DNA from: Phycisphaeraceae bacterium D3-23
Lineage (GTDB): Bacteria > Planctomycetota > Phycisphaerae > Phycisphaerales > Phycisphaeraceae
Direction: 5' to 3'
Assembly (NCBI GenBank): GCA_039555135.1
Contig: CP114179.1
Coordinates: 558,001 to 622,000, forward strand
Length of the DNA: 64,000 nucleotides
Made by a program: the position numbers and the translations under genes. The notes under the pieces are model-generated. The model saw only the letters and a list, made by a program, of their open reading frames with translations. It was not told where the DNA came from and did no database searches. Each line of letters begins with the position of its first letter. The stretch's first letter is position 1. This document shows, in pieces, positions 1-64,000 of this stretch.

Positions 1-1616
1 TTCTTTTTGCTGCGCGGCGGCGGATTCCCCACGGCGAGCGCGCGGAGCTTGGTGCCGATGACGTGGCCCAGTCGGCCGCCGATGTTCGCGTCGATCTCGT
101 CGAAGACCAGCACACTCACCCCGCCGGGCGAGCCGCCGTGTGCAGCCGTTTTTTTCTTCGAAGCGGCTCTTCCGGGCGTGTTGCCGGGCCTTGCCAGCAC
201 CGACTTGATCGCGAGCATGATGCGCGACAACTCGCCGCCCGACGCGATCTCGCGCAGCGGGCGTTCGGCTTGGCCGGGGTTGGTCCGGGCCATGAGTTCG
301 ATAGAGTCAAGCCCGCTGGGGCCGGCGTCTTCGTCGTCGAGTTGGAGGCGGCGCAGCGCGACACGCAGCCGGGCATCGGGCATGCCCAGGTCTTTGAGGT
401 GCTGCTGAACAAGCGGGGTCAGTGCTTTGCCCGCCGCCGCGCGTGTAGTCGTCAGGCGATCCGCGATGGTGTTAAGTCCGCCAGCGAGCCCGGCGATGCG
501 GCCGTCGAGCTCGTCGAGGTCTTCGCCCTGGCGTTCGAGCGTCTCGATCTCGCGGCCGACCTGTGCCCGGTAGGCGAGGACCGGCGTGAGGGCGTCGCTG
601 CGTTCATCTCCTGGCTCGCGCTCGGCCTCGCGGGCCCCATCCGCCTTGCGCAGACGATCCCCCGCGTACTTCTGGATCAGCCGGTTGAGTGTGTTGAGCC
701 GCTGCTCGATCTCCACGAGTTCCGCGGGGTCGAGGTCGAGCCGGCCCAGATACCGCGACAGCTCGAACGACGACTCCTGCAGCGATAGCGTCGCCGCGCG
801 GACCTGCTCGGCGGTCTCCTCCAGCGCGGGGTCAAGCTCCGCGAGCGTTAGCAAGACCTGCGTCACCGCCTGCAGCCGCTCGGCCACCGACCCCTCGGCG
901 TCATACAGCGCGCTGTAGCACGCCCCGGCGTCCTGCGTGATCTTCTTCAAGTTCCCCAGCACGCGCTCGCGCGCCTGAAGCTCGGCAACCTCCCCCGCCA
1001 CCGGCTCCGCCGCGTCGATCTCGTCGCGCTGGAAGCGGTACAGGTCCAACTGCTGCTCGCGCAGCGTCCGCGTCGCGGTCAACTCACGCTTGGTCTCGCG
1101 CAGCCGGCGAAGCTCGGCGAACCCGCGCGCAAACGCATGGCGGTCTTCCTCACAGCCCGCGAACGTGTCGATCACCGTGAGCTGGTTCGTAGGCTTGAGC
1201 AGGAACTGGTGGTCGTGCTGGCCGTGGATATCGACCAGGTGCTCGGCCGCGGCGCGGACCATCGCCGCCGTCGCGGGCTGGCCGTTGACATGGACAGACG
1301 ACCGGCCCGCCGCGCTGAGCTTGCGGGTGATGAGCAGCTCGTCGCCGGGCATCAGGTCCTGGTCCAGCGCGAGCCCGACGCGCTCGGCGGTGGCGGCGTC
1401 GGCGAGCTCGAACACGCCGGTGATGCGGGCCTGCTCCGCGCCGGGCCGTATCATCCGGGCCGGGCTCCGCTTGAGCCCGAGCAGGGCCTCGAACGCGCCC
1501 AGCACCAGCGACTTGCCCGCGCCGGTCTGGCCTGTAAACACGTTGAGCCCGGGGCCCAGCTCGATCGCGGCGTCTTCGATCACGGCGAGGTTGGCGATGT
1601 GGAGTTCACGCAGCAT
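1..1616 (-). CDS. recN: DNA repair ATPase RecN (C-terminus outside window)
   Basis: SMC-like ATPase of recombinational double-strand-break repair, acting on DNA in the cytoplasm. The reverse-strand ORF starts at the ATG at 1616 and opens with the RecN N-terminus (MLRELHIANLAVIEDA), with Walker A GQTGAGKS at residues 29-36. A long alpha-helical coiled-coil middle follows, then the signature stretch LREIASGGELSRIMLA and Walker B LVFDEIDANIGG near the window edge. The last part of the protein, including the conserved histidine region expected after Walker B, lies outside the window. Unusual: about 20 residues rich in Lys, Gly and Pro (RPGNTPGRAASKKKTAAHGG) separate the signature helix from Walker B, where RecN normally runs on directly, and a second Pro/Lys-rich stretch (GNPPPRSKK) begins at the window edge. 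It is divergent from the adaptor gene that follows. Identity is secure; the meaning of the inserts is unknown. Confidence 0.95.
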   Translation of the reverse strand, partial: MLRELHIANLAVIEDAAIELGPGLNVFTGQTGAGKSLVLGAFEALLGLKRSPARMIRPGAEQARITGVFELADAATAERVGLALDQDLMPGDELLITRKLSAAGRSSVHVNGQPATAAMVRAAAEHLVDIHGQHDHQFLLKPTNQLTVIDTFAGCEEDRHAFARGFAELRRLRETKRELTATRTLREQQLDLYRFQRDEIDAAEPVAGEVAELQARERVLGNLKKITQDAGACYSALYDAEGSVAERLQAVTQVLLTLAELDPALEETAEQVRAATLSLQESSFELSRYLGRLDLDPAELVEIEQRLNTLNRLIQKYAGDRLRKADGAREAEREPGDERSDALTPVLAYRAQVGREIETLERQGEDLDELDGRIAGLAGGLNTIADRLTTTRAAAGKALTPLVQQHLKDLGMPDARLRVALRRLQLDDEDAGPSGLDSIELMARTNPGQAERPLREIASGGELSRIMLAIKSVLARPGNTPGRAASKKKTAAHGGSPGGVSVLVFDEIDANIGGRLGHVIGTKLRALAVGNPPPRSKK

Positions 1617-1766
1617 ATCATTTCCCTAACAGGTATCTCGCAGTATAGTTCGGTTTATGATCGGGTGTTGCTTGAATCTGTTTTTCCCCTACCGTTGGCG
1701 GGGCCCGCGACCGACCGATGTAGTCCTTGTCGCTGAGCATTTTTGAATCGCATCCTGGAGAACCCG

Positions 1767-2681
1767 ATGCCCAAGCATCGCACTGGAATCCGAGTCGGCC
1801 TTGCGGGGCTGTTTTTATGGGGCCTTGTGCTCGCCGCCCCGCCGGTGCTGCGCGGGCAGTCAGGCCGAGCGTCGCAGCCCGCGCGCGGCGTCGAGGCGAT
1901 GCTGTCGCAGTACGAGGGGTTCACCGAGCCGTCGCGCGAGGTGGTGCTGGGTGCGCCGCTTGATGGTGTGCTGGCCGAGTTGCCGGTGCGCGAGGGTATG
2001 CGGGTGGCGAAGGACGATGCGCTCGCCGTGATGGACAACCAGGTGCAGCAGCTCGTCGTCGAGATCGCGCTGCTGAAATCGCAGAGCCAGGCGGCGGTCG
2101 ACGCGGCGCAGGCGGCGCTCGACGAGGCGACCGTCGAGTGGGAGAGCCAGGTCGATCTGGAAAGCCGGGGCAGCGCGACCGAGCGGGATGTCCGCCGCGC
2201 GCTCGCCGCGCAGAAGCAGGCCCAGGCCGAGCTGACCCGCGCGTCCGAGCAGGCGGATATCGCGGTCAAGGAACACGCGCTCGAGCAGCAACGGCTGGAG
2301 CGCTACACCCTGCGTGCCCCCTTCGATGGCCGGGTGGTCACGCTCGAGACCGACGAGGGCGCGGCGCTCCGCCAGAACGACCCCGTGCTGCTGCTGGTCG
2401 ATACGGCGTCGCTCAAGGCCGTCATCAACCTGCCCGAGGAGCTCCAGCGCAGCGGCCGACTCGAAATCGGCCAGACCTACCGGCTCGAACGCCTGGGCAG
2501 CGACGGCGACGACGTCATCGAATCGCTCACCGGCGAACTCATCAACATCGACGACGTCATCGACCGCGGCAGCCAGACCATCCGGTTCACGTTCCAAGTC
2601 GAAAACCCAGACGGCGCGATGCCGGCGGGGTTCCTGTTCCGGGTGGCGTCATTGGAGGCGGTGGGATCCGGAAGGGAGTAG
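1767..2681 (+). CDS. HlyD/RND-type periplasmic adaptor (membrane fusion protein)
   Basis: Periplasmic adaptor of the membrane fusion family, 304 aa, which would link an inner-membrane transporter to an outer-membrane channel. I chose the ATG at 1767 because GGAG lies 6 nt upstream and the protein then begins with a signal peptide (positive MPKHRTGIR, hydrophobic GLAGLFLWGLVLAA). An in-frame TTG at 1743 is less likely. After the signal come the first half of a lipoyl/barrel-sandwich domain (VVLGAPLDGVLAELPVREG), a coiled-coil hairpin rich in Ala, Gln and Glu, and the second half (YTLRAPFDGRVVTLETDEG), then a beta-barrel region. No pump or TolC-type gene is adjacent; the neighbours on the other strand are the SecA-like/M50 cluster, which carries two more HlyD modules. 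The TAG stop lies inside a dispersed repeat. Confidence 0.85.
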   Translation: MPKHRTGIRVGLAGLFLWGLVLAAPPVLRGQSGRASQPARGVEAMLSQYEGFTEPSREVVLGAPLDGVLAELPVREGMRVAKDDALAVMDNQVQQLVVEIALLKSQSQAAVDAAQAALDEATVEWESQVDLESRGSATERDVRRALAAQKQAQAELTRASEQADIAVKEHALEQQRLERYTLRAPFDGRVVTLETDEGAALRQNDPVLLLVDTASLKAVINLPEELQRSGRLEIGQTYRLERLGSDGDDVIESLTGELINIDDVIDRGSQTIRFTFQVENPDGAMPAGFLFRVASLEAVGSGRE

Positions 2682-3094
2682 CCGCAGATTTCACAGATGG
2701 CGCCGATTCGGAACAGAGACTGGACCATCCACTGGGTAGTTGCAAGCTGAGGAATGAGATGAATAAGGCAGAAGCGGTGTTTGAGCTCGGTGAACTAAGC
2801 GTACACATCGAAGATGTTATTGCTGAGATCAAGGCTGGCCGTTATGACGAGGATGGCGATCTGTCTTATGAGGTAGCCGTCGCGCATCTCATGGATCACT
2901 TGGTTCGAGCGTGGCACTATGCCCATATGACGGATGAGAAAATAGCGGGGATCACGGAAGACGACTTTGACAAAATCACCTGCGCGATCCCTTTGCTCCA
3001 GTTCGAGTACCGCCTCGTCGATCCATACACAGAAATCGTGTAGTCCGCCGCAAAACAGCTTCTAATCTGTATCCATCTGCGAAATCTGCGGCTA
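2679..3094. repeat. Inverted repeat pair bracketing a small gene
   Basis: A 22-nt arm at 2679-2700 (begins TAGCCGCAGATTTC, ends CAGATGG) recurs inverted at 3073-3094 with one mismatch. The pair encloses the 94-residue ORF, and the left arm contains the TAG stop of the upstream adaptor gene. Related sequence (CACAGATTTCACA and its complement) reappears at about 39929-40023, so this is a dispersed family rather than a one-off terminator. Whether the pair marks a mobile cassette is inference; no target-site duplication was identified. Confidence 0.65.
2759..3043 (+). CDS. Hypothetical 94-aa acidic protein
   Basis: A small cytosolic protein of 94 aa with no signal peptide or membrane segment, not recognised by family. 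The start is the ATG at 2759, preceded by GAGGAATG. The sequence is acidic and looks helical, with EDVIAEIKAG, then LSYEVAVAHLMDHLVRAWHY, then a conserved-looking DDFDKITCAIP. Base composition is visibly less GC-rich than its neighbours, with more A/T at third positions. The ORF lies wholly inside an inverted repeat pair (2679-2700 and 3073-3094), suggesting insertion as a unit. There is no partner gene that would make it a toxin-antitoxin component. Coding is likely from the ordinary amino-acid composition; function unknown. Confidence 0.6.
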   Translation: MNKAEAVFELGELSVHIEDVIAEIKAGRYDEDGDLSYEVAVAHLMDHLVRAWHYAHMTDEKIAGITEDDFDKITCAIPLLQFEYRLVDPYTEIV

Positions 3095-3102
3095 AAACAA
3101 GC

Positions 3103-5157
3103 TCAATGCTCCCGCCCCGCGAAGCCGAGTTGTTCGGCGAGCTGGTCGTCCATCTTCATCACCTGCTGGCGCTGCGTCTTACCCATGCGCTGGGCGCGTT
3201 GCTGGGCGCGGTTGAGCAGGGTGCGGCGTGCGGGGGGTGTGGCGGCGGCGAGCTTGCGGGTGAGTCTGGGGCCGTAGCGTTTAACGAGTACATCGTCGAG
3301 CGCGGCGAAGCCGGCGGCGCTGCCGGGGTCGCCCTGCCGGCCGGCGCGGCCGATGAGTTGGCGGTCGATACGTTTGCTGTCGTTACGCTCGACGCTGATG
3401 ACGTGGAGCCCGCCGAGCTTCGTGACGCCCGGGCCCAGCTTGATGTCCGTGCCCCGGCCGGCCATGTTGGTCGCGACGGTGACCGCGCCCTGCTGCCCGG
3501 CCTGCGCGACGATCGCCGCCTCTTCCTCGTGGCGCACGGCGTTGAGCACGCGGTGCGGTAGGTTGCGCTCGGTGAGCAGCGCGCTGAGCGCTTCGCTCGA
3601 CTCGACGCTGCGCGTGCCGATCAGGACGGGCCGGCCCGTCGCGTGCATGGTGGCGACCGCGTCGGCGACGGCCTTGAGTTTCTGATCGGTCGTCGAGAAC
3701 ACCCGCTCGCCCTGCCACTTGCGGATGCACGGCCGATGCGTCGGTATGCGGACGGTGAGCAGCTTGTAGTTCTGCCAGAGCTCGTGCCGCGCTTCCCAGC
3801 CCGTGCCGGACATCGCGCTGAGCTTTCGGTACCCCCGGAAAAATCGCTGGAAGCTGATGCGCGCGAGCGTTTCTTTGGGCGAGGTGACTTCGACGCCCTC
3901 TTTCGCTTCGACGGCCTGGTGCAACCCCGCCCGCCAGGAGCGGTCGGGCATGAGTCGGCCGGTCGATTCGTCGACGATGACGACCTTGTCGTCCTGGATG
4001 ACGTAGTGCTGGTCGCGGAGGAAGAGGTGGCGCGCGGTGAGTGCCTGGTTGACCATCTCTTCGCGCAGGCGTGCGCCCTGCCAGTAGCCGTCGAGCCCGG
4101 CGCAGAGGTCGGCGAGCCGGCGCTTGCCCTTGCGGGTGAAGTCGGCCTCGCGGTACTGGCGGTTGATGGTGAAGTCTTCGCCCGGGGTCATCTCGAGCGC
4201 GAGCTCGGCGGCCTTGGCGAACGCGGCGAGGCGCTGGGCGTCGTTGGACTCGGTCGAGATGATGAGCGGGGTCACGGCCTCGTCGATCAGGATGGAGTCG
4301 GCCTCGTCGACGATGGCGGTGTCGAGCCCGCGCATCACAAGGTGGTCCGCGCGGCCGCGCAGGGCGGCGCTGCGGTTTTGGCGCAGGCGTCGTGCGAGCA
4401 GCGCATCGGTCAGCCCGCGCAGCCGGCCCAGCGCGAGCCGGTCGCGCAGGTAGTCGGCGGTGACGGACTTGTTGGTGCAGTAGGTGATGTCGGCCCCATA
4501 GGCGTCGCGCCGCTCGGGCGGAGGCATCTCTTCCTTGATAAACGCGACGCGCAGCCCGCAGTATTCGTAGAGCGGGCGCATGGTCTCGGCATCGCGCTGG
4601 GCGAGGTAGTCGTTGACGGTGATGAGGTGGCAGCCCCGGCCGCGCCAGCCGGCGATGATGGCCGGGGCGGTGGCGACCAGCGTCTTGCCCTCGCCGGTCG
4701 CGAGTTCGACGAAGTAGTTGTGCGTCAGCCCGAGCCCGGCCGCGACCTGCACGGGGTAGGGCTCCATCTCCAGCGTGCGCTTCGCGCTCTCACGGATCAG
4801 CGCCATCGCGCGGAGTAGTGCCGCCTCGCCGTCTTTGCCCCGGCGGTAGACCTCGCGCATCTCGGCGAGTTGGTCTTTGAGCGTGCGCTGGTTGAGGTTG
4901 GCGATCTCGGCATTCATCGCGCAGACGCGTTTGGCCTGCGAAACCAGCGTCATCCGGCGCGGCAGGCGCTGGCGTAGCCGGCCAATCCCGGCGTGCCACC
5001 AGGCGTCGAGCCCTTTGGGCAGGTCCTTGGCGCGGTGCTTGTAGGCAAGGTCGCGCCAGATGTCGACGGCCGTGCCCGTGAAGGCGCCGTCGGCGGCGCG
5101 CGTCACGGCCGAGGTGTCCTGCTCGGGCTGGGTCGTGGTGGTCGTCGAGATCGGCAT
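3103..5157 (-). CDS. SecA-like translocation ATPase lacking the C-terminal helical domains
   Basis: 684-aa homologue of the preprotein translocase motor SecA, shorter than the roughly 830-950 aa usual for housekeeping SecA. Visible in order: a helical N-terminus; Walker A in ATGEGKTLVATAP (about residue 153); DEAD-type motif VDEADSILIDEAVTPLIIS; a cross-linking-type domain; GTRSVESSEALS; VATNMAGRGTDIKLGPGV; and motif VI RQLIGRAGRQGDPGS. After motif VI only about 75 residues remain, so most of the helical scaffold and wing region and the cysteine-rich zinc tail (CxCxnCH) are missing. The start ATG at 5157 lies 2 nt after the stop of the M50-HlyD gene, implying co-transcription and coupled translation. 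It is probably an accessory motor devoted to this cluster; the housekeeping SecA would be elsewhere. ATPase function is well supported; substrate unknown. Confidence 0.85.
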   Translation of the reverse strand: MPISTTTTTQPEQDTSAVTRAADGAFTGTAVDIWRDLAYKHRAKDLPKGLDAWWHAGIGRLRQRLPRRMTLVSQAKRVCAMNAEIANLNQRTLKDQLAEMREVYRRGKDGEAALLRAMALIRESAKRTLEMEPYPVQVAAGLGLTHNYFVELATGEGKTLVATAPAIIAGWRGRGCHLITVNDYLAQRDAETMRPLYEYCGLRVAFIKEEMPPPERRDAYGADITYCTNKSVTADYLRDRLALGRLRGLTDALLARRLRQNRSAALRGRADHLVMRGLDTAIVDEADSILIDEAVTPLIISTESNDAQRLAAFAKAAELALEMTPGEDFTINRQYREADFTRKGKRRLADLCAGLDGYWQGARLREEMVNQALTARHLFLRDQHYVIQDDKVVIVDESTGRLMPDRSWRAGLHQAVEAKEGVEVTSPKETLARISFQRFFRGYRKLSAMSGTGWEARHELWQNYKLLTVRIPTHRPCIRKWQGERVFSTTDQKLKAVADAVATMHATGRPVLIGTRSVESSEALSALLTERNLPHRVLNAVRHEEEAAIVAQAGQQGAVTVATNMAGRGTDIKLGPGVTKLGGLHVISVERNDSKRIDRQLIGRAGRQGDPGSAAGFAALDDVLVKRYGPRLTRKLAAATPPARRTLLNRAQQRAQRMGKTQRQQVMKMDDQLAEQLGFAGREH

Positions 5158-5159
5158 GG

Positions 5160-7382
5160 CTAATTGAACCGGCGCTGAATGAGCTGTCGGGCGACGCGGT
5201 AGGCCTGCTCGGCGATCGGTGCGTCGGGGAGCGTGAAGCGCGCAACAAGCGCCTGGCCCGGGCGCAATTGCTGCTGGGCGTCGGGCGGGAGCGCGACGCG
5301 GAGCTCGAAGTAGGCCCGCGCGGTCTTGCCGGACTCAGGGTTGTCGGGGTCCATCTCGAGGTCGCCCCCGCCGGCGTAGGTCGCGGTCGGGGTGCTGAGT
5401 TGGCTTCGTCCGCTCTGGGCGAAGGAGGCGATCGCGCCGACGACTTCGACACCGGGCTCGCCGCGGACACGCAGTCGCACGGGGTCGCCGACCGCCAGCT
5501 CGCTGCGCAGGCGCGGGCCGACCGCTTGGTCGGCGAGGACGCGGACATAGAGGTCTTCGTCCGACACCAGTCGGCCCACGGCCTCGCCGCGCCGGACGTA
5601 TCGGCCCGTGACCGAGTCGCCCTGGCCGACGCTCCAACGCCCGGCGAACGGCGCACGGATCGTCAGGTCGCGCTGCCTGTCGTCGAGGTGGTTGAGGCGT
5701 TGCTGCAGCGCGGTGATCTGTTCATTGACCGCACGGGCCGATGCTGACTCACCCTCGGCCAGGCGCTGCTTGTACTGCGCACGGGACAGCCGGAGCTGGG
5801 CCGACACGCGGGCGCGTTCCATCGCGAGCTCGGTGTTTTCGCCTTGGAACAAGACGTCCCCGGCGTCCGCGACCGTATTGGCCCGCGAGCCCGTCGGCAG
5901 GACCGTGACGAGGTAGCCCTCGGTCCGCGCGTGGATGGCGGCGTGCTGCGCGGGCTCGACCACCGCCTGCGCCGTCTTCCACTCGGGCACAGGCACGAAA
6001 CCGACTAGCCCGACCAGGACGGCGAGGGTGACGGCGGTGATCGCGATCGATCGGCCGCGCGTGCGCGTCAGCTCGGGGTTGGTGAACAGGTAGCGGATGA
6101 ACTTCCCGAGCGGCACAAATACGAACCCGATCACGGCCGCGACGGACATCAATGCGCCGATGAAGAACAGCTTGTCGGCGACGAACCAGATGATCGTGAC
6201 GGTGATGAAGATGCGGTAGAAGAACGATGCGATGCCGTAGCTCAGCAGCACGGGCCGTTCGCCGGGAGTCCGTGCCGGGTCGCGCGGTCGGCGGACCTTA
6301 TACGCGTACTTTTTACAGAGGTAGTTGAGGTAGTCTTTGCTCCGCTGGGCGAGGTTGGGCATCTCGATCAGGTCGGAGAGGATGTAGTAGCCGTCGAAGC
6401 GGATGAGCGGGTTGGCGTTGAAGAGCAGCGTCGTGACCGAGGCGATGAAGATGACGTTGAAGGCGAGCTGGTTGAGCATGCTGGCCGAGTCGGTGTTGGC
6501 CCAGACGATGGCGGCGACGGCCGCGAGCGCGAGCTCGACGTACATCCCCGCGGCGGCGACGAAGGCGCGCTGCCACTTGCTGCGCAGCGCCCAAGAGCTC
6601 GACGCGTCGATGTACGGGATCGGCATGAACGCGAGCATCATCACGCCCGTCGCGTGGACCTCGCCCCCGCTGTGTCGGCGTTTGCCGAAGTATTTGCAGC
6701 AGATGCCATGGCCAAACTCGTGTAGCAGCTTGGTAAACACCATCGCGACGTAGAGCAGCCAGAGGTTGCCCGGCGCGAGCACACCCTCAACCGCGGCCGT
6801 CGGATCGCCCATGGTCTGCTGGATGATGAGGTCGAACTTGCCGCCCGACAGCAATGTGTAGAGCCCGAAGCCGACGAGCCCGAGCCATAAAATGATGCCG
6901 ACCGGGCTGAACAGCCAGCCCAGCACACCGACCCACCGGCCCAGCAGTCGGTCGGGATCGTACAGCGGGATGCGTGCGAAGAGGATGTTGGTGAGGTAGC
7001 CCGTAACCTCGCGCTGCTTGCGTTTGCGGTAGCGGTCGAACATGCCCTCGACATCCGGCGGGAGGTCGGCTTCGAGGAGGTTGTTGGTGTAGAGCTGGCC
7101 CAGGAGCTGGATGACTTCGCCCTGGGTCGGCGCGTCGTGGCCGAGCTGTTCGGTGGCGATCTTCCAGACGTCGTCGACGCTGCGTTTACCGTCGAGCAGG
7201 CCGACGAGGTAGTAGTTGGATTCGTCAAGCCGGTAGAACTTATTGGAGCCCGGGTCGCGGAGGACCTGCCACACGGCGTCGCGGTAGTGCTGGCGGTAGG
7301 ACTGCACGAGCGAGCGCAGCCGGGGACGCAGCTGCGCCACGCGGTACCAGGACTCGTGGAAGGTGGGGCGGTCGACGGGCAT
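5160..7382 (-). CDS. PqqD-like domain / M50 site-2 metalloprotease / HlyD adaptor fusion
   Basis: 740-aa multidomain membrane protein. Residues about 35-115 resemble the PqqD winged-helix peptide-binding fold (KFYRLDESNYYLVGLLDG). Hydrophobic segments from about 155 lead to an M50 site-2-protease zinc site: HEFGH at 221-225 and, about 100 residues on, NPLIRFDGYYIL supplying the second motif with its Asp. Further membrane helices follow to about residue 465. The C-terminal 270 residues are an HlyD-type lipoyl/coiled-coil/barrel module (ALVEPAQHAAIHARTEGYL-like, then TIRAPFAGRW). Known relatives couple an intramembrane protease to an adaptor, and the PqqD part suggests recognition of a leader-like peptide. 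It sits between the GAF-HlyD gene and the SecA-like gene on the same strand. All catalytic residues are present. The PqqD assignment is from sequence character only; the combined function is inference. Confidence 0.85.
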   Translation of the reverse strand: MPVDRPTFHESWYRVAQLRPRLRSLVQSYRQHYRDAVWQVLRDPGSNKFYRLDESNYYLVGLLDGKRSVDDVWKIATEQLGHDAPTQGEVIQLLGQLYTNNLLEADLPPDVEGMFDRYRKRKQREVTGYLTNILFARIPLYDPDRLLGRWVGVLGWLFSPVGIILWLGLVGFGLYTLLSGGKFDLIIQQTMGDPTAAVEGVLAPGNLWLLYVAMVFTKLLHEFGHGICCKYFGKRRHSGGEVHATGVMMLAFMPIPYIDASSSWALRSKWQRAFVAAAGMYVELALAAVAAIVWANTDSASMLNQLAFNVIFIASVTTLLFNANPLIRFDGYYILSDLIEMPNLAQRSKDYLNYLCKKYAYKVRRPRDPARTPGERPVLLSYGIASFFYRIFITVTIIWFVADKLFFIGALMSVAAVIGFVFVPLGKFIRYLFTNPELTRTRGRSIAITAVTLAVLVGLVGFVPVPEWKTAQAVVEPAQHAAIHARTEGYLVTVLPTGSRANTVADAGDVLFQGENTELAMERARVSAQLRLSRAQYKQRLAEGESASARAVNEQITALQQRLNHLDDRQRDLTIRAPFAGRWSVGQGDSVTGRYVRRGEAVGRLVSDEDLYVRVLADQAVGPRLRSELAVGDPVRLRVRGEPGVEVVGAIASFAQSGRSQLSTPTATYAGGGDLEMDPDNPESGKTARAYFELRVALPPDAQQQLRPGQALVARFTLPDAPIAEQAYRVARQLIQRRFN

Positions 7383-7391
7383 GGGGGAGTG

Positions 7392-7523
7392 GGGTACCGG
7401 GTTTGGGGTCTGGGGTTTCGGTGGGTGCTACGACGGTGTATCTAAAACCTGTGGTGAAGGGTCAGGCGGGCGTGGGTTTTTCGATGCCGGAACCCGAGAC
7501 CCCAGACCCGAAACCCGGCACCC
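7392..7523. repeat. 30-nt inverted repeat between cluster genes
   Basis: Arms at 7392-7421 (begins GGGTACCGGGTTTGGGGTCT) and 7494-7523 (inverted) match at 27 of 30 positions and are separated by 72 nt. The element almost fills the gap between the GAF-HlyD and M50-HlyD genes, starting 9 nt beyond the M50 start codon and ending 3 nt before the stop of the GAF gene. It is probably a dispersed palindromic repeat; in a transcript it would form a very stable long-loop hairpin that could lower expression of the downstream genes. Confidence 0.7.
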
Positions 7524-7526
7524 GAT

Positions 7527-9449
7527 CTACAGCCACAGCTTCATCCGCACCCAGTTCACGGCTTCGCGCGTCCACATCCAGGCGTAGCGTCGGGTACCGA
7601 CGTCGACTTTGGCGATGCCTTCGACACCGGGCCGAAGCCAGTCGGGCGGGCTGTCGAGCTCGACGCGGACGCGGAAGACGTTTTCGCCGTCGACCAGCTC
7701 GGCCTCGGGCTCGATGACGGTGACGGTGAATCCGACGTGGACGCCGGGGTGCGCGGTCGAGGCGAGCTGGCCGCGCGAGGGGTTGTCGGGGTGGTTCACA
7801 CGGTCGCGCACTTCGCCGATGCGGCCCGCAGGCACGAGCAGCTCGGCGCGGAGCGCATCAAGCGGCGCGACCTCGAAGAGCGCCTCGCCCTTCTCGACCT
7901 GCCCGCGCTCGCGCTGGCGCAGGTCGCCCTCGACGACGACACCCGAGACCGGGCTGGTGAGCTGGGCCTGCGCGATGCGGTGGTCGAGCAGCGCCATTTC
8001 GGCCCGGGCGCGCTGGGCGTTGGCCTGGGCGATCTCCACGGCCGCGAAGTCGCCCTCCTCCCGCGCGGCGTCGGCCTGCACTTCGTATTCCCGGAGCTCG
8101 GCCACGATCGGTGCGCGCTCCAAAACTAAATCCGTCACGTCGAGCGCGGCGAGCACCGTCGCGCTGGCTGTGACCTCGTCATTGATCTCGACGTTGACCG
8201 CTTCGAGCGTGCCATCGAAGGGCGAGGTGACGATGTGCCGCTGCGTGGTCTGCACCGTGAAGGGCGATTCGACGCGGTACGGCCCCTTGGCAAACAGCGC
8301 GAGTGCGACGATCGCCGCGCCAGCCAGGGCGGTGAGCTTGGCCCAGGTGTGCTTGGGGCCGACGGCCGCAGCCGCGGCTTTGCGGGTCGAGGCGGCCCAG
8401 CGTGCGCCGAACCAGCGGTCGGTCTTTGAGAGCTGGTACAGCCGGGCGGTGCAGAGGTTCGCCGTGATGCGCAGGGCCTCGACATCGTCGGCGGTGAGCA
8501 CGCGGTCGGGCGGGAACTCGGCGGTGAGGATGCCGACGGGCTTATCTTCGTGTCGAAGTGGTAATGAGCAGACGGCGCTGGGGCCGTGCGCTTCGGAGAG
8601 CTTTCGGGCGAGCCGGTTGATCGTCGTGGTGTTGTCGGGCGCGGGGTGGACGACCTCGGCGTCTTGGTCGAGCGCTTCTTCCATCGCCGACTCGATGTCC
8701 TGTACGAGCTGCATCTTGCGGCTGAGGTCTTCGGTCTGGCTCATCGCTCGTACCTTGACGTAGCGCCCGCTCACAAAGCCGACGCTGACCCGCGCGGCAT
8801 GCCAGGTCGCGGCCGCCTCGTTGACCAGCGCCATCGACGCGGTGCGGAAGCGGTCGGTCCGGTTGACGGCCTCGAGCGCCTGCATGGCCGAAGCGAAGAC
8901 CTGCATGTCGTTGTCGCGCTGTTGCAACGACAGACGAAGCTCGTAAAGCGCGAGCAGCGGCGTGGTCAATTCAAGCTGTCGCCGGGCGAGGTCGGCGAGG
9001 CGCGGGTCGGGCAGGACGATGTGGAACGCGGTGAGCCCGCGCACGCCCTCGGGCCCCTTGATCGGTAGCAGCACGAGGTGGGTCGTGTCGCCCCCCGTCG
9101 CCGGCGGCATCGGGAGCACCCGGCTGACGCCGGGGATATCGTTTTTTGCGACCTCGAACGCACGGGCCAGCCAGACCGGCGCGGTCTCGGGGCGGATCGT
9201 CGGCGGGCTGGTCGCCAGCACCTGGGGCACGTCGCCGGGCACGAGCTTGATGATCGCCCCGCCGCTCGCGCGGCCGACCCGGCACTGCACGGCGACAAGC
9301 TGCTGGAGGAACTGCTCGGGGGGCCCATCAAAATCCGCGAGCTGATCGATGAGCGACGCGGTATCGACCGGGCCGGTCTGGCCGGCGGGGCCTGGGTTGG
9401 CGTGGGAGGTCGCGGTCATAGGTTCGGTGTACTTCGTTAGTCGATCCAT
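7527..9449 (-). CDS. GAF domain - HlyD-type adaptor protein
   Basis: 640 aa from the ATG at 9449; an ATG at 9419 is an alternative start. The N-terminal cytoplasmic part carries one clear GAF-like sensor region (about residues 180-345, with LSLPLRHEDKPVGILTAEFP-type strands), preceded by a second GAF-like or helical stretch. A single transmembrane helix (LTALAGAAIVALALFA) follows. The periplasmic part is an HlyD adaptor: HIVTSPFDGTLEAVNVEIND, a short coiled coil, then AQLTSPVSGVVVEGDL and a barrel. The layout suggests that a cytosolic signal is transmitted to an export complex across the inner membrane. It is the first gene of the minus-strand cluster with the M50-HlyD and SecA-like genes, separated from them by a repeat. 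GAF and HlyD calls are fairly secure; the ligand is unknown. Confidence 0.8.
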   Translation of the reverse strand: MDRLTKYTEPMTATSHANPGPAGQTGPVDTASLIDQLADFDGPPEQFLQQLVAVQCRVGRASGGAIIKLVPGDVPQVLATSPPTIRPETAPVWLARAFEVAKNDIPGVSRVLPMPPATGGDTTHLVLLPIKGPEGVRGLTAFHIVLPDPRLADLARRQLELTTPLLALYELRLSLQQRDNDMQVFASAMQALEAVNRTDRFRTASMALVNEAAATWHAARVSVGFVSGRYVKVRAMSQTEDLSRKMQLVQDIESAMEEALDQDAEVVHPAPDNTTTINRLARKLSEAHGPSAVCSLPLRHEDKPVGILTAEFPPDRVLTADDVEALRITANLCTARLYQLSKTDRWFGARWAASTRKAAAAAVGPKHTWAKLTALAGAAIVALALFAKGPYRVESPFTVQTTQRHIVTSPFDGTLEAVNVEINDEVTASATVLAALDVTDLVLERAPIVAELREYEVQADAAREEGDFAAVEIAQANAQRARAEMALLDHRIAQAQLTSPVSGVVVEGDLRQRERGQVEKGEALFEVAPLDALRAELLVPAGRIGEVRDRVNHPDNPSRGQLASTAHPGVHVGFTVTVIEPEAELVDGENVFRVRVELDSPPDWLRPGVEGIAKVDVGTRRYAWMWTREAVNWVRMKLWL

Positions 9450-9567
9450 CCCCCGGCGGGGAATCTCTGTAAGTTTAGCCCATATCGTCGCTTCGGCCGC
9501 GTGCAATCCACTCGGCGACGCCGCTTTGCACCCGGCAGCCCGCGCCACGCCCGCTATCCTGCCCAGC

Positions 9568-11972
9568 ATGCCTGACCGCGACGAACGGATCCTCGAGTAC
9601 CTTGAGCAGCTTCCTTATGAGCCCTACCCCGTGCAGGAGCAGGCCCTCATGCGGTGGGCCGAGACCGACCAGGGCGTGCTGATGTGCGCCCCCCGACGGG
9701 GACGGGCAAGACGCTTGTCGCCGAGGCCGCGATGTACGAGGCACTGCACACCGGCCAAGTCGCGTACTACACCACGCCGCTGATCGCGCTGACCGAGCAG
9801 AAGTTCGAAGAGCTCAGCGACTCGGCCGAGCGCTGGGGCTTCCCCCGCAGCAGCGTCGGGCTCGTCACCGGCAACCGCAGCGTCAACCCGGACGCCATCG
9901 TCCGCGTCGTCGTGGCGGAGGTGCTATTGAACCGGCTGCTGCACCCCGAGGCGTTCAGCTTTGATGACGTCGGCGCGGTCGTGATGGATGAGTTCCACAG
10001 CTTCAACGACCCGCAGCGCGGCATCGTCTGGGAGCTGTCGCTGTCATTGCTACCCAAGCACGTCCGGCTGATGCTGCTCTCCGCGACGGTCGGCAACGCC
10101 TACGACTTCACCGCATGGCTCCGCAAATCCCATGGCCGGGAGATCGACCTTGTCCAGAGCAATGACCGAAAGATCCCGCTGACCTTCCACTGGGTCGGCG
10201 AGGAGCTGCTGCCCGACCAGCTCGCGAAGATGTCGCAGGGCGAAGACGACAGCCGGTACACGCCGGCGCTGGTCTTCTGCTTCGACCGCGAGCAGTGCTG
10301 GGATGTCGCCGAACAACTGCGCGGGCGCGACGTGCTGGCGGAGGGCCAACAGAAAATGCTGGCCGAGCAGATCGACAAGCTCGACCTCTCGCACGGCGGC
10401 GGGCCCAAGCTCAAACGCCTGCTGCTGCGCGGGATCGGCGTCCACCACGCGGGGCTGCTGCCGCGCTATCGGAGGATCGTCGAGGAGCTGTTCCAGGAGA
10501 AGCTCCTCAGCGTGTGCGTCTGTACCGAGACCCTCGCCGCGGGGATGAACCTGCCGGCCCGGTCGGTGGTACTCACGTCGCTGGTCAAAGGCCCGCCGCG
10601 CAAAAAGAAGCTGCTCGAAGCCAGCGGCGCGCACCAGATGTTCGGGCGCGCCGGTCGGCCGCAATTCGATACCCAGGGCCATGTCTTCGCGCTGGCGCAC
10701 GAAGACGATGTGCGGATCGCCAAGCACAAGCTCAAGGTCGCGCAGATCCCGGCGGATACCAAAGACCCCAAGCTGATGAAGAAGCGCAAGCAGATGGAGA
10801 AGAAGACGCCGCGCCGGCGCGAGGGCGTGGCGTACTGGAGCGAGGCGCAGTTCGAGAAGCTGCGCGACGCCCCGCCGGGGAAGCTCGAGAGCAAGGGCCG
10901 GCTGCCTTGGCGTCTGCTGGCGTACCTGCTCGATGCGACCCCCGACCTGACGCCGGTGCGCGACGCGGTGAGCAAGCGTTTGCTGCCGCCCAACCTGATC
11001 GAGTCGCAGCAGAAGCTGCTGACGCGGATGCTCGTGACGCTCCACGACGGCGGATTTGTGAAGCTCGACCCGCCGCCGCCGGGCGAAAACGCCTCGAAAG
11101 ACACCGCCGGCGAAGAGGGCCGCGACGACGCCCCGCCGCCCTCGGCCGAGGACATGCTCGCCTCACTCACCCTGGGCACGGGCATCAGCGATGCGCCTGC
11201 CGCCCCACCGCCCGAAGAAAAAAACGACGCGGACGACGGAGTCGACGACACCGGCAGCGCCCGCCTCGCCGACTACGATCCGCGCCATGCCCACCGGACC
11301 GACAAGCTCGACACCCTGCTCCAGTTCCGCGCGGTCAACCCGGTCTACGGTGCCTACCTGCTTGAGCACCTCGGGCTCGCGGATGCGGACGAGCAGTTGC
11401 AGATCCTCGAGAGCGTGTTGGAGATGCCTAACTCGGTCGGCCGGCGCGTCCGCGTCCCCCGGCCCGAGGTGATGCCGCCGGGCTCGCTCGCGCTGGACGT
11501 CGTCGACATGGCGCTGATCCAGCGCGGGCTCGCGACCCAGGACGAGCTCTACCCCAATAACGACGACCACGACAACCTGCCGGGCCAGCCGCGGCGCTTC
11601 GCGATCCCATTGGCCGAGAAGGTGCAGATGCTGTTCGAAGCGCAGGTCGACTGCGGCGGGCACAACCCCATCCGCGCGGTCTGGGCGGCGGGCGATCTTC
11701 TGAACAACTTCGACGGCGACTTCATCAAGTTCATCAGCGCCCGCGACCTCCAGCGGCAGGAGGGCGTCGTCTTCCGCCACCTGCTCCGGCTGATCCTGCT
11801 GTGCGACGAGTTCAGCCAGCAGACCCCGGCCGGTCTACTTAAAGAAGCGTGGCAAGAACGCCTCGACGGCTGGGCGACACGTCTGACGGCGGGCTGCCGG
11901 GCAGTCGACGCCCACAGCACCGACAAGATGCTCGACCAGGCGCGGAAGGAGCAGGACCCGCCCGCCGTATAG
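9568..11972 (+). CDS. Ski2-like DExH-box helicase with an apparent frameshift
   Basis: Superfamily 2 helicase of the Ski2/Mtr4-like type, probably acting on RNA, about 801 aa if the frame is repaired. Start ATG 9568 reads MPDRDERILEYLEQLPYEP, then YPVQEQAL, and stays open until a run of six C at 9689-9694. Only with a seventh C does the frame continue into PPTGTGKTLVAEAA (motif I). Downstream everything is intact: TTPLIALTEQKF (Ia), VMDEFHSFND (II, DEFH), LLSATVGN (III), GVHHAGLLPRYRR, TETLAAGMNLPARSVVL, and QMFGRAGRPQFD (VI). A long C-terminal region with charged low-complexity parts follows. Without correction the N-terminal product has 72 aa plus a short tail and lacks all helicase motifs. 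An assembly indel in a homopolymer is the simplest explanation. Divergent from the GAF-HlyD gene. Confidence 0.85.
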
Positions 11973-12041
11973 CCGACCGCCCAGCGGGCGGCGCGCGGCA
12001 TACGCAGGACACCCAACGCGCCGCCCGTTGGGCGACGGCTA
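11970..12041. repeat. GC-rich inverted repeat beginning at a stop codon
   Basis: Left arm 11970-11995 (TAGCCGACCGCCCAGCGGGC...) and right arm 12017-12041, its inverted counterpart, match closely. The TAG at 11970-11972 is the helicase stop codon. Single copies of the same core occur at 51101-51123 (GCCGTCGCCCATCGGGCGGC) and, inverted, at 60154-60183, so this is a dispersed repeat family. It could also serve as a transcription terminator for the helicase gene, although no T-run follows. Confidence 0.7.
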
Positions 12042-12051
12042 AACATAGGGT

Positions 12052-12069
12052 TCATCTCTATAGAGATGA
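12052..12069. promoter_or_regulatory. 18-bp perfect palindrome, possible operator
   Basis: TCATCTCTATAGAGATGA at 12052-12069 is a perfect 18-bp palindrome with no spacer, AT-rich in a GC-rich setting, in the 280-nt gap between the helicase gene and the Gly/Arg-rich secreted protein gene. Dyads of this kind are typical binding sites of dimeric regulators. Which gene it would control and by what protein cannot be told from the sequence. Confidence 0.4.
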
Positions 12070-12254
12070 TGTCCAGGTTCCCTGAAATCCCCTGCAATAC
12101 CACCCTCGCTGGGGCGTTTCCCATACGACATGACCGGCACAACCGGCCCAGCGATCCCTGACTCCGTGAGTTGCCGCGTTTCAACCCCGTTTTTCAACGA
12201 ACAAGCCGCATTTTTAGCGGCCCGATACCCCACCCCCCCTTTTTGGAGCCCCCC

Positions 12255-12932
12255 ATGGTCTTTCTCAAATTCAGCAAACTCGGATCGCTCGCCCTCACCC
12301 TCCTCGTGGCCGGCCTGATGTCGATGCCCGCCTACGCCCAGCCCGGCGGCGGCCGTGATGGCGGTGGCCGCGACGGCGCTGGACGTGATGGCGGCGGGCG
12401 CGACGGTGGCGGTCGCCAGCGCTTCGAAGACATGAGCGACGAAGACCGCGAAGCGATGATCGAACAATTCCGCGAGCGTATGGCTGAGCGCCAGGCCGAG
12501 CAGGACGAGCAGATGCGTGAAGAGATCGACGCGAGCGAAGAAGAATTCGAAGTGCTGCTGCCCAAAATCGAACGCGTGCGCCAGCTCACCCGCGAGCGCC
12601 AGATGGCGACCGCCGCCGCCGGCGGCTTCGGGCGCGGCGGCCAGGGCCAAGGCCGGGGCGGGCGTGGCGGCGGCGACCGCGGCGGGCGCAACCCGATGGC
12701 CGACCTGTTCGAGACCAGCGAAGAGGGCGAAGCGCTGATGGAAACCCGCGCCGAGCTGAGTGAAGTCCTCGAAGAAAAGGCCGTGGCCGCGGACGTCAAG
12801 GATGCACTCGACGCCTACCGCGAAGCGCGCGACGCGATGGACGGCGCGATCGCCGAGGCCCGCGAAGACCTGCGTGGGCTCCTGACCGCGCAGCAGGAAG
12901 CGTACTTCGTCGTCAACGGCATGCTCGACTAA
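12255..12932 (+). CDS. Secreted Gly/Arg-rich protein with charged helices
   Basis: 225-aa exported protein not assigned to a named family. The ATG at 12255 has GGAG 6 nt upstream. A signal peptide (about residues 1-30, SLALTLLVAGLMSMPAYA) ends at AYAQP. Then comes a five-fold imperfect DGGGR repeat (DGGGRDGAGRDGGGR), a strongly charged helical segment (DEDREAMIEQFRERMAERQ), a second Gly/Arg-rich linker (GRGGQGQGRGGRGGGDRGG) and a C-terminal helical part ending DLRGLLTAQQEAYFVVNGMLD-like. The helix-linker-helix pattern recalls small periplasmic CpxP/ZraP-like proteins, but the LTxxQ match is weak. It immediately precedes the type II secretion operon, separated by a repeat and a strong hairpin, and could be co-regulated with or secreted by it; that is speculation. 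Confidence 0.7.
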   Translation: MVFLKFSKLGSLALTLLVAGLMSMPAYAQPGGGRDGGGRDGAGRDGGGRDGGGRQRFEDMSDEDREAMIEQFRERMAERQAEQDEQMREEIDASEEEFEVLLPKIERVRQLTRERQMATAAAGGFGRGGQGQGRGGRGGGDRGGRNPMADLFETSEEGEALMETRAELSEVLEEKAVAADVKDALDAYREARDAMDGAIAEAREDLRGLLTAQQEAYFVVNGMLD

Positions 12933-12944
12933 GCCGCGACACGT

Positions 12945-12988
12945 GGTGCGGACAGTCCTGTCTGCCATCCGGCTTCGCCGGAAATGGC
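12945..12988. repeat. Dispersed repeat (ACAGTCCTGTCTGCC family)
   Basis: The segment GGACAGTCCTGTCTGCC followed by the hairpin CCGGCTTCGCCGG begins about 12 nt after the stop codon of the secreted Gly/Arg-rich protein. The same core plus its inverse occurs at 16530-16620, so this is a short dispersed repeat rather than part of a gene. Confidence 0.6.
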
Positions 12989-13031
12989 GAACACGCCGCG
13001 CCCAAGCGGCGTAACGATTCAGATCGACTTG

Positions 13032-13062
13032 GGCCACCCCCGATCAACCGTCGGGGGTGGCC
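13032..13062 (+). terminator. 12-bp perfect hairpin before gspE
   Basis: GGCCACCCCCGA at 13032-13043 pairs perfectly with TCGGGGGTGGCC at 13051-13062 around a 7-nt loop. No T-run follows, so it is either a GC-type terminator for the preceding gene or a leader structure of the gspE transcript, whose start codon lies 39 nt downstream. Confidence 0.5.
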
Positions 13063-13100
13063 GTTCCCGAGCCGACCTCCCGGCGACCGAGCAACCACCG

Positions 13101-14810
<1,710 letters not shown>

Positions 14811-14812
14811 CG

Positions 14813-16039
14813 ATGCCGACCTTCGCCTACACCGCCGTGACCGCGCAGGGGCGGCAGACGACTGGCCGGCTCGACGCCGAGGACCGCGGCGCTGCACTGC
14901 AGTCGATCGAGTCGCGCGGGCTCGTGCCCGTCGAGCTCAACGCCTCCGAATCAGGCGCGAAAGACACCGGTTCCCGGGGGCTATCACGCTTTGGCAAGAA
15001 GCGCGTGTCGCAGCCGCAGACCCTCGCGTTTGTCCGGCAGATGTCGAATCTGCTCTCGGCCGGGGTGCCGCTGGCGCGTGCATTGCAAATCCTTTGCCGA
15101 GAGACCTCCCACGCCGCTGCGAGCAAGCAGTGGTCCGACATCCGCGACGCGGTGGTCGACGGCAACCCGCTGGCCGACGCGATGGGGCAGTTCCCGCGCT
15201 CCTTCCCGCCGGTGTATGTCGCGATGGTCCGCGCGGGCGAGACGGGCGGGTTCCTCGACGTCGTGCTCAAGCAGATCGCCGAGTTCATGTCACGTGAGCG
15301 CGAGCTCAAGAGCAAGATCGCGACCGCGCTGATCTATCCGCTCGCGCTGGCGTTCATCGCCACGGGCGTCGTGATCTTCCTGCTCTCCTGGTTTATCCCG
15401 CGGTTTTCGACGATCTTCAACGACTTTGGACAGACCCTCCCGCTGCTCACTCGCATCATCCAGGGCGCCAGCTTCGCCATCCTGAACTACGGCCCGTTCG
15501 TCGCGATCGGTGTCTTCATCGGTGTCATTATCGTGCGCCAACTGCTCAAGAGCCCGGCCGGTAGACGCAGACGCGACGAGCTGATGCTGCGTGTCCCCGG
15601 CGTGGGTAAAGCTTCCGCACAATTCGCGCTGGTCCGCTTCTGCCGCATGCTCGGAACGCTCGTCGGCGCCGGTGTCCCGCTGCTCGCCTCGCTCCGTGTG
15701 GCGCGCGAAGCAGTCGGGAACCAGACGCTGTCCGATGCGCTGGGCGACACGATCAGCCACGTGCAGGAAGGCACGTCGCTGGCAAAAAGCCTGGGCCAGT
15801 GCCCACAGCTCTTCCCCGCGACGGTCGTCGAGATGGTCTCCGTCGCCGAGGAGTCCGGCCGGTTGTCCGAGGAACTCGTGCGCATGGCGCAGGAGTTTGA
15901 AGAAGACCTCGACCGCCAGCTGCGTGTGCTGGTCTCGCTCGCCGAGCCGGCATTGCTGTTTGTCATGGCGTCGGTCGTCGGCACGATCGTCGTCGGGATG
16001 CTCCTGCCGGTCTTCGACCTGTGGGACGCGATCCAATAA
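14813..16039 (+). CDS. gspF: Type II secretion inner-membrane platform protein GspF
   Basis: 408-aa polytopic membrane platform that couples the GspE ATPase to pseudopilus growth. It shows the standard duplicated T2SSF domain: the first copy starts FVRQMSNLLSAGVPLARAL, with membrane helices around ALIYPLALAFIATGVVIFLL and AIGVFIGVIIV; the second copy starts FCRMLGTLVGAGVPLLASL and ends with the helix EPALLFVMASVVGTIVVGMLL. The N-terminus MPTFAYTAVTAQGRQTTG is typical of the family. The start is 2 nt after the gspE stop, so translation is coupled. Length and motifs agree with family norms. Confidence 0.95.
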   Translation: MPTFAYTAVTAQGRQTTGRLDAEDRGAALQSIESRGLVPVELNASESGAKDTGSRGLSRFGKKRVSQPQTLAFVRQMSNLLSAGVPLARALQILCRETSHAAASKQWSDIRDAVVDGNPLADAMGQFPRSFPPVYVAMVRAGETGGFLDVVLKQIAEFMSRERELKSKIATALIYPLALAFIATGVVIFLLSWFIPRFSTIFNDFGQTLPLLTRIIQGASFAILNYGPFVAIGVFIGVIIVRQLLKSPAGRRRRDELMLRVPGVGKASAQFALVRFCRMLGTLVGAGVPLLASLRVAREAVGNQTLSDALGDTISHVQEGTSLAKSLGQCPQLFPATVVEMVSVAEESGRLSEELVRMAQEFEEDLDRQLRVLVSLAEPALLFVMASVVGTIVVGMLLPVFDLWDAIQ

Positions 16040-16087
16040 CTCACGCCTCACGTTCGTTCTACTTTTCAATCCGCCGAGAACCTCGTC

Positions 16088-16525
16088 ATGCAAGCTACAC
16101 ACAAGCTACGTACCCGCCGCAACGCCGGCTTCAGCATCCTCGAACTGCTGCTGGTGCTCGTCATCCTCTCGATCCTCGCGGGGATCGTCGGCGTCCGATT
16201 CGCCGGGCAGTCGGGCAAGGCCAAGGTCACCGCCGCCAAGGCGCAGCTCGCGCAGTTCGAGACCGCACTCACCAGCTTCGACATCCACACCGGCGCGATG
16301 CCCACCACACAACAAGGCCTCGAAGCCCTCCGGAAAGAACCCAACGGCGTCGAGGACTGGGAGGGCCCATACCTCACCAAAGACATCGAGGACGACCCCT
16401 GGGGCAACCCCTGGCAGTACCGCGCACCGGGCACCCACAACAACGACTACGACCTCTTCTCCTACGGCGAGGACGGCAGTGAAGGCGGCGACGACGACAT
16501 CAAGAACTGGACCGACGATCAGTAA
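16088..16525 (+). CDS. gspG: Major pseudopilin GspG
   Basis: 145-aa major pseudopilin that polymerises into the periplasmic pseudopilus. A type III (prepilin) signal RNAGFSILELLLVLVILSILAG is cleaved after the Gly; here Ser replaces the usual Thr in FTLIE and Glu5 is kept (FSILE). The C-terminal domain carries TTQQGLEALRKEP, DPWGNPWQY and the calcium-loop-type end YDLFSYGEDG typical of GspG. 48 nt after gspF. A dispersed repeat separates it from gspH. No prepilin peptidase gene lies in this window. Confidence 0.95.
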   Translation: MQATHKLRTRRNAGFSILELLLVLVILSILAGIVGVRFAGQSGKAKVTAAKAQLAQFETALTSFDIHTGAMPTTQQGLEALRKEPNGVEDWEGPYLTKDIEDDPWGNPWQYRAPGTHNNDYDLFSYGEDGSEGGDDDIKNWTDDQ

Positions 16526-16529
16526 ATAC

Positions 16530-16620
16530 GTAGGGCAAACAGTCCTGTCTGCCTGCTGACATCGCACCGACATCGATTCCCCGGCTAGGCCGGATGGCAG
16601 ATAAGAATGTCTGCCCCACT
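16530..16620. repeat. Dispersed inverted repeat inside the T2SS operon
   Basis: GGGCAAACAGTCCTGTCTGC (from 16533) and an inverted, diverged copy (GGCAGATAAGAATGTCTGCC, 16597-16616) fill the entire gspG-gspH gap; the element ends directly against the gspH ATG at 16621. It shares its core with 12945-12988. It replaces any ordinary ribosome-binding site in front of gspH, so it may affect expression of the downstream minor pseudopilins. Confidence 0.65.
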
Positions 16621-17148
16621 ATGAAACACCGCCGTCTCCATCCCGGCTTCACGCTCATCGAGCTGATCCTCGTGCTCGTCATCATCGGGGCGCTGCTCGC
16701 GGTGGTCGCGCCGTCGCTGCGCGGGCTGCGCACCAGCACACGCTTGGACGACACATCCGGCCAGCTGCTGGCGATGATCGAGCTCGCAAGCCACCGCGCC
16801 GCGACCGAAGGCCGGCCCTACCGCGTGGTCATCGACGATGTCGAGCACCTGTGCTGGATCGAGGCCCAGACCGCCGGCGGGTTCGAGCGGCCGACGGCTT
16901 CGTACGGCAACAAGATCGCGCTCGACCCGCACATCCTGATCGAATCGAACGCGCTCGATGCGTCGCTGGACCTCATCACCCTGCGCGTCGAGCCCGACGG
17001 CACCGGCGAGCTGGTCCAGATCTTTGTCACCGACGACGAAGGCAAAGAACGCGTGGTGTATGCGCCTTCGCTGGCGGAGCCCTACCGCATCAGCAAGCCC
17101 GAGGATGTGACGAACTACGCGATCGGGGGTGCCGATGCGGCGTACTAA
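16621..17148 (+). CDS. gspH: Minor pseudopilin GspH
   Basis: 175-aa minor pseudopilin. The ATG at 16621 gives a short positive leader and prepilin site HPGFTLIELILVLVIIGALLAVVAPSLRG, with the classic G-FTLIE motif. The frame is open 27 nt further upstream but that part is repeat sequence. The remaining region resembles the GspH/FimT globular domain (QLLAMIELASHRAATEGRPYRVVIDD). In type II systems GspH is part of the pseudopilus with the GspI-J-K tip. No normal Shine-Dalgarno precedes it because the preceding repeat abuts the start. It overlaps gspI by 14 nt. Confidence 0.85.
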   Translation: MKHRRLHPGFTLIELILVLVIIGALLAVVAPSLRGLRTSTRLDDTSGQLLAMIELASHRAATEGRPYRVVIDDVEHLCWIEAQTAGGFERPTASYGNKIALDPHILIESNALDASLDLITLRVEPDGTGELVQIFVTDDEGKERVVYAPSLAEPYRISKPEDVTNYAIGGADAAY

Positions 17149-17572
17149 TCCACAACACTGCGCCACCCGGCTGCGAAGAATACGCCGCCGATCGCGCCGC
17201 GGGTTCACGCTCATCGAGGCGCTCGCCGCGTTGATGCTTATGGCCGTCGTCGTCCCGCTCGTGCTGCGCGGCATCGCGCTGTCGGCCCAGGTCGGGGTAC
17301 TCGCCGACCGTCGCGCCCACGCCACGATGCTCGCCGACACCCGGCTGACCGAGGCGATCCTCAACGGCGAATGGGAGGAAGGCGACAGCGCTGGCACCTT
17401 CGACCCCGAGTCCTACGGCAGCGACGCGGAACTCTATCAGTGGTACCTCCTCGTCGACGACTGGAACAGCCAGACCGCGTTCAAGGAAGTCACCCTCGTC
17501 GTCAGCTGGCAGCAGCGCGGCGAAGAACAGATCGTCTCGCTCACCACCGTCGTCAACTCGGAGGGGATCTGA
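17135..17572 (+). CDS. gspI: Minor pseudopilin GspI
   Basis: 145-aa minor pseudopilin of the tip complex. The prepilin site RRGFTLIEALAALMLMAVVVPLVLRG contains FTLIEALAAL, characteristic of GspI. The start is the ATG at 17135 with GGGG 6 nt upstream (a GTG at 17129 is in frame); the gene begins within the end of gspH. Residues after the helix include ATMLADTRLTEAILNGEW, matching the usual GspI pattern of a Leu/Thr-rich helix followed by a beta domain. Its stop codon overlaps the gspJ start (TGATG). Confidence 0.88.
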   Translation: MRRTNPQHCATRLRRIRRRSRRGFTLIEALAALMLMAVVVPLVLRGIALSAQVGVLADRRAHATMLADTRLTEAILNGEWEEGDSAGTFDPESYGSDAELYQWYLLVDDWNSQTAFKEVTLVVSWQQRGEEQIVSLTTVVNSEGI

Positions 17573-18294
17573 TGCATAAGCCCCGACGCACAACGCGCGC
17601 CAGGCGCAGCGGCTTCACGCTGCTCGAGATGATCCTCGCCGTGGCGGTGACGGCGATTATCTCCGTGTCGATGTTTGTGAGCCTGCAGGTCGCGTTCGAC
17701 ACGCGGGAGAAGGCCGAGGACCAGCTGGCCGGGCGTCGCTCGGCGCGGGTGGTGCTCGACCGTGTCGCGATCGACCTGGAAGGCATGCTCCAGCCCACGG
17801 GGCGGATCGCGAGCGAGTTCATCGGCACCGACACAAGGATGGGCGCGGGCCGGGACGCCGACACGATCGCTTTTGTCACCAGCGCCATCGCACTGCCCAC
17901 CGAAAACGCTGTCGGCGACATGCGTGCCATCGAACTCACCCTCGTCCCCGACCCCAACGAGCTGGGCACCAACATGCTCGTCCGGCTCGTCACCGACAAC
18001 CTGCTCGTCTCGACCACGCCCGACCCGACCCCGCAGGTCCTCGCGCGCGGCGTCGTCTCCTTCAACGCCCGCTACTTCGACGGCGGGGACTGGCTCGACG
18101 CATGGGAATCCATCGAGCAGGACGACACCCTCCCCACCGCCATCGAGATCACGCTCACCATCCGCCCACAGCGCCAAGACATCGACGACAGCGACGGCCC
18201 CGAAGAACACGACCTCGTCATCGTCCGCATCATCCACCCGCACACCGCACCGCTGCCCCAAACCACGACCACCGACGACCGCTTCAGCTTCTAG
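17572..18294 (+). CDS. gspJ: Minor pseudopilin GspJ
   Basis: 240-aa minor pseudopilin expected to bind GspI and GspK at the pseudopilus tip. Prepilin motif RRSGFTLLEMILAVAVTAII (G-FTLLE) follows a basic leader. The globular part has RRSARVVLDRVAIDLEGMLQ and a long beta-rich C-terminus, fitting GspJ length. The ATG at 17572 overlaps the gspI stop, so translation is coupled. The assignment to J rather than another pseudopilin rests on order (H-I-J-K) and size. Confidence 0.85.
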   Translation: MHKPRRTTRARRSGFTLLEMILAVAVTAIISVSMFVSLQVAFDTREKAEDQLAGRRSARVVLDRVAIDLEGMLQPTGRIASEFIGTDTRMGAGRDADTIAFVTSAIALPTENAVGDMRAIELTLVPDPNELGTNMLVRLVTDNLLVSTTPDPTPQVLARGVVSFNARYFDGGDWLDAWESIEQDDTLPTAIEITLTIRPQRQDIDDSDGPEEHDLVIVRIIHPHTAPLPQTTTTDDRFSF

Positions 18295-18300
18295 CCAGCC

Positions 18301-19695
18301 ATGCCACGCACGCCCCACCGAGCACGAACCCGACTACGCCGCCAGCGCGGCGCGGCGTTCATCATCACCCTGCTGATCACCACCGTCCTCGCGTCGCTCG
18401 TCCTCGTCTTCGCCCACCGCATGCGCACCCAGGCCGAAACCGCGGCGCACCATGCCTCAGCGGCGCAGGCCCGGTGGATCGCCCTGGGCGTGCTCGAAGC
18501 CGTGCGCGGCGACCTCGCCGACGCCATCGCCCTTGGCGAGACGCCCCGGCTGGTCAACGTCGGCGTCGCCGGCGAACCCATGGGTGACGGGCTCTACTGG
18601 ATCATCGCCCCCGACTACAACGACGACACCCAGCATGCCTACGGCCTCACCGGCGAAGCCAGCAAACTCAACCTCAACAACACGCCCGTCGAATCGCTCA
18701 TCGAGCTGCCCGGCATGACCGAAGACCTCGCCGCCGCCATCGTCGACTGGCGCGACGAAGATACCGAGACCACGCCCGGCGGCGCGGAGTCCGACTACTA
18801 CCTCACCCGCGACACGCCCTACAACGCCAAAGACAGCGACTACGAAACGCTCGGCGAGCTCGCCTATGTCCGCGGGATCGATACCGCCCTGCTCTACGGC
18901 GAAGACACCAACCGCAACGGCCGACTCGACGCGACCGAAGACGACGGCACAAGCAGCGGCGCCGCAGACAACGCCGACGGCCAGCTCGATCGCGGGCTCC
19001 TCGGGCTCACTACGGTTTACAGCCGAGAGCCCAACACCGACCTCGATGGCGAGGACCTCATCAACATCAACCAGCCCAGCCAGGAACTCGCCGAGCTGAT
19101 CGAGGAGGAACTGGGCGAAGAGCGACTCGGCGAGCTGGCGGGGACCATCCCGGGCAACCGGCCCTACGCCAGCGTGCTCGAGTTCTATCACGAGAACGAC
19201 CTGACCGAGGACGAGTTCGACCTGATCCACGACAAGCTCACCGTCGGCGGGCAGGGGAATCTCGTTGGCCGAGTGGATGTGAACACCGCATCCGCGGAAG
19301 TCCTCGACGCGATCCCCGGGATGGAGCCGGGCGACGGCGCGCTGCTCGTCGCAGCGCGTCCGATCCTGCAGGCCGGCGAAGAGCCCGGCTCGTTGGCGTG
19401 GGTCGTCGAGGCCCTGGGTAAAGAGCAGTCGGGCGAAGTCGGGGACCGGCTGACGCATCGGTCGCTACAGTTCACGGTCGATATCGTGGCGGTCACAAAT
19501 GATGGCCGGGGATACTGTCGGCTGCGGTTTGTGATCGACACGCGGGCGACAATCGACGACAACGACACACTCCCCGAGATTGTGTATGTGCAGGACCTCA
19601 CCGCGCTGGGTTGGCCGATGGACCCCGCGATTCTGGAACAATTGCAGCAAGGCGTTTCGCCGACCGAAGTCGCCGAGCAGTTTGGTGCGGAGTAA
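18301..19695 (+). CDS. gspK: Pseudopilus tip protein GspK
   Basis: 464-aa large minor pseudopilin, far longer than the others as is normal for GspK. The N-terminus RRQRGAAFIITLLITTVLASLVL carries the prepilin-like G-AAFII site without Glu5, the known GspK exception. The alpha domain contains KLNLNNTPVESLIELPGMTEDLAAAIVDWRDED-type sequence, and DVNTASAEVLDAIPGM is a second helix-hairpin-helix-like stretch. An Asp-rich segment (DTNRNGRLDATEDD) looks like an EF-hand-style calcium loop. 6 nt after gspJ and 5 nt before the PilM-like gene. Confidence 0.88.
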   Translation: MPRTPHRARTRLRRQRGAAFIITLLITTVLASLVLVFAHRMRTQAETAAHHASAAQARWIALGVLEAVRGDLADAIALGETPRLVNVGVAGEPMGDGLYWIIAPDYNDDTQHAYGLTGEASKLNLNNTPVESLIELPGMTEDLAAAIVDWRDEDTETTPGGAESDYYLTRDTPYNAKDSDYETLGELAYVRGIDTALLYGEDTNRNGRLDATEDDGTSSGAADNADGQLDRGLLGLTTVYSREPNTDLDGEDLININQPSQELAELIEEELGEERLGELAGTIPGNRPYASVLEFYHENDLTEDEFDLIHDKLTVGGQGNLVGRVDVNTASAEVLDAIPGMEPGDGALLVAARPILQAGEEPGSLAWVVEALGKEQSGEVGDRLTHRSLQFTVDIVAVTNDGRGYCRLRFVIDTRATIDDNDTLPEIVYVQDLTALGWPMDPAILEQLQQGVSPTEVAEQFGAE

Positions 19696-19700
19696 TCGAT

Positions 19701-21071
19701 ATGGCTAAGAAACACACACGCCGCCTGGGCGTCGCGCTGACCGAGCGGTCGGTGCGTCTCGTCGAGGTGCAGGGCCAGGGGGCCTCGGCCAAGCCGGGCA
19801 AGTCGTCGATCATGGTGGCCGATGTCGCCGCGCTGTTCAAGGACCCCGCGGCGTTTGGTCGGCTGCTGCGTGAGCACCTGACCCAGGAGGGCTACACCGC
19901 GAAGCACGCCGCGGTCGGGCTTTGCTCGCGCTGGGTGCTGCCGCGTGTGATGTCGGTTGTCAAGGCCGACGACGACGCGACGGCGGGGATCGTCCGCCTT
20001 CGGATCGAGCAGGACTTCGCCGGCGGGCAGAGCGACCTCGTCTTCGACTACCAGGAAGCCCCCGACGCCGACGGCAAGCGGTCGCTGCTGCTGATCGGCG
20101 TGCCGGCCCGGCGGATCGACAAGATCAAGGAGGCCTTCGCGGCCGCAGGGCTCAGCGTCGTGTCGCTGGGGTCGACGGCGTTGGACCTCGCCGCAAGCAC
20201 AGGCGATGGGCTGAGCGTCGTGCTCGAAGGTGACGGCGCGGCGGTGGTCCGCAGGGCCGGTGGCAAGACCGCCAATATCGCTGCGGTGCCGTGCGACCCC
20301 GAGCGGCTATCGACCGACGCCGCCGAGCGCGACCGCCTCGCGGCCGGGGCCTTGCGTGCCGCGACGACGGCGTTGGGCTGGACGAGCGGCGCGGGCGCTG
20401 GCGTGCAGCTCATCGACACGGCGTCGCTCGACGAGCCTACACGCTCGGCCACCGCCGACGTAATCAGCCAGCGCCTGGACCTTTGCACCGCGCAGCAAGC
20501 CGACGCTGCGCTCGAAGCCGCTCTAGCTCACGCCCGGTCAGGCGCCATCAACCTGGTCGACTCCAAGCTCGCGGTACGCCCCGCACGACGGATGCCGGGC
20601 TACGCGAAGTGGGTCGCGCGGGCGGCGGTGCTGCTGGTCCTGGTCGGCGGCGTGGTGGGCTACCTCTGGGTTGACGCCAACAAGACACTCGACGACATGC
20701 AGACCGAGTACGACACGATCGAAGCCAGCGCCGAGCGCCTCGCACTGGTTCGGCAGGACACCAAGGCCGCCACAGGCTGGTTCGACAACCGACCGCCGCT
20801 GCTCGACTGCCTGCTCGAACTGACCCACACCTTCCCGACGCGCGGCCGCATCTGGGTCACCGGGCTCACGCTTGACGAAAACGCCTCGGGCGTGCTCAAC
20901 TGCCGCGCCGATGACGAAGAAACCATGTGGCGATACCTCCGGGCGATGAAGGACTCTGAGGCGCTGACCGACGTCGTCCTGCGCCAGCAGAATACGGCCG
21001 GCCGATCCGACGCCGACCTTGTCTTTGAGGTCACATTCACTTACCGCCCCGCCAGTGGAGAGCAGCACTGA
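19701..21071 (+). CDS. GspL/PilM-like actin-fold assembly protein
   Basis: 456-aa inner-membrane protein occupying the gspL position. The N-terminal about 300 residues have the PilM/GspL actin-like layout: LGVALTERSVRLVEVQG, then GVPARRIDKIKEAFAAAGLSVVSLGSTALDL. A single transmembrane helix (AAVLLVLVGGVVGYLWV) is followed by a periplasmic PilN-like domain with LLDCLLELTHTFPTRGRIWVTGL. It thus fuses PilM-like and PilN-like parts, as GspL does; it would dock GspE and contact GspM. The ATG at 19701 is 5 nt after gspK. The frame is open upstream into gspK but only this start gives a sensible N-terminus. Confidence 0.8.
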   Translation: MAKKHTRRLGVALTERSVRLVEVQGQGASAKPGKSSIMVADVAALFKDPAAFGRLLREHLTQEGYTAKHAAVGLCSRWVLPRVMSVVKADDDATAGIVRLRIEQDFAGGQSDLVFDYQEAPDADGKRSLLLIGVPARRIDKIKEAFAAAGLSVVSLGSTALDLAASTGDGLSVVLEGDGAAVVRRAGGKTANIAAVPCDPERLSTDAAERDRLAAGALRAATTALGWTSGAGAGVQLIDTASLDEPTRSATADVISQRLDLCTAQQADAALEAALAHARSGAINLVDSKLAVRPARRMPGYAKWVARAAVLLVLVGGVVGYLWVDANKTLDDMQTEYDTIEASAERLALVRQDTKAATGWFDNRPPLLDCLLELTHTFPTRGRIWVTGLTLDENASGVLNCRADDEETMWRYLRAMKDSEALTDVVLRQQNTAGRSDADLVFEVTFTYRPASGEQH

Positions 21072-21631
21072 TGTCCAGCCGTGAAAAAACATTAGCGTTC
21101 GCCGTCGCCGCGATGGTCCTGGGGGTCGTGGGCTACCTGATGGTCGTCTCGCCGGTGATGAGCGCCTTCGAGCGTGTTGGCGACGAGACCGCCGAGCTCG
21201 AAGTCAAGCTGAACGAGGCCCGTGTGCTGGTCAACAACCAGGTGCGGATCGAGCAGGACTGGGCGGGCTACCGCCGAGCCGGGCTCCGCGCGGACGAGTA
21301 CGACGCGCGCAGCCGAACGCAGGAAAGCATCACGCAGTGGTCCGCCGCGAGCCGGCTGAATATCAAGCACCTTGAGGCGTCCAACAGCCCGACGCGCGAC
21401 AACGACGAGCGCTTCGAGGAGATCACCTTCCGTATGAGCGCGACGGGAAGCATCCACGCGCTTCAACGTTTCCTGGAGCGGGTCAGCGCCTCGCCGTTCC
21501 CGCTGCGGATCGTGGACTGCTCGATTACGAACCGGCGCGAAGACGAGGAGGACCTCGATTTGAACCTGACCCTGACGACGATCATCCAGCCGGCCGACGA
21601 GGCCGATGCCCAGACGGGGGGTGCATCTTGA
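21071..21631 (+). CDS. GspM/PilO-like assembly protein
   Basis: 186-aa bitopic membrane protein. A short cytosolic start and one transmembrane helix (LAFAVAAMVLGVVGYLMVV) lead to a coiled-coil segment (VGDETAELEVKLNEARVLV) and a ferredoxin-like periplasmic domain (EEITFRMSATGSIHALQRFLERVSASPFPLRI), the pattern of GspM and PilO. The start codon overlaps the stop of the preceding gene (TGATG). It would pair with the GspL-like protein in the T2SS inner-membrane complex. Confidence 0.8.
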   Translation: MSSREKTLAFAVAAMVLGVVGYLMVVSPVMSAFERVGDETAELEVKLNEARVLVNNQVRIEQDWAGYRRAGLRADEYDARSRTQESITQWSAASRLNIKHLEASNSPTRDNDERFEEITFRMSATGSIHALQRFLERVSASPFPLRIVDCSITNRREDEEDLDLNLTLTTIIQPADEADAQTGGAS

Positions 21632-22284
21632 AAACCCGCAAGCACCTGTTGATGCCGAGCCTGCTCGGCAGCGTCCTCGCGGCGTCGCTCGTCTACGCGC
21701 AGCCCGCCGGCGAAGCATCCGAGCCCGACACCCCGGCCGACAATACTTGGCAGCCGCCCGAGATCGAGCAGGGCCGATACGACGACATCGTCGCATACAA
21801 CATCTTCCAGCCCGACCGCGCCGCCCTCGCCGCCGAGGCGCAGCGCCAGCCCGAACCCGACCTCCCCGACGACCCCGAGCCCATCGAGCCGGTCGTCGAA
21901 CTCCCGCCGCCCGACCCCGACGCGTCGCTCGTCCTCGTCGGCGTCTCGATCCACGGCCCCGTCGCCACCGCGCACATCGAAGACCGCACAACCGGCGACA
22001 TCATCGTCCTCAACGAGACCGGCCCGTTCTCCGAAGGCCGGATCGAAGCGATCACCGTGCAGGGCATCACCTACATCGTCGGCGAAACGTCCCGCAGCAT
22101 CGGCATCGGCCAGGCACTCACCGGCGAAACGCCCGAGCCGCAGTCGCCTTCGACCACGCCGAGAACCGGCGGTACTGGAACCCCCCCGGCAACGCCCGGC
22201 TCGACCGAGCCCGGCTCCGCCACGCCCAGCGACGGGCTCACGGACCTCGAACGTCGGATGCGCGAACGGCGCAACAGCGAATAA
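21628..22284 (+). CDS. GspC-like/PilP-like periplasmic connector
   Basis: 218-aa secreted or membrane-anchored protein, probably the clamp between the inner-membrane platform and the secretin. It starts at TTG 21628, which overlaps the previous stop (TTGA) and has GGGGGG upstream. A signal-anchor (LLMPSLLGSVLAASLVYA) is followed by a Pro/Glu-rich linker, then a compact beta domain ASLVLVGVSIHGPVATAHIE ... GPFSEGRIEAITVQGITY that fits the HR domain of GspC/PilP. No PDZ or coiled coil follows; the tail is Pro/Thr-rich. Assignment rests on position and on the domain pattern, not a strong motif. Confidence 0.6.
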   Translation: MKTRKHLLMPSLLGSVLAASLVYAQPAGEASEPDTPADNTWQPPEIEQGRYDDIVAYNIFQPDRAALAAEAQRQPEPDLPDDPEPIEPVVELPPPDPDASLVLVGVSIHGPVATAHIEDRTTGDIIVLNETGPFSEGRIEAITVQGITYIVGETSRSIGIGQALTGETPEPQSPSTTPRTGGTGTPPATPGSTEPGSATPSDGLTDLERRMRERRNSE

Positions 22285-22297
22285 GAAACGGAACAAT

Positions 22298-24463
22298 ATG
22301 CCACAAACCACCGGCTCGAACATGAAGACCCACGCCGCACACAATCGGCCCGCGACCTCTACCCTGCTCGCCGCGATCACCGGCGCGCTACTCCTCGCCG
22401 CGCCAGCCGCGCACGGTTACCTGCAAGACGCGGCCGAGGAGACTCTGCCCGTCGCCGCGGTCGCCGAGGGCGAACTGGTCATGGAGTTCCAGGACGCGAC
22501 ACTCGAGACGATCCTGAACTACCTCGCCGAGGAGGCCGGGCTCATCGTCGTCAACGAGGCGGACCTCGACGAACGGATCACGGTCTTCAACCGCCAGCCG
22601 ATCTCGCTCGATGAGGCGATCAACATGCTCAACACGGTACTCTTCGAGAAGGAATTCACCGCGATCCGGCGCGGCCGGCTGCTGAAGATCGTCGAGCTCG
22701 GCGACGCCCGGAGCCAGAGTATCCCCGTCCGCTTCGGCAACGACCCCACCGAGATCGGCGAGTCGGACACGATGATCACACAGGTCATCCCGATCAAGTA
22801 CGCCGACGCGATAACGATCGGAGAGGATGTCCGCGATCTCATCAACGAAGACTTCGCGAGCCTGACATCCAACGGGAGCAGCAACGCGCTGATCCTGACC
22901 GACACCGAGGCGAACGTCCGCCGGATCGTCGAGATCGTCAGCGCGCTGGACAAGTCGATCTCGCAGGTGACCGAGGTGCGCGTCTTCGCTTTGGAGTTCG
23001 CCGATGCGGATGACACCGCCCGCCTGATCGAGGAGATTTTCGAAGGTGCCCCCTCGATCGAGGAAGCCGTCGGCCGGGTCATCCAGCAGCGGTTCAGCCG
23101 GGGCGGGCGTGGCGGCGGCGGCGACGACGACGACGGTGCCGGCACCGGGCAGCAGGGCCGCGTTGTCAACGCCTCTCCGGACGAGCGGACCAACAGCATC
23201 GTCGTCAGCGCCGCACCCGAGGTGATGGAGAGCATCGCCAGCGTCATCGAAGAACTCGACTCGGACACGACCTCCAAGGAATCGGTCCTGATCTACGAGG
23301 TCCGCAACATGCAGGCGACCGACCTCGAAGAGCTCTTCAATAGCCTCTTCGAGGACAGCAGCGCCAGCCAGAACCAGAACTTCGGTGGGCAGAACGGCGG
23401 CGGCGGTCGCGGCGCGCAGGTCCAGGCCGCTCAGATCGCTGCGGCCGCTGGCGACAGCAACGGTGCCGACCTCGTTGGACAGGTCACCGCCGTCGCCAAC
23501 GAAGATACCAACACCCTGCTCGTCCTCACACCCGAGAAGAACTTCGCCCGTCTCCAGGAAATCCTGGACGCGCTCGACAAGCCCGTCCCCCAGGTCCTCA
23601 TCCGCGTGCTCGTCTCTGAAGTCACCCACGACGACTCCCTCGACTTCGGCGTCGAGTTTGAAGGCATCAACCTCGGCTCCACCACCGACGACAACATCTT
23701 CACCGACTTCGACCTGTTCGACTCTACCCTCGGGCTCAACTACCTCGTCTTCAGCAGCGACAACTTCCGTGGGGCGCTGCGTGCGTTGCACGCGACGGGC
23801 AAGTTCGACATCCTCTCGCGTCCCTACCTGCTCACCGCCGACAACCAAGAAGCCAACATCAATGTCGGCGAATCCGTCCCCATCATCACCAACTCCCGCG
23901 TCGATGACAACGGCGACATCATCAGCACCATCGAGTACCGAGACGTCGGGATCATCCTCACCGTCACCCCGCAGATCAACAGCGAGGGGCTGGTCGTCCT
24001 CGACGTCTCGCAAGAATTGTCCGCCATCTCGGACCTCGCCGTCCCCGTCGCGCCCGACCAGAACGCGGTCGTCTTCAGCCAGAGATCGCTCACCACGCAG
24101 GTCGCCGTCGGGGACGGGCAGACGGTTGTGATCGGCGGGCTCATGGAAGATGAGGCCCGAGAGACGATCACACAAGTCCCGTTGCTGGGCGACATCCCCT
24201 GGGTGGGCCAGCTGTTCCGCCGGACCGAACGTTCGCATATCAAGACCGAGTTGCTGCTGTTCCTCACGCCCGAGGTGATCGAAGACCCCAGCGAGCTGAC
24301 CGCCATGACCCAGCGCGTCCGCCAGGAAGCGACCGACCTACGCGACGAAGACAACCCCGGCCTGCTGCAGCAGCACCTGGACAACATGCAGATCGAGGGC
24401 CCCGACGCGGGGGATGGCCCGGGCGAAGAACCCGAATCACTGCCCGATGATGCGGCGGAGTAG
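22298..24463 (+). CDS. gspD: Type II secretion secretin GspD
   Basis: 721-aa outer-membrane secretin. A signal sequence (TLLAAITGALLLAAPAAHG) precedes an N0-type domain (ATLETILNYLAEEAGLIVV), N1-N3 repeats with VRRIVEIVSALDKSISQVTEVRVFALEFADADD-type modules, and Gly-rich linkers (GGRGGGGDDDDGAG; QNFGGQNGGGGRG). The C-terminal secretin domain includes RPYLLTADNQEANINVGESVP and the signature VGDGQTVVIGGLMEDEARETI followed by PLLGDIPWVGQLFRR. An acidic tail ends the protein. ATG 22298 is used; an ATG at 22322 is an alternative. Probably the last essential gene of the operon; a lipoprotein gene follows. Confidence 0.95.
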   Translation: MPQTTGSNMKTHAAHNRPATSTLLAAITGALLLAAPAAHGYLQDAAEETLPVAAVAEGELVMEFQDATLETILNYLAEEAGLIVVNEADLDERITVFNRQPISLDEAINMLNTVLFEKEFTAIRRGRLLKIVELGDARSQSIPVRFGNDPTEIGESDTMITQVIPIKYADAITIGEDVRDLINEDFASLTSNGSSNALILTDTEANVRRIVEIVSALDKSISQVTEVRVFALEFADADDTARLIEEIFEGAPSIEEAVGRVIQQRFSRGGRGGGGDDDDGAGTGQQGRVVNASPDERTNSIVVSAAPEVMESIASVIEELDSDTTSKESVLIYEVRNMQATDLEELFNSLFEDSSASQNQNFGGQNGGGGRGAQVQAAQIAAAAGDSNGADLVGQVTAVANEDTNTLLVLTPEKNFARLQEILDALDKPVPQVLIRVLVSEVTHDDSLDFGVEFEGINLGSTTDDNIFTDFDLFDSTLGLNYLVFSSDNFRGALRALHATGKFDILSRPYLLTADNQEANINVGESVPIITNSRVDDNGDIISTIEYRDVGIILTVTPQINSEGLVVLDVSQELSAISDLAVPVAPDQNAVVFSQRSLTTQVAVGDGQTVVIGGLMEDEARETITQVPLLGDIPWVGQLFRRTERSHIKTELLLFLTPEVIEDPSELTAMTQRVRQEATDLRDEDNPGLLQQHLDNMQIEGPDAGDGPGEEPESLPDDAAE

Positions 24464-24525
24464 CCGAATCCTCACCGCACATCGCAGCGCGATGTGGCAC
24501 CTGCAAGCCGGGGTATAGTGCCGCC

Positions 24526-24990
24526 ATGAAACGACCCGCCACGATCGCCACCGCCTGCTGCTTCGGCCTGCTCGCGCTGTATACGTTCACCGGCTGCGTG
24601 ACGCAGAGCGAACGGCGCGTCTCCCCCACGCCCGAGGCGGGCGAACGCATCACACCGCGCGTCGGGCTCGAAGCGCCCACCGACCTGCACGACATCTCGG
24701 GCTACCTGCTGCGCTACCGCGTGAATAACCAGCGCATGCCCGAGACGCTGGCCGAGCTTCGCACCGCAGGCATCATGCCCGCCGACGGCTACCCGGAGCT
24801 CGAGGACTACGCCTACAAGAGCGACGGCATGGGCACGCTCCGCGACGGCCGGCGCGTCATCGTCGTCGATACCGACGACCACATCGCGGGCCACCTCTGG
24901 TGCATCCTCGCCGAGCCCTCGCGCAACCCACGGGCCGCGACGCTGGCGGTGTCACTAGTCCCCGTGACGGACCTGCGTGCCGCACAGTGA
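24526..24990 (+). CDS. Small lipoprotein downstream of gspD
   Basis: 154-aa lipoprotein of unknown family. The N-terminus has a hydrophobic signal and a lipobox ending in Cys (LYTFTGC), then a Pro/Glu linker. The mature part contains a helix (LHDISGYLLRYRVNNQRMPETLAELR), a loop DGYPELEDYAYKSDG and a strand region RRVIVVDTDDHIAGHLWCILAEP, which recalls the globular part of pseudopilins without a prepilin site. The 62-nt gap from gspD holds a TATAGT box just upstream, so it may have its own promoter. Function unknown; association with secretion is suggested only by position. Confidence 0.75.
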   Translation: MKRPATIATACCFGLLALYTFTGCVTQSERRVSPTPEAGERITPRVGLEAPTDLHDISGYLLRYRVNNQRMPETLAELRTAGIMPADGYPELEDYAYKSDGMGTLRDGRRVIVVDTDDHIAGHLWCILAEPSRNPRAATLAVSLVPVTDLRAAQ

Positions 24991-25026
24991 TCCGTCGGCC
25001 GGGTGGAGCGCGCCCGACGCCCAAAC

Positions 25027-25368
25027 TCAGATCGCCGAACCGCCGCGCTCACCGGTGCGGATGCGGATGCACTCTTCGAGCGGCAGGACCATGATCTTCC
25101 CGTCGCCGACCTCCCCGCCGTTGCGGCGTGCGCCGGTGAGGATGGCCTGGACCGTCGGCTCGACAAACGCGTCGTTGACCGCGATGTCCAGACGCACCTT
25201 CGGGATCAGGTCGGGCGTCACCTCCTGGCCGCGGTAGAAGTCACGGTCCTCCTGCTGGCCGTGGCCCGTGACACGGGTAACGGTGATGCGGAAGATCTCC
25301 GCGTCGATGAGGGACTGGTGGACCGCGTCAAGCCGGTCGGGCGGGATGATGGCGATGATGTGTTTCAT
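25027..25368 (-). CDS. glnK: PII signal protein (GlnK/GlnB family), non-canonical T-loop
   Basis: 113-aa trimeric PII regulator that senses ATP/ADP and 2-oxoglutarate and can block ammonium transporters. The ATG at 25368 starts MKHIIAIIPPDRLDAVHQSL. The T-loop reads GQQEDRDFYRGQEVTPDLIPK: the conserved YRG is present, but the position equivalent to the uridylylated Tyr51 is Val. The B-loop GGEVGDGKIMV and C-loop IRTGERGG are intact. It follows an amt gene on the same strand, the usual glnK-amt pairing in reverse order. Regulation by uridylylation is therefore not expected at that residue. Confidence 0.93.
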   Translation of the reverse strand: MKHIIAIIPPDRLDAVHQSLIDAEIFRITVTRVTGHGQQEDRDFYRGQEVTPDLIPKVRLDIAVNDAFVEPTVQAILTGARRNGGEVGDGKIMVLPLEECIRIRTGERGGSAI

Positions 25369-25389
25369 GGCGTCGCTTTGTATTCGCAA

Positions 25390-25405
25390 GACAGGCATGC
25401 CTGTC
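25390..25405. repeat. 16-bp perfect palindrome in the amt-glnK gap
   Basis: GACAGGCATGCCTGTC is a perfect 16-bp palindrome in the 104-nt gap between the second amt and its glnK, reading on the minus strand. It could be a weak hairpin or a repeat remnant of the ACAGTCCTGTCTGCC family. No gene is visible in this gap. Confidence 0.4.
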
Positions 25406-25472
25406 GATCTTGGTGAGTGACTCACGGCTTCGTCGCGATGATAAGCAGGAATGTGTGCCCTACCTTGAAGAG

Positions 25473-26792
25473 TTAGTTGAGATTGAGCAGGCCGTAGCCG
25501 TGCTCGCCGTGGAGTTCGTGGTCCATGCCGGCCCGCTGCTCCTGGTCGGAGAGCTTGAGGCCGAGGGTTTTGTCGATCGCGATCGCGATGATGGCGGTCA
25601 TGATGCCGGACACGCCGATCGCAAGCAGGACACCTTCGATCTGGTGCCACATCTGCGTGGCCCAACTCGCCGCCGACTCGCGAAGGAAGAACATCAGGCC
25701 GATCGCGCCGATGATGCCTGCGACGCCGTGGATCCCGAAGACATCCAGCGTGTCGTCGTAGCCGAGCTTGTTCTTGATCATGATGGCGCCGTATGCACCG
25801 ACAGACCCCATCGCACCGAGCACTAGAGCACCCATCGTCGTCACCGCGCCGGCGGCCGGGGTGATCGCGACCAGCCCCGCGATGATACCCGAGGCCATCC
25901 CCAGCGAAGTCGCCTTCTTCAGGTGCAGAGACTCGATGAGCACCCAGGTGAGCGCCGCCGCAGCCGCTGCAATCTGTGTCATCGCCAGCGCTCGGCCCGT
26001 ATCCAGATTGGACTGCACAAACGACCCGGAGTTGAACCCGAACCAGCCAACCCACAGCAGACCCGCGCCGAGCAGCGTCAACACCAGATTGTTGGGGTGC
26101 ATCGCGGTGCGTGGGTAGCCGCGCCTCGACCCGAGGATCAAGGCGCAGACCAGCCCCGCCGTCCCCGCGGCGATGTGGATCACGGTCCCGCCTGCGAGGT
26201 CGATCGCTTTCCCACTCACCAAACCTCCGCCCCAAATCATGTGGCACAGCGGGCAGTACACCAGCAGCGACCACAGCAGGATGAACAGGCAGTACCCACG
26301 GAACTTGACCCGCTCCGCGAACGCGCCCGCAATCAGCGCCGGCGCAATGATCGCAAACTTACCTTGGAACATCGCGAATACGAACGATGGAATCGCGAGC
26401 GTACCCGCTTCATTGATCGTGGTGTACTGGCCGGCCTCGGTGTCCAGCCCGGCGAGGAGCAGGTACTCAGGGCTCCAGCCGATGATGCCGCCGAGTTGTG
26501 AATCGCCGAAGCACATCCCGTACCCCACCACCGCCCAGCTCACCCCGATGATCGCCATCGCGACGAAGCTGTGCATCATCGTGCCCAGCACGTTCTTGGT
26601 GCGCACCAGCCCGCCGTAGAACAGCGCGAGCCCGGGGACCATCAGCAGGACCAACGCGGTCGAGGTGAGCATCCACGCCGTCGTGCCGGTGTCGATCTCC
26701 GGGGTCGCGGGCGGCGCGACGTCCTGCCCGAGCGCGGCGGGCGCGAGGATTAGTAACAAGACAGCAACAGCCCAAAGGTACTTGCGGGGCAT
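25473..26792 (-). CDS. amt: Ammonium transporter Amt (copy 2)
   Basis: 439-aa Amt/MEP/Rh family ammonium channel, an 11-helix inner-membrane trimer. The ATG at 26792 gives a signal peptide (YLWAVAVLLLILAPAALG) typical of Amt, then TTAWMLTSTALVLLMVPGLALFYGGLVRTKNVLG, the family signature. Other visible landmarks are WGGGLVSGKAIDLAGGTVIHIAAG (pore His in DLAGGTVIH) and DDTLDVFGIHGVAGIIGAIG (second His). The frame is open upstream to 26870, but that form lacks a good start. No clear Shine-Dalgarno precedes the start. It sits between two glnK genes in an amt-glnK-amt-glnK run. Confidence 0.95.
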   Translation of the reverse strand: MPRKYLWAVAVLLLILAPAALGQDVAPPATPEIDTGTTAWMLTSTALVLLMVPGLALFYGGLVRTKNVLGTMMHSFVAMAIIGVSWAVVGYGMCFGDSQLGGIIGWSPEYLLLAGLDTEAGQYTTINEAGTLAIPSFVFAMFQGKFAIIAPALIAGAFAERVKFRGYCLFILLWSLLVYCPLCHMIWGGGLVSGKAIDLAGGTVIHIAAGTAGLVCALILGSRRGYPRTAMHPNNLVLTLLGAGLLWVGWFGFNSGSFVQSNLDTGRALAMTQIAAAAAALTWVLIESLHLKKATSLGMASGIIAGLVAITPAAGAVTTMGALVLGAMGSVGAYGAIMIKNKLGYDDTLDVFGIHGVAGIIGAIGLMFFLRESAASWATQMWHQIEGVLLAIGVSGIMTAIIAIAIDKTLGLKLSDQEQRAGMDHELHGEHGYGLLNLN

Positions 26793-27136
26793 AGGGACAA
26801 ACCGATCTAGAGGGTTAAGCAAAAATAGAGGGGCACACGATGCCATCCAACTACGCAACCGCGGTGCCACACCAACACACCCTCAATCACCGCGAGAAAT
26901 CAGTGTCTCTCCGTCAATCACCAGCACAGAATGCGCGCAGAAAACCGCCACTGCCTGTTTACAAGGCAGCGACGGCTCGTTTCCTTCCCCCAAGCCGGCC
27001 CGGCCGGCGCAGAACGCCGTACCGGGCAGGCCTCGTGTGGCCGTCCATCGACCGCCAACTCCAACCCAGCGACGCCGCCGAAAAACCCCGAGACTGCCCG
27101 TTAGAGCAGCCGGGGCATAGGAGGATTCCGTGTCGG
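26793..27136. other. Intergenic region upstream of amt copy 2
   Basis: 344 nt between amt copy 2 and the first glnK (both on the minus strand). Open frames here are short and lack family resemblance. The stretch near 27090-27120 can fold (CCGAGACTGCCCG ... CGGGGC). It is long enough to hold a promoter for amt copy 2, so the two amt-glnK pairs may be transcribed separately, but I cannot name a promoter with confidence. Confidence 0.4.
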
Positions 27137-27478
27137 CTATCCGATCGCGTCCGCGTCGGTCTCGCCGGTGCGGATGCGGACACACTGAGCGAGTTCGACG
27201 ACGAAGATCTTGCCATCGCCGATCGTGCCGGTGCGCGCCGCAGCGGTGATCGCGTCGATCGTGGGCTGGACGAACTCGTCGCTGAGCCCGATCTCGATGC
27301 GCACCTTCTTGAGCAGGTTCACCTCGATATCGGTACCCCGGTAGTGCTCGTGGTAGCCCTTCTGCTGCCCGCAGCCCATGGCCGTGGTCACCGACATCTT
27401 GTAGATCTTCTTCTCGAACAGCGCCTGCTTCACGGCGTTGAGCTTTTCGGGCTGGATATAGGCAATCAAAAGTTTCAT
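27137..27478 (-). CDS. glnK: PII signal protein (GlnK/GlnB family), Ile at position 51
   Basis: 113-aa PII protein. The ATG at 27478 starts [20 protein letters not shown]. The T-loop reads [22 protein letters not shown]: Tyr46 of YRG is kept and position 51 is Ile instead of Tyr, so classical GlnD uridylylation is not possible at this site. The B-loop [11 protein letters not shown] and C-terminal VRIRTGE are canonical, so nucleotide and 2-oxoglutarate binding should be retained. It follows amt copy 1 (62-nt gap), and would control that transporter by direct binding. Confidence 0.94.
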
Positions 27479-27540
27479 AACTTGCGTCTCGTTTGTTTTA
27501 GATGGAGTAGGAAGAAACATGGAACATCAGGCCCAGCGGA

Positions 27541-29040
27541 CTACACGCTTGAGAACGTCTGGAAGCCCGCGTAGGCCTCCATACCGTGCTCCCCGATATC
27601 CAGGCCCTGCACCTCTTCTTCTTCCTCGACCCGAAGCCCAAGGGTGGCCTTGAGCACCAGCCCGACCGCGCCGCAGAAGACCGCTGTGGGGATCGCGTAG
27701 GCCACTACACCGACCGCCTGGACGCCGAACTGCGCAACGCCGCTCTGGATCGTGGCCTCGGGGTCGGGCACAAAACCGATGATGCCCTTCGCGCCGAAGA
27801 GGCCGACGGCCAGCGTGCCCCAGATCCCGCAGACCAGGTGGACCGAAATCGCACCGACCGGGTCATCGATCTTCAGGTAGCGGTCGATAGCGACCACCGA
27901 GAAGTAGACGATCACCCCGGCGATGCCGCCGATGACCACCGCGTGCCAGATGTCCATCTGGTCCGCCCCGGCCGTGATGCCGACGAGCCCTGCCAGGATG
28001 CCGTTGAGCGCCATCGACAGGTCGGGCTTCCTGTCCATCACCCAGCTTGTCAAACTCGCGACCAGCCCGCCCGAGGCGCCGGCCATCACGGTTGTCACGA
28101 GCACCAGCGAGATGCCCGCCGGGTCGGCGCTCAGCACCGAACCGCCGTTGAACCCGAACCACCCAAACCATAAGAGGAACACGCCGATCGCGGCGAGGGG
28201 CATACTGTGGCCGGGGATCGCCTTGGGCATGCCGTTGACATACTTGCCGATGCGCGGGCCAAGCAAGATCGCCATGACGAGTGCGCCCCACCCGCCCACG
28301 GAGTGGACCAGCGTCGAGCCGGCAAAGTCGTGAAAGCCCATCTCGGCCAACCAGCCCCCGCCCCAGTGCCAGGCCCCAAGGATCGGGTAGCACAGACCGA
28401 CGAAGACGGTCGAGAAGAGGAGGAACGAGCCGAGCTTGATTCGGCCAGCGACCGCGCCCGAGACGATCGTCGCGGCCGTCGCCGCGAACATCGCCTGGAA
28501 GAAGAAGTCGGTGTACCAGGTATAGGCGGCGGCACCCTCTTCACTACCGTAGTAGCGCGTCAGTGAGGCAGGCGTTGACCCATCTTCGGTGGGTGCCACC
28601 GTGATAAACCCGCTGACCGCGTCGAGGTCGATCCAGCCGTTGATGCCCATGCCGACCTCACCTTCGCCAAAGCCCGGGTACATCAGGTTGAACCCGACCA
28701 GCCCGTAGGTGAGTAGCCCGATGCAGATGATCATCGTGTTCTTGAAGAGGATGTTGACGGTGTTCTTCGAGCGCGTCAGCCCCGACTCGACACACGCAAA
28801 ACCCAGGTGCATCGTGAAGACCATCGCCCCAGCGATGAGCAGCCAGAGGTTGCCGACGATGAAGTTGATGTCCTCCATCGTCGCGTAAGTCGGCGCTTCC
28901 GCGACAACCTCGGCGGCTTCGACCGCCTCGGGCGCGGCATCGCCCTGCGCCAACGAAGGCAACGCGACCAGCAGGCCGAGCATCACCAGGAGCGGGATCA
29001 GGTACAGGCGTAACGGTTTGGATCGATCGGGCTTGAGCAT
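27541..29040 (-). CDS. amt: Ammonium transporter Amt (copy 1)
   Basis: 499-aa Amt family transporter. The ATG at 29040 is preceded by GGAG with 6-nt spacing (an in-frame ATG at 29052 is less well placed). A signal peptide (LYLIPLLVMLGLLVALPSLA) and an acidic spacer lead into NFIVGNLWLLIAGAMVFTMHLGFACVESGLTRSKN. Pore features: GWGALVMAI region with DFAGSTLVHSVGG (first pore His) and ISVHLVCGIWGTLAVG (second). An acidic EEEEEVQGLDIGEHG tail is typical of PII-regulated members. It differs clearly from copy 2 (longer first loop, different His context), so the pair is not a recent duplication. First gene of the amt-glnK-amt-glnK run. Confidence 0.95.
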   Translation of the reverse strand: MLKPDRSKPLRLYLIPLLVMLGLLVALPSLAQGDAAPEAVEAAEVVAEAPTYATMEDINFIVGNLWLLIAGAMVFTMHLGFACVESGLTRSKNTVNILFKNTMIICIGLLTYGLVGFNLMYPGFGEGEVGMGINGWIDLDAVSGFITVAPTEDGSTPASLTRYYGSEEGAAAYTWYTDFFFQAMFAATAATIVSGAVAGRIKLGSFLLFSTVFVGLCYPILGAWHWGGGWLAEMGFHDFAGSTLVHSVGGWGALVMAILLGPRIGKYVNGMPKAIPGHSMPLAAIGVFLLWFGWFGFNGGSVLSADPAGISLVLVTTVMAGASGGLVASLTSWVMDRKPDLSMALNGILAGLVGITAGADQMDIWHAVVIGGIAGVIVYFSVVAIDRYLKIDDPVGAISVHLVCGIWGTLAVGLFGAKGIIGFVPDPEATIQSGVAQFGVQAVGVVAYAIPTAVFCGAVGLVLKATLGLRVEEEEEVQGLDIGEHGMEAYAGFQTFSSV

Positions 29041-29343
29041 GAGACTCCTCATAGGGATAGGACATCCGCCGTGGTACACGGAGGATCAGGGCCACACGAC
29101 GCTTTTCGAAGAGGCAGTCTTCGCTGAGATAGGCGTCTACATGCCCAATGTTGGAACAAAGGGCGTGCCAAAGAAAAAAACGCCTGAATACTTGGATTCA
29201 GGCGTCTAATCGCGTCTTTTTCCATACTGCATCGGCGAGTCGCAATGATGGTGCCGCCCAATTGTGAGGCGATGGGGCACCCACTGCGCGCTTCGTAAGC
29301 GGCGACCAGGCGGCTTGCCTATGGCTGGCCACGTTGCTTGCAA
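29041..29343. other. Intergenic region between the DUF1080 gene and amt copy 1
   Basis: 303 nt between two minus-strand genes. It holds the terminator of the DUF1080 gene (29174-29204) and, closer to 29041, the upstream region of amt copy 1. The short plus-strand ORF crossing it runs through the terminator stem and is not believable as a gene. No other feature is seen. Confidence 0.6.
29174..29204 (-). terminator. Rho-independent terminator downstream of the DUF1080 gene
   Basis: On the minus strand CGCCTGAAT (29204-29196) pairs with ATTCAGGCG (29189-29181) around a 6-nt loop, and seven T follow directly (29180-29174). This is a textbook intrinsic terminator oriented for transcripts of the DUF1080 gene, 140 nt after its stop. 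Confidence 0.88.
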
Positions 29344-30588
29344 CTACTCCAATGGACGAAGCTGCACCTTACGAAACTCGATCGGCGTGCCCTCCGCCTG
29401 CAGGCAGATCGCGCCGTGGCCGGCCTCAATGTCGGTGCCGGCGTTTACCTCGTCGCCATTCACCCACACGCGGATCGTGTCGCCTTCGCAGCGCACGACC
29501 ATCGTGTTCCATTCGCCGATGGCGTGCTCGCTGTCGTTGGTCGTGTTGATCGTGCGTCGGCCCTGCGTCGTCTGGTCGTCGGAGACCGTCACGCCCAGCC
29601 CGATCCGCCAGAAGTCGCCCGCGTTGCCTGAGCCCAGCTGCACCTCCAGCGACTTGGGCCAGGGCCCCATCTCGCGCGGGCTCGAGCAGTGCACCAGCAG
29701 CCCCGAGTTGCCCCCACCGCCGGGCCAACGCCACTGCACCTCGAGTTCGTAGTCGCGGAAGTCCTGCACCGTGCGGATCACACCCGCCGGCCGACCGGCG
29801 TCCTTCAAGACACCGTCCTCGACACTGAACACGTCCGTCAGGGCCGCGTCATTATTGAGATCGCTCGTCCAGCCCGTGAGTGATTCGCCATCGAACAGGT
29901 CGATCGTTTCCATCGGCGTCACGACCAGCGGGTGGAGCGTGACGTTGCGGAACTCGACCGCGACGCCCTCGCTCTGCAGGCCGATGCGGCCGGCGCTGGC
30001 TTCGATGTCGTGGCAGCGGTTGACCAGGACGCCGTTGATGTAGACCGCCACCGTGTCGCCGTCGCAGACGACGTGCATCGTGTTCCATTCGCCCACTTCG
30101 TGCTCCGCACCGTCCGCGATCTTCACCGCGCGCCCGCCGGTCTGTGCGCTGTCTTTGTGGTCGGCGTGGTAGCCGAACCCGCCGATGCCGTGGAAGTCGC
30201 CCGCATCGCCCGACTGGAGTTGGGGCTCCAGGCACTTGGGCCAGGGCCCCGCAACACGCGAGCCCGACGCGTGCACCAGCACGCCCGAATTGCCCGCACC
30301 CTCGGGCCAGCGCCACTGCAGCGTCAGCACATAGTCGGTGTACTCGGCCTGGGTCAGCAGCGCCCCCACCGGCTGGCCCGTGAAGCGGACGACGCCGTCG
30401 CTCTGCGTGATCGAATCAGCCGCGTCGTCGGCGTTGGCCACATCGAAGTACCACCCGTCCAGGTCTTCGCCATTGAACAGGTCCATCGACTGGGTCGGCG
30501 TCGTCGGCGTGTCCTGCGCCGTGGCCGGCAACGCAGTCACGAACAGCATCATCAACAGCGTCGGCAGGCAGCGGGCAAGTCCAGGCAT
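29344..30588 (-). CDS. Secreted protein with two DUF1080 (3-keto-disaccharide hydrolase-like) domains
   Basis: 414 aa. A signal peptide (LPTLLMMLFVTALPATA) is followed by two tandem copies of the DUF1080 concanavalin-like fold. Copy 1 begins MDLFNGEDLDGWYFD and contains LQWRWPEGAGNSGVLVHASG; copy 2 begins TIDLFDGESLTGWTSD and contains VQWRWPGGGGNSGLLVHCSS. Both end with NTMVVRCEGDTIRVWVNG-like and VEFRNVTLHPL-like strands. The family includes 3-keto-glycoside hydrolases and is abundant in planctomycetes; catalysis is not proven for these copies. Single-copy proteins are the norm, so the tandem form is less usual. A terminator lies downstream. Start ATG 30588. Confidence 0.88.
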   Translation of the reverse strand: MPGLARCLPTLLMMLFVTALPATAQDTPTTPTQSMDLFNGEDLDGWYFDVANADDAADSITQSDGVVRFTGQPVGALLTQAEYTDYVLTLQWRWPEGAGNSGVLVHASGSRVAGPWPKCLEPQLQSGDAGDFHGIGGFGYHADHKDSAQTGGRAVKIADGAEHEVGEWNTMHVVCDGDTVAVYINGVLVNRCHDIEASAGRIGLQSEGVAVEFRNVTLHPLVVTPMETIDLFDGESLTGWTSDLNNDAALTDVFSVEDGVLKDAGRPAGVIRTVQDFRDYELEVQWRWPGGGGNSGLLVHCSSPREMGPWPKSLEVQLGSGNAGDFWRIGLGVTVSDDQTTQGRRTINTTNDSEHAIGEWNTMVVRCEGDTIRVWVNGDEVNAGTDIEAGHGAICLQAEGTPIEFRKVQLRPLE

Positions 30589-30658
30589 GGCGGGTCTCTT
30601 CTCTCAAGTAAAGTGGGGTGAATGTGTGCTTTAGATAGATGCAGACGATCCCAAGGCG

Positions 30659-31237
30659 TTACGCCTGCGGCGGCGCGTCGGCCGGCCGCCATCGTACGTC
30701 GCCCTCTCCCGCGTCGTGGTTCGCCCGCCGAGCCAGCACGAACAGCAGGTCCGATAGCCGATTGAGATATGCCATGACCTGCGGGTCGATTGACGCCGAC
30801 TCGGCCAGCTCCACCACCCGCCGCTCAGCCCGCCGACAGACCGTCCGCGCCAGGTGCAGCCGAGCCGCCAACTCGCACCCGCCTGGAAGGATGAAGGCTT
30901 TGAGCGGGGCCAGGACGGCACCCGCCTGGTCCATGTGCTGCTCCATCGCCCTGATATCACGCGCCAGGAGGCCTTGAGCCGCATCCTCGGCGGGCGGCTC
31001 GGGCCCCGCCGGGTCAGCGGTCGCCAGTTGTGCACCGAGATCAAATAATCGGTGTTGAACGGTAATCAGGGCCGCTATCACGACGTCATTCCCGCAGCCG
31101 GCCAAGGCCCAGCCCAGCGCAGCATTCAGCTCATCGACACAGCCGAACGCCTCGACGCGGGGATGGCACTTGCCGACACGGGGCCCGCCGATCAGATCGG
31201 TCTGGCCCGCATCGCCGCGTCGGGTGTAGATTCGCAT
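30659..31237 (-). CDS. PduO-type cob(I)alamin adenosyltransferase
   Basis: 192-aa ATP:cob(I)alamin adenosyltransferase that makes adenosylcobalamin. The ATG at 31237 gives the standard N-terminus MRIYTRRGDAGQTDLIGGPRV, whose TRRGDAGQT binds ATP. CVDELNAALGWAL and the FILPGG(C/S)ELAARLHLARTVCRRAERRVV signature (about residues 105-140) are diagnostic, as is the end VMAYLNRLSDLLFVLARRAN. The frame is open upstream, but only this start fits the family. It stands alone between the DUF1080 protein and a divergent small secreted protein. Confidence 0.93.
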   Translation of the reverse strand: MRIYTRRGDAGQTDLIGGPRVGKCHPRVEAFGCVDELNAALGWALAGCGNDVVIAALITVQHRLFDLGAQLATADPAGPEPPAEDAAQGLLARDIRAMEQHMDQAGAVLAPLKAFILPGGCELAARLHLARTVCRRAERRVVELAESASIDPQVMAYLNRLSDLLFVLARRANHDAGEGDVRWRPADAPPQA

Positions 31238-31280
31238 CCCGCCATGATACGCGGCAAGCGACCCACCGGGCACGGCAATA

Positions 31281-31306
31281 GGACTCGCAAAAAGGACTCG
31301 CAAAAA
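31281..31306. repeat. 13-bp tandem duplication
   Basis: GGACTCGCAAAAA occurs twice back to back (31281-31293, 31294-31306) and then starts again as GGACCCGCC. It lies in the 244-nt divergent gap between the adenosyltransferase and the 31482 gene, which otherwise shows only GC-rich palindromic words such as CGATCGGC. Confidence 0.5.
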
Positions 31307-31481
31307 GGACCCGCCGAACAGCCCAGACCGGCCAAGGCAAATCAACGCAGAGACAATTTTCTCGGCCAAGATCGGCCGACAAAAGCTGGACCGGCGGGCC
31401 GCGAACGCCGACGATGACAAACGGGACTGCTACAATCCCGCCACCCCCGACCGACCTCGGCCGATCGGCCCGAGAAAGACC

Positions 31482-31859
31482 ATGACACGACGGACCTACA
31501 TCCTCGCCCTCATCACCCTCGCGGCGACCCTCTTCGCCGGCGCGAGCCCCGCCATGGCCGCACGCTTGGTGTCGGTCAGCGTCGAGGCCGGGGACGAACA
31601 GGTGACCCGGTCGGGCCAGTTCCGCCTCAGCGGGCAGACCCGCGTCGAACTCAACTTCGACGCCACCGTCCGCGGCGGCGGCAATGTCGCCGTCCACGTC
31701 TACCAAAAACTCCCCAACGACCAGTGGCAACGACTCAGCACCCCTGTCGAGACCGGCCGAAGCCAAAACGGCAAACGCGAGATGACCCTCCACGCCGGCG
31801 AATACAAAGTCGAGATCGTCGCCACCAACGCGACCGTCACCGTCACCGTCGACAACTGA
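31482..31859 (+). CDS. Small secreted protein of unknown function
   Basis: 125 aa with a clear signal peptide (TYILALITLAATLFAGASPAMA, cleavage after AMA). The mature part is a beta-rich, Thr/Val-rich domain: VTRSGQFRLSGQTRVELNFDA, VAVHVYQKLPNDQWQRL, and a closing strand KVEIVATNATVTVTVDN. It looks like a single immunoglobulin-type or carbohydrate-binding-like module, but no motif identifies it. A strong terminator follows at 31893, so it is probably a single-gene transcript. Confidence 0.7.
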   Translation: MTRRTYILALITLAATLFAGASPAMAARLVSVSVEAGDEQVTRSGQFRLSGQTRVELNFDATVRGGGNVAVHVYQKLPNDQWQRLSTPVETGRSQNGKREMTLHAGEYKVEIVATNATVTVTVDN

Positions 31860-31892
31860 CACGCTTGCCGACATCCTGACCAGACAACCCCC

Positions 31893-31927
31893 GAAGCCCA
31901 CGCTCGCCGAGCGTGGGCTTCTTGTTC
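31893..31927 (+). terminator. Rho-independent terminator
   Basis: GAAGCCCACGCTC (31893-31905) pairs perfectly with GAGCGTGGGCTTC (31909-31921) around a 3-nt loop, followed by TTGTTCC. It lies 34 nt after the stop of the small secreted protein and terminates that transcript. Confidence 0.85.
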
Positions 31928-31973
31928 CACCCCATTGCCACGCGCGAACGCCCGCACCTCGCAGCAAAACGCT

Positions 31974-32001
31974 TTGAACCCATCCACCGCGGTGGTACGA
32001 T
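31974..32001 (+). promoter_or_regulatory. Sigma-70-like promoter for the MORN-CAP gene
   Basis: TTGAAC (31974-31979), a 16-nt spacer and TACGAT (31996-32001) lie just upstream of the start at 32037. The implied transcript start is near 32008, giving a leader of about 30 nt. Similarity to the consensus is fair; not tested. Confidence 0.45.
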
Positions 32002-32036
32002 CACGTGTCCACCGATTCTCCAACCCCGGGCCAAAC

Positions 32037-33512
32037 ATGCCAACACCGCGTAACACCCAACGCATCCTCGCCGCATCGACGCTCGCTTGCGCGGTACTCG
32101 CGGGCCTGACCGTCCTGACCGCCCGCCCCGCCCCGACCCATGCCGAGGACGACATCCCCACCAACGCCGCCGGCGAACGGCACGGCCGCGTCACGCTCGA
32201 ACACCCCAACGGCGAAACACACATCCTGGCGGCCTACCGCAGCGGCCTGCTCCACGGCACCTACCGTGAATTCAACGACGCAGGCCAACTCACCCTCCAG
32301 GCCACCTTCCACGAAGGCCAACTCCATGGCCGACTCGAACGCCGCACTGACGAAGGCCAGCGCCTCGAAATCGCACGCTATCAGGAAGGCCAACGCCAAG
32401 GCACACGGCAGGTCTTCCGCGACGGCGCGATCGTCCTCACCGAGACCTACGAAGACGGGCAGCGCACCACACAGGAAGGCGACGCCTCCGCCGACCCCGG
32501 GCCACCGACCTTCGGTATCGGCACCGACGGCCTTGCGGGTGGGGCGCCCGACCCCGCACTCCCCAGCGACGAGGCACCCGCCCCCAATGAGCCCGCGCCC
32601 ATCGGCCAACGCCCCGAACACCAGCGCGACACCTCCCGAACCCCCAACGGCTACCCGCACAGCATCGACGACCTCACCCGCGCCTTCGGCCGCATCGACA
32701 ACCTCCGCATCGAAGGCGCCCCCGACGAACAACAGGCCACCGCGATCCGACGGCTGATCAAGTACCGCCTGCTGTCGGGGCTCGAAGACCCCATCGTCGC
32801 GTTTGATGAGGATGAGGCCATGCTGGCTCAGCGATCGTCCGAAGTCTGCCACGCGATCGGCCGCATCGACCACTTCCCACCCAACCCGGGCATGCCTGAC
32901 GGCGACTATGCACAGGCCGCCGAGGGAGCCAGACGCAGCAACCTGGTGGGGCCCAGCACGATCGACCCCGCCACCGCGGTCGAGATCTGGATGGTCGACT
33001 ACGGCTCTAACAACAGCGACGAAGTCGGCCACCGCCGCTGGTGCCTCGCACCCGGGCTCTATGAAACCGCCTACGGTGAACACGAGGGCTATCACAGTCT
33101 CCTGGTCGGCGGCAACACACACGACCGTGGCCAATTCGACATGCTCGCCTTCCCCGGTGCCGGTTATCAGCCCGCAGAGTACTTCGACTTCATCCACCGC
33201 ATCAACGCCGAGAACCTGATCTGGACCCTGCACCTTAACCCCCGGACCTACCAAACCCCCGAACGCGCCGAACTCGTGCACATCTCCGTCTGGCGCGTCC
33301 TACCCAGCGGGGAACGATTCGAGGCCGAGGTCTCACGGGTCCACCTCCCCGAGGGGGATTTCGGCCTGGACGCCATCCTGTTCGATCCCGAAATCGAACA
33401 GATCGTCGCCGGGGAAATCTTCGAGGTGGTCGTCGAGGGCATCGAACGCAGACGCCGCCCGCACACGATCACCTACCGCGTCGAGTTCTTCGAGCTCGGC
33501 GACGAGGACTAG
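32037..33512 (+). CDS. Secreted MORN-repeat / CAP-domain protein
   Basis: 491 aa. The ATG at 32037 gives a signal peptide (ILAASTLACAVLAGLTVLTA) with the mature part starting near AEDD. Residues about 45-140 hold MORN_2-like repeats (GERHGRVTLEHPNGET, GLLHGTYREFNDAGQL, GQLHGRLERRTDEGQ, GQRQGTRQVFRDG). A low-complexity Pro/Glu linker follows. The C-terminal half resembles a CAP/SCP domain: AEGARRSNLVGPSTIDPATAVEIWMVD and especially VGHRRWCLAPGLYETAYG, the usual GHR-W-L-P signature of bacterial CAP proteins. A beta-rich end follows. The combination is unusual; function in the envelope or outside is unknown. Confidence 0.7.
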   Translation: MPTPRNTQRILAASTLACAVLAGLTVLTARPAPTHAEDDIPTNAAGERHGRVTLEHPNGETHILAAYRSGLLHGTYREFNDAGQLTLQATFHEGQLHGRLERRTDEGQRLEIARYQEGQRQGTRQVFRDGAIVLTETYEDGQRTTQEGDASADPGPPTFGIGTDGLAGGAPDPALPSDEAPAPNEPAPIGQRPEHQRDTSRTPNGYPHSIDDLTRAFGRIDNLRIEGAPDEQQATAIRRLIKYRLLSGLEDPIVAFDEDEAMLAQRSSEVCHAIGRIDHFPPNPGMPDGDYAQAAEGARRSNLVGPSTIDPATAVEIWMVDYGSNNSDEVGHRRWCLAPGLYETAYGEHEGYHSLLVGGNTHDRGQFDMLAFPGAGYQPAEYFDFIHRINAENLIWTLHLNPRTYQTPERAELVHISVWRVLPSGERFEAEVSRVHLPEGDFGLDAILFDPEIEQIVAGEIFEVVVEGIERRRRPHTITYRVEFFELGDED

Positions 33513-33519
33513 CCGGCGA

Positions 33520-35895
33520 TCACGCCGCCGGCCGCCGCCTCGGCAGGCCAAACACCCCCAGCGCCAGCAGCGCAAGGGTGCCCGGCTCCGGGACGTTGAC
33601 GCCGGGGCTTGTGCCGAAGTTGGCCTGAACGACGGCGAGATCGCCCTGGCCAACGACTCCGCTGCCGTCGGCGTCGCCCAGCGCGAGCGTGCCGTTGACG
33701 ACGGTGTCGCCCCAGTGGGCGAGGATGATGTCGAGGTCTTCGACGCCGACGAAACCGTCACCGTTAAGGTCACCATTGGATTCGACCTTGAGTTCGCCGG
33801 TGGTGTAGAGCGCTGCGTCGTCCCAGACCAGGCCTGTACTGAGCGCGGGCAGGAGAACTTCATCGAACGTGCCGGTGAGGGTGCCCCAGTCGAGGATGTC
33901 GAACACGGTGCCGGCGGTGGGGTCGTATTTGTCGATGAGGGTGACGTCGAGCGTGCCGTCGAGCGTCAAGTCGTCGTTGGCGACCAGCCGGTCGTACCCA
34001 GTCCCGGCCGTCGCGCCACCGAGCTCGATCTCGAGAGTGGAGCCATCGACGAAGTTGACGCTTTCTGCGGTCAGGATGCCGGCGCTCGATCCCGGCGCGA
34101 TCGTCGTGCCGGCGGAGGTTAGAACATCGGTTGCAATGGTGCCGCTGCCGCCCACAGTGGCGCCATTGGTCAGGAGCGCGAACGATCCCCCGAGCTGTCC
34201 ATCGACATAGAGCGTTCCACCTCCGGAGACATCGATGATGCCTGTACGGCCGCTGCTGTTGCCTGTGAGTGTGATCGAGCCCGCCCCGCTGACGCCCAGC
34301 CCGCCGCTGCCGGAGATCACCCCGTGGTACTCGGAGGATGTGCCGGCGTCGGGGGTAAAGCGGATCGACCCCCCGCCGGTCGACAGGTCCATCTGGCCGG
34401 CGCTCTCGCCGGTGGCGAATGCGAGGGTGCCCTGGGTGATCACGAAGCTGCCCGTGAAGCCGGTGTTGTCGCCGGAGAAGCGTTGCGTACCGATACCGTC
34501 CTTGACGACCTGGCCCGAACCGATGAGCTCCCCGGCGAAGTCTTCCCCGTTCGTATCGAAATACCCGATGCGCATGGCCTGGCCGTTGACATTGATGGTC
34601 CCGTCACCGCTGACCCCGCCGAAGTTTTCGTTCCCGTCGAACCGAAGCGTACCGCCGCTGTTGACTTGGACGGTTGCCCGGTCGCTGAAAGTGTCGCCGG
34701 CACCGGAAACGAGCGTGCCCTCATCGACAATAAAGGTGCCGACAAAGCCCGAGCCGTCGTTATTCAGTGTGAGCGTGCCCGCGCCGCCCTTCGTAAATGT
34801 GGCATCGATCCCGCCCAGGCCATTCAAGTCGCCAGTGAGGGCGACATTGTTGCCGTTGGTATCCAGAACACCACTGGATGCGCTGACTCTGATCGCGATC
34901 GTCATGTTTGAGTGGACCCGCAGCGTGCCGCCACTGAACTGCAAGAAGCCGGACAGGCCGCCCATGTTGGACCCGAAGGAGATGTTGGCGACGCCGGCGT
35001 TGAGACGCAGCCCGCCGGTAAACGTGTTGCTGCCCAGCAGAGTCAGCTCGTAGTTCTCACTGTTCACCGCCACCCCGCCATTGCCGGATATGACCCCGGA
35101 AACAGCCGCCGAATGAGAGGCGGTACTGTCGGGGTCGCCAAATGACAACACCGCCGACAGACCTCCGGCCACGCTGATATTACCCAGGCCGGAGAAGTCG
35201 TTATAGATCGATCCGCCCCCTGCGTTAACCGTCATCGACTGGCCAGCGTTGTCGTCGTAAAGAGTCGCCCAGTCCAGAGCACCACCCTCGCTGAAGAAAA
35301 TGCGTGTGTTCGAGCCCGGGGTATAGAGGGTCGATCCTGTGTTGCCGAACACCGAATCACCAACCAGAAAGATGTCCAGATTCTCGCTGTCTAAACTGGT
35401 GGAGGTGTTTGTCATGAACGTCGTATCGTCCAGGAGCAGATTAAGCTCGCCGTCACCATCGCTGTCAAAATTAGGGCGAGCATTGACTGTCATGTCATAA
35501 AGCGACACGGTGACGACACCGGTATCCAACGTGCTTTCTCCAGCATCGAGTGTGAACAAGCCGGCAGTCAGCGTCCTGCCAGGACTGCCGTTCATCGTGA
35601 TGTTTACGTTGATCAGCGTCCCCAGGCCGGAAGGCCAGTCACTGAATGTCATATTCGAGACAGTAGCCGATGTGTTAAATTGAATGATCGAGCTGGACGC
35701 CCCGAACCCGCCATTGAATGAAGCATTGTCGCCTGCACCTGGAACAGACTCGGGTGTCCAGTTCTCGGGGTTAGACCACTGCGAGTTGTCGCCATCGTCG
35801 GTCCAGACCTCCGACAAGGCCGGTGCGCAGGTTAGGCCAGCTGCCAGGAGGGCCGCAGTCGAAGGACGCCAAAGTGATAAAATGCGAATAGCCAA
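33520..35895 (-). CDS. Large beta-repeat secreted protein with dockerin-like end and PEP-CTERM
   Basis: About 791 aa. I place the start at TTG 35895, which has AGGAG 7 nt upstream and yields a signal peptide (RPSTAALLAAGLTCAPALS); the frame is open further upstream to 36018. The body is built of passenger-associated (autotransporter-type) beta repeats, for example GAGTLTLNNDGSGFVGTFIV and TQRFSGDNTGFTGSFVITQG. Near the end is a dockerin-like calcium pair, DLNGDGFVGVEDLDIILAHW and GDADGSGVVGQGDLAVVQANF. The C-terminus VPEPGTLALLALGVFGLPRR is a PEP-CTERM sorting signal (PEP, hydrophobic helix, basic tail). It is probably exported and anchored by an exosortase, which is not in this window. Confidence 0.85.
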   Translation of the reverse strand: MAIRILSLWRPSTAALLAAGLTCAPALSEVWTDDGDNSQWSNPENWTPESVPGAGDNASFNGGFGASSSIIQFNTSATVSNMTFSDWPSGLGTLINVNITMNGSPGRTLTAGLFTLDAGESTLDTGVVTVSLYDMTVNARPNFDSDGDGELNLLLDDTTFMTNTSTSLDSENLDIFLVGDSVFGNTGSTLYTPGSNTRIFFSEGGALDWATLYDDNAGQSMTVNAGGGSIYNDFSGLGNISVAGGLSAVLSFGDPDSTASHSAAVSGVISGNGGVAVNSENYELTLLGSNTFTGGLRLNAGVANISFGSNMGGLSGFLQFSGGTLRVHSNMTIAIRVSASSGVLDTNGNNVALTGDLNGLGGIDATFTKGGAGTLTLNNDGSGFVGTFIVDEGTLVSGAGDTFSDRATVQVNSGGTLRFDGNENFGGVSGDGTINVNGQAMRIGYFDTNGEDFAGELIGSGQVVKDGIGTQRFSGDNTGFTGSFVITQGTLAFATGESAGQMDLSTGGGSIRFTPDAGTSSEYHGVISGSGGLGVSGAGSITLTGNSSGRTGIIDVSGGGTLYVDGQLGGSFALLTNGATVGGSGTIATDVLTSAGTTIAPGSSAGILTAESVNFVDGSTLEIELGGATAGTGYDRLVANDDLTLDGTLDVTLIDKYDPTAGTVFDILDWGTLTGTFDEVLLPALSTGLVWDDAALYTTGELKVESNGDLNGDGFVGVEDLDIILAHWGDTVVNGTLALGDADGSGVVGQGDLAVVQANFGTSPGVNVPEPGTLALLALGVFGLPRRRPAA

Positions 35896-36091
35896 CGGTT
35901 CGCTCCTGCCTGAGATACCCCCCACAGGGGCTGTGAAAGAGATGATTCTGCCCTGCCGGATACTCGAATCGATGATCGACGGGCTCACGAAGTATACCGA
36001 AACCCCGCTAGCCGCCAATACTTCTTACATCCAGAAAAGGGTGATGCGCCTCGTCAAACTACCCAGATTGACATCGATCCTGCCGCCGTGT

Positions 36092-38536
36092 TTACGCCTT
36101 TTTCAACTTCCTCACCCGCACGCCCGGCAGCGCGAGCTTCACGAGTGCATCGACATCTTCAACAAACTTCAGCGTCAGCTTCGCGCGGACCTTGGGGTCG
36201 ATGTCGTCGAGGTCGCGCTTGTTCGCTTCGGGTAGTACAACTGTGTTGATGCCCAGGCGGTGGGCGGCGAGGGTTTTTTCTTTGACCCCGCCGATGGGCA
36301 GGACCTTGCCGCGGAGTGTGATCTCGCCGGTCATGGCGAGCTTGTCTTTCACGGGCTTGCCGGTCATGAGCGAGACGATGGCGGTGTACATCGCGCAGCC
36401 CGCCGACGGGCCGTCCTTGGGCACGGCCCCGGCGGGGACGTGGATGTGCAGGTCGGTCTTGTCCATCTCCTTGAGGTCGATGCCGAAGCGGTCGGCCCGC
36501 GACTTGAACAGCGACAGCGCGGCCTGGGCCGACTCCTTCATCACGTCGCCGATCTGGCCGGTGAGCTTGACGTTGCCCTTGCCTGCGTAGCGCGTCGCCT
36601 CGATGAACAAGACCTCGCCGCCGACGGACGTATACGCCAGGCCCAGCACGACGCCGGGGCCGCCCGCGCGGATGTCGATCTCGCGCACGTACTTCTCGGG
36701 CCCGAGCAGGTCTTCGACCTTGTCCGCGTCGATGATGACCTGCTTGGGCCGACGCTTCGCCTTCGCGACCTTCGCGGCGACGCGGCGGCAGACCGCGCCG
36801 ACCTGCCGCTCCAGCTCGCGCACCCCCGCCTCGCGGGTGTAGCCCTCGATCAATCTGCGCAGCCCCGCGACACGGAACGAGCAGTCCTTGGTATTCAGCC
36901 CGTGCTCCTTGAGCTGGCGCGGGACGAGGTACTTGCGTGCGATGGCGAGCTTGTCGTGGTCGGTGTAGCCCGTGATCTCGATCAATTCGAGCCGGTCGCG
37001 CAGCGCCGGCGGGATATTGCCGACGTAGTTGGCCGTGCAGATGAACATGACCTGCGAGAGGTCGAAGGGGACATCGAGGTAGCGGTCGACAAAGGCGTGG
37101 TTCTGTCGGGGGTCGAGCACCTCAAGGAGCGCGGAGCTGGGGTCGCCTCGGAAGTCGCTGCCAAGCTTGTCGATCTCGTCGAGCATGATGACGGGGTTGT
37201 TCGTGCCGCATCGGCGGATGTCCTGGATGATCCGGCCCGGCATCGCGCCGATGTAGGTCCGGCGGTGCCCACGCACCTCCGCCTCGTCGCGGATGCCGCC
37301 CAGCGAGATGCGCGCAAACTCGCGCCCCAGCGCCTCGGCCACCGATCGGCCAAGCGAAGTCTTACCCACGCCCGGTGGCCCGGCGAGGCAGAGGATCACG
37401 CCCCGCCGCTTGGGGTTGAGCTTGCGCACCGCGAGGTACTCGATCAGCCGGGTCTTGACCTTGTCGAGGTTGAAGTGGTCGCGGTCAAGGATCTTCCGTG
37501 CGCGTTCAAGGTCGAGGTTGTCTTCGCTAGGTTTGTTCCAGGGCAGGTCGGCCAGCAACTCGACATACCCCAGGATCACCGAGTACTCCGGGCTCGCGGG
37601 CGGGACCATCTCGAGCCGGCCCAGCTCGCGCTCGGCCTCTTCCATCACGTCGTCGGGCAGCTCGGCCTCGACCAGCCGGGCGTGCAGGTCGTCGATGACC
37701 TCGCTCGTGCCGTCGCCGCCCTCGCCCAGTTCCTCGCGGATCGCCTTCATCTGCTCGCGCAGGTAGAACCGCCGTTGGCCGTCGCCGATGCTGTCCTCGA
37801 CATCCTGCTGGATTTTGTTTTGTAGCCGAACGATCTGGAGCTGCTGGTTGAGCAGCTTATGCACCTTGCCCGCACGAGCGGACACGCTCAGTTTGTTGAG
37901 CAGTGCCTGCTTTTCGTTGGTCTCGACGTCGAGGTTCGCGGCGATGTAGTCGACCAGCGCGCCGGGCTGCTCGATATTGAGCAGCATCGTCATCGCCTGC
38001 TCGGGCGCATTAGGGGTGAGCTCGATGAGTTCCTGCGCGAGGTCGCGGAGCTGGTTGATGGTGGCCTGGAAGCGTTTACCTTTGCCGTCGATCTGCCGGG
38101 GCTTGGTGACGCGCGCGGTGATGTAGGGCTGGGTCTGTATCGCGCGGGTGAGCTCGATGCGGCGGAGCCCATGGACGATGAGTGTCAATGTCTCGTCGGG
38201 CTGGCGGATGAGTTTGAGCGCGACGGCCGCGATGCCCATCGGGTGGAGCCCGGCGAACCCGGGGTCCTCGGCGTCTTCGTCGACCTGTGTCGCCAGCCCG
38301 ATGACCTTGCTCTTGGCGAGCGACTCGTCCAGGAGCTTCCGGCTCGACGGCCGGCCGATCCCGAGCGGGATGATCGTGCCGGGGAACACGACGGTGCCGC
38401 GGACGGGGAGGATCGGCAGCGTCGCGGGGATGTTGGGCGGGCCTGCGGCGATCTCGGCGGCGGATGCGTTGGAGTGCGCAGTTCGGCTTCGGCGGTCGGG
38501 GCCGCGTCGGCGTGTGGTTTTTTTCTTGGAGGCCAA
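36092..38536 (-). CDS. lon: ATP-dependent protease Lon
   Basis: 814-aa LonA protease, cytoplasmic hexamer degrading damaged and regulatory proteins. Order: N-terminal substrate domain (PILPVRGTVVFPGTIIPLGIG), coiled coil, AAA+ module with Walker A GPPGVGKTSLG and Walker B NPVIMLDEIDK, sensor region GDPSSALLEVLDP, and a C-terminal peptidase with the Ser-Lys dyad (Ser in PKDGPSAGCAM; Lys in GGVKEKTLAAHR). The start is a TTG at 38536; no ATG or GTG is better placed, and AAAGGA lies 11 nt upstream. An unusual basic N-terminus (ASKKKTTRRRGPDRRSR) precedes the domain. hsp20 lies 44 nt upstream on the same strand. Confidence 0.96.
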   Translation of the reverse strand: MASKKKTTRRRGPDRRSRTAHSNASAAEIAAGPPNIPATLPILPVRGTVVFPGTIIPLGIGRPSSRKLLDESLAKSKVIGLATQVDEDAEDPGFAGLHPMGIAAVALKLIRQPDETLTLIVHGLRRIELTRAIQTQPYITARVTKPRQIDGKGKRFQATINQLRDLAQELIELTPNAPEQAMTMLLNIEQPGALVDYIAANLDVETNEKQALLNKLSVSARAGKVHKLLNQQLQIVRLQNKIQQDVEDSIGDGQRRFYLREQMKAIREELGEGGDGTSEVIDDLHARLVEAELPDDVMEEAERELGRLEMVPPASPEYSVILGYVELLADLPWNKPSEDNLDLERARKILDRDHFNLDKVKTRLIEYLAVRKLNPKRRGVILCLAGPPGVGKTSLGRSVAEALGREFARISLGGIRDEAEVRGHRRTYIGAMPGRIIQDIRRCGTNNPVIMLDEIDKLGSDFRGDPSSALLEVLDPRQNHAFVDRYLDVPFDLSQVMFICTANYVGNIPPALRDRLELIEITGYTDHDKLAIARKYLVPRQLKEHGLNTKDCSFRVAGLRRLIEGYTREAGVRELERQVGAVCRRVAAKVAKAKRRPKQVIIDADKVEDLLGPEKYVREIDIRAGGPGVVLGLAYTSVGGEVLFIEATRYAGKGNVKLTGQIGDVMKESAQAALSLFKSRADRFGIDLKEMDKTDLHIHVPAGAVPKDGPSAGCAMYTAIVSLMTGKPVKDKLAMTGEITLRGKVLPIGGVKEKTLAAHRLGINTVVLPEANKRDLDDIDPKVRAKLTLKFVEDVDALVKLALPGVRVRKLKKA

Positions 38537-38580
38537 GTGAGTCGTCGTCCTTTCACCGCGCGTCGCGCGGCGCGTTGGGT

Positions 38581-38988
38581 TTATTGATGTTGTAGCGGCA
38601 ACTCGATCCAGAGCAGCCCGTCGTCGTACCGGCTGGTCACGCGGTCGAGGTCGACTTCGATCGGCAGCGCGAGGGTGCGCTCGAAGGGGCCCGCATCAAT
38701 CTCCATGCAGTGGATGCGTTCGGGCGGGCCCTGCTCGGGCTGGGGTGTCGCACGATGGCCGCGGATCGTCAGCCGACCGGGCTGGACCGACACTGCGATC
38801 GTGTCGCGATGCACCCCCGCGAGGTCGACGCACACGAGCAGCCGGCCTGCCGACTCATAGCAGTTGAGCGCGGGCGACCAGCCCTGCTCGGCGGGGACGG
38901 CACCAAACACCTGCGTCACCACACGGGTCACACGGATGCTCCCGGCCCCACCCCCGGGGGGGCGATTCGGCGGACGACGCGATGTCAT
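38581..38988 (-). CDS. Small heat-shock protein (Hsp20 family)
   Basis: 135-aa alpha-crystallin-type chaperone, a holdase for unfolding proteins in the cytoplasm. The ATG at 38988 has GGAGG 7 nt upstream. The crystallin domain runs from NCYESAGRLLVCVDLAGVHRDTIAVSVQPGRLTIRGHR to FERTLALPIEVDLDRVTSRYDDGLLWIELP, with the usual GLLWIELP-type I-x-I/V end region. It is directly upstream of lon on the same strand, a proteostasis pair that is likely co-transcribed. No CIRCE or similar heat-shock element was found upstream. Confidence 0.88.
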   Translation of the reverse strand: MTSRRPPNRPPGGGAGSIRVTRVVTQVFGAVPAEQGWSPALNCYESAGRLLVCVDLAGVHRDTIAVSVQPGRLTIRGHRATPQPEQGPPERIHCMEIDAGPFERTLALPIEVDLDRVTSRYDDGLLWIELPLQHQ

Positions 38989-39008
38989 GGCGAAACCTCC
39001 GTAGCGTT

Positions 39009-39037
39009 TTGTCCGGCCAACTCGGGCGGGCTACAAT
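39009..39037 (+). promoter_or_regulatory. Sigma-70-like promoter for folE2
   Basis: TTGTCC (39009-39014), a 17-nt spacer and TACAAT (39032-39037) lie upstream of folE2, giving a transcript start near 39044 and a leader of about 58 nt. It begins 21 nt beyond the hsp20 start on the other strand, so the two genes are divergent. Confidence 0.5.
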
Positions 39038-39101
39038 GCCGCGTTCGACCTCGCGGGCCCATGTTAGCCCCGTTCCACCCCATCATTCTATAGGCCTGCC
39101 G

Positions 39102-39920
39102 ATGTCAACCCCAAGCCCCGCCTCCAAAGCCCCCGCCGCCATGCCCGACGTCCAGGGCAGCGAAGACTCCCGCAACGTCCCGATCGACAAGGTCGGCGTC
39201 AAAGACATCCGCTACCCCATCGCACTTCACTGCCCCAAGTCCGAGGGCAAGCAGCACACCGTCGCGATGGTCAACATGTACGTCGCCCTGCCCCACTACC
39301 AGAAGGGCACGCACATGAGCCGGTTTCTAGAGGTGCTCAACAAGCACCACCAAGGCATCGACTCGGGCGACGTCATGCAGGTCGCCCGCGATATGAAGCA
39401 GCGCCTCGAAGCCGAGGAGGCGCACCTCGAGATGACGTTCCCCTACTTCATCGATAAGGAAGCGCCGGTTACGAAGCAGCCGGGCAAGCTGGACATCGCC
39501 GTAACGTTCGAGGCCGTGGCGGGCGAGACCGACGATTTTATCCTCGGTATCAAAGTGCCCGCGACGAGTCTTTGCCCGTGCTCAAAGAAGATTTCCGACT
39601 ACGGCGCGCACAACCAGCGCTGCGAGATGGAGGCCCAGGTCCGCTTCGCCCCCGGGAAAATGATGTGGATCGAGGAGCTTTTCGACCTCGTCGAGCAGTG
39701 CGCGAGTACGCAGGTGTTCGCGGTGCTCAAACGGCCCGACGAGAAGTTCGTCACCGAGGCGGCGTTTGATAACCCGAAGTTTGTCGAGGATATCGTGCGC
39801 GACCTGGCGGTCGCGCTCGACGCGGAAGACCGGATCTCATGGTTCCGCGTGGCGAGCGAGAACTTCGAGTCGATCCACAACCACAATGCGTACGCTGTGC
39901 TGGAGCGGGATAAGCGGTAG
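39102..39920 (+). CDS. folE2: GTP cyclohydrolase I, type IB (FolE2)
   Basis: 272-aa enzyme for the first step of tetrahydrofolate and queuosine-type biosynthesis: GTP to 7,8-dihydroneopterin triphosphate. The ATG at 39102 starts MSTPSPASKAPAAMPDVQ. Features: VPIDKVGVKDIRYPIAL, GTHMSRFLEVL, and the metal and active-site stretch TSLCPCSKKISDYGAHNQRC with the conserved Cys. LENPKFVEDIVRD-like and SIHNHNAYAVLER close the protein as in the family. The frame is open upstream, but that start would overlap the divergent hsp20 gene. Single-gene unit, followed by a dispersed repeat. Confidence 0.95.
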   Translation: MSTPSPASKAPAAMPDVQGSEDSRNVPIDKVGVKDIRYPIALHCPKSEGKQHTVAMVNMYVALPHYQKGTHMSRFLEVLNKHHQGIDSGDVMQVARDMKQRLEAEEAHLEMTFPYFIDKEAPVTKQPGKLDIAVTFEAVAGETDDFILGIKVPATSLCPCSKKISDYGAHNQRCEMEAQVRFAPGKMMWIEELFDLVEQCASTQVFAVLKRPDEKFVTEAAFDNPKFVEDIVRDLAVALDAEDRISWFRVASENFESIHNHNAYAVLERDKR

Positions 39921-39927
39921 CAGTTGT

Positions 39928-40024
39928 TGCCCACAGATTTCACACATCGGCACAGATTCGGATTCTGATGACAATGCCGATGGGCGCATTGAACATCTGT
40001 GGAATCTGCGCGATCTGTGGGCCA
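39928..40024. repeat. Imperfect inverted repeat after folE2
   Basis: CCCACAGATTTCACACATCG near 39929 and its inverse near 40000-40023 (TCTGTGGAATCTGCGCGATC) form a roughly 95-nt element in the convergent folE2/DUF151 gap. It belongs to the same family as the arms at 2679 and 3073. It could double as a bidirectional terminator; there is no T-run. Confidence 0.6.
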
Positions 40025-40047
40025 TTTCTTAGTCGGTCGCGATTGAT

Positions 40048-40473
40048 TCAGAAGCCGTTGTCGTTCCCGCACACCTCATCGAGCACGTGCTCCGCAACGT
40101 AGATGGGCACATCGTGCGCGGAGCCGAGCGCGATGGCGTCGCTTGGCCTGGCGTCGATCTCGACCATGTCGCTGCCGCGGCGGAGGAAGAGCTTGGCGAA
40201 GAAGGTGTGGTTTTGGAGGTCGCTGATCTCGATGCGGTCGAGCTCGTAGCCCAGGGCCTGGACGACGTTGTCGAGCAGTTCGTGGGTCTGGGGCCTTGGC
40301 GGGTGCTGGCCCATGAGCCGGCGCTCGATCGCGGCGGCCTCGGTGATGCCGATGACGATCGGGAAGATGCGGGCGCTCGATTCGTCGTCGATGCCCGCCT
40401 CGCGCAGCTCGACGACGTGAGTGTCGTCGGTCTCGCGGATCAGCACGCGGGCGAGTTCCATCTGGATGGTCAT
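40048..40473 (-). CDS. DUF151 / bifunctional-nuclease-like protein
   Basis: 141-aa member of the DUF151 (BFN domain) family, whose few studied members have RNase or DNase activity; function here unproven. The start ATG at 40473 has GGAG 7 nt upstream (TTG 40491 is in frame). Landmarks: MELARVLIRETDDTHVVELRE, SARIFPIVIGITEAAAIERRL, PRPQTHELLDNVVQALGYEL, DARPSDAIALG (the family signature ending of RPSDAIAL). It is cytoplasmic, with no signal. It follows the RsmB-like gene with a strong hairpin in between. Confidence 0.9.
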   Translation of the reverse strand: MTIQMELARVLIRETDDTHVVELREAGIDDESSARIFPIVIGITEAAAIERRLMGQHPPRPQTHELLDNVVQALGYELDRIEISDLQNHTFFAKLFLRRGSDMVEIDARPSDAIALGSAHDVPIYVAEHVLDEVCGNDNGF

Positions 40474-40494
40474 GGCCTGGCTCCGGGTCAAACC

Positions 40495-40518
40495 GCCGGC
40501 TCACTGAAGTGAGCCGGC
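40495..40518 (-). terminator. Strong intercistronic hairpin
   Basis: GCCGGCTCACT (40495-40505) pairs perfectly with AGTGAGCCGGC (40508-40518) around a 2-nt loop (tight; in practice a 4-nt loop). It lies between the end of the RsmB-like gene and the start of the DUF151 gene on the minus strand. No T-run follows, so it may attenuate rather than stop transcription. Confidence 0.6.
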
Positions 40519-40526
40519 CTGTCGCC

Positions 40527-41870
40527 TCACAAACGCATCAGGGCATGATAGCTGCCGTCGGTGTACGAGTCGCCGGTGCCCGCCGGAAGATGTGCGTCGT
40601 CGGTGACAAGCTGGCCATGGGTATTGCGGAGCAGACGATCGACCTGCTTGCGGTTTTCGGGGCGTTCGATGCTGCACGTGCAGTAGAGCAGGTGCCCGCC
40701 GGGGCGGACCCAGCTTTTGGCGAGGTCGACGATCTCACGCTGGAGCGTGACAAGCTTGCCCATCGCGAGCTGTGAGTGGCGGTAGCGGGCCTCGGGCCTG
40801 CGGGCGAGGACGCCGGTATTGCTGCATGGGACGTCGAGGACGACGAGGTCGTACTGCATATCGCCCGCGCGATCGGGCGTGACGACCTCCAGGTTGTCGA
40901 TGCCCTCGGCCGTCTCGCGCAACTGCTCGCGGCGGTCGGGGTGCGTGTCCGTCGCGATGACTTTCGCGCCCTTGTGCATCAGCGCAAGCTGGCGCGACTT
41001 TGTGCCCCGGCCCGCGCAGTAGTCGAGGATCGTCTGGGGCTTGAGGTCGGTGGTGGCCTGGCACGACGCGGCCGATGCGGTGTCCTGCACGCGGCGCATC
41101 GGGTGGGCATCGAGGAACGCGACGAGCTCTTCGTGCTTACCTTGCCAGACGACGAAGCCCGGTAATTCGTGCGGTGTCCAAGGCGTATCGCTATCTGTCG
41201 CCGCATCAAACCCCGGCTCCACCGCGATGACCGTCGGCGGGTTCTCGATCGCGTGCAGGCACAGCGCGGTCGTTGTCTCCATGCCGAAGACCTCGGCCCA
41301 GCGTTTGACCAGTGAGCGCGGCATGCTCGTCGCCACGGCGAGGTGGGCCACGGCGTCGGCCGGGTCAGGCATCGCCGGGCTGTTGAGTGTCAAGACCCCG
41401 CCCCCCGGCAGTGGCAGCGCGTCCCGGCTCGGTGTCCAAGGTGTGTCGGGGTCGCGTCCCGCAACGAGCTTGGCGAGCTTGCGCAGCACGGCGTTGGTCA
41501 TGCCCGAGGCGCCGGCGCGGACGTGCTTGCGCGCGATGCCCACGGCCTGGTCGACAACGGCGTAGACGGGCAGCCGGTCGAGGAATACGAGCTGCGCCGC
41601 GGCGGAGAGGAGCACGGCCTGCATCGCGGGTTCGAGCCGACGCATGCGCTGGGTGAGGAACTGATCGAGCAGGTGTTCGAGGGTGTACCAGCGCTGGATG
41701 GTCGTGCGGTAGATGGCCAGCGCGAGCGCCGCGTCGGCTGGCGAGAGCCCGGCCGGGTCCAGGTGCGGCGGGTCGAGGTCGGGGAATCGCTCGGCGGGCT
41801 CGGTCAGCGCGCGGGCGACCCACAGGCGGGCCGAGGTGCTCGGGGCCTGTGCGACGTGTCGTTCATTCAT
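40527..41870 (-). CDS. rsmB: RsmB-like rRNA cytosine-C5 methyltransferase (NusB domain + SAM domain)
   Basis: 447-aa predicted m5C methyltransferase of 16S rRNA position 967 type. The N-terminal 150 residues are a NusB-like RNA-binding helical domain (ALAIYRTTIQRWYTLEHLLD ... VYAVVDQAVGIARKHVRAGASGMTNAVLRKL). The C-terminal part has the SAM motif ILDYCAGRGTKSRQLAL, motif IV DVPCSNTGVLARRPEARYR and the catalytic-cysteine motif LLYCTCSIERPEN. DVPCS replaces the usual DAPCSG. The ATG at 41870 overlaps the stop of the upstream sensor gene by 8 nt, so the two are translationally coupled, an unexpected pairing. Confidence 0.88.
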   Translation of the reverse strand: MNERHVAQAPSTSARLWVARALTEPAERFPDLDPPHLDPAGLSPADAALALAIYRTTIQRWYTLEHLLDQFLTQRMRRLEPAMQAVLLSAAAQLVFLDRLPVYAVVDQAVGIARKHVRAGASGMTNAVLRKLAKLVAGRDPDTPWTPSRDALPLPGGGVLTLNSPAMPDPADAVAHLAVATSMPRSLVKRWAEVFGMETTTALCLHAIENPPTVIAVEPGFDAATDSDTPWTPHELPGFVVWQGKHEELVAFLDAHPMRRVQDTASAASCQATTDLKPQTILDYCAGRGTKSRQLALMHKGAKVIATDTHPDRREQLRETAEGIDNLEVVTPDRAGDMQYDLVVLDVPCSNTGVLARRPEARYRHSQLAMGKLVTLQREIVDLAKSWVRPGGHLLYCTCSIERPENRKQVDRLLRNTHGQLVTDDAHLPAGTGDSYTDGSYHALMRL

Positions 41871-43572
41871 GGGTGGGCGCCTGCGGGCGGGCTGCGCTGT
41901 CGGCGGCTTCGCCCAGGGCCTTTCGGACCTCTTCGAGGAAGGGCTCAACCTTAAAGGGCTTGAAGAGCACGGCCGCGAGGCCTTCCTGGCTTGCGCGGAC
42001 GATGGAGTGGTGCGGGTCGTAGCCGAAGCCTGTCATCAGGATGACGGGGGTCTGCACGTTGACGCGCTGGGCTGCCGCGTAGATCTCGTAGCCGTTGCGG
42101 TACGGCATCTTGATGTCCGAAACGACGATGTCGAAGTTCTCTTGGTCCAGCGCGGCGCAGGCCTCGTAGCCGTCTTTCGCGGTGGTGACCGTGCAGCCGT
42201 GCTTGGTGAGGATTTCCTTGATCGTCTTTCGGATGTTGGGTTCGTCGTCGGCGACAAGGACTTTTTTGCCGGAGAGCAGCGGGTCGCCTTGCTGGTCGGC
42301 GACGTCCTGCGAGCCGAGGACGGCGTTGGGGCCGTGCTTGACGTTGTCGAGCGCCTCGCGGATTTTTTTGACATCGGTGATGATGCGCGACACGCTGTCG
42401 GTCAGTGCCTCGTCGCCGATGTAGGCATCGTTCATGCGCTCGCACTCGTGGAGGATGTCGTTGATCGGCGACGACATCTCGTGGATGACGCTCTCGGTGA
42501 TCTGGCCCGAGGTCGTGTAGCGCTCGACGACCAGGAGGTTGAGGATATTCATCGCCAGCGCGACGTATCGGCCGAAAATCTCGGCGAACTGTCGGTCGTC
42601 TTCGTTGAACTGGCCGACCTTGTTGGACTCGACGTTGTAGACGCCGACGACCTCGTCGAAGAGCATGAGTGGCACGGTCAGCGAGCTCTTGGCGTGCTCA
42701 AGGCCCAGGACGTAGCGCGGGTCTTTCTCGGTATCGTGGCAGATGTACGAGCGCTTCGTCGCGGCGACGTAGCCCGACACGCCGTTGCCCTCGGGGTGGG
42801 CGTAGAGGTCGATCTCGAGCGCCTCGGTCGGAAGCCCTTCGGCGATGACGACTTCGAGCTTGTTGGTCTTGCGGTCCAGCAGGCGGATCGCGAAGTGGTC
42901 GAAGTGCATCAGGTCTTTGCTGTACCGGATGATCTTGTCCTGCAGCAGCTTCAGGCGCTGAGGCGGGGTGAGCTTGCTCACGGCCTCGGCGTCGAGCTTG
43001 GCGAGTTCCCGGCCCGACGCGTCGATCGCATCGATCTTGCGCTGCAGACGCTTACCGCCCGTCGAGTCCCACACGACCGCTGCGACCTGCGCGACGCCGC
43101 CTTCATTGCCCAACACCGGCGAGCAGATCATCTCGAAGTAGCGGTCGTCGACGCCGAAGGTGAACTTCTTGCAGCCGGGCTTGGCCTGGCCCTTGCTGGT
43201 CTGCGCGCTGCCGAAGAGCTTGTGTGCCTGGCCGCAGATCCGTCGGACCTGCTCGCTCACGGCCGGGGGGTAGGCGAGCATCTTCTTGTTGGACCAGTCG
43301 CATCGGCCGTCGGCGTCGACGATGCAGACGCCCTCGCCGATCGTGTTGAGGATGACGCTGGCCTTGTCGCTGACGATCGCGCGTTCGAGCGGGAGGAAGT
43401 CGCCAACATCTGCGAACACGCCGTGGTAGTCCTTGGCCTTGAGCGCATCGATCGCTTCGGTGCTCGAGTCGACGACGTCGGCCTCGAAGTAGCCGCTCAG
43501 CAATTTGGCGATCGGGTGCTCGTCGAGCACTTTGCCGCCAAAGATCAACACACGCGGTTTGGAAGGGTCCAT
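41863..43572 (-). CDS. PAS-GAF-H-box-receiver protein without an ATPase domain
   Basis: 569-aa cytosolic signalling protein. The N-terminal 75 residues look like a degenerate receiver (PRVLIFGGKVLDEHPIAKLL; the acceptor Asp is missing). A PAS-like domain follows (VILNTIGEGVCIVDADGRCDWSNKKML), then a GAF domain around residues 220-375 (FDHFAIRLLDRKTNKLEVVI ... SSLTVPLMLFDEVVGVYNVES). A helical dimerisation stretch with an H-box, ITESVIHEMSSPINDILHECE, comes next, but no HATPase (N, G1, G2 boxes) follows. The C-terminal receiver is canonical: VLVADDEPNIRKTIKEILTK, DIVVSDIKMP and a Lys in LFKPFK. The output is unclear; a partner kinase is likely. Start ATG 43572; coupled to rsmB downstream. Confidence 0.85.
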   Translation of the reverse strand: MDPSKPRVLIFGGKVLDEHPIAKLLSGYFEADVVDSSTEAIDALKAKDYHGVFADVGDFLPLERAIVSDKASVILNTIGEGVCIVDADGRCDWSNKKMLAYPPAVSEQVRRICGQAHKLFGSAQTSKGQAKPGCKKFTFGVDDRYFEMICSPVLGNEGGVAQVAAVVWDSTGGKRLQRKIDAIDASGRELAKLDAEAVSKLTPPQRLKLLQDKIIRYSKDLMHFDHFAIRLLDRKTNKLEVVIAEGLPTEALEIDLYAHPEGNGVSGYVAATKRSYICHDTEKDPRYVLGLEHAKSSLTVPLMLFDEVVGVYNVESNKVGQFNEDDRQFAEIFGRYVALAMNILNLLVVERYTTSGQITESVIHEMSSPINDILHECERMNDAYIGDEALTDSVSRIITDVKKIREALDNVKHGPNAVLGSQDVADQQGDPLLSGKKVLVADDEPNIRKTIKEILTKHGCTVTTAKDGYEACAALDQENFDIVVSDIKMPYRNGYEIYAAAQRVNVQTPVILMTGFGYDPHHSIVRASQEGLAAVLFKPFKVEPFLEEVRKALGEAADSAARPQAPTHE

Positions 43573-43686
43573 TTCGTCGCTATCCCATCCCCTTAGGCCA
43601 ACCCCTATTAGTACCACACAACTAACAGTAGCGCCAAGGCCTTTTCGGTCAATGGGCGGAAAAACATGCGATTTTCTATGGGTTTG

Positions 43687-44736
43687 TCAGAAGCGCCGGC
43701 GGGTGACCTGCTGCGCCATCGCGAGCAGCGTCTCGCGCGCGGCCGAGGGTTCGAGCCGGTCTGACAAGACCTGGCGAGCTTCCTGCACGAGCGTCTCGGC
43801 CTGCGCACGGGCCTGGCCCAATGCGCCAGCGTCCGATAGCACTTTGCAGATGTGCGTATAGACCGCGTCGTCGGTCGCGGACTCGTCGCCCGACTCGGCC
43901 CCCTGCCAGAGCAGGTCGCGCATCGCCTTGGCCTTGGCCGGGTCGGCTTGGTCGAGGTAACGGATCACGGGCAGGGTCAGCTTGCCCTTGGCGAGGTCTC
44001 GGCCCAGCGTCTTGCCGACCGTCGCCTCGTCGCCCGACAGGTCGAGCAGGTCGTCGATGATCTGGAACGCGATGCCGAGTTTTTCGCCGAACGCGAAGAG
44101 TGCCTGGCCCACGCGTTCGTCGCCGTTGCGGTGGCCCGGGGTGTGGGAGAGCATCGTGGGCAGCTCGCAGCACAGCCCGACCAGCGCGGCGGTCTTACGG
44201 CGGATCACTTCGTAGTAGGTCCGCTCGTCAAGCTCCCAGTTCTCGCGGTTGCTGAGCTGCAAGAGCTCGCCCTCGCACACGGTGTTGGTCGCCCGCGCGA
44301 TAGCGCGGCTGATGTCGGCCCGGCCCAGCGCCGAGCACAGGTGGTAGGCGTGGCTGATGAGGTAGTCGCCCAGCATCACGGCGGTCTCGTTGCCACGCAG
44401 GCGGTTGATCGTCGCCCCGCCCCGCCGCATGTCGGCGCTGTCGAGGATGTCGTCGTGGACGAGTGTGGCCATGTGCACCATCTCGCACACCGCGGCCGTC
44501 ACAACCGCGGGCTCGTGGAGGTCCTGCAGGTCGGTTCGGCCCGCGACGGCCATAGAGGAGAGCAGCACGAGCGTCGGCCGGAGCATCTTGCCGCGGTAGC
44601 GTTCGACGTGGCCGACCAACTCGTTGACGCAGGGCAGGTCGCTGAGCAGCTCGGCGTTGAAGCGGTCCTGTACGTCGCCAAGGTAGTGCGTGAGCGCTTG
44701 GCCAACCTCTTCGTCGCAATGGGCTGTGAGCAGCAT
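43687..44736 (-). CDS. Polyprenyl diphosphate synthase
   Basis: 349-aa trans-isoprenyl diphosphate synthase that elongates allylic diphosphates for quinone or other lipid tails. The first Asp-rich motif is LVHDDILDSADMRRG, the second IIDDLLDLSGDEATVGK, each placed as in the family. GKMLRPTLVLLSSMAV and GNETAVMLGDYLISHAYHLC are further signatures. Chain length cannot be read with confidence; residues five before the first DDxxD are Met-Ala-Thr-Leu-Val (no bulky aromatic), which favours long-chain products. ATG 44736. It is divergent from the kinase gene, with a 265-nt gap. Confidence 0.92.
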   Translation of the reverse strand: MLLTAHCDEEVGQALTHYLGDVQDRFNAELLSDLPCVNELVGHVERYRGKMLRPTLVLLSSMAVAGRTDLQDLHEPAVVTAAVCEMVHMATLVHDDILDSADMRRGGATINRLRGNETAVMLGDYLISHAYHLCSALGRADISRAIARATNTVCEGELLQLSNRENWELDERTYYEVIRRKTAALVGLCCELPTMLSHTPGHRNGDERVGQALFAFGEKLGIAFQIIDDLLDLSGDEATVGKTLGRDLAKGKLTLPVIRYLDQADPAKAKAMRDLLWQGAESGDESATDDAVYTHICKVLSDAGALGQARAQAETLVQEARQVLSDRLEPSAARETLLAMAQQVTRRRF

Positions 44737-44884
44737 GGGTGGCCGGGGGTTGGGAGCGTGTGCGGGCGGTATCGATCCGACACGAGATTGTACGGGGCCG
44801 TGCGTGCTTGTGGGCGGGTTGGGGACGGTTTGTTGGTCTCGCCTCGAAGATGCGCAGGCAAGATGCGCAAGCCCTCGCGTGGGA

Positions 44885-44913
44885 TTGACACTACGAAATA
44901 GCCGATCTATTCT
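44885..44913 (+). promoter_or_regulatory. Strong sigma-70-like promoter for the Ser/Thr kinase gene
   Basis: TTGACA (44885-44890), exactly 17 nt, then TATTCT (44908-44913). The -35 box is a perfect match and the -10 box 5 of 6. The predicted start near 44920 gives a leader of about 80 nt before the kinase ATG at 45002. This is the best promoter match noticed in the window. Confidence 0.65.
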
Positions 44914-45001
44914 CTCGTGTTCATCGGGAGTCTGCCCCCCTGTATCAGTAGCCCCTTTTTACCCGGCCTATGAGCTGCCCGGGCCCCGCGACGTTGACCT
45001 C

Positions 45002-46249
45002 ATGGCTGAAACGACCCAGACCAATCTGGATTCCGTGGTCGGACGCTTTGTCGTCGAGAAAGGCCTGGCCACTTCTGAAGAGGTCAACCGTTGCCTGTCG
45101 CTGATCAAGGATTCGTCGAGCGGGTCGGACGTCAACCAGCGCAGCTTGACAGAGCTTCTGGTCCAGGAAGGCGTGGTGACGCGGGCGCAGATCGACCGGA
45201 TCAAGCCCGAGGTCGAGGAGCAGCGCGAGAATCGGCAGATCCCGGGGTACCAGATCCTATCGAAGCTCGGTGCCGGCGCGATGGCGACGGTGTACAAGGC
45301 CCGGCAGCTCTCGCTGGACCGGATCGTCGCGATCAAGGTGCTGCCCCAGAAGCACAGCAACGACCCGAATTTTATTCAGCGGTTTCACGACGAGGGTAAG
45401 GCGGCCGCCAAGCTGAACCACCCCAACATCGTCGGCGCGTACGACGTAGGCCAGGCCGGCAACTTCCACTACTTCGTGATGGAGTTTGTGGATGGCCGAA
45501 CGGTCTACGACGACATCTCCAAGCATGGCGCGTACTCGGAAGAAGATGCGCTCAAGATCGCGATCCAGGTGACCCAGGCGCTGACCCACGCGCACGCGGC
45601 CGGGTTCATCCACCGTGATGTGAAGCCCAAGAACATCATGATCTCCAACAGCGGGACCGTGAAGCTCGCGGACATGGGGCTGGCCCGCGCCGTGAGCGAC
45701 CGCGAGGCCGCCGAGGCCGAGCAGGGCAAGGCCTACGGCACGCCGTATTACATCAGCCCGGAGCAGATCCGCGGCGAGGTCGAGATCGACTTCCGCGCCG
45801 ACATCTACGCGATGGGCGCAACGCTCTACCACATGGTCACGGGCCGGGTGCCTTACGAGGGCCCCAACCCCTCGGCCGTGATGCACCGCCACCTCAAAGA
45901 CGAGCTGATCCCCCCGGACCACATCAACACGCACCTGACCTCCGGCATCTCCGAGATCATCGAAGTCGCGATGGCCAAGTCCACCCGCAAACGCTTCGCC
46001 ACAACCGAGGACCTGCTCCACGACCTCGAGCAGGTCGCCCGCGGCGAGAAGCCCACCATCGCCCGCAAGATGTTCGACATCTCCTCGCTCGCCGCGCTCG
46101 ACACCAACCAAGCGCAGATGGCGACCTTCGAGCCCGACTACGGCGACGCCCCGCTCATGAGCCAGCCGCTGTTCTGGCCCATGGTGCTTGGCTGGGTCTC
46201 CACCGTCCTGCTCCTGCTGATCCTGCTGGCCTACATCCTGACGCGATAA
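45002..46249 (+). CDS. Membrane Ser/Thr protein kinase (Hanks type)
   Basis: 415 aa. Residues 1-75 form a small N-terminal domain ([37 protein letters not shown]) resembling the first domain of GspE/MshE-type proteins rather than known kinase sensors. The kinase domain starts at about 83: Gly loop [16 protein letters not shown] with Lys112, [10 protein letters not shown] at 204-213, and ADMG (Asp224) in place of DFG, then [13 protein letters not shown] and [17 protein letters not shown]-terminal transmembrane helix ([20 protein letters not shown]) ends the protein with almost no extracellular part. Catalytic residues are present, so it should be active. A strong promoter lies upstream. Confidence 0.9.
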
Positions 46250-46352
46250 CCGCGTAGGGACTCCATCCCGCGACCCATACGACCGATACAATCAACAACC
46301 GGCGCAATCGCGTCGGCCGCTACCGCATTCCCCCCAACCCGAGGACACTCCC

Positions 46353-47408
46353 ATGGCAACTGGCATCGCCTCACTCGTCGAAACCGGCTCCAAGATCTGG
46401 CTCGACTCGGTCGACCCCGATGAGGTCGTCAAGAACAAGGCCTTCGGCTGCACCGGCGCAACCTCCAACCCCGCCATCATCGCCGGGCTCATCAACTCGG
46501 GCCGCTTCGACGACCAGATCGCCACCTTCGCGGGCCAGGGCCTCAGCGACGAAGATATCGCCTGGGCCATGACCGACCACCTGGTCAAGGAAGCCCAGCA
46601 ACAGTTCCACGACGTCTGGCAATCGACACAGGGCGACGACGGCTGGGTCAGCTTCGAGCTCGACCCGCTGCTCGAAGATACCGCGAACCCGATGTCGCAC
46701 GACGAGAAAGTCGCGCGCTATATCGAGCTGGGTAAGCAGTGGAACCAGGGCCACGACAACCGCATGATCAAGGTCCCTGCGACGCCGGCGGGTCTGGGCG
46801 CGTTGGAAGAACTCGCCGCAGCGGGGCTGACGCTGAACGTCACGCTGATCTTCACGCAGCGCCAGTACGAAGCCGCGCGCGACGCGGTGTGGCGCGGCCG
46901 TCAACGCTTTGGCCAGCTCGACACGTTCAAGAGCGTGTATTCGATCTTCATCTCGCGGGTCGATGTGTACACCGCCGAGCATGTGACGCAACTCAGCGAC
47001 GCCGCGCAGGGCCGGGTCGGTGTGATGAACGCGAAGCAGATCGGGATCGCCAACGCGGCGTTTTGGGAGGACAAAGGCTTGAAGCTCAAGCAAGAGATGA
47101 TCTTCGCCTCGACGGGCAAGAAGCTCGACTGGCAGGACGAGGACTACTACATCGCCGAGATGGCGGGCAGCGACATCCAGACCAACCCGCCATCGACCAA
47201 CGCGGCGCTGGAGGACATGGCCAAGACCTACACCGCGACCTCCCGGACGATCAGCGACCCGGCCGCGGCCCAGGAGATGGGCAAGCTCGTGGAGATGGCG
47301 AAGCTCGAAGAGGTACTGATGCGTGAGGGGACCGCGAAGTTCGCCGAGCCCCACCAGAAGCTGATCCAGACCATCGCCGACAAGCGTGGCTCGCTGGCGG
47401 GGGCCTGA
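46353..47408 (+). CDS. Transaldolase family protein
   Basis: 351-aa predicted transaldolase of the pentose phosphate pathway (dihydroxyacetone transfer between sugar phosphates), cytoplasmic barrel. The ATG at 46353 has GAGG 8 nt upstream. Motifs: [31 protein letters not shown] (the family's N-terminal signature), [20 protein letters not shown] with the Schiff-base Lys in KVPAT, and [19 protein letters not shown]. The C-terminal part is longer than in small TalC-type enzymes (about 220 aa). Similar large forms occur in planctomycetes and cyanobacteria. Function as a true transaldolase is likely but not proven. Confidence 0.87.
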
Positions 47409-47574
47409 CCGGCCCCGTGAGGCGGGTTCTTGAAGCCCGTGCTTGACCAAAACCCTGTCCGCCTTGATACTTATGCCCGGCCCGGCGGCTGCCGCTGTAG
47501 GCCAAGCACTGGGTAAGCCCTAACGGGCCGCGCGGTTCACGCCGCTGGCCCCTAGTCAATCGGAGTATGTGCGG

Positions 47575-48741
47575 ATGCGCTCAATGGTCAAGCGATGGGT
47601 TGTAGTGGGCACGGTCGTTCTCCTGGGGCTGGGCGGGTGCGCGGGCACCTCCTCCTCCAACACCGGGCAGGGCGACGGCAACAGTGGGCAGACCTCGGTC
47701 ACCAATCGGCCGACCGTCCGCACCGGGCACCTGATCGAGCCGGGCGCCGCCTCCGAGCTGGGCTACCGCATCAGCTGGGCGCGCGACATGGAGCTGCGCG
47801 GCCGACAACACCTCAGCTCCGTCACCGTGCTGGGCGACCTCGTCGTCACCGTCGAACGCCCCGAGAACCTCATCACCGCTCGCTCGGTCCGCGACGGCCA
47901 GCTCGTGTGGAAGGTCAAGATCGGCAGCTCGCTCGAACACTTCTTCGCGCCCAACCGCGACGGCGACCGCATCTTCATCAACACCCAGACCCGTATGTTC
48001 ACTCTCCGGGCCAACTCGGGCGACGTCACCTCTGTCGCCTCGCTCGAAGTCGCCGTCAACGCCGCACCCGTCTACCACGCCGACAGTGACCTCGCCATCT
48101 TCGGCGGGGCCAATGGCCTCGTCTTCGCTCACAGCGTCAACAACAACTTCGCACGCTGGCGTTACAAGCTGCCCGGCCGTGTCAGCACCCCCCCCGTCAG
48201 CACCGACCGCGACGTCTTCGTCGTCGACACCTCCGGCAACTACGTGATGCTCGAGATCACCACCGGCACGATCCAGTGGCGCAACCGCACGCTCGGCAGC
48301 GTCGTCGCCGCGCCAGCCATCCAGGGCAACGACATCCTCATCGCCTCGCGCGACCGCAAGCTCTACGCCCTCAACCGCACCAGCGGCGCAGACACCTGGC
48401 AGTACCTCGGTGCCGAGCAGCCGCTCACCGCCACCCCGGTCGCGCTGGGCCGGCTCGTCGTCCTCCCCCTGCCCCCGTCGGGCGGGATCGTCGCCATCGG
48501 CGCTCTCGACGGCGAAGAGCAGTGGCGCAGCGACCTCAACGCCACCCCCATCGTCGAGCGCGACCGCGACCTGCTGCTCCACACCTCCCGCAGCCTGCTC
48601 CTGCTCGACCTCGACGAAGGCGAGACCCTGGTCGACGCCCCGACTCTCGAACTGCAGACCGTGGTCCCCGGGCCCAACGGATCGTTGATCCTCGTCAGCC
48701 CCGAGGGCCGGCTCCTGCGGATCAACCGTACTGCGGGCTGA
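47575..48741 (+). CDS. PQQ-like beta-propeller lipoprotein
   Basis: 388 aa. The start is the ATG at 47575 with GGAG 9 nt upstream (GTG 47569 is possible). The lipobox LLGLGGC places Cys near residue 23, so it is a lipoprotein. After a Gly/Ser/Asn-rich spacer come successive PQQ/BamB-like blades: ITARSVRDGQLVWKVKIG, SVNNNFARWRYKLPGRVSTP, EITTGTIQWRNRTLGS, YALNRTSGADTWQYLGAEQ, GALDGEEQWRSDLNATP. The pattern matches a BamB-like outer-membrane-assembly or scaffolding propeller, although no other bam gene is near. Located between the transaldolase and the purine gene. Confidence 0.8.
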   Translation: MRSMVKRWVVVGTVVLLGLGGCAGTSSSNTGQGDGNSGQTSVTNRPTVRTGHLIEPGAASELGYRISWARDMELRGRQHLSSVTVLGDLVVTVERPENLITARSVRDGQLVWKVKIGSSLEHFFAPNRDGDRIFINTQTRMFTLRANSGDVTSVASLEVAVNAAPVYHADSDLAIFGGANGLVFAHSVNNNFARWRYKLPGRVSTPPVSTDRDVFVVDTSGNYVMLEITTGTIQWRNRTLGSVVAAPAIQGNDILIASRDRKLYALNRTSGADTWQYLGAEQPLTATPVALGRLVVLPLPPSGGIVAIGALDGEEQWRSDLNATPIVERDRDLLLHTSRSLLLLDLDEGETLVDAPTLELQTVVPGPNGSLILVSPEGRLLRINRTAG

Positions 48742-48813
48742 GCCGACCCGTCGCTCAACCCGACCTCCCCTGCTCCGACCGTGCAGTAGCGCGTCGCCTA
48801 TCCCCTACACGCC

Positions 48814-49446
48814 ATGCCTGACCTGGTCCCCATCAAATCCGCCCTGCTCTCGGTCTCCGACAAGACCGACCTCGTCCCCTTCGCCCGCCGGCTGGTCTCC
48901 TGCTGCGGCACGACGATCATCTCTACCGGCGGCACCGCCCGCGCCCTCGCCGAGGCCGGCATCGACGTCACCCCCGTCGAACAAGTCACCGGCTTCCCCG
49001 AGATGATGGACGGCCGGGTCAAGACGCTGCACCCCAAAGTCCACGGCGGCCTGCTCGCGCTGCGCGATCGTGAAGGCCACGCCGCCTCCCTCAAGGAGCA
49101 CGGCATCACACCCATCGACCTGGTCTGCGTCAACCTCTACCCGTTCGAGAAGACCGTCGCCGACGAATCCGTCAGCGACGCCGACGCCGTCGAGCAGATC
49201 GATATCGGCGGCCCATCGATGGTGCGCTCGGCCGCCAAGAACCACGCCTACGTCACGATCGTCACCGACCCGGCCCAATACGACCGCGTCGTCAACGACA
49301 TCGAACACAACGACGGCGCAACGACCCTGACGATGCGCCGCTCGCTCGCCTCCGCCGCCTTCGCAAGAACCGCCGAGTACGACACCGCCATCGCCGCCTG
49401 GATGAAGCAACGCTTCGACCCCCACCCCGCGCCCCGCGAGGCATAG
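48814..49446 (+). CDS. purH: Stand-alone IMP cyclohydrolase (PurH N-terminal domain only)
   Basis: 210-aa protein matching only the N-terminal, MGS-like IMP cyclohydrolase half of the bifunctional PurH (usually about 500-530 aa), which closes FAICAR to IMP. Motifs: [60 protein letters not shown]-like VNLYPFEKT, and [16 protein letters not shown]. It ends at a normal stop after [19 protein letters not shown], where PurH would pass into the AICAR formyltransferase half; no frameshift is seen within the remaining 27 nt to the terminator. The transformylase must be encoded elsewhere. Confidence 0.88.
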
Positions 49447-49473
49447 CAGACACCAACGCAATCTGTATGGAAA

Positions 49474-49512
49474 GACCGAGCCGGCCCCGCAGGGACCGGC
49501 TCGGCGTTTATA
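49474..49512. terminator. Bidirectional terminator
   Basis: GACCGAGCCGG (from 49474) pairs with CCGGCTCGGC (to about 49505) around an inner C/G-rich loop; on the plus strand GTTTATAG follows, on the minus strand TCTTTCC. It sits between two converging genes (the purine cyclohydrolase and the PEP-CTERM protein) and can serve both. Confidence 0.75.
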
Positions 49513-49533
49513 GGTTCCATCCAAACGCAGTGA

Positions 49534-50772
49534 CTACACCGACGACCGCCGTCGCCGCCAACCCATCAGCCCCATCCCCAGAGACAGCAAGGCCAACCCG
49601 GACGGCTCGGGCACGACGCCCTCGCTGACCGCCTCGATCGCGTTGATATCGATCACGGCGTAGTTGTTGTCGTCCGTCAGGAAGATCTCGAACACGGCCA
49701 GGGAGTAGGCGTGGTCCCAGAGGTGTCCGCCGTGGGCCAGGAACGTGATCGAGCCCGACGCGTCGAGGACGAACAATTCGCTGCCGGTCGCGTAGTAGCC
49801 GTCGGGGTCGCCCGGGTCGATGATCTGCTCGATGCTGAAGATGATGGAGTCGGTGCCCGGGCCGCCGGTGGGGTCACGCTCAAACTCGTCGGAGCTGCCG
49901 ACGGTGTCCTGGACCATCAGGGCGTCGAGGTTGATCTGCTGGAACGGGATCCCGCCGGCCGAATCAGGGCCCAGGAGCGTCGACACCGCGATGGCGATCG
50001 TGCTGTGCGCGATGTAGGGCGAGCCCGAGCCGTTCCACACCGACACCGCGTCGCCGGGGATCGGCCCGCCGCCACCGGCCGGTGAGAAGCTGAGGATGTC
50101 GGTGTCCAGCGAGTACTTGTCCGTGTCGGCGGCGAAGCCGGGCTCGGGCCCCCAGAGCTCAACGCCATCGACATCAATCGGGAAAGGCATCGCGTTGATC
50201 GCCGGCTGGGGTGCCCAGAGCATCTGCGTGTCCAGCGGGTTGCCTGCGCTCACACCCATCACGCCCAGTTCGACCGACAGCTCGCCCGCGCCGCCGATGA
50301 GGTTGCCGTTGGCCAGCATCACCGGCCCGGCCGAAGGCACGAACCCGGCGAACGGCGCGCCGAACGAGTAGCCCGTAAACATATCGTCGATTGAGAACAC
50401 CAGATGCGCCTCGTCCGAGAGGATGCGTCCGTAGAGGTGGTCGCCGTGGTTGGCGAGCGCATCGATCTCGCTGTCGGGCGTGAAGGACGGGCGCGTCCCG
50501 GTGAAGTCCAGGCCGTCGGCCGCGCCGCCGATGCCGTCCCACGCGATGATCTGTTCGGGGTCGAACACGCCGCCTCCGCCGAGTGTGGACTCATCAAAGT
50601 TGTGCGAGTACTCCTTGCCGGGCACGATGCTCGGCGGCGCGACACCCGGGCCCAGCCCCGGCGTGCCGCCGGTGACGGGCGTGTACCCCACGGTCGCGCC
50701 GGCAACCGGGGCCAGGGCCAACGCGGCCGACGCGATCAACAACGCCAACGTACTGAAACGAAACCTTTTCAT
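49534..50772 (-). CDS. Secreted PEP-CTERM protein
   Basis: 412 aa. The ATG at 50772 has GGAGG 7 nt upstream and gives a signal peptide (FSTLALLIASAALALAPVAGA). The body is a beta-rich, Asp/Gly-rich domain of unknown family with no catalytic motif visible (DGLDFTGTRPSFTPDSEIDAL, SIIFSIEQIIDPGDPDGYY). The C-terminal VPEPSGLALLSLGMGLMGWRRRRS is a clear PEP-CTERM signal for exosortase-mediated sorting. It is transcribed alone, with a terminator downstream and a repeat-rich non-coding region upstream. Confidence 0.85.
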   Translation of the reverse strand: MKRFRFSTLALLIASAALALAPVAGATVGYTPVTGGTPGLGPGVAPPSIVPGKEYSHNFDESTLGGGGVFDPEQIIAWDGIGGAADGLDFTGTRPSFTPDSEIDALANHGDHLYGRILSDEAHLVFSIDDMFTGYSFGAPFAGFVPSAGPVMLANGNLIGGAGELSVELGVMGVSAGNPLDTQMLWAPQPAINAMPFPIDVDGVELWGPEPGFAADTDKYSLDTDILSFSPAGGGGPIPGDAVSVWNGSGSPYIAHSTIAIAVSTLLGPDSAGGIPFQQINLDALMVQDTVGSSDEFERDPTGGPGTDSIIFSIEQIIDPGDPDGYYATGSELFVLDASGSITFLAHGGHLWDHAYSLAVFEIFLTDDNNYAVIDINAIEAVSEGVVPEPSGLALLSLGMGLMGWRRRRSSV

Positions 50773-51100
50773 CGCAATGCCTCCGAATGTTGGGTGTGCC
50801 GTGGGTGCATGCGACAGCAACGCGGCACAACGCCACCGCACCGTCATCAGCACCAACAGGAATCGAGATCCCCTGGATCCGGTGAATCAAGATGCGGGCC
50901 CGGCGGGCCTCAAGACTCCCCGCCCCCTGCCGAGCCATCCCCCAGCATATCGCAGCGATGCCTGCGCCCAAGAAAAATCCGAAGATTTTTGCTCCAGTTT
51001 CAGTGGCGCTATTTCCAGATGCTTTCTGATGATGCGCAACCCCTGCCCAGCCCGGGCCTTAGCATGGGCCGGTGAAACAACAGGAGAGCCGGCTTCTTTT

Positions 51101-51123
51101 GCCGTCGCCCATCGGGCGGCGCG
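51101..51123. repeat. Copy of the GCCGTCGCCC...GGGCGGC repeat
   Basis: GCCGTCGCCCATCGGGCGGC is nearly the same as the right arm of the repeat at 11970-12041 (GCCGTCGCCCAACGGGCGGC on the complementary strand). A third, inverted copy lies at 60154-60183. It forms a compact hairpin and abuts the next repeat. Confidence 0.65.
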
Positions 51124-51133
51124 TGGTGCCGGA

Positions 51134-51264
51134 CTGGTGCCCGGGGTCGAGTCCGCGAGCCCCCGGAACCGGACACGGGCGAGTCAATCGTTCTGGCGTA
51201 GTGCAAGAAACCTGTGATGCATTCCGGGGGGTCGCTCGCGGACTCGCCCCACCCCGGGCACCAG
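51134..51264. repeat. Long inverted repeat upstream of pyrF stop
   Basis: The left arm, 51134-51167, starts CTGGTGCCCGGGGT and contains CGAGTCCGCGAGC; the right arm, 51223-51264, carries the same blocks inverted with two small insertions (GGGG and GA). It lies 34 nt after the end of pyrF on the minus strand and could also act as its terminator. Confidence 0.65.
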
Positions 51265-51297
51265 AATCAAGTCGGCGACACTTCTGTATCGCCGGAC

Positions 51298-52176
51298 CTA
51301 GCGCGTGACCGCCAGGATGTCGGCAACATCATCCCGCATCGCCTGCGCGGCGTCGGCGACGGCGGACGCCCAGGCGTTGCCGGCAGGGTCCCGATCCGTA
51401 AACGCGTAGTTCACCGATCGGCTGGCGGCGATCAATGCGCCGGTGCCGTCCGGCTTGAAGCAGGCGCGGACGCCGTCCGCGCCGCCGCCCTGTGCGCCGT
51501 AGCCGGGGACGAGGAAGAGCTGCTGCGGGTAGCGCTCGCGGAGTTCCGCCGCGTCTGCGGGCTTGGTCGCGCCGACCACCATGCCGACGTTGCTGTACCC
51601 GCCATCGCCGACACAGCCCGCACCGAGTTGCGCGACCACATCGCCGACGGCCTGTGCGATCGTTCGGCCGTCCTCGAGCTTCAGGGTCTGGATCGCGTCG
51701 CCGCCGGGGTTGCTCGTGCGCACGAGGACGAACAGGCCGCGCCCGTCGCGCTGCGCGACATCCATGAACGGCTCGAGCCCGTCGCCGCCGAGGTAGCCGT
51801 TGACCGTGAGCGCATCGCAGCCGCCTTCGCCGGCGAGCAGGCCCGCGGCGTAGTGGGCGCTGGATGTGCCGATATCGCCGCGCTTCGCGTCGCCGACGAC
51901 GACGAGCCCGGCGTCTTTCGCGTAGCGTACGACGCGGTGGTAGACGGCGACACCCGCGCCGCCGTACCGCTCGAAGCAGGCCGACTGCGGCTTGACCGCC
52001 GGGACAAACGGCGCGACCGCGTCGATCACTTCGAAACAAAAATACTCGATCGCCGCCGCCGGGTCGGCGCGGTCGATCGAGGCGGGGATTTTTTCGAGCA
52101 CCGGGTCAAGCCCAACACAGACGGGGGCACCCTTGGCGGAACAGGCGGCGAGCAGACGGTCGGTAAAGTGTGGCAT
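51298..52176 (-). CDS. pyrF: Orotidine 5'-phosphate decarboxylase, long form
   Basis: 292-aa OMP decarboxylase for the last step of UMP synthesis. It is of the longer type 2 form (about 270-300 aa) rather than the 230-aa E. coli form. The signature is VVVGDAKRGDIGTSSAHYAAG, with the catalytic Asp-Lys-Asp array. MPHFTDRLLAACSAKGAPVCVGLDP at the start and FFLVPGYGAQGGGAD near the phosphate-binding loop also match (here LFLVPGYGAQGGGADGV). ATG 52176. It lies downstream of the ABC permease gene, separated by 210 nt with a hairpin repeat, so it is probably a separate transcript. Confidence 0.94.
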   Translation of the reverse strand: MPHFTDRLLAACSAKGAPVCVGLDPVLEKIPASIDRADPAAAIEYFCFEVIDAVAPFVPAVKPQSACFERYGGAGVAVYHRVVRYAKDAGLVVVGDAKRGDIGTSSAHYAAGLLAGEGGCDALTVNGYLGGDGLEPFMDVAQRDGRGLFVLVRTSNPGGDAIQTLKLEDGRTIAQAVGDVVAQLGAGCVGDGGYSNVGMVVGATKPADAAELRERYPQQLFLVPGYGAQGGGADGVRACFKPDGTGALIAASRSVNYAFTDRDPAGNAWASAVADAAQAMRDDVADILAVTR

Positions 52177-52328
52177 GGGCGGGAGGTGCTAGGGGTTAGG
52201 GCCTGGGGCTGGGTTGGAACACGGCGCGTTTTCTTGCAGAACAAGCGGCTGCCATCCTAGCGAAAACTGCGCGGGCGTTTCGTGGAAAAAATCTTGCCGC
52301 GAAGCCCGGCCATTGACGGTTTGGGTGT

Positions 52329-52349
52329 CCCACAGATGGAATCTGTGGG
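52329..52349. repeat. Short hairpin repeat CCCACAGAT-GGA-ATCTGTGGG
   Basis: A 9-bp stem with a 3-nt loop, followed by CTTCGGGG. The same layout with one base-pair change (CCCACGGAT-GGA-ATCCGTGGG, then CTTCGGG) is at 61190-61210. Both lie 31-38 nt beyond the stop of a minus-strand gene (the ABC permease here, the HlyD adaptor there), suggesting a dispersed repeat reused as a terminator-like hairpin. Confidence 0.65.
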
Positions 52350-52386
52350 CTTCGGGGTCTATTGAATGTGCGGGTGACTTGACGCC

Positions 52387-53424
52387 TCACCCTTCACTGA
52401 TACCCGTGCCAAGTTTGGGGCGGAGCATCCAGAGGAACGCCGGGCCGCCGACCAGCGCGGTGAAGATGCCCACGGGCAGGACGCCGATCGTGTCGGGGGT
52501 CAGGTGTGCGATGAGTTCGGAGGCGACGTTGGCGGTGATGAGCAGGGTCGCGCCGAGCATGGCAGAGCCCAGCAGCACGCCGCGGTGCGCGGGGCCGAGA
52601 ATGAGCCGGGCGATGTGCGGGCAGATGAGCCCGACAAACGCGATGGGTCCGGCGATGACGACGGCGGCTGCGGCGAGCGCGCTGGCGGTGATGAGCAGCC
52701 CGAGCCGAAGCCGCGGGCCGTGGACGCCCAACGCGTGGGCCTCGTCATCGTCGAACGTCGCGACGTCCATCGCGCTGGCGCGCAGCAGCAGCCAGGCCAG
52801 CCCGAGCACGGTCACCCCGATCGCGGCCGAGTCGCCCCACGCCGGCGGGCGCGTCGGCAGCAGGCCCATCATCCACTGCATCAGGTCGCGCTGAAACTCG
52901 GGGGGTGTCAGGTGGTGGAGCAGCATGATGAGCGCACCGTTGATCGTGCTCAGCACCACACCTGTCAGCAGCAGCCCCAGCCGATCGATCACACCGCCGC
53001 GCCGGCTGGCGAAGAAGACGATGCCCAGCGTCAGCACCGCGCCGACCAGCGCGCCAAGCTCTCTTGGACCCGCGTAGACCGCGAACTGCGCGACACAAAA
53101 AATCTGCACCGTGATGCCCAGCCCCGCGCCCGTCGACAGACCCAGGATGTACGGCTCCGCCAGCGCGTTTCGCAAAAGCGCCTGCAACGCGACCCCGCTC
53201 ACCGCGAGCGCGACGCCGACCACTGCGCCAAACAGCAGCATCCTCGAGCGCTCGACCATGATGTGTCCGGCGTACTCACCGCCAGGCCAGCCGATGCTTG
53301 AGGAGCCGACGTACAGACGAGCAATCACCGCGCCGATGAGCAGGAGCGCGAGCAGCGACAGCCCGAACCAAGCACGCAGACCCACGCCCCGCACCGCCGA
53401 ATCGGTCGCGTCGTCGCTGCGCAT
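52387..53424 (-). CDS. BtuC/FecD-type ABC transporter permease
   Basis: 345-aa polytopic permease for vitamin B12, haem or siderophore-iron uptake, 9-10 hydrophobic helices. The family shows in SRMLLFGAVVGVALAVSGVALQALLRNALAEPYILG (the usual GAxLAxSGxxxQxxxxNPLA region with NPLA changed to NALA), ATFDDDEAHALGVHGPRLR and AGPIAFVGLICPHIARLILG. The ATG at 53424 overlaps the stop of the binding-protein gene (TGATG). The ATPase normally encoded next is absent: the next gene is pyrF. The substrate cannot be read from sequence; cobalamin is a candidate. Confidence 0.9.
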   Translation of the reverse strand: MRSDDATDSAVRGVGLRAWFGLSLLALLLIGAVIARLYVGSSSIGWPGGEYAGHIMVERSRMLLFGAVVGVALAVSGVALQALLRNALAEPYILGLSTGAGLGITVQIFCVAQFAVYAGPRELGALVGAVLTLGIVFFASRRGGVIDRLGLLLTGVVLSTINGALIMLLHHLTPPEFQRDLMQWMMGLLPTRPPAWGDSAAIGVTVLGLAWLLLRASAMDVATFDDDEAHALGVHGPRLRLGLLITASALAAAAVVIAGPIAFVGLICPHIARLILGPAHRGVLLGSAMLGATLLITANVASELIAHLTPDTIGVLPVGIFTALVGGPAFLWMLRPKLGTGISEG

Positions 53425-54491
53425 CACGGCTGCGCCCCCGGATACAATTCCCGAGGCGTCCTCGCCGATAGCTCTGCCGTACGCATCCCAGAATCTAAGC
53501 CCCACCCGACAGCACAGAGTCTGGCCCTACTCGCCGGCTCGATCTCACCCAACGCATCCGGGTGCAGCGCCGCCGCCATCTGCGCCATCACTTCCGGCAG
53601 TGACGTGCTCGGCAACAGCGCCTGTGGGTGGTCGATCAACACAACCCGGCCCTCCGTGATCGCGTGGATCGGCAGCCCCTGAAGCGAACGCAGGCGGGCG
53701 TCGTCGGCCAAGAGCGCCGAGGCGTTGGGCTCGATCAGCAGGATGACGTCCGGCCGAAGATCATCGATCAACATCTGCCGATCGATCAGCACGTAGCCCG
53801 CGTCCGCATCCGCCAGCACGTTGTCGCCGCCCGCCAGCGTCAGCAGTTCGTCGTGTGTCACGCCCGCGCCGATCGCGCCGAGCGGGTCGGTGGTGAGCAG
53901 CATCAACACGCGCGGCCGAGGCCGGCCCTCGACCTGCTTCGCGATCGCCTCCAGACGACCCATCATCTGCCGATTTGTGTACTCCGCCGTGTCTTGCAAG
54001 CGAAGCACAGCACCCAGGCCGTGCTCGGGGTGCGTCAGCGCATCCGAAACATCATCGATCGATCGCACGTGCGGCAGCGCCACCACCTCGAACACGCCGG
54101 CTAGTTCCAGCTCCGCCAGCCGGGCGGACGTCGGCTGGACGCCCGACTCGGTCAGGATCAGGTCGGGCTCCAGCGACAGGATCAACTCGACATCCGGGTC
54201 CAGGTAGTTGCCACACACCGGCAGCCCGAGCGACACGTCGTCGTGCTGCGCGACCCCGACGAGGCGGTCCTCCTCGCCCATGTCGATGATCATCCGCGTG
54301 ATGGCAGGGGAGAGCGAGACGATGCGCAACGGCTCGCTGGGGCTCTTTGGCTGCGGCGGCGTCTTCTTGCTATTGCAGCTCAGGCATATGCCGAGGCAGA
54401 GCAGCGCGAGCAGTAACACACGGGCGACCGCCGGGGCGGATCGACCGTGGCACGTGGTTCTTCCCGCGTTGTGATCGATACGCCCCGCCAT
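53424..54491 (-). CDS. BtuF/FecB-type substrate-binding lipoprotein
   Basis: 355-aa periplasmic binding protein of the cobalamin/siderophore class, partner of the permease. I use ATG 54491 (GTG 54494 is also in frame); the gene follows the TAA of the upstream membrane gene directly. A hydrophobic signal ends in LGICLSC, a lipobox. The mature protein has LRIVSLSPAITRMIIDMGEEDRLVGVAQHDD, PDVELILSLEPDLILTESGV, DALTHPEHG and DLRPDVILLIEPNASAL, the standard pattern of two Rossmann-like lobes around a long helix. Translation is coupled to the permease. Confidence 0.88.
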   Translation of the reverse strand: MAGRIDHNAGRTTCHGRSAPAVARVLLLALLCLGICLSCNSKKTPPQPKSPSEPLRIVSLSPAITRMIIDMGEEDRLVGVAQHDDVSLGLPVCGNYLDPDVELILSLEPDLILTESGVQPTSARLAELELAGVFEVVALPHVRSIDDVSDALTHPEHGLGAVLRLQDTAEYTNRQMMGRLEAIAKQVEGRPRPRVLMLLTTDPLGAIGAGVTHDELLTLAGGDNVLADADAGYVLIDRQMLIDDLRPDVILLIEPNASALLADDARLRSLQGLPIHAITEGRVVLIDHPQALLPSTSLPEVMAQMAAALHPDALGEIEPASRARLCAVGWGLDSGMRTAELSARTPRELYPGAQP

Positions 54492-54494
54492 CAC

Positions 54495-55820
54495 TTAGCC
54501 CCCCGCCGGCGCGCCGGCAGCCGCGTCGCTGCCGGGTTCGGCCTTGGGTGGCGCGGCAGCCGACGATTCGTTTTTCGCGCTCGCCGGCTCGGGGGTCTTC
54601 GCCCACAGCACGTCGCCCTCGCCCGTGTCGCAGTCGTCCATCGGTGTGCCGTCCGCAGTGTGCCGCAGCAGCAGGTAGACCCAGGTCGTCATGCAGAAGT
54701 ACAAGCTCAGCATAAACGCCGCGACCAACGCCCAGACCAGCCGGACCCATTGCGCGACGATCCACGACGCCACTGCCGGCGTGCCTTCAACTTCGCCATC
54801 GAGCTCGGCCGCGAGGAACGGTGACGTCGCCTCGGCCGAGACGACGTCGTAGCGCGTCAGGTCGTCGACCGACACCTCGTCCATCACCGCGATGCCGCCC
54901 GCACCGACGAAGTAGTCCGTCGCGCCGACCGTCGCCGACGCGACCGCCGCGACGACCGCGTAACTCACCGCCGCGAAGCCGATCATCGACACGATGTACA
55001 GCGCATAGTGCCACGGCCGAAAGAACACGTAGTTGTAGCACCGGCTGACCGCATCAAACCCGTCCGTGCCCTCAACCGCGAGGCAGGGGATCATTAGCGG
55101 CACGCCGAGCACCAGCCCGATACCGACCAGCGTGATGAGCAGGCCGACCACCAGCAGCAGCCCGAACACGACCGCGCCGACGACGTCCAGCACCGGCGCG
55201 TTGAAGAACACCAGCCCCGCCAACGCGAGCAGTCCCGCCAGCACCGCGATCAGCAGCGCGGGCATCAAGGGCGTCGCGACGAACCACATCAGGCGCTGGG
55301 TCGTGTAGCGCAGCGCCTCAACCGCAGAGATTGTCTTGCCCGTACACGCCTGCGTCGCCGACATCCGGCAGATCGCCCCGCCAAAGAGCCCGACCACCAG
55401 CAGCTTGATCAGCCCGAACACTGCGGCGAACCACGGGTGGTTCTTGAAAAGCCAGGTCGGCGTGTCGATCGCCACATAGCGCAGCGCACCGACGACGCCT
55501 GTCGGCCGGCCGTACTCCGCGTCGCCCAGCCCGAGGTCGAGCGACAGGGCCGAGTGCATCATCATGTTGAGCCCGCCAAGCTGGCGGTCGAGCGTCGCCT
55601 CGTAGATGCCCTGCTCGGTCCCGTCGGGAAGCTCGGCCACATCGCCCCACGCCAGGTCCAACAGTTCACCCACGCCGAACAAGAGCAGCACCGCCACCAG
55701 CGCGAGCACCAGCTTTCCCGGCTGCAGCGCCATGCGGAACGCCCGCGCCAGGTTCAATACCGGGGCAAACGCGATCCAGTCAACGCCTTCGATCCGGACT
55801 CGGCGGGTGTTGTCTGACAT
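54495..55820 (-). CDS. Multi-pass membrane protein of unknown function
   Basis: 441 aa from ATG 55820. About seven to eight hydrophobic segments are visible, including LVLALVAVLLLFGVGELLDLAW, WFAAVFGLIKLLVVGLFGGAIC, LLIAVLAGLLALAGLVFF, VVGAVVFGLLLVVGLLITLVG, YALYIVSMIGFAAVSYAVVAAV and a last one before LLLRHTADGT. No recognised catalytic or transport motif. The C-terminal tail is Ala/Pro/Glu-rich (SAAAPPKAEPGSDAAAG). It lies immediately upstream of the binding-protein gene with a 3-nt gap and is probably first in that operon, which may hint at a linked role; that is inference. Confidence 0.75.
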   Translation of the reverse strand: MSDNTRRVRIEGVDWIAFAPVLNLARAFRMALQPGKLVLALVAVLLLFGVGELLDLAWGDVAELPDGTEQGIYEATLDRQLGGLNMMMHSALSLDLGLGDAEYGRPTGVVGALRYVAIDTPTWLFKNHPWFAAVFGLIKLLVVGLFGGAICRMSATQACTGKTISAVEALRYTTQRLMWFVATPLMPALLIAVLAGLLALAGLVFFNAPVLDVVGAVVFGLLLVVGLLITLVGIGLVLGVPLMIPCLAVEGTDGFDAVSRCYNYVFFRPWHYALYIVSMIGFAAVSYAVVAAVASATVGATDYFVGAGGIAVMDEVSVDDLTRYDVVSAEATSPFLAAELDGEVEGTPAVASWIVAQWVRLVWALVAAFMLSLYFCMTTWVYLLLRHTADGTPMDDCDTGEGDVLWAKTPEPASAKNESSAAAPPKAEPGSDAAAGAPAGG

Positions 55821-55898
55821 ACGTTGGGCTCGGGCGAGAATAGGAACGAAACACAACACAGCATGATAAAACGAATCGACGGCGCAGGTCGCGTCTGC

Positions 55899-56390
55899 CT
55901 ACCGCTGCGCGGCGTCGGCATCGGCGTCATATCGCTCGGCGATCCGATTCGCTACGGCGGACTGGATCATCTCCGCGCACTGCACATAAACCTGCTGGTC
56001 CATGCCGATCGGGTCGGTGATGTCTTGCTGCGCGTCAAGACGGTGCGTCTTTTCTGCGGCCGCCGGGCTCAGCGTCAGCACGGCCAGGCGGTGCTGGTCG
56101 GTCATCGTGTAGATCGCATCCGCATCCTGGATCATCGATTCGGTCAGCGGGCGCGAGCCGTGGCCGGAGATATCGGCGCCCAGCGCCTGCGCGGCGGTCA
56201 CCGCCTCGGGCGTCGCCGGGCTGCCCGGCGCGGCGAACACCCCCGCCGACCCCACACGCACCCCCGCCGTTTCAAGGCCATCGGCCGAGACACCCTTGCG
56301 ATGGGCGAGAACCGCCTTGGCCAGGCCCTCAGCCATCGGGCTACGGCACGTGTTGCCAGTACACACGAACAGGACGCTGTATTCGATCAT
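55899..56390 (-). CDS. Low-molecular-weight protein-tyrosine phosphatase family protein
   Basis: 163-aa cytosolic phosphatase of the LMW-PTP/arsenate-reductase fold. The ATG at 56390 begins MIEYSVLFVCTGNTCRSPMAEG, containing the P-loop CTGNTCRS (C-x5-R-S). The general-acid region is DITDPIGM (Asp-Pro). Typical further features: HGSRPLTESMIQDADAIYTMT. It could act on phosphoproteins or low-molecular-weight phosphate esters; members of this family in bacteria often regulate exopolysaccharide or arginine-phosphate signalling, neither shown here. The frame is open upstream to 56579 but this start is the family start. Confidence 0.9.
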   Translation of the reverse strand: MIEYSVLFVCTGNTCRSPMAEGLAKAVLAHRKGVSADGLETAGVRVGSAGVFAAPGSPATPEAVTAAQALGADISGHGSRPLTESMIQDADAIYTMTDQHRLAVLTLSPAAAEKTHRLDAQQDITDPIGMDQQVYVQCAEMIQSAVANRIAERYDADADAAQR

Positions 56391-56433
56391 GCAAACAGTG
56401 TACGGGCGGGCTATCGCCCCTGCATCCGCCCGC

Positions 56434-56886
56434 TCATCGGCCGCGCCCCGGGCCGGGCCGTCCCGTCGCGACTTCCCACACCACCCCCTGCTTGACCACG
56501 TAAACATACACGTGCGGCCGAAGGTCGCGCGTCCGGCCCGGTGTGTACACAAAGCGCACGGTGTCCGGGTTGTCCGCATCGACCTGGGCCGTCATCCGGT
56601 CCTGGCCCGAGCCTCGCCAAGCAAAGACCATCACATGCTCGGTCTCCCAGTCCACCGCGTCGTTGAGCGCCGCCAGCGCGTCCGCATCGAAATGCGCCGC
56701 GGCATCCGCGGCCGACGCGATCTCCAACGGCTCGGCCCGGCTCGCGCTATCAAAAATGTCACGCCCGGGCGACACATCAAGCTGCCGCACGATCGCAGCG
56801 CTATCGCCCTCATCATCACCCGCCTGCGAACTTGCGGGGAGGATCAGCAGGCCGAGCAAGGCGGGGATCAGAAATCGAAGTGTCAT
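56434..56886 (-). CDS. Secreted protein of unknown function
   Basis: 150 aa from ATG 56886. A signal peptide (FLIPALLGLLILPASSQAG) is followed by an acidic mature part. The C-terminal half (DWETEHVMVFAWRGSGQDRMTAQVDADNPDTVRFVY) has a faint likeness to the PrcB C-terminal-like beta domain, too weak to use. It ends in a Gly/Arg/Pro tail (EVATGRPGPGRGR). 43 nt beyond the phosphatase start on the same strand. Function unknown. Confidence 0.6.
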   Translation of the reverse strand: MTLRFLIPALLGLLILPASSQAGDDEGDSAAIVRQLDVSPGRDIFDSASRAEPLEIASAADAAAHFDADALAALNDAVDWETEHVMVFAWRGSGQDRMTAQVDADNPDTVRFVYTPGRTRDLRPHVYVYVVKQGVVWEVATGRPGPGRGR

Positions 56887-57093
56887 GGTGAACTCCTTGG
56901 GGGTAGGTGATTGTACAAGTGCGCTATGCCGAATCCGGGAACCTTTAGACGCGGGCGGTGCCGGCAAGTTCCCGTGATGGGGGTGTTCCACGCCAGCAAC
57001 GACACCGACCGACTCCAACACAGCCCCGCGTCGCGTCGCCCGCTGGGTGAGGCTAAACAACGCTGCATACGCCTGCCGCGCCTTCACCCTGCC

Positions 57094-57657
57094 TCACTCC
57101 GTCCTGGGCTCGACCTGCGTCACACACGCCCGCAGGTAGCCATCCAGATACCGCTCGCTGAACAGCTCGACGCCCTTGGCGGTCAACTCGTGGTTCGTCC
57201 CCCAGATGCCGACACGCAGGTGCGTGAAGTCCGGGTCGATCATGATCGTCACCTTCGGCTCACCCGCCCCCCCGCCACCCGGAAACTGTTCGCCGGTGTC
57301 CTCCAACGCCTCCGGGTCGTCGGGGTCGTATCGCTCAAGCTCCTCCACCTCGGCCGCGCCCTCGACCTGTTGGATCGACAGCGCGGCATAGGCGTTCACG
57401 CCCGGCCCGCCGATGCACACCGTCGGCCGCTGCTGCAATTGCTCGTGGTTCAGATACCACAAATCCGTACATACGATCGGCGTCAGCGGCACCGTCAACT
57501 GGTCGGCATGGTCGTCCCGCCACGCCTCGATCCGCGAACGCAGACGATACGCCAGCGGCCGATCCCCCTCCTCGGCCCGCAGGTGCGACCCGACCACGAT
57601 CAGCACCGCATTAAGCTGCACAACATCCGGGCCCATACCAGCATGGTATCGGGTCAT
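57094..57657 (-). CDS. Hypothetical protein
   Basis: 187 aa from ATG 57657; ATG 57636 (MGPDVVQLNAV) is an equally plausible start because no clear Shine-Dalgarno marks either. A cytosolic alpha/beta protein by composition: NAVLIVVGSHLRAEEGDRPLAYRL, VPLTPIVCTDLWYLN, CIGGPGVNAYAALSI, an acidic Gly-rich loop, then KVTIMIDPDFTHLRVGIWG and GVELFSERYLDGYLRACV. The pattern of strands with a GGPGVNAYAA turn suggests a nucleotide-related or Rossmann-type fold; no family recognised. Its upstream region begins in a dispersed repeat. Confidence 0.65.
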   Translation of the reverse strand: MTRYHAGMGPDVVQLNAVLIVVGSHLRAEEGDRPLAYRLRSRIEAWRDDHADQLTVPLTPIVCTDLWYLNHEQLQQRPTVCIGGPGVNAYAALSIQQVEGAAEVEELERYDPDDPEALEDTGEQFPGGGGAGEPKVTIMIDPDFTHLRVGIWGTNHELTAKGVELFSERYLDGYLRACVTQVEPRTE

Positions 57658-57694
57658 CCCACAACGAGCCGCGATCGCATCGAGCCGCGATTCC

Positions 57695-57781
57695 CAACGA
57701 GCCGCGACCGTCAGGGAGCGGACCCTTGATGTTTGGATTGACAGGCCCCAGGGCCCGCTCCCTCACGGTCGCGGCTCGTTG
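57695..57781. repeat. 31-nt inverted repeat (CAACGAGCCGCGACCGT family)
   Basis: CAACGAGCCGCGACCGTCAG... at 57695-57725 recurs inverted at 57751-57781 with 29 of 31 matches; a partial extra copy (ACAACGAGCCGCGATCGCAT) is at 57661. It lies in the divergent gap between the 57094 and 57815 genes. It is a dispersed GC-rich repeat with a stem-loop. Confidence 0.75.
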
Positions 57782-57814
57782 TTAGGATTGCACAACGCAA
57801 CAAGGAGCCGCCCC

Positions 57815-58171
57815 ATGCCCATCGTCCTCAAGTACGCCATCACCGCCGCGCTCGTCGTCCTCGTCTCCGAAGTCTCAAGCCGCACCGGCTACGTCGGCGG
57901 GCTCATCGCCTCGCTCCCGCTGGTCTCCTACCTCTCGATCATCTGGCTCTACACCGAGAACAACAAGGAAGACGCCGTCGCCATCATCTCGCAGCACTCC
58001 GTCAGCGTCTTCTGGTTCGTCCTGCCGACGCTGCCCTTCTTCCTGCTCCTGCCCTGGCTGCTCAAGCACCTGCCGTTCGCCGCGAGCATGGCGATCGCCA
58101 CCGCCGTGCTATTCGTGTGCTACGCCATCACCATGCTCGCGCTGGACAAGGCGGGGGTGGAGGTGGTTTGA
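57815..58171 (+). CDS. DUF3147-like small membrane protein
   Basis: 118 aa with four hydrophobic helices: ITAALVVLVSEVSS, VGGLIASLPLVSYLSIIWLY, SVFWFVLPTLPFFLLLPWLL and ASMAIATAVLFVCYAITMLAL. The pattern LPLVSYLSIIWLYTENN ... FWFVLPTLPFF matches DUF3147. The ATG at 57815 has AAGGAG 7 nt upstream. Function unknown. No partner gene. It sits just after a dispersed repeat. Confidence 0.85.
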   Translation: MPIVLKYAITAALVVLVSEVSSRTGYVGGLIASLPLVSYLSIIWLYTENNKEDAVAIISQHSVSVFWFVLPTLPFFLLLPWLLKHLPFAASMAIATAVLFVCYAITMLALDKAGVEVV

Positions 58172-58199
58172 TCACGGAGACAAAGGCAGGCCACGGGGA

Positions 58200-58820
58200 T
58201 CACCTCAGATACTCGCGTTTGTACCACTGCGCGTAGGCCGCGTAGATCGCCTCGGGCGGCTTGCCCTCGAAGTCCTCCCCAAAGAGCGAGAACGTGACAG
58301 GGCCGGTGATCCCGGTCGCCCATTCGTCGTCGTAGCGGTATCGGTAGAGCTGGCAGCGCACGCGCCCTTCCTGGCCGGGCCAGGGAATCCGCCGTCGGTC
58401 GATCGTCTTGATCTCGTCGGGCCAACGCCCCCACTCCATCGGCATATTCAGCCAGACGATCATCTCATACATCGGGTCCGAGCTGCACCAGAACGTAACA
58501 AACAGGTACACCGAGCAGTAGCCACCGAAGAAGACGCAACAGACCGAATACGTCCCGAAGAAATAGATGCCCACGAGCGCCAGCATGATGACCGGCGCCC
58601 CGCCGTTGAGCACCCGCATGACGGTGGCAAAGCGGATGAGGATGACGTGCCGCAGCAGGTACGTTACGACACAGATCACTGACGAGACGGCAAGCACCAC
58701 CGTAGCCGTCGCCAGGCCGGGCGCAAACGCGATCGCGAGGCAGAGGCCGAGCAAGAACGTCAACGGGGCGGAGTACCGCTCATGGTAGATGTACTGCGTG
58801 ATGCGTTCGAAGATCGCCAT
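58200..58820 (-). CDS. Hypothetical membrane protein
   Basis: 206 aa from ATG 58820. Four hydrophobic segments in the first 115 residues (LTFLLGLCLAIAFAPGLATATVVL, AVSSVICVVTYLLRHVIL, VIMLALVGIYFFG, CVFFGGYCSVYLFVTFWC), then a soluble C-terminal part (GRWPDEIKTIDRRRIPWPG, AIYAAYAQWYKREYLR) with many aromatic residues. No family recognised. It overlaps no neighbour and shows no operon link. Confidence 0.65.
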   Translation of the reverse strand: MAIFERITQYIYHERYSAPLTFLLGLCLAIAFAPGLATATVVLAVSSVICVVTYLLRHVILIRFATVMRVLNGGAPVIMLALVGIYFFGTYSVCCVFFGGYCSVYLFVTFWCSSDPMYEMIVWLNMPMEWGRWPDEIKTIDRRRIPWPGQEGRVRCQLYRYRYDDEWATGITGPVTFSLFGEDFEGKPPEAIYAAYAQWYKREYLR

Positions 58821-58889
58821 GTCTGCGGGGTCTGTGCAGGAGAGTGAACGGTGGCACCGACGCGCAGCATCGGGTGTGCAACAGACAGC

Positions 58890-59123
58890 TTACCAATCCT
58901 GATGTTGATCCACCCAACGGATACAAGCCCAATACCACCACGCTGAGAAAGCAAAGAGGACACTGACGAGGCACAGCGGCTGAATGAACGCCAGCACAAG
59001 GCCGCCAACGACCAAAGCCATCGAGAGCCAGAAAAAGAGCCAGGCAGATAGACGATTGGGCAATCCCCACAATCCGACTTGTACCCAAAGCGGGCGGTCT
59101 GTCTTTTCAGGCTGCTTATCCAT
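58890..59123 (-). CDS. Small hypothetical membrane protein
   Basis: 77 aa. The ATG at 59123 has AGGAG 5 nt upstream (GTG 59126 is also in frame). Two hydrophobic helices (AWLFFWLSMALVVGGLVLAFI and LVSVLFAFSAWWYWACI) are separated by PLC. Basic start, WVDQHQDW end. It looks like a two-helix membrane peptide of unknown role. Third-position GC is lower than in neighbours. Confidence 0.55.
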   Translation of the reverse strand: MDKQPEKTDRPLWVQVGLWGLPNRLSAWLFFWLSMALVVGGLVLAFIQPLCLVSVLFAFSAWWYWACIRWVDQHQDW

Positions 59124-59169
59124 CACATCTCCTTAGCCCCAAGTAGTCGCCCCAAGCACCGCTCGCTGC

Positions 59170-60123
59170 CTACCCCATCAACACCGCCAACAACCCCTTC
59201 TGCGCGTGCAGGCGGTTGTGGGCCTGGGGGAAGACGCGGCTTCGCGGGCCGTCCATCACGACGTCGGTGATCTCTTCACCGCGGTGGGCCGGCAGGCAGT
59301 GCAGCACGACCGCGTGGTCGGGGGCGTGGCTCAGGAGCTCGTCGTTGACCTGAAAGCCCGCGAACGCGGCGTGCCGGTCGGCGTGCTCGTCCTCATCGCC
59401 CATCGAGACGAACGTGTCGGCGTACACCGCGTCGGCATAGTGCATCGCGCTCGCAGGGTCGTGCGTCATCGTCAGGTCCATGCCCGGGCACACCGCCATG
59501 ACGCGGTCGGCGAACGCCTGCTCGGGCGCGTAGTCGGGCGGGCTGGCCAGCGTAAAGCTCGCGCCCAGCTTGCCGCAGACCATTGCGAGGGACCGCGCAA
59601 CGTTATTGCCGTCGCCGACGAAGACGACATGCTTGCCCGAGAGGTCTCGGCCGAACTCATCCATTAGCGTCATCGCGTCGGCGAGCGCCTGGGCCGGGTG
59701 GGCCTGCTCGCTAAGCATATTGACGACGGGGACGGTGGCGTGCTGCGCCATCTCGACCAGGTGCTCGTGTTTATAAACCCGCGCGGCGATGCCGTGGACC
59801 ATACCGTTCATCACGCGGGTGAAGTCGGCGACGGACTCGCGCTGGCCCAGCCCGACCTCGTCCTGGCCCAGCACGATGGCATTGCCGCCGAGTTCGAGCA
59901 TGCCCTGCTCGAAGCTGACACGTGTGCGCAGCGAGGGCTTCTCGAAGAACATGCCCAGCGTTTTGCCCTGCAACACAGGCGCGTTCGGCTTGCCGGCGTT
60001 GCGCTCGTCGCGCAGCTTGAACGCGAGGTCGAACATACGTTCGAGGTCGGGCTGCGATGTCTCTCGGATGGAGAGGAAGTGCTGGATGGCGGTGGAGGTG
60101 GTAGTGTCGGTCATGGTCGTCAT
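59170..60123 (-). CDS. argF: Ornithine carbamoyltransferase
   Basis: 317-aa anabolic enzyme making citrulline from ornithine and carbamoyl phosphate. The carbamoyl phosphate motif is KPSLRTRVSFE (family S-T/L-R-T-R), the second signature HPAQALAD, VFVGDGNNVARSL, and the ornithine site MG ... HCLPAHRG. The start is ATG 60123; ATG 60114 (MTDTTTSTA) is equally possible. On the minus strand argB is just upstream (68 nt), making an argB-argF pair. A GC-rich repeat sits in the gap. Confidence 0.95.
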   Translation of the reverse strand: MTTMTDTTTSTAIQHFLSIRETSQPDLERMFDLAFKLRDERNAGKPNAPVLQGKTLGMFFEKPSLRTRVSFEQGMLELGGNAIVLGQDEVGLGQRESVADFTRVMNGMVHGIAARVYKHEHLVEMAQHATVPVVNMLSEQAHPAQALADAMTLMDEFGRDLSGKHVVFVGDGNNVARSLAMVCGKLGASFTLASPPDYAPEQAFADRVMAVCPGMDLTMTHDPASAMHYADAVYADTFVSMGDEDEHADRHAAFAGFQVNDELLSHAPDHAVVLHCLPAHRGEEITDVVMDGPRSRVFPQAHNRLHAQKGLLAVLMG

Positions 60124-60153
60124 CCGCGGGGGTTGGGCGGGTGGGAATGGGAC

Positions 60154-60183
60154 AACGCCCCGCCCGCTGGGCGGGGGCTAAAC
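60154..60183. repeat. GC-rich hairpin repeat between argB and argF
   Basis: CCCCGCCC (60158-60165) pairs with GGGCGGGG (60169-60176) around GCT and is followed by GGCTAAAC. Inverted, the element reads TAGCCCCCGCCCAGCGGGCG, close to the repeat at 11970. It lies 8 nt beyond the argB stop. Confidence 0.65.
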
Positions 60184-60190
60184 GGGTGCG

Positions 60191-61087
60191 TTAGAGAACG
60201 ATTTCGGTGCCGACGCCGGCGTCGGTGTAGACCTCGAGCAGCAGCGCGTGGGGGATGCGGCCGTCGATGATGTGGGCCTTGGTCACGCCGCCGTGCAACG
60301 CTGTGAGCGAGGCCTCGACCTTGGGGAGCATGCCCTCGGAGATGACGCCCGAGTCGACGAGCGCGTCGATCTCGCCGCGGTCGAGGTGGCGTGCGAGGTC
60401 GTCGGGGTTGGCGGACTTTCGGATGCCGTGCGTGTCGGAGACGAGGACGATCTTCTCGGCTTGGACTGCGGCGGCGACGTGGCCCGCGACGGAGTCGGCG
60501 TTGATATTGAGCTTGCCGCCCGCAGGGTCGCGCGCGATCGGCGCGATGACGGGGATGATGCCCGCCTGCGTGATCGCGTGGAGCAACTCGCCATTGACCT
60601 GCGTGACTTCGCCGACGAAGCCGACGTCGATCTTGCGGCCGGCCTCGCCCGCGAGGAACAACCGCTTGCCGAAGACGACGCAGCTCGATAGCGAGTGCAG
60701 CCCCATCGCCTGGTGGCCGGCGTCGGCGATCATCCTGATGATGCCGGCGTTGATGTCGTTGATGAGCACGTGCTCGGCGATCGCGAGGGTGCGGTCGTCG
60801 GTGTAGCGTCGGCCCTGCACGAACTGAGCTTCGAGGCCGGCCTGCTCCATCGCGGCGGTGATGCCCTTGCCCCCGCCGTGGACGAGGATCGGGCGCATGC
60901 CGACCGAGTGCATGAAGCAGACGTCCTGGAGCAGGGCCTTGAGCGCCTCGGGCGTGTCCATGATCGACCCGCCGACCTTCACAACGACCACGCGGCCGGC
61001 GAATGAGCGGATGTAGGCGTGCGCTTCGACGAGCGCGGCGGCTTTGTTGATGGCGTCCTGCAAGGCGAGTAACCCCTGGGCTTCCAA
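60191..61087 (-). CDS. argB: Acetylglutamate kinase
   Basis: 298-aa kinase phosphorylating N-acetylglutamate in arginine synthesis. The N-terminal helix (INKAAALVEAHAYIRSFAGR) is the extension seen in arginine-sensitive hexameric forms. The phosphate loop is VVVKVGGSIMDTPEALK, and ILVHGGGKGITAAM binds substrate; LFLAGEAGRKIDVGFVGEV and INADSVAGHVAAAV complete the site. The start appears to be TTG 61087; there is no ATG before the catalytic loop, and the Shine-Dalgarno is weak. It precedes argF on the same strand. Confidence 0.93.
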   Translation of the reverse strand: MEAQGLLALQDAINKAAALVEAHAYIRSFAGRVVVVKVGGSIMDTPEALKALLQDVCFMHSVGMRPILVHGGGKGITAAMEQAGLEAQFVQGRRYTDDRTLAIAEHVLINDINAGIIRMIADAGHQAMGLHSLSSCVVFGKRLFLAGEAGRKIDVGFVGEVTQVNGELLHAITQAGIIPVIAPIARDPAGGKLNINADSVAGHVAAAVQAEKIVLVSDTHGIRKSANPDDLARHLDRGEIDALVDSGVISEGMLPKVEASLTALHGGVTKAHIIDGRIPHALLLEVYTDAGVGTEIVL

Positions 61088-61189
61088 AATGGGGAATCAG
61101 GGAGTTTACAGGAATCAAGCGGCGTTGACGACCCGGGGAATCCCGCTGGGGTGTTGGAAACACAGAAGTGTAGATTTGCTGTGAGAAAA

Positions 61190-61210
61190 CCCACGGATGG
61201 AATCCGTGGG
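61190..61210. repeat. Short hairpin repeat CCCACGGAT-GGA-ATCCGTGGG
   Basis: Same structure as 52329-52349 with one compensatory base-pair change, followed by CTTCGGG. On the minus strand GTTTTC follows the stem, a short T-run, so it may terminate the HlyD adaptor gene that ends 31 nt away. Confidence 0.65.
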
Positions 61211-61240
61211 CTTCGGGTGGTCTTTGCGGGGATGTCCGTG

Positions 61241-62839
61241 CTACTCGGTGGCGGTTTCGGCACCGTCGGTGTCTGCGGCGCTGCTGCCCCCGCGGTCATC
61301 GACCAACTCCCCGGGCTCGGGGTTTCGTAGCAGGACGCGGTCGCCTTCGCTGAGCCCCGAGAGGATTTCGACAGAGGTATCGTTCGCGCCGCCGAGTTCG
61401 ACGACCTGCCGACGGACCTTGCCGCCCGCGGCGGGGACGTAGACAAAGTGCGTGTCGCCCTCAGTGTGCACGGCCTGGATCGACACGGCGATGACGTCGG
61501 GGATCACACGGATCTCGATGCCGCCCTTGCACTTCATGCCGGGCCGCAAGTCGTTGTCGACCCCTGCGGGCAGCTCGACGAGGACGAGGTACTCGCTGAC
61601 GTTGGGGTTGCCTCCGCCGTCCTGGTTGGCGCTATTCTTCTTCTCGATGACGACGGCCTCGATCACGACGCCGGGCCTCGCCGTGATCTCGACGTTGACC
61701 GTCTGGCCGTTGGCGACCTGGCTGATGTAGGCCTCATGGACGCGGAGGTTCGCGATCATCTGCGAGGTGTCGGTGAGTAGCAGGACACGCCGGCCACCCC
61801 AGATGCGAGCGCCCTGACGGATCGGGCTTCGCCGTTCCCAGCCGCTGGTCGCGACCGTCGAGCCGTAGATCACGAGACCCGACGACGGGGCGTGCATCTC
61901 CATCGCATCGATGTAGCGCTGGGCCCGTTGCTCGCGGGCATTGAGCTGGGTGAGCTGGGTCTCCTCGTTCGCCACCCGGGCGTTAAGCAGCTCGAGCTGA
62001 TTGGCGTTCTTACGGATGATCCGGCTGAGCTCGGCTTCGGCCTGCTCGATGTCGCTCAGCAGGCTCGTCTCTTCCTTGACCTTCTCAAACTCGTTGTACA
62101 CCCGCATGTCGAGCTGCGCGGTCTGTAGCGCGTTCTCGGCCTCGATCAACCGGATCTGGTCGGCCTCGAGTTCGGACTGGCTGAGGTGGCCCTGGTCAAA
62201 CAGCTCCTGGCTAAACACGACCTCGCGCTGGGACTGCTCGAGCTCGCGCTCGGCCTTCTCGAGCGCAAGCTGCAGCTCACGCTCACGCTGCGGGACGGTG
62301 CCCTCCTCCCACCGGCGGTGGTCAAGCAGCGCAAGCTCGAGGGTCAGCTGGGCCTGCGACTCGGCGCTCTTAGCGCTGTCCGCCTCGATATCGAGACTCC
62401 GCTGCGCCTCAACGACGTCGGCCTCCTGCTGCTGTACTCTGGACTCCAGCTCCTCGAAATCTGCCTCGACGGCCGGGGCGCTGAGCGTGTAGAGCCAATC
62501 GCCCTTCTGCACCATCACGCCCTCTTCGATCACCGACTCGATGGTCGGGTCGTCGCGGTGCTCGATAATGCTGACGACGTCGACCTGGTTCTTGGCGACC
62601 AGTTCGCCCTCGGAAAAGACGACGACGTTGATGTCCTGGCGCTCGACGACCTGCCATTCGCTGCCCGCTTCGCCGTCTGCGCCCATCACGGTGTTTCCGC
62701 CCAGGCGATAGACCCCCCAGGCCCCGAGGCCGACGACGGCGACGACCACCACGACGAGCCCGACGATCAGGGATAGACTCACCGCGCCGCGCTGGCGATG
62801 ACGTTGTTGAGGAAGTTGTTGCATGGTCTGGCTATTCAT
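61241..62839 (-). CDS. HlyD-family efflux adaptor
   Basis: 532-aa adaptor, longer than the typical 350-400 aa because of an extended coiled coil. One N-terminal membrane anchor (SLSLIVGLVVVVVAVVGLGA), then a lipoyl half (DPTIESVIEEGVMVQKGDWL), a coiled coil of about 190 residues rich in Glu, Gln and Leu, the returning half (MHAPSSGLVIYGS) and a barrel/proximal domain (IQAVHTEGDTHFVYVPAAGG, VEILSGLSEGDRVLLRNP). Start ATG 62839; ATG 62824 is also possible. The TolC-family gene lies 68 nt upstream, so the two likely form an export channel; no pump gene is in the window. Confidence 0.87.
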   Translation of the reverse strand: MNSQTMQQLPQQRHRQRGAVSLSLIVGLVVVVVAVVGLGAWGVYRLGGNTVMGADGEAGSEWQVVERQDINVVVFSEGELVAKNQVDVVSIIEHRDDPTIESVIEEGVMVQKGDWLYTLSAPAVEADFEELESRVQQQEADVVEAQRSLDIEADSAKSAESQAQLTLELALLDHRRWEEGTVPQRERELQLALEKAERELEQSQREVVFSQELFDQGHLSQSELEADQIRLIEAENALQTAQLDMRVYNEFEKVKEETSLLSDIEQAEAELSRIIRKNANQLELLNARVANEETQLTQLNAREQRAQRYIDAMEMHAPSSGLVIYGSTVATSGWERRSPIRQGARIWGGRRVLLLTDTSQMIANLRVHEAYISQVANGQTVNVEITARPGVVIEAVVIEKKNSANQDGGGNPNVSEYLVLVELPAGVDNDLRPGMKCKGGIEIRVIPDVIAVSIQAVHTEGDTHFVYVPAAGGKVRRQVVELGGANDTSVEILSGLSEGDRVLLRNPEPGELVDDRGGSSAADTDGAETATE

Positions 62840-62907
62840 CGGGGTAGGAGCTTTGTGATAAGACTGGGGTGAATGGATACAGAAAAGCCTATTGAATTCT
62901 AGCCCGG

Positions 62908-64000
62908 CTATTCGCCGGCGTCCGGATCAACATCGGCGGGCTCGGCCGCGGGCGGGTCGGCGGGGTCATCGGCGTCGTCCGCTGCCGGGCCTTCGATCGG
63001 CTCCTCGGGGAGCAGCTCGCCCGGGGCAAGCCACGAGCCGTCCGGGCCCACACGCATCTGCCCGGTCACGAGCAGATACTGGAGCACGGCGGCCTGGAGG
63101 TCGGCGACGGCCTCGTCGCGCCGGTTGCGCGCATCGAGCAGGTCTTCCTCGGCCTCGATCAAACGTCGCGGCGCGATCGGCTCGCGCTGCACCCGGATGC
63201 GGATGCCTTCGAGCCGGCGCTCGGCCAGCTCGATGTTGCGCTCCTGGATCTGCACGGTGATGCGCGATCGGTCGATCTCGCGGATCGCGTCGCGCACATC
63301 GAGTGCGACGCGGTCGCGGTCCACGCGGTAGTTGCGCTGAGCGCGTTCGAGCTGTACGAGCGATCGACGGTACTGCGCCAACTCGATCTTGCGGTCGAGC
63401 GGGACCTCGTAGGCGAGCCCGACGGCGTAGCCGCTGTCTTCGAGCTCGAAGTCGAGGCCGGCCGTATCGTCATCGCTGTCGGTGCGGAGGTTGAGCCGGG
63501 CGGTGAGCTCGAGGTCGCCCATGAGCTCGTTGCGTGCGATGCGTGTGCTGCGTCGGGAGTCGGTGATGCGGTCGCGTGTGGTCTGCAGGTCGAGCCGATT
63601 GCCCAGCGCGTTGGCGACGGCATTGGCCTCTTGCAGCGCAGGCACGGGGATCTCGATCTGCGAGCGGGCGATGACCAGTGTCTGCGTCGTGGGCATGCCG
63701 ATGCGGATCTTGAGCCGGTCCAACGCGGTCTGGTAGTTGTCCTGCGCGCGGATGAGGTTTGACTCGCCGAAGAGCACCTGGGCCTCGGCGTCGTCGGCCT
63801 CGAACTGCGGGGTCCGGCCGCGGTCGACCTCGGCGTTGAGCCGCTGCGACAGGGCCTTGAGCCCTTCGAGCTGGAGTTCCTGGTTCAGGATGCCGGTCTG
63901 TTGACGCATCAGGTCGAAGTACGTGTTGGCGATATCGACGAAGAACTCGCGGCGGAAACGCTCGAAGTCCCGCGCTCCGTACACCAGGTCGCGCTCGGCC
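62908..64000 (-). CDS. TolC-family outer-membrane channel (N-terminus outside window)
   Basis: The reverse frame is open to the right edge, so the start lies beyond 64000; 364 residues are visible. Two TolC-type helical repeats can be seen: FFVDIANTYFDLMRQQTGILN, ADDAEAQVLFGESNLIRAQDNYQTALDRLKIRIGM and, later, GLAYEVPLDRKIELAQYRRSLVQLERAQRNYR. The C-terminal tail is Pro/Asp/Ala-rich and acidic. It would form the outer-membrane tunnel for the adjacent HlyD adaptor. Signal peptide and first helices cannot be judged. Confidence 0.82.
   Translation of the reverse strand, partial: AERDLVYGARDFERFRREFFVDIANTYFDLMRQQTGILNQELQLEGLKALSQRLNAEVDRGRTPQFEADDAEAQVLFGESNLIRAQDNYQTALDRLKIRIGMPTTQTLVIARSQIEIPVPALQEANAVANALGNRLDLQTTRDRITDSRRSTRIARNELMGDLELTARLNLRTDSDDDTAGLDFELEDSGYAVGLAYEVPLDRKIELAQYRRSLVQLERAQRNYRVDRDRVALDVRDAIREIDRSRITVQIQERNIELAERRLEGIRIRVQREPIAPRRLIEAEEDLLDARNRRDEAVADLQAAVLQYLLVTGQMRVGPDGSWLAPGELLPEEPIEGPAADDADDPADPPAAEPADVDPDAGE

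Follow-up and report, generated by a model that had tools for sequence, protein, structure and literature searches.

Two amt-glnK units in a planctomycete of the class Phycisphaerae encode PII proteins that lack Tyr51 and probably act without uridylylation

The window analyzed here, a 64,000-base stretch spanning bases 558001-622000 of the single-contig genome of Phycisphaeraceae bacterium D3-23 (4.62 Mb, 98.3% complete), contains two consecutive pairs of genes for an ammonium transporter (Amt) and a PII protein of the GlnK type. All four genes lie on the minus strand in the order amt-B, PII-1, amt-A, PII-2, with each PII gene directly downstream of an amt. The amt-glnK-amt-glnK run proposed in a sequence-only reading of this DNA is thus borne out by matches to PF00909 and PF00543:

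27541-29079, minus strand: amt-B, ammonium transporter, first gene of the first unit (PF00909 E 4.4e-118; TIGR00836 above cut-off)
27137-27478, minus strand: PII-1, GlnK type, Ile51, T-loop class GCGxQ..YRG (PF00543 E 1.3e-23)
25473-26870, minus strand: amt-A, ammonium transporter, first gene of the second unit (PF00909 E 9.6e-105; TIGR00836 above cut-off)
25027-25368, minus strand: PII-2, GlnK type, Val aligned with position 51 (PF00543 E 4.2e-22)

Translation likely begins at an in-frame ATG at 29052 in amt-B and at 26792 in amt-A. Both PII proteins are 113 amino acids long and match the full P-II profile (positions 1-102 of 102), scoring 83.7 bits (PII-1) and 78.9 bits (PII-2) against a PF00543 cut-off of 25. 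A PII fold was predicted for both monomers (mean pLDDT 88.4 for PII-1 and 91.3 for PII-2), and PDB searches with each model listed 50 matches, all of them PII proteins or PII-containing complexes.

Alignment of the T-loops places Ile at position 51 of PII-1. The T-loop of PII-2, GHGQQEDRDFYRGQEVTPDLIPK, is one residue shorter, and the Val that aligns with position 51 is therefore numbered 50. As the earlier reading had claimed, both proteins lack the tyrosine that characterizes the GlnD-modified PII of Proteobacteria and Actinobacteria. The Ser49 of phosphorylated cyanobacterial PII is likewise missing, PII-1 having Thr49 and PII-2 a Gln that aligns with it. Tyr42 and Tyr46 are retained in PII-1, and PII-2 has a gap at position 42.

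The residues surrounding the ligand sites are largely, though not wholly, preserved. Gln39, Lys58, GDGK (87-90), Arg101, and Arg103 are kept in both proteins by alignment (with the T-loop of PII-2 offset by one), as are the RIR motif close to the C-terminus and Arg47 at the tip of the T-loop, which reads YRG in both. The claim that the ligand-binding loops are intact holds for Gln39, Lys58, GDGK, and RIR, but not for Cys36 in PII-1, Gln38 in both proteins, or Pro9 and one additional B-loop residue (RRNGGEVGDGK) in PII-2. Tyr51 sequences such as L003 have Phe36 and Arg38 where PII-1 has Cys36 and Gln38. Arg38 is absent from both proteins, and in PII-2 the B-loop and residue 9 (Pro) differ as well, so either may bind 2-oxoglutarate in an altered way.

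We found no match in the genome to PF08335, which covers both GlnD and GlnE, in a profile search that recovered its E. coli, Caulobacter, and Corynebacterium controls; the absence of GlnE was judged by this profile, and TIGR01693, the full-length GlnD model, found nothing in the genome better than E 0.18. Since the assembly is slightly short of complete, a gene could lie in the missing part. The genome contains two PF00543 matches, both in the window. Neither a glnD gene nor a third canonical PII gene, the two findings that the earlier reading had suggested looking for, was therefore detected.

Both transporter genes are preceded by a close match to the sigma-54 consensus:

29155-29170, minus strand: sigma-54-like (-24/-12) match upstream of amt-B, TGGCACGCCCTTTGTT, one mismatch
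26854-26869, minus strand: sigma-54-like (-24/-12) match upstream of amt-A, TGGCACCGCGGTTGCG, one mismatch

With at most one mismatch, this motif occurred three times in the 64 kb, compared to 0.73 expected per strand from a Markov simulation, and two of the three sites are correctly oriented and precede the probable amt starts by about 62 to 118 bases. There was no excess at two mismatches or fewer (19 matches in the window versus 23.6 by chance). When the 400 bases preceding the Amt domain were searched, allowing one mismatch at most, the motif was present for 38 of 96 amt genes of the class (amt-A included), against controls of 1/96 for the antisense strand and 0.6 for shuffles; the same motif preceded 1 of 24 amt genes elsewhere in the phylum and 18 of 68 in named loci. 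No sigma-70 promoter matches were found in 24900-29500. The genome encodes rpoN (E 1.6e-59), its five matches to an NtrC model all fall under the cut-off, and the only glutamine synthetase detected is of type III. We infer that both amt-glnK units are probably transcribed via sigma-54.

To place the two proteins among their relatives, we turned to the 198 genomes of the class. PF00543 matched 126 of these, and 147 PII sequences from 97 of the 126 were aligned, a set that mostly leaves out weaker matches outside the window's family and drops those shorter than 70 residues. Tyr51 was present in 7 of the 147 and absent from 140, with position 51 otherwise occupied by Phe (33), Met (32), Glu (26), Ile (16), Val (16), Leu (6), other residues (10), or a gap (1). 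The T-loop alignment proposed in the sequence-only reading thus indicates that the loss of Tyr51 is class-wide and no peculiarity of one genome. Within the loop class of PII-1 (GCGxQ..YRG, n = 59), 58 sequences lack Tyr51, yet Tyr46 persists in 58 and Arg47 in 58, so the loss is not due to chance; Tyr42 occurs in 52. Gln39, Lys58, Gly87, Asp88, Gly89, Lys90, and Arg103 are present in all 59 and Arg101 in 58. An amt lies on the same strand within 600 bp of 56 of these 59, and just upstream on the same strand of 113 of the 140 class PII genes without Tyr51. Most sampled relatives in the class seem to work likewise without tagging. For five of the seven class rows with Tyr51, a NifI-type identity suggested by a motif was set aside, as NCBIfam gave general P-II matches only.

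GlnD itself is rare in the class. PF08335 matched 5 of the 198 genomes (four GlnE-type proteins and one true GlnD), compared to 93 of 244 genomes in a draw from the phylum that included some class genomes. The only true GlnD, above the TIGR01693 cut-off, belongs to genome G185, where the gene order is amt, a PII with Tyr51 (canonical YRGAEY), and glnD; a second PII of this genome, on another contig, has Asn51. In the tree, the rows nearest to the PII beside glnD lie outside the class. The glnD contig could be contamination, but composition argues against this, with a tetranucleotide correlation to the other PII contig of G185 of 0.77, versus at most 0.68 for any other locus of at least 5 kb.

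Separately, single-half GlnE proteins of the class (L367:3215-5620, L368:802-3213, and L369:914-4186, in G021, G153, and G034) match, in their N-terminal part, the ACT region at the C-terminus of GlnD (TIGR01693 E 1.3e-15 to 1e-7). Judging from this architecture, they are possibly glutamine-sensing glutamine synthetase adenylyltransferases that bypass PII; a partial literature search found no published account of the fusion.

Among the PII rows fetched, Tyr51 occurred in 40 of 42 GlnD-positive genomes versus 16 of 125 GlnD-negative genomes, the GlnD-positive sample being enriched by top search matches, many genomes being represented by part of their PII, and most genomes being labeled for GlnD by how many PF08335 matches they had and how long the matching ORFs were. 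Full-length scans of five GlnD-type proteins placed four above the TIGR01693 cut-off and one (from G290) below it. Outside the class, 105 of 147 fetched PII rows had Tyr51. The association is strong by counts, yet it comes from few independent events: the rows are related, and 10 changes of Tyr51 are required on the tree. A strict coupling of GlnD to Tyr51 was not upheld, the tree offering only 5 to 8 independent pairs, which gave no significant result. Tyr51 is retained in many genomes of families f54, f76, and f77 that lack GlnD. Conversely, a GlnD-like gene is present in G290, G307, and G315, yet the canonical PII fetched from them lack Tyr51 (one of three PII was fetched for G307 and one of four for G315). 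The scan covered two of the three GlnD-like proteins, L360 (G290) and L361 (G315); both fall near the TIGR01693 cut-off, no HD domain was detected in them, and the fetched canonical PII of both genomes has Phe51. They are perhaps GlnD with another substrate.

Relatives outside the class were sought by scanning the PII-2 alignment against named genomes and keeping the best 80 loci. Among these, a short T-loop with Ile or Val occurred in at least two Chlorobiaceae (L281 and L282), in Marinilabilia (L284) and Geofilum (L283), and in a Sedimentisphaerales MAG (L285), the last of which has the same quartet of amt, GCGxQ-type PII, amt, and short-loop PII. The matches listed also included such a loop in a contig titled Chloroflexi (L280, JAJXTS010000022.1), which is 86% identical to the window over 152 bases of the amt-A region and 75% identical with PII-2. 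This contig may be a misbinned planctomycete, and we therefore did not count it as spread to Chloroflexota. GCGxQ-type PII genes without Tyr51 that follow an amt were found, among the matches listed, in Verrucomicrobia (L291), Spirochaetes (L293), Kiritimatiellae (L315), and Margulisbacteria (L288), and a GCGxQ row with Tyr51 in a locus titled Actinomycetota (L301).

Taken together, these data make it very likely that two ordinary GlnK proteins gate their own Amt by binding ATP, ADP, and 2-oxoglutarate, without uridylylation. Under low 2-oxoglutarate and with ADP bound, each GlnK would plug the pore of the Amt whose gene directly precedes its own, and binding of Mg-ATP and 2-oxoglutarate would make it let the transporter go. 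With the acceptor tyrosine missing and no GlnD gene found, control of either Amt would include no uridylylation step, and glutamine would not be read through PII modification. The pore blocking, the effector response, and the pairing of each PII with its Amt are suggested by gene order, kept residues, and published work. In the archaeal Af-GlnK3, Gln39, Lys58, and Arg47 are described as performing the switching and plugging, with Gln39 and Lys58 holding Mg and 2-oxoglutarate (PMC3198391), and E. coli GlnK with Tyr51 changed to Ala is reported to associate with and leave AmtB in step with nitrogen status (PMC4274968, PMC4285133). Many PII proteins are probably never modified, according to one of these accounts (PMC4285133). 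Of the two options that the sequence-only reading had left (ligand binding alone or another modification), we favor the first because no GlnD match and no third PII were found, the key ligand residues are kept, and the published Tyr51Ala GlnK behaves as described.

This arrangement resembles known systems in several ways. The order of amt before glnK is the reverse of that in E. coli, where glnK precedes amtB. E. coli GlnK and AmtB (2NS1, 2NUU) share with our proteins the PII fold, Arg47 at the loop tip, and the linkage to an ammonium channel; unlike in PII-1 and PII-2, Tyr51 of E. coli GlnK is uridylylated by GlnD. Among solved proteins, the closest in sequence to PII-1 is Thermus thermophilus HB8 GlnK (1UFL, 1V3R, 1V3S, 1VFJ; E 5.3e-30), which like PII-1 is without Tyr51 (YRGTTVKMEL, Val51), although its T-loop (GHGGETERVET) differs and lacks the QQK stretch of PII-1. 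PII proteins without Tyr51 are therefore already in the PDB. Descriptions of PII often center on the uridylylated tyrosine, and one structural paper describes Tyr51 as strictly conserved (PMC4475381). Archaeoglobus fulgidus likewise has several effector-gated amt-glnK pairs in one genome, as gene order suggests here (PMC3198391), and the structures of its GlnK2 and GlnK3 match both window models, A. fulgidus being an archaeon.

A different division of labor, in which PII-2 is blind to 2-oxoglutarate and reports ADP/ATP alone, so that one Amt would follow nitrogen and the other energy, is in our view unlikely. The Pro9, Gln38, shorter T-loop, and longer B-loop of PII-2 would fit such a role, and Af-GlnK2 is reported as an amt-linked GlnK without 2-oxoglutarate binding (PMC3198391). 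However, PII-2 keeps the Gln39 and Lys58 that hold Mg and 2-oxoglutarate in Af-GlnK3, and Pro9 is found in PII-2 alone among five short-loop rows, the other four having Gln. The loss of binding in Af-GlnK2 could not be traced to residue 86, as the same source reports (PMC3198391), and sequence is therefore a poor predictor of such loss.

We also consider it rather improbable that glutamine synthetase or some other target is what one of the two PII proteins chiefly controls, with Amt linkage secondary. In sequence, PII-2 is closest among solved proteins to Methanosarcina mazei GlnK1 (8TGE, E 2.7e-31), which was solved in complex with glutamine synthetase and shares the extra B-loop residue, although it has Tyr where PII-2 has Val50. 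Moreover, glutamine synthetase in our genome would need another regulator, since PF08335 is unmatched and the only enzyme detected is of type III. The M. mazei glutamine synthetase, however, is not known to be a type III enzyme, the kind detected here. M. mazei GlnK1 is described as acting on it via the T-loop, which differs from that of PII-2 (PMC10651883). PII-2 retains YRG, and an amt precedes both PII genes.

Modification of another T-loop residue (e.g., Tyr42, Tyr46, or Thr49 of PII-1) by an enzyme unrelated to GlnD appears very unlikely. Hydroxyl groups are available, with Tyr42 and Tyr46 common in the loop class of PII-1 and a Thr right after Val50 in PII-2, and cyanobacterial PII is reported to be phosphorylated at residue 49 (PMC4285133). 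Position 49, however, is Ser or Thr in just 2 of the 59 sequences of that class and is matched by Gln in PII-2, and modification there was set aside; Tyr46 occurs in Tyr51 sequences as well, and the gap in PII-2 removes position 42. The search for a modifying enzyme, which covered GlnD and GlnE, yielded no candidate. The other modification considered in the earlier reading thus finds no positive evidence, though an enzyme of an unrecognized kind acting on PII-1 would still be compatible with its sequence. The absence of Tyr51 from both copies might also reflect drift in decaying genes freed from constraint, but this is scarcely credible and was set aside, given open frames, conserved ligand residues, a widespread and otherwise conserved loop class for PII-1, and the same quartet in L285.

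Ligand-only control by the two GlnK proteins agrees with what is already established. PII without Tyr51 is known, and control by ligands alone is the published reading where PII is unmodified (PMC4285133, PMC4274968); our data leave the accepted mechanism unchanged, since such control of AmtB by GlnK has already been published. What is new is the class-wide extent, the exception in G185, and the short-T-loop PII-2 type across phyla (Chlorobiaceae, Bacteroidota). A partial literature search found no publication on PII in Phycisphaerae, which is weak evidence of absence. A class in which 140 of 147 PII lack Tyr51 and GlnD is nearly absent, with one natural exception having both, allows testing of how uridylylation contributes to the control of Amt, and it cautions against annotating GlnK-GlnD cascades by homology.

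A broader reading, speculative and doubtful when its three parts are taken jointly, would extend ligand-only control beyond this genome. The class would have a GlnD-free nitrogen system with a GlnK of its own just downstream of each Amt, and where these GlnK types occur elsewhere, sporadically in Chlorobiaceae, Bacteroidota, Spirochaetes, and Verrucomicrobia, they may work alike. The GCGxQ..YRG and short-T-loop types would gate different Amts, one responding to 2-oxoglutarate and the other mainly to energy charge. Conservation of residue 51 would then serve a hydrophobic or Glu contact with the channel rather than modification.

Several other PII architectures were seen in the class. In a T-loop class with the pattern GHGRQKG..EVYRG/S (type E; for example L021, L025, and L058), 20 of 22 members have Glu51, which puts a permanent negative charge at the place of the Tyr that can be modified in other PII. 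The ORF at L011:1852-3318 (minus strand) resembles an amino-acid permease, carries a PII domain at its C-terminus, and adjoins a separate PII with Tyr51; long PII ORFs resembling it occur in L026, L029, and L031, the family scan having covered that of L011. Finally, arrays of three PII genes spaced at ~2 kb with amt between them were found at G112:C6:93627-97952 (L063) and G160:C54:1229-5557 (L072).
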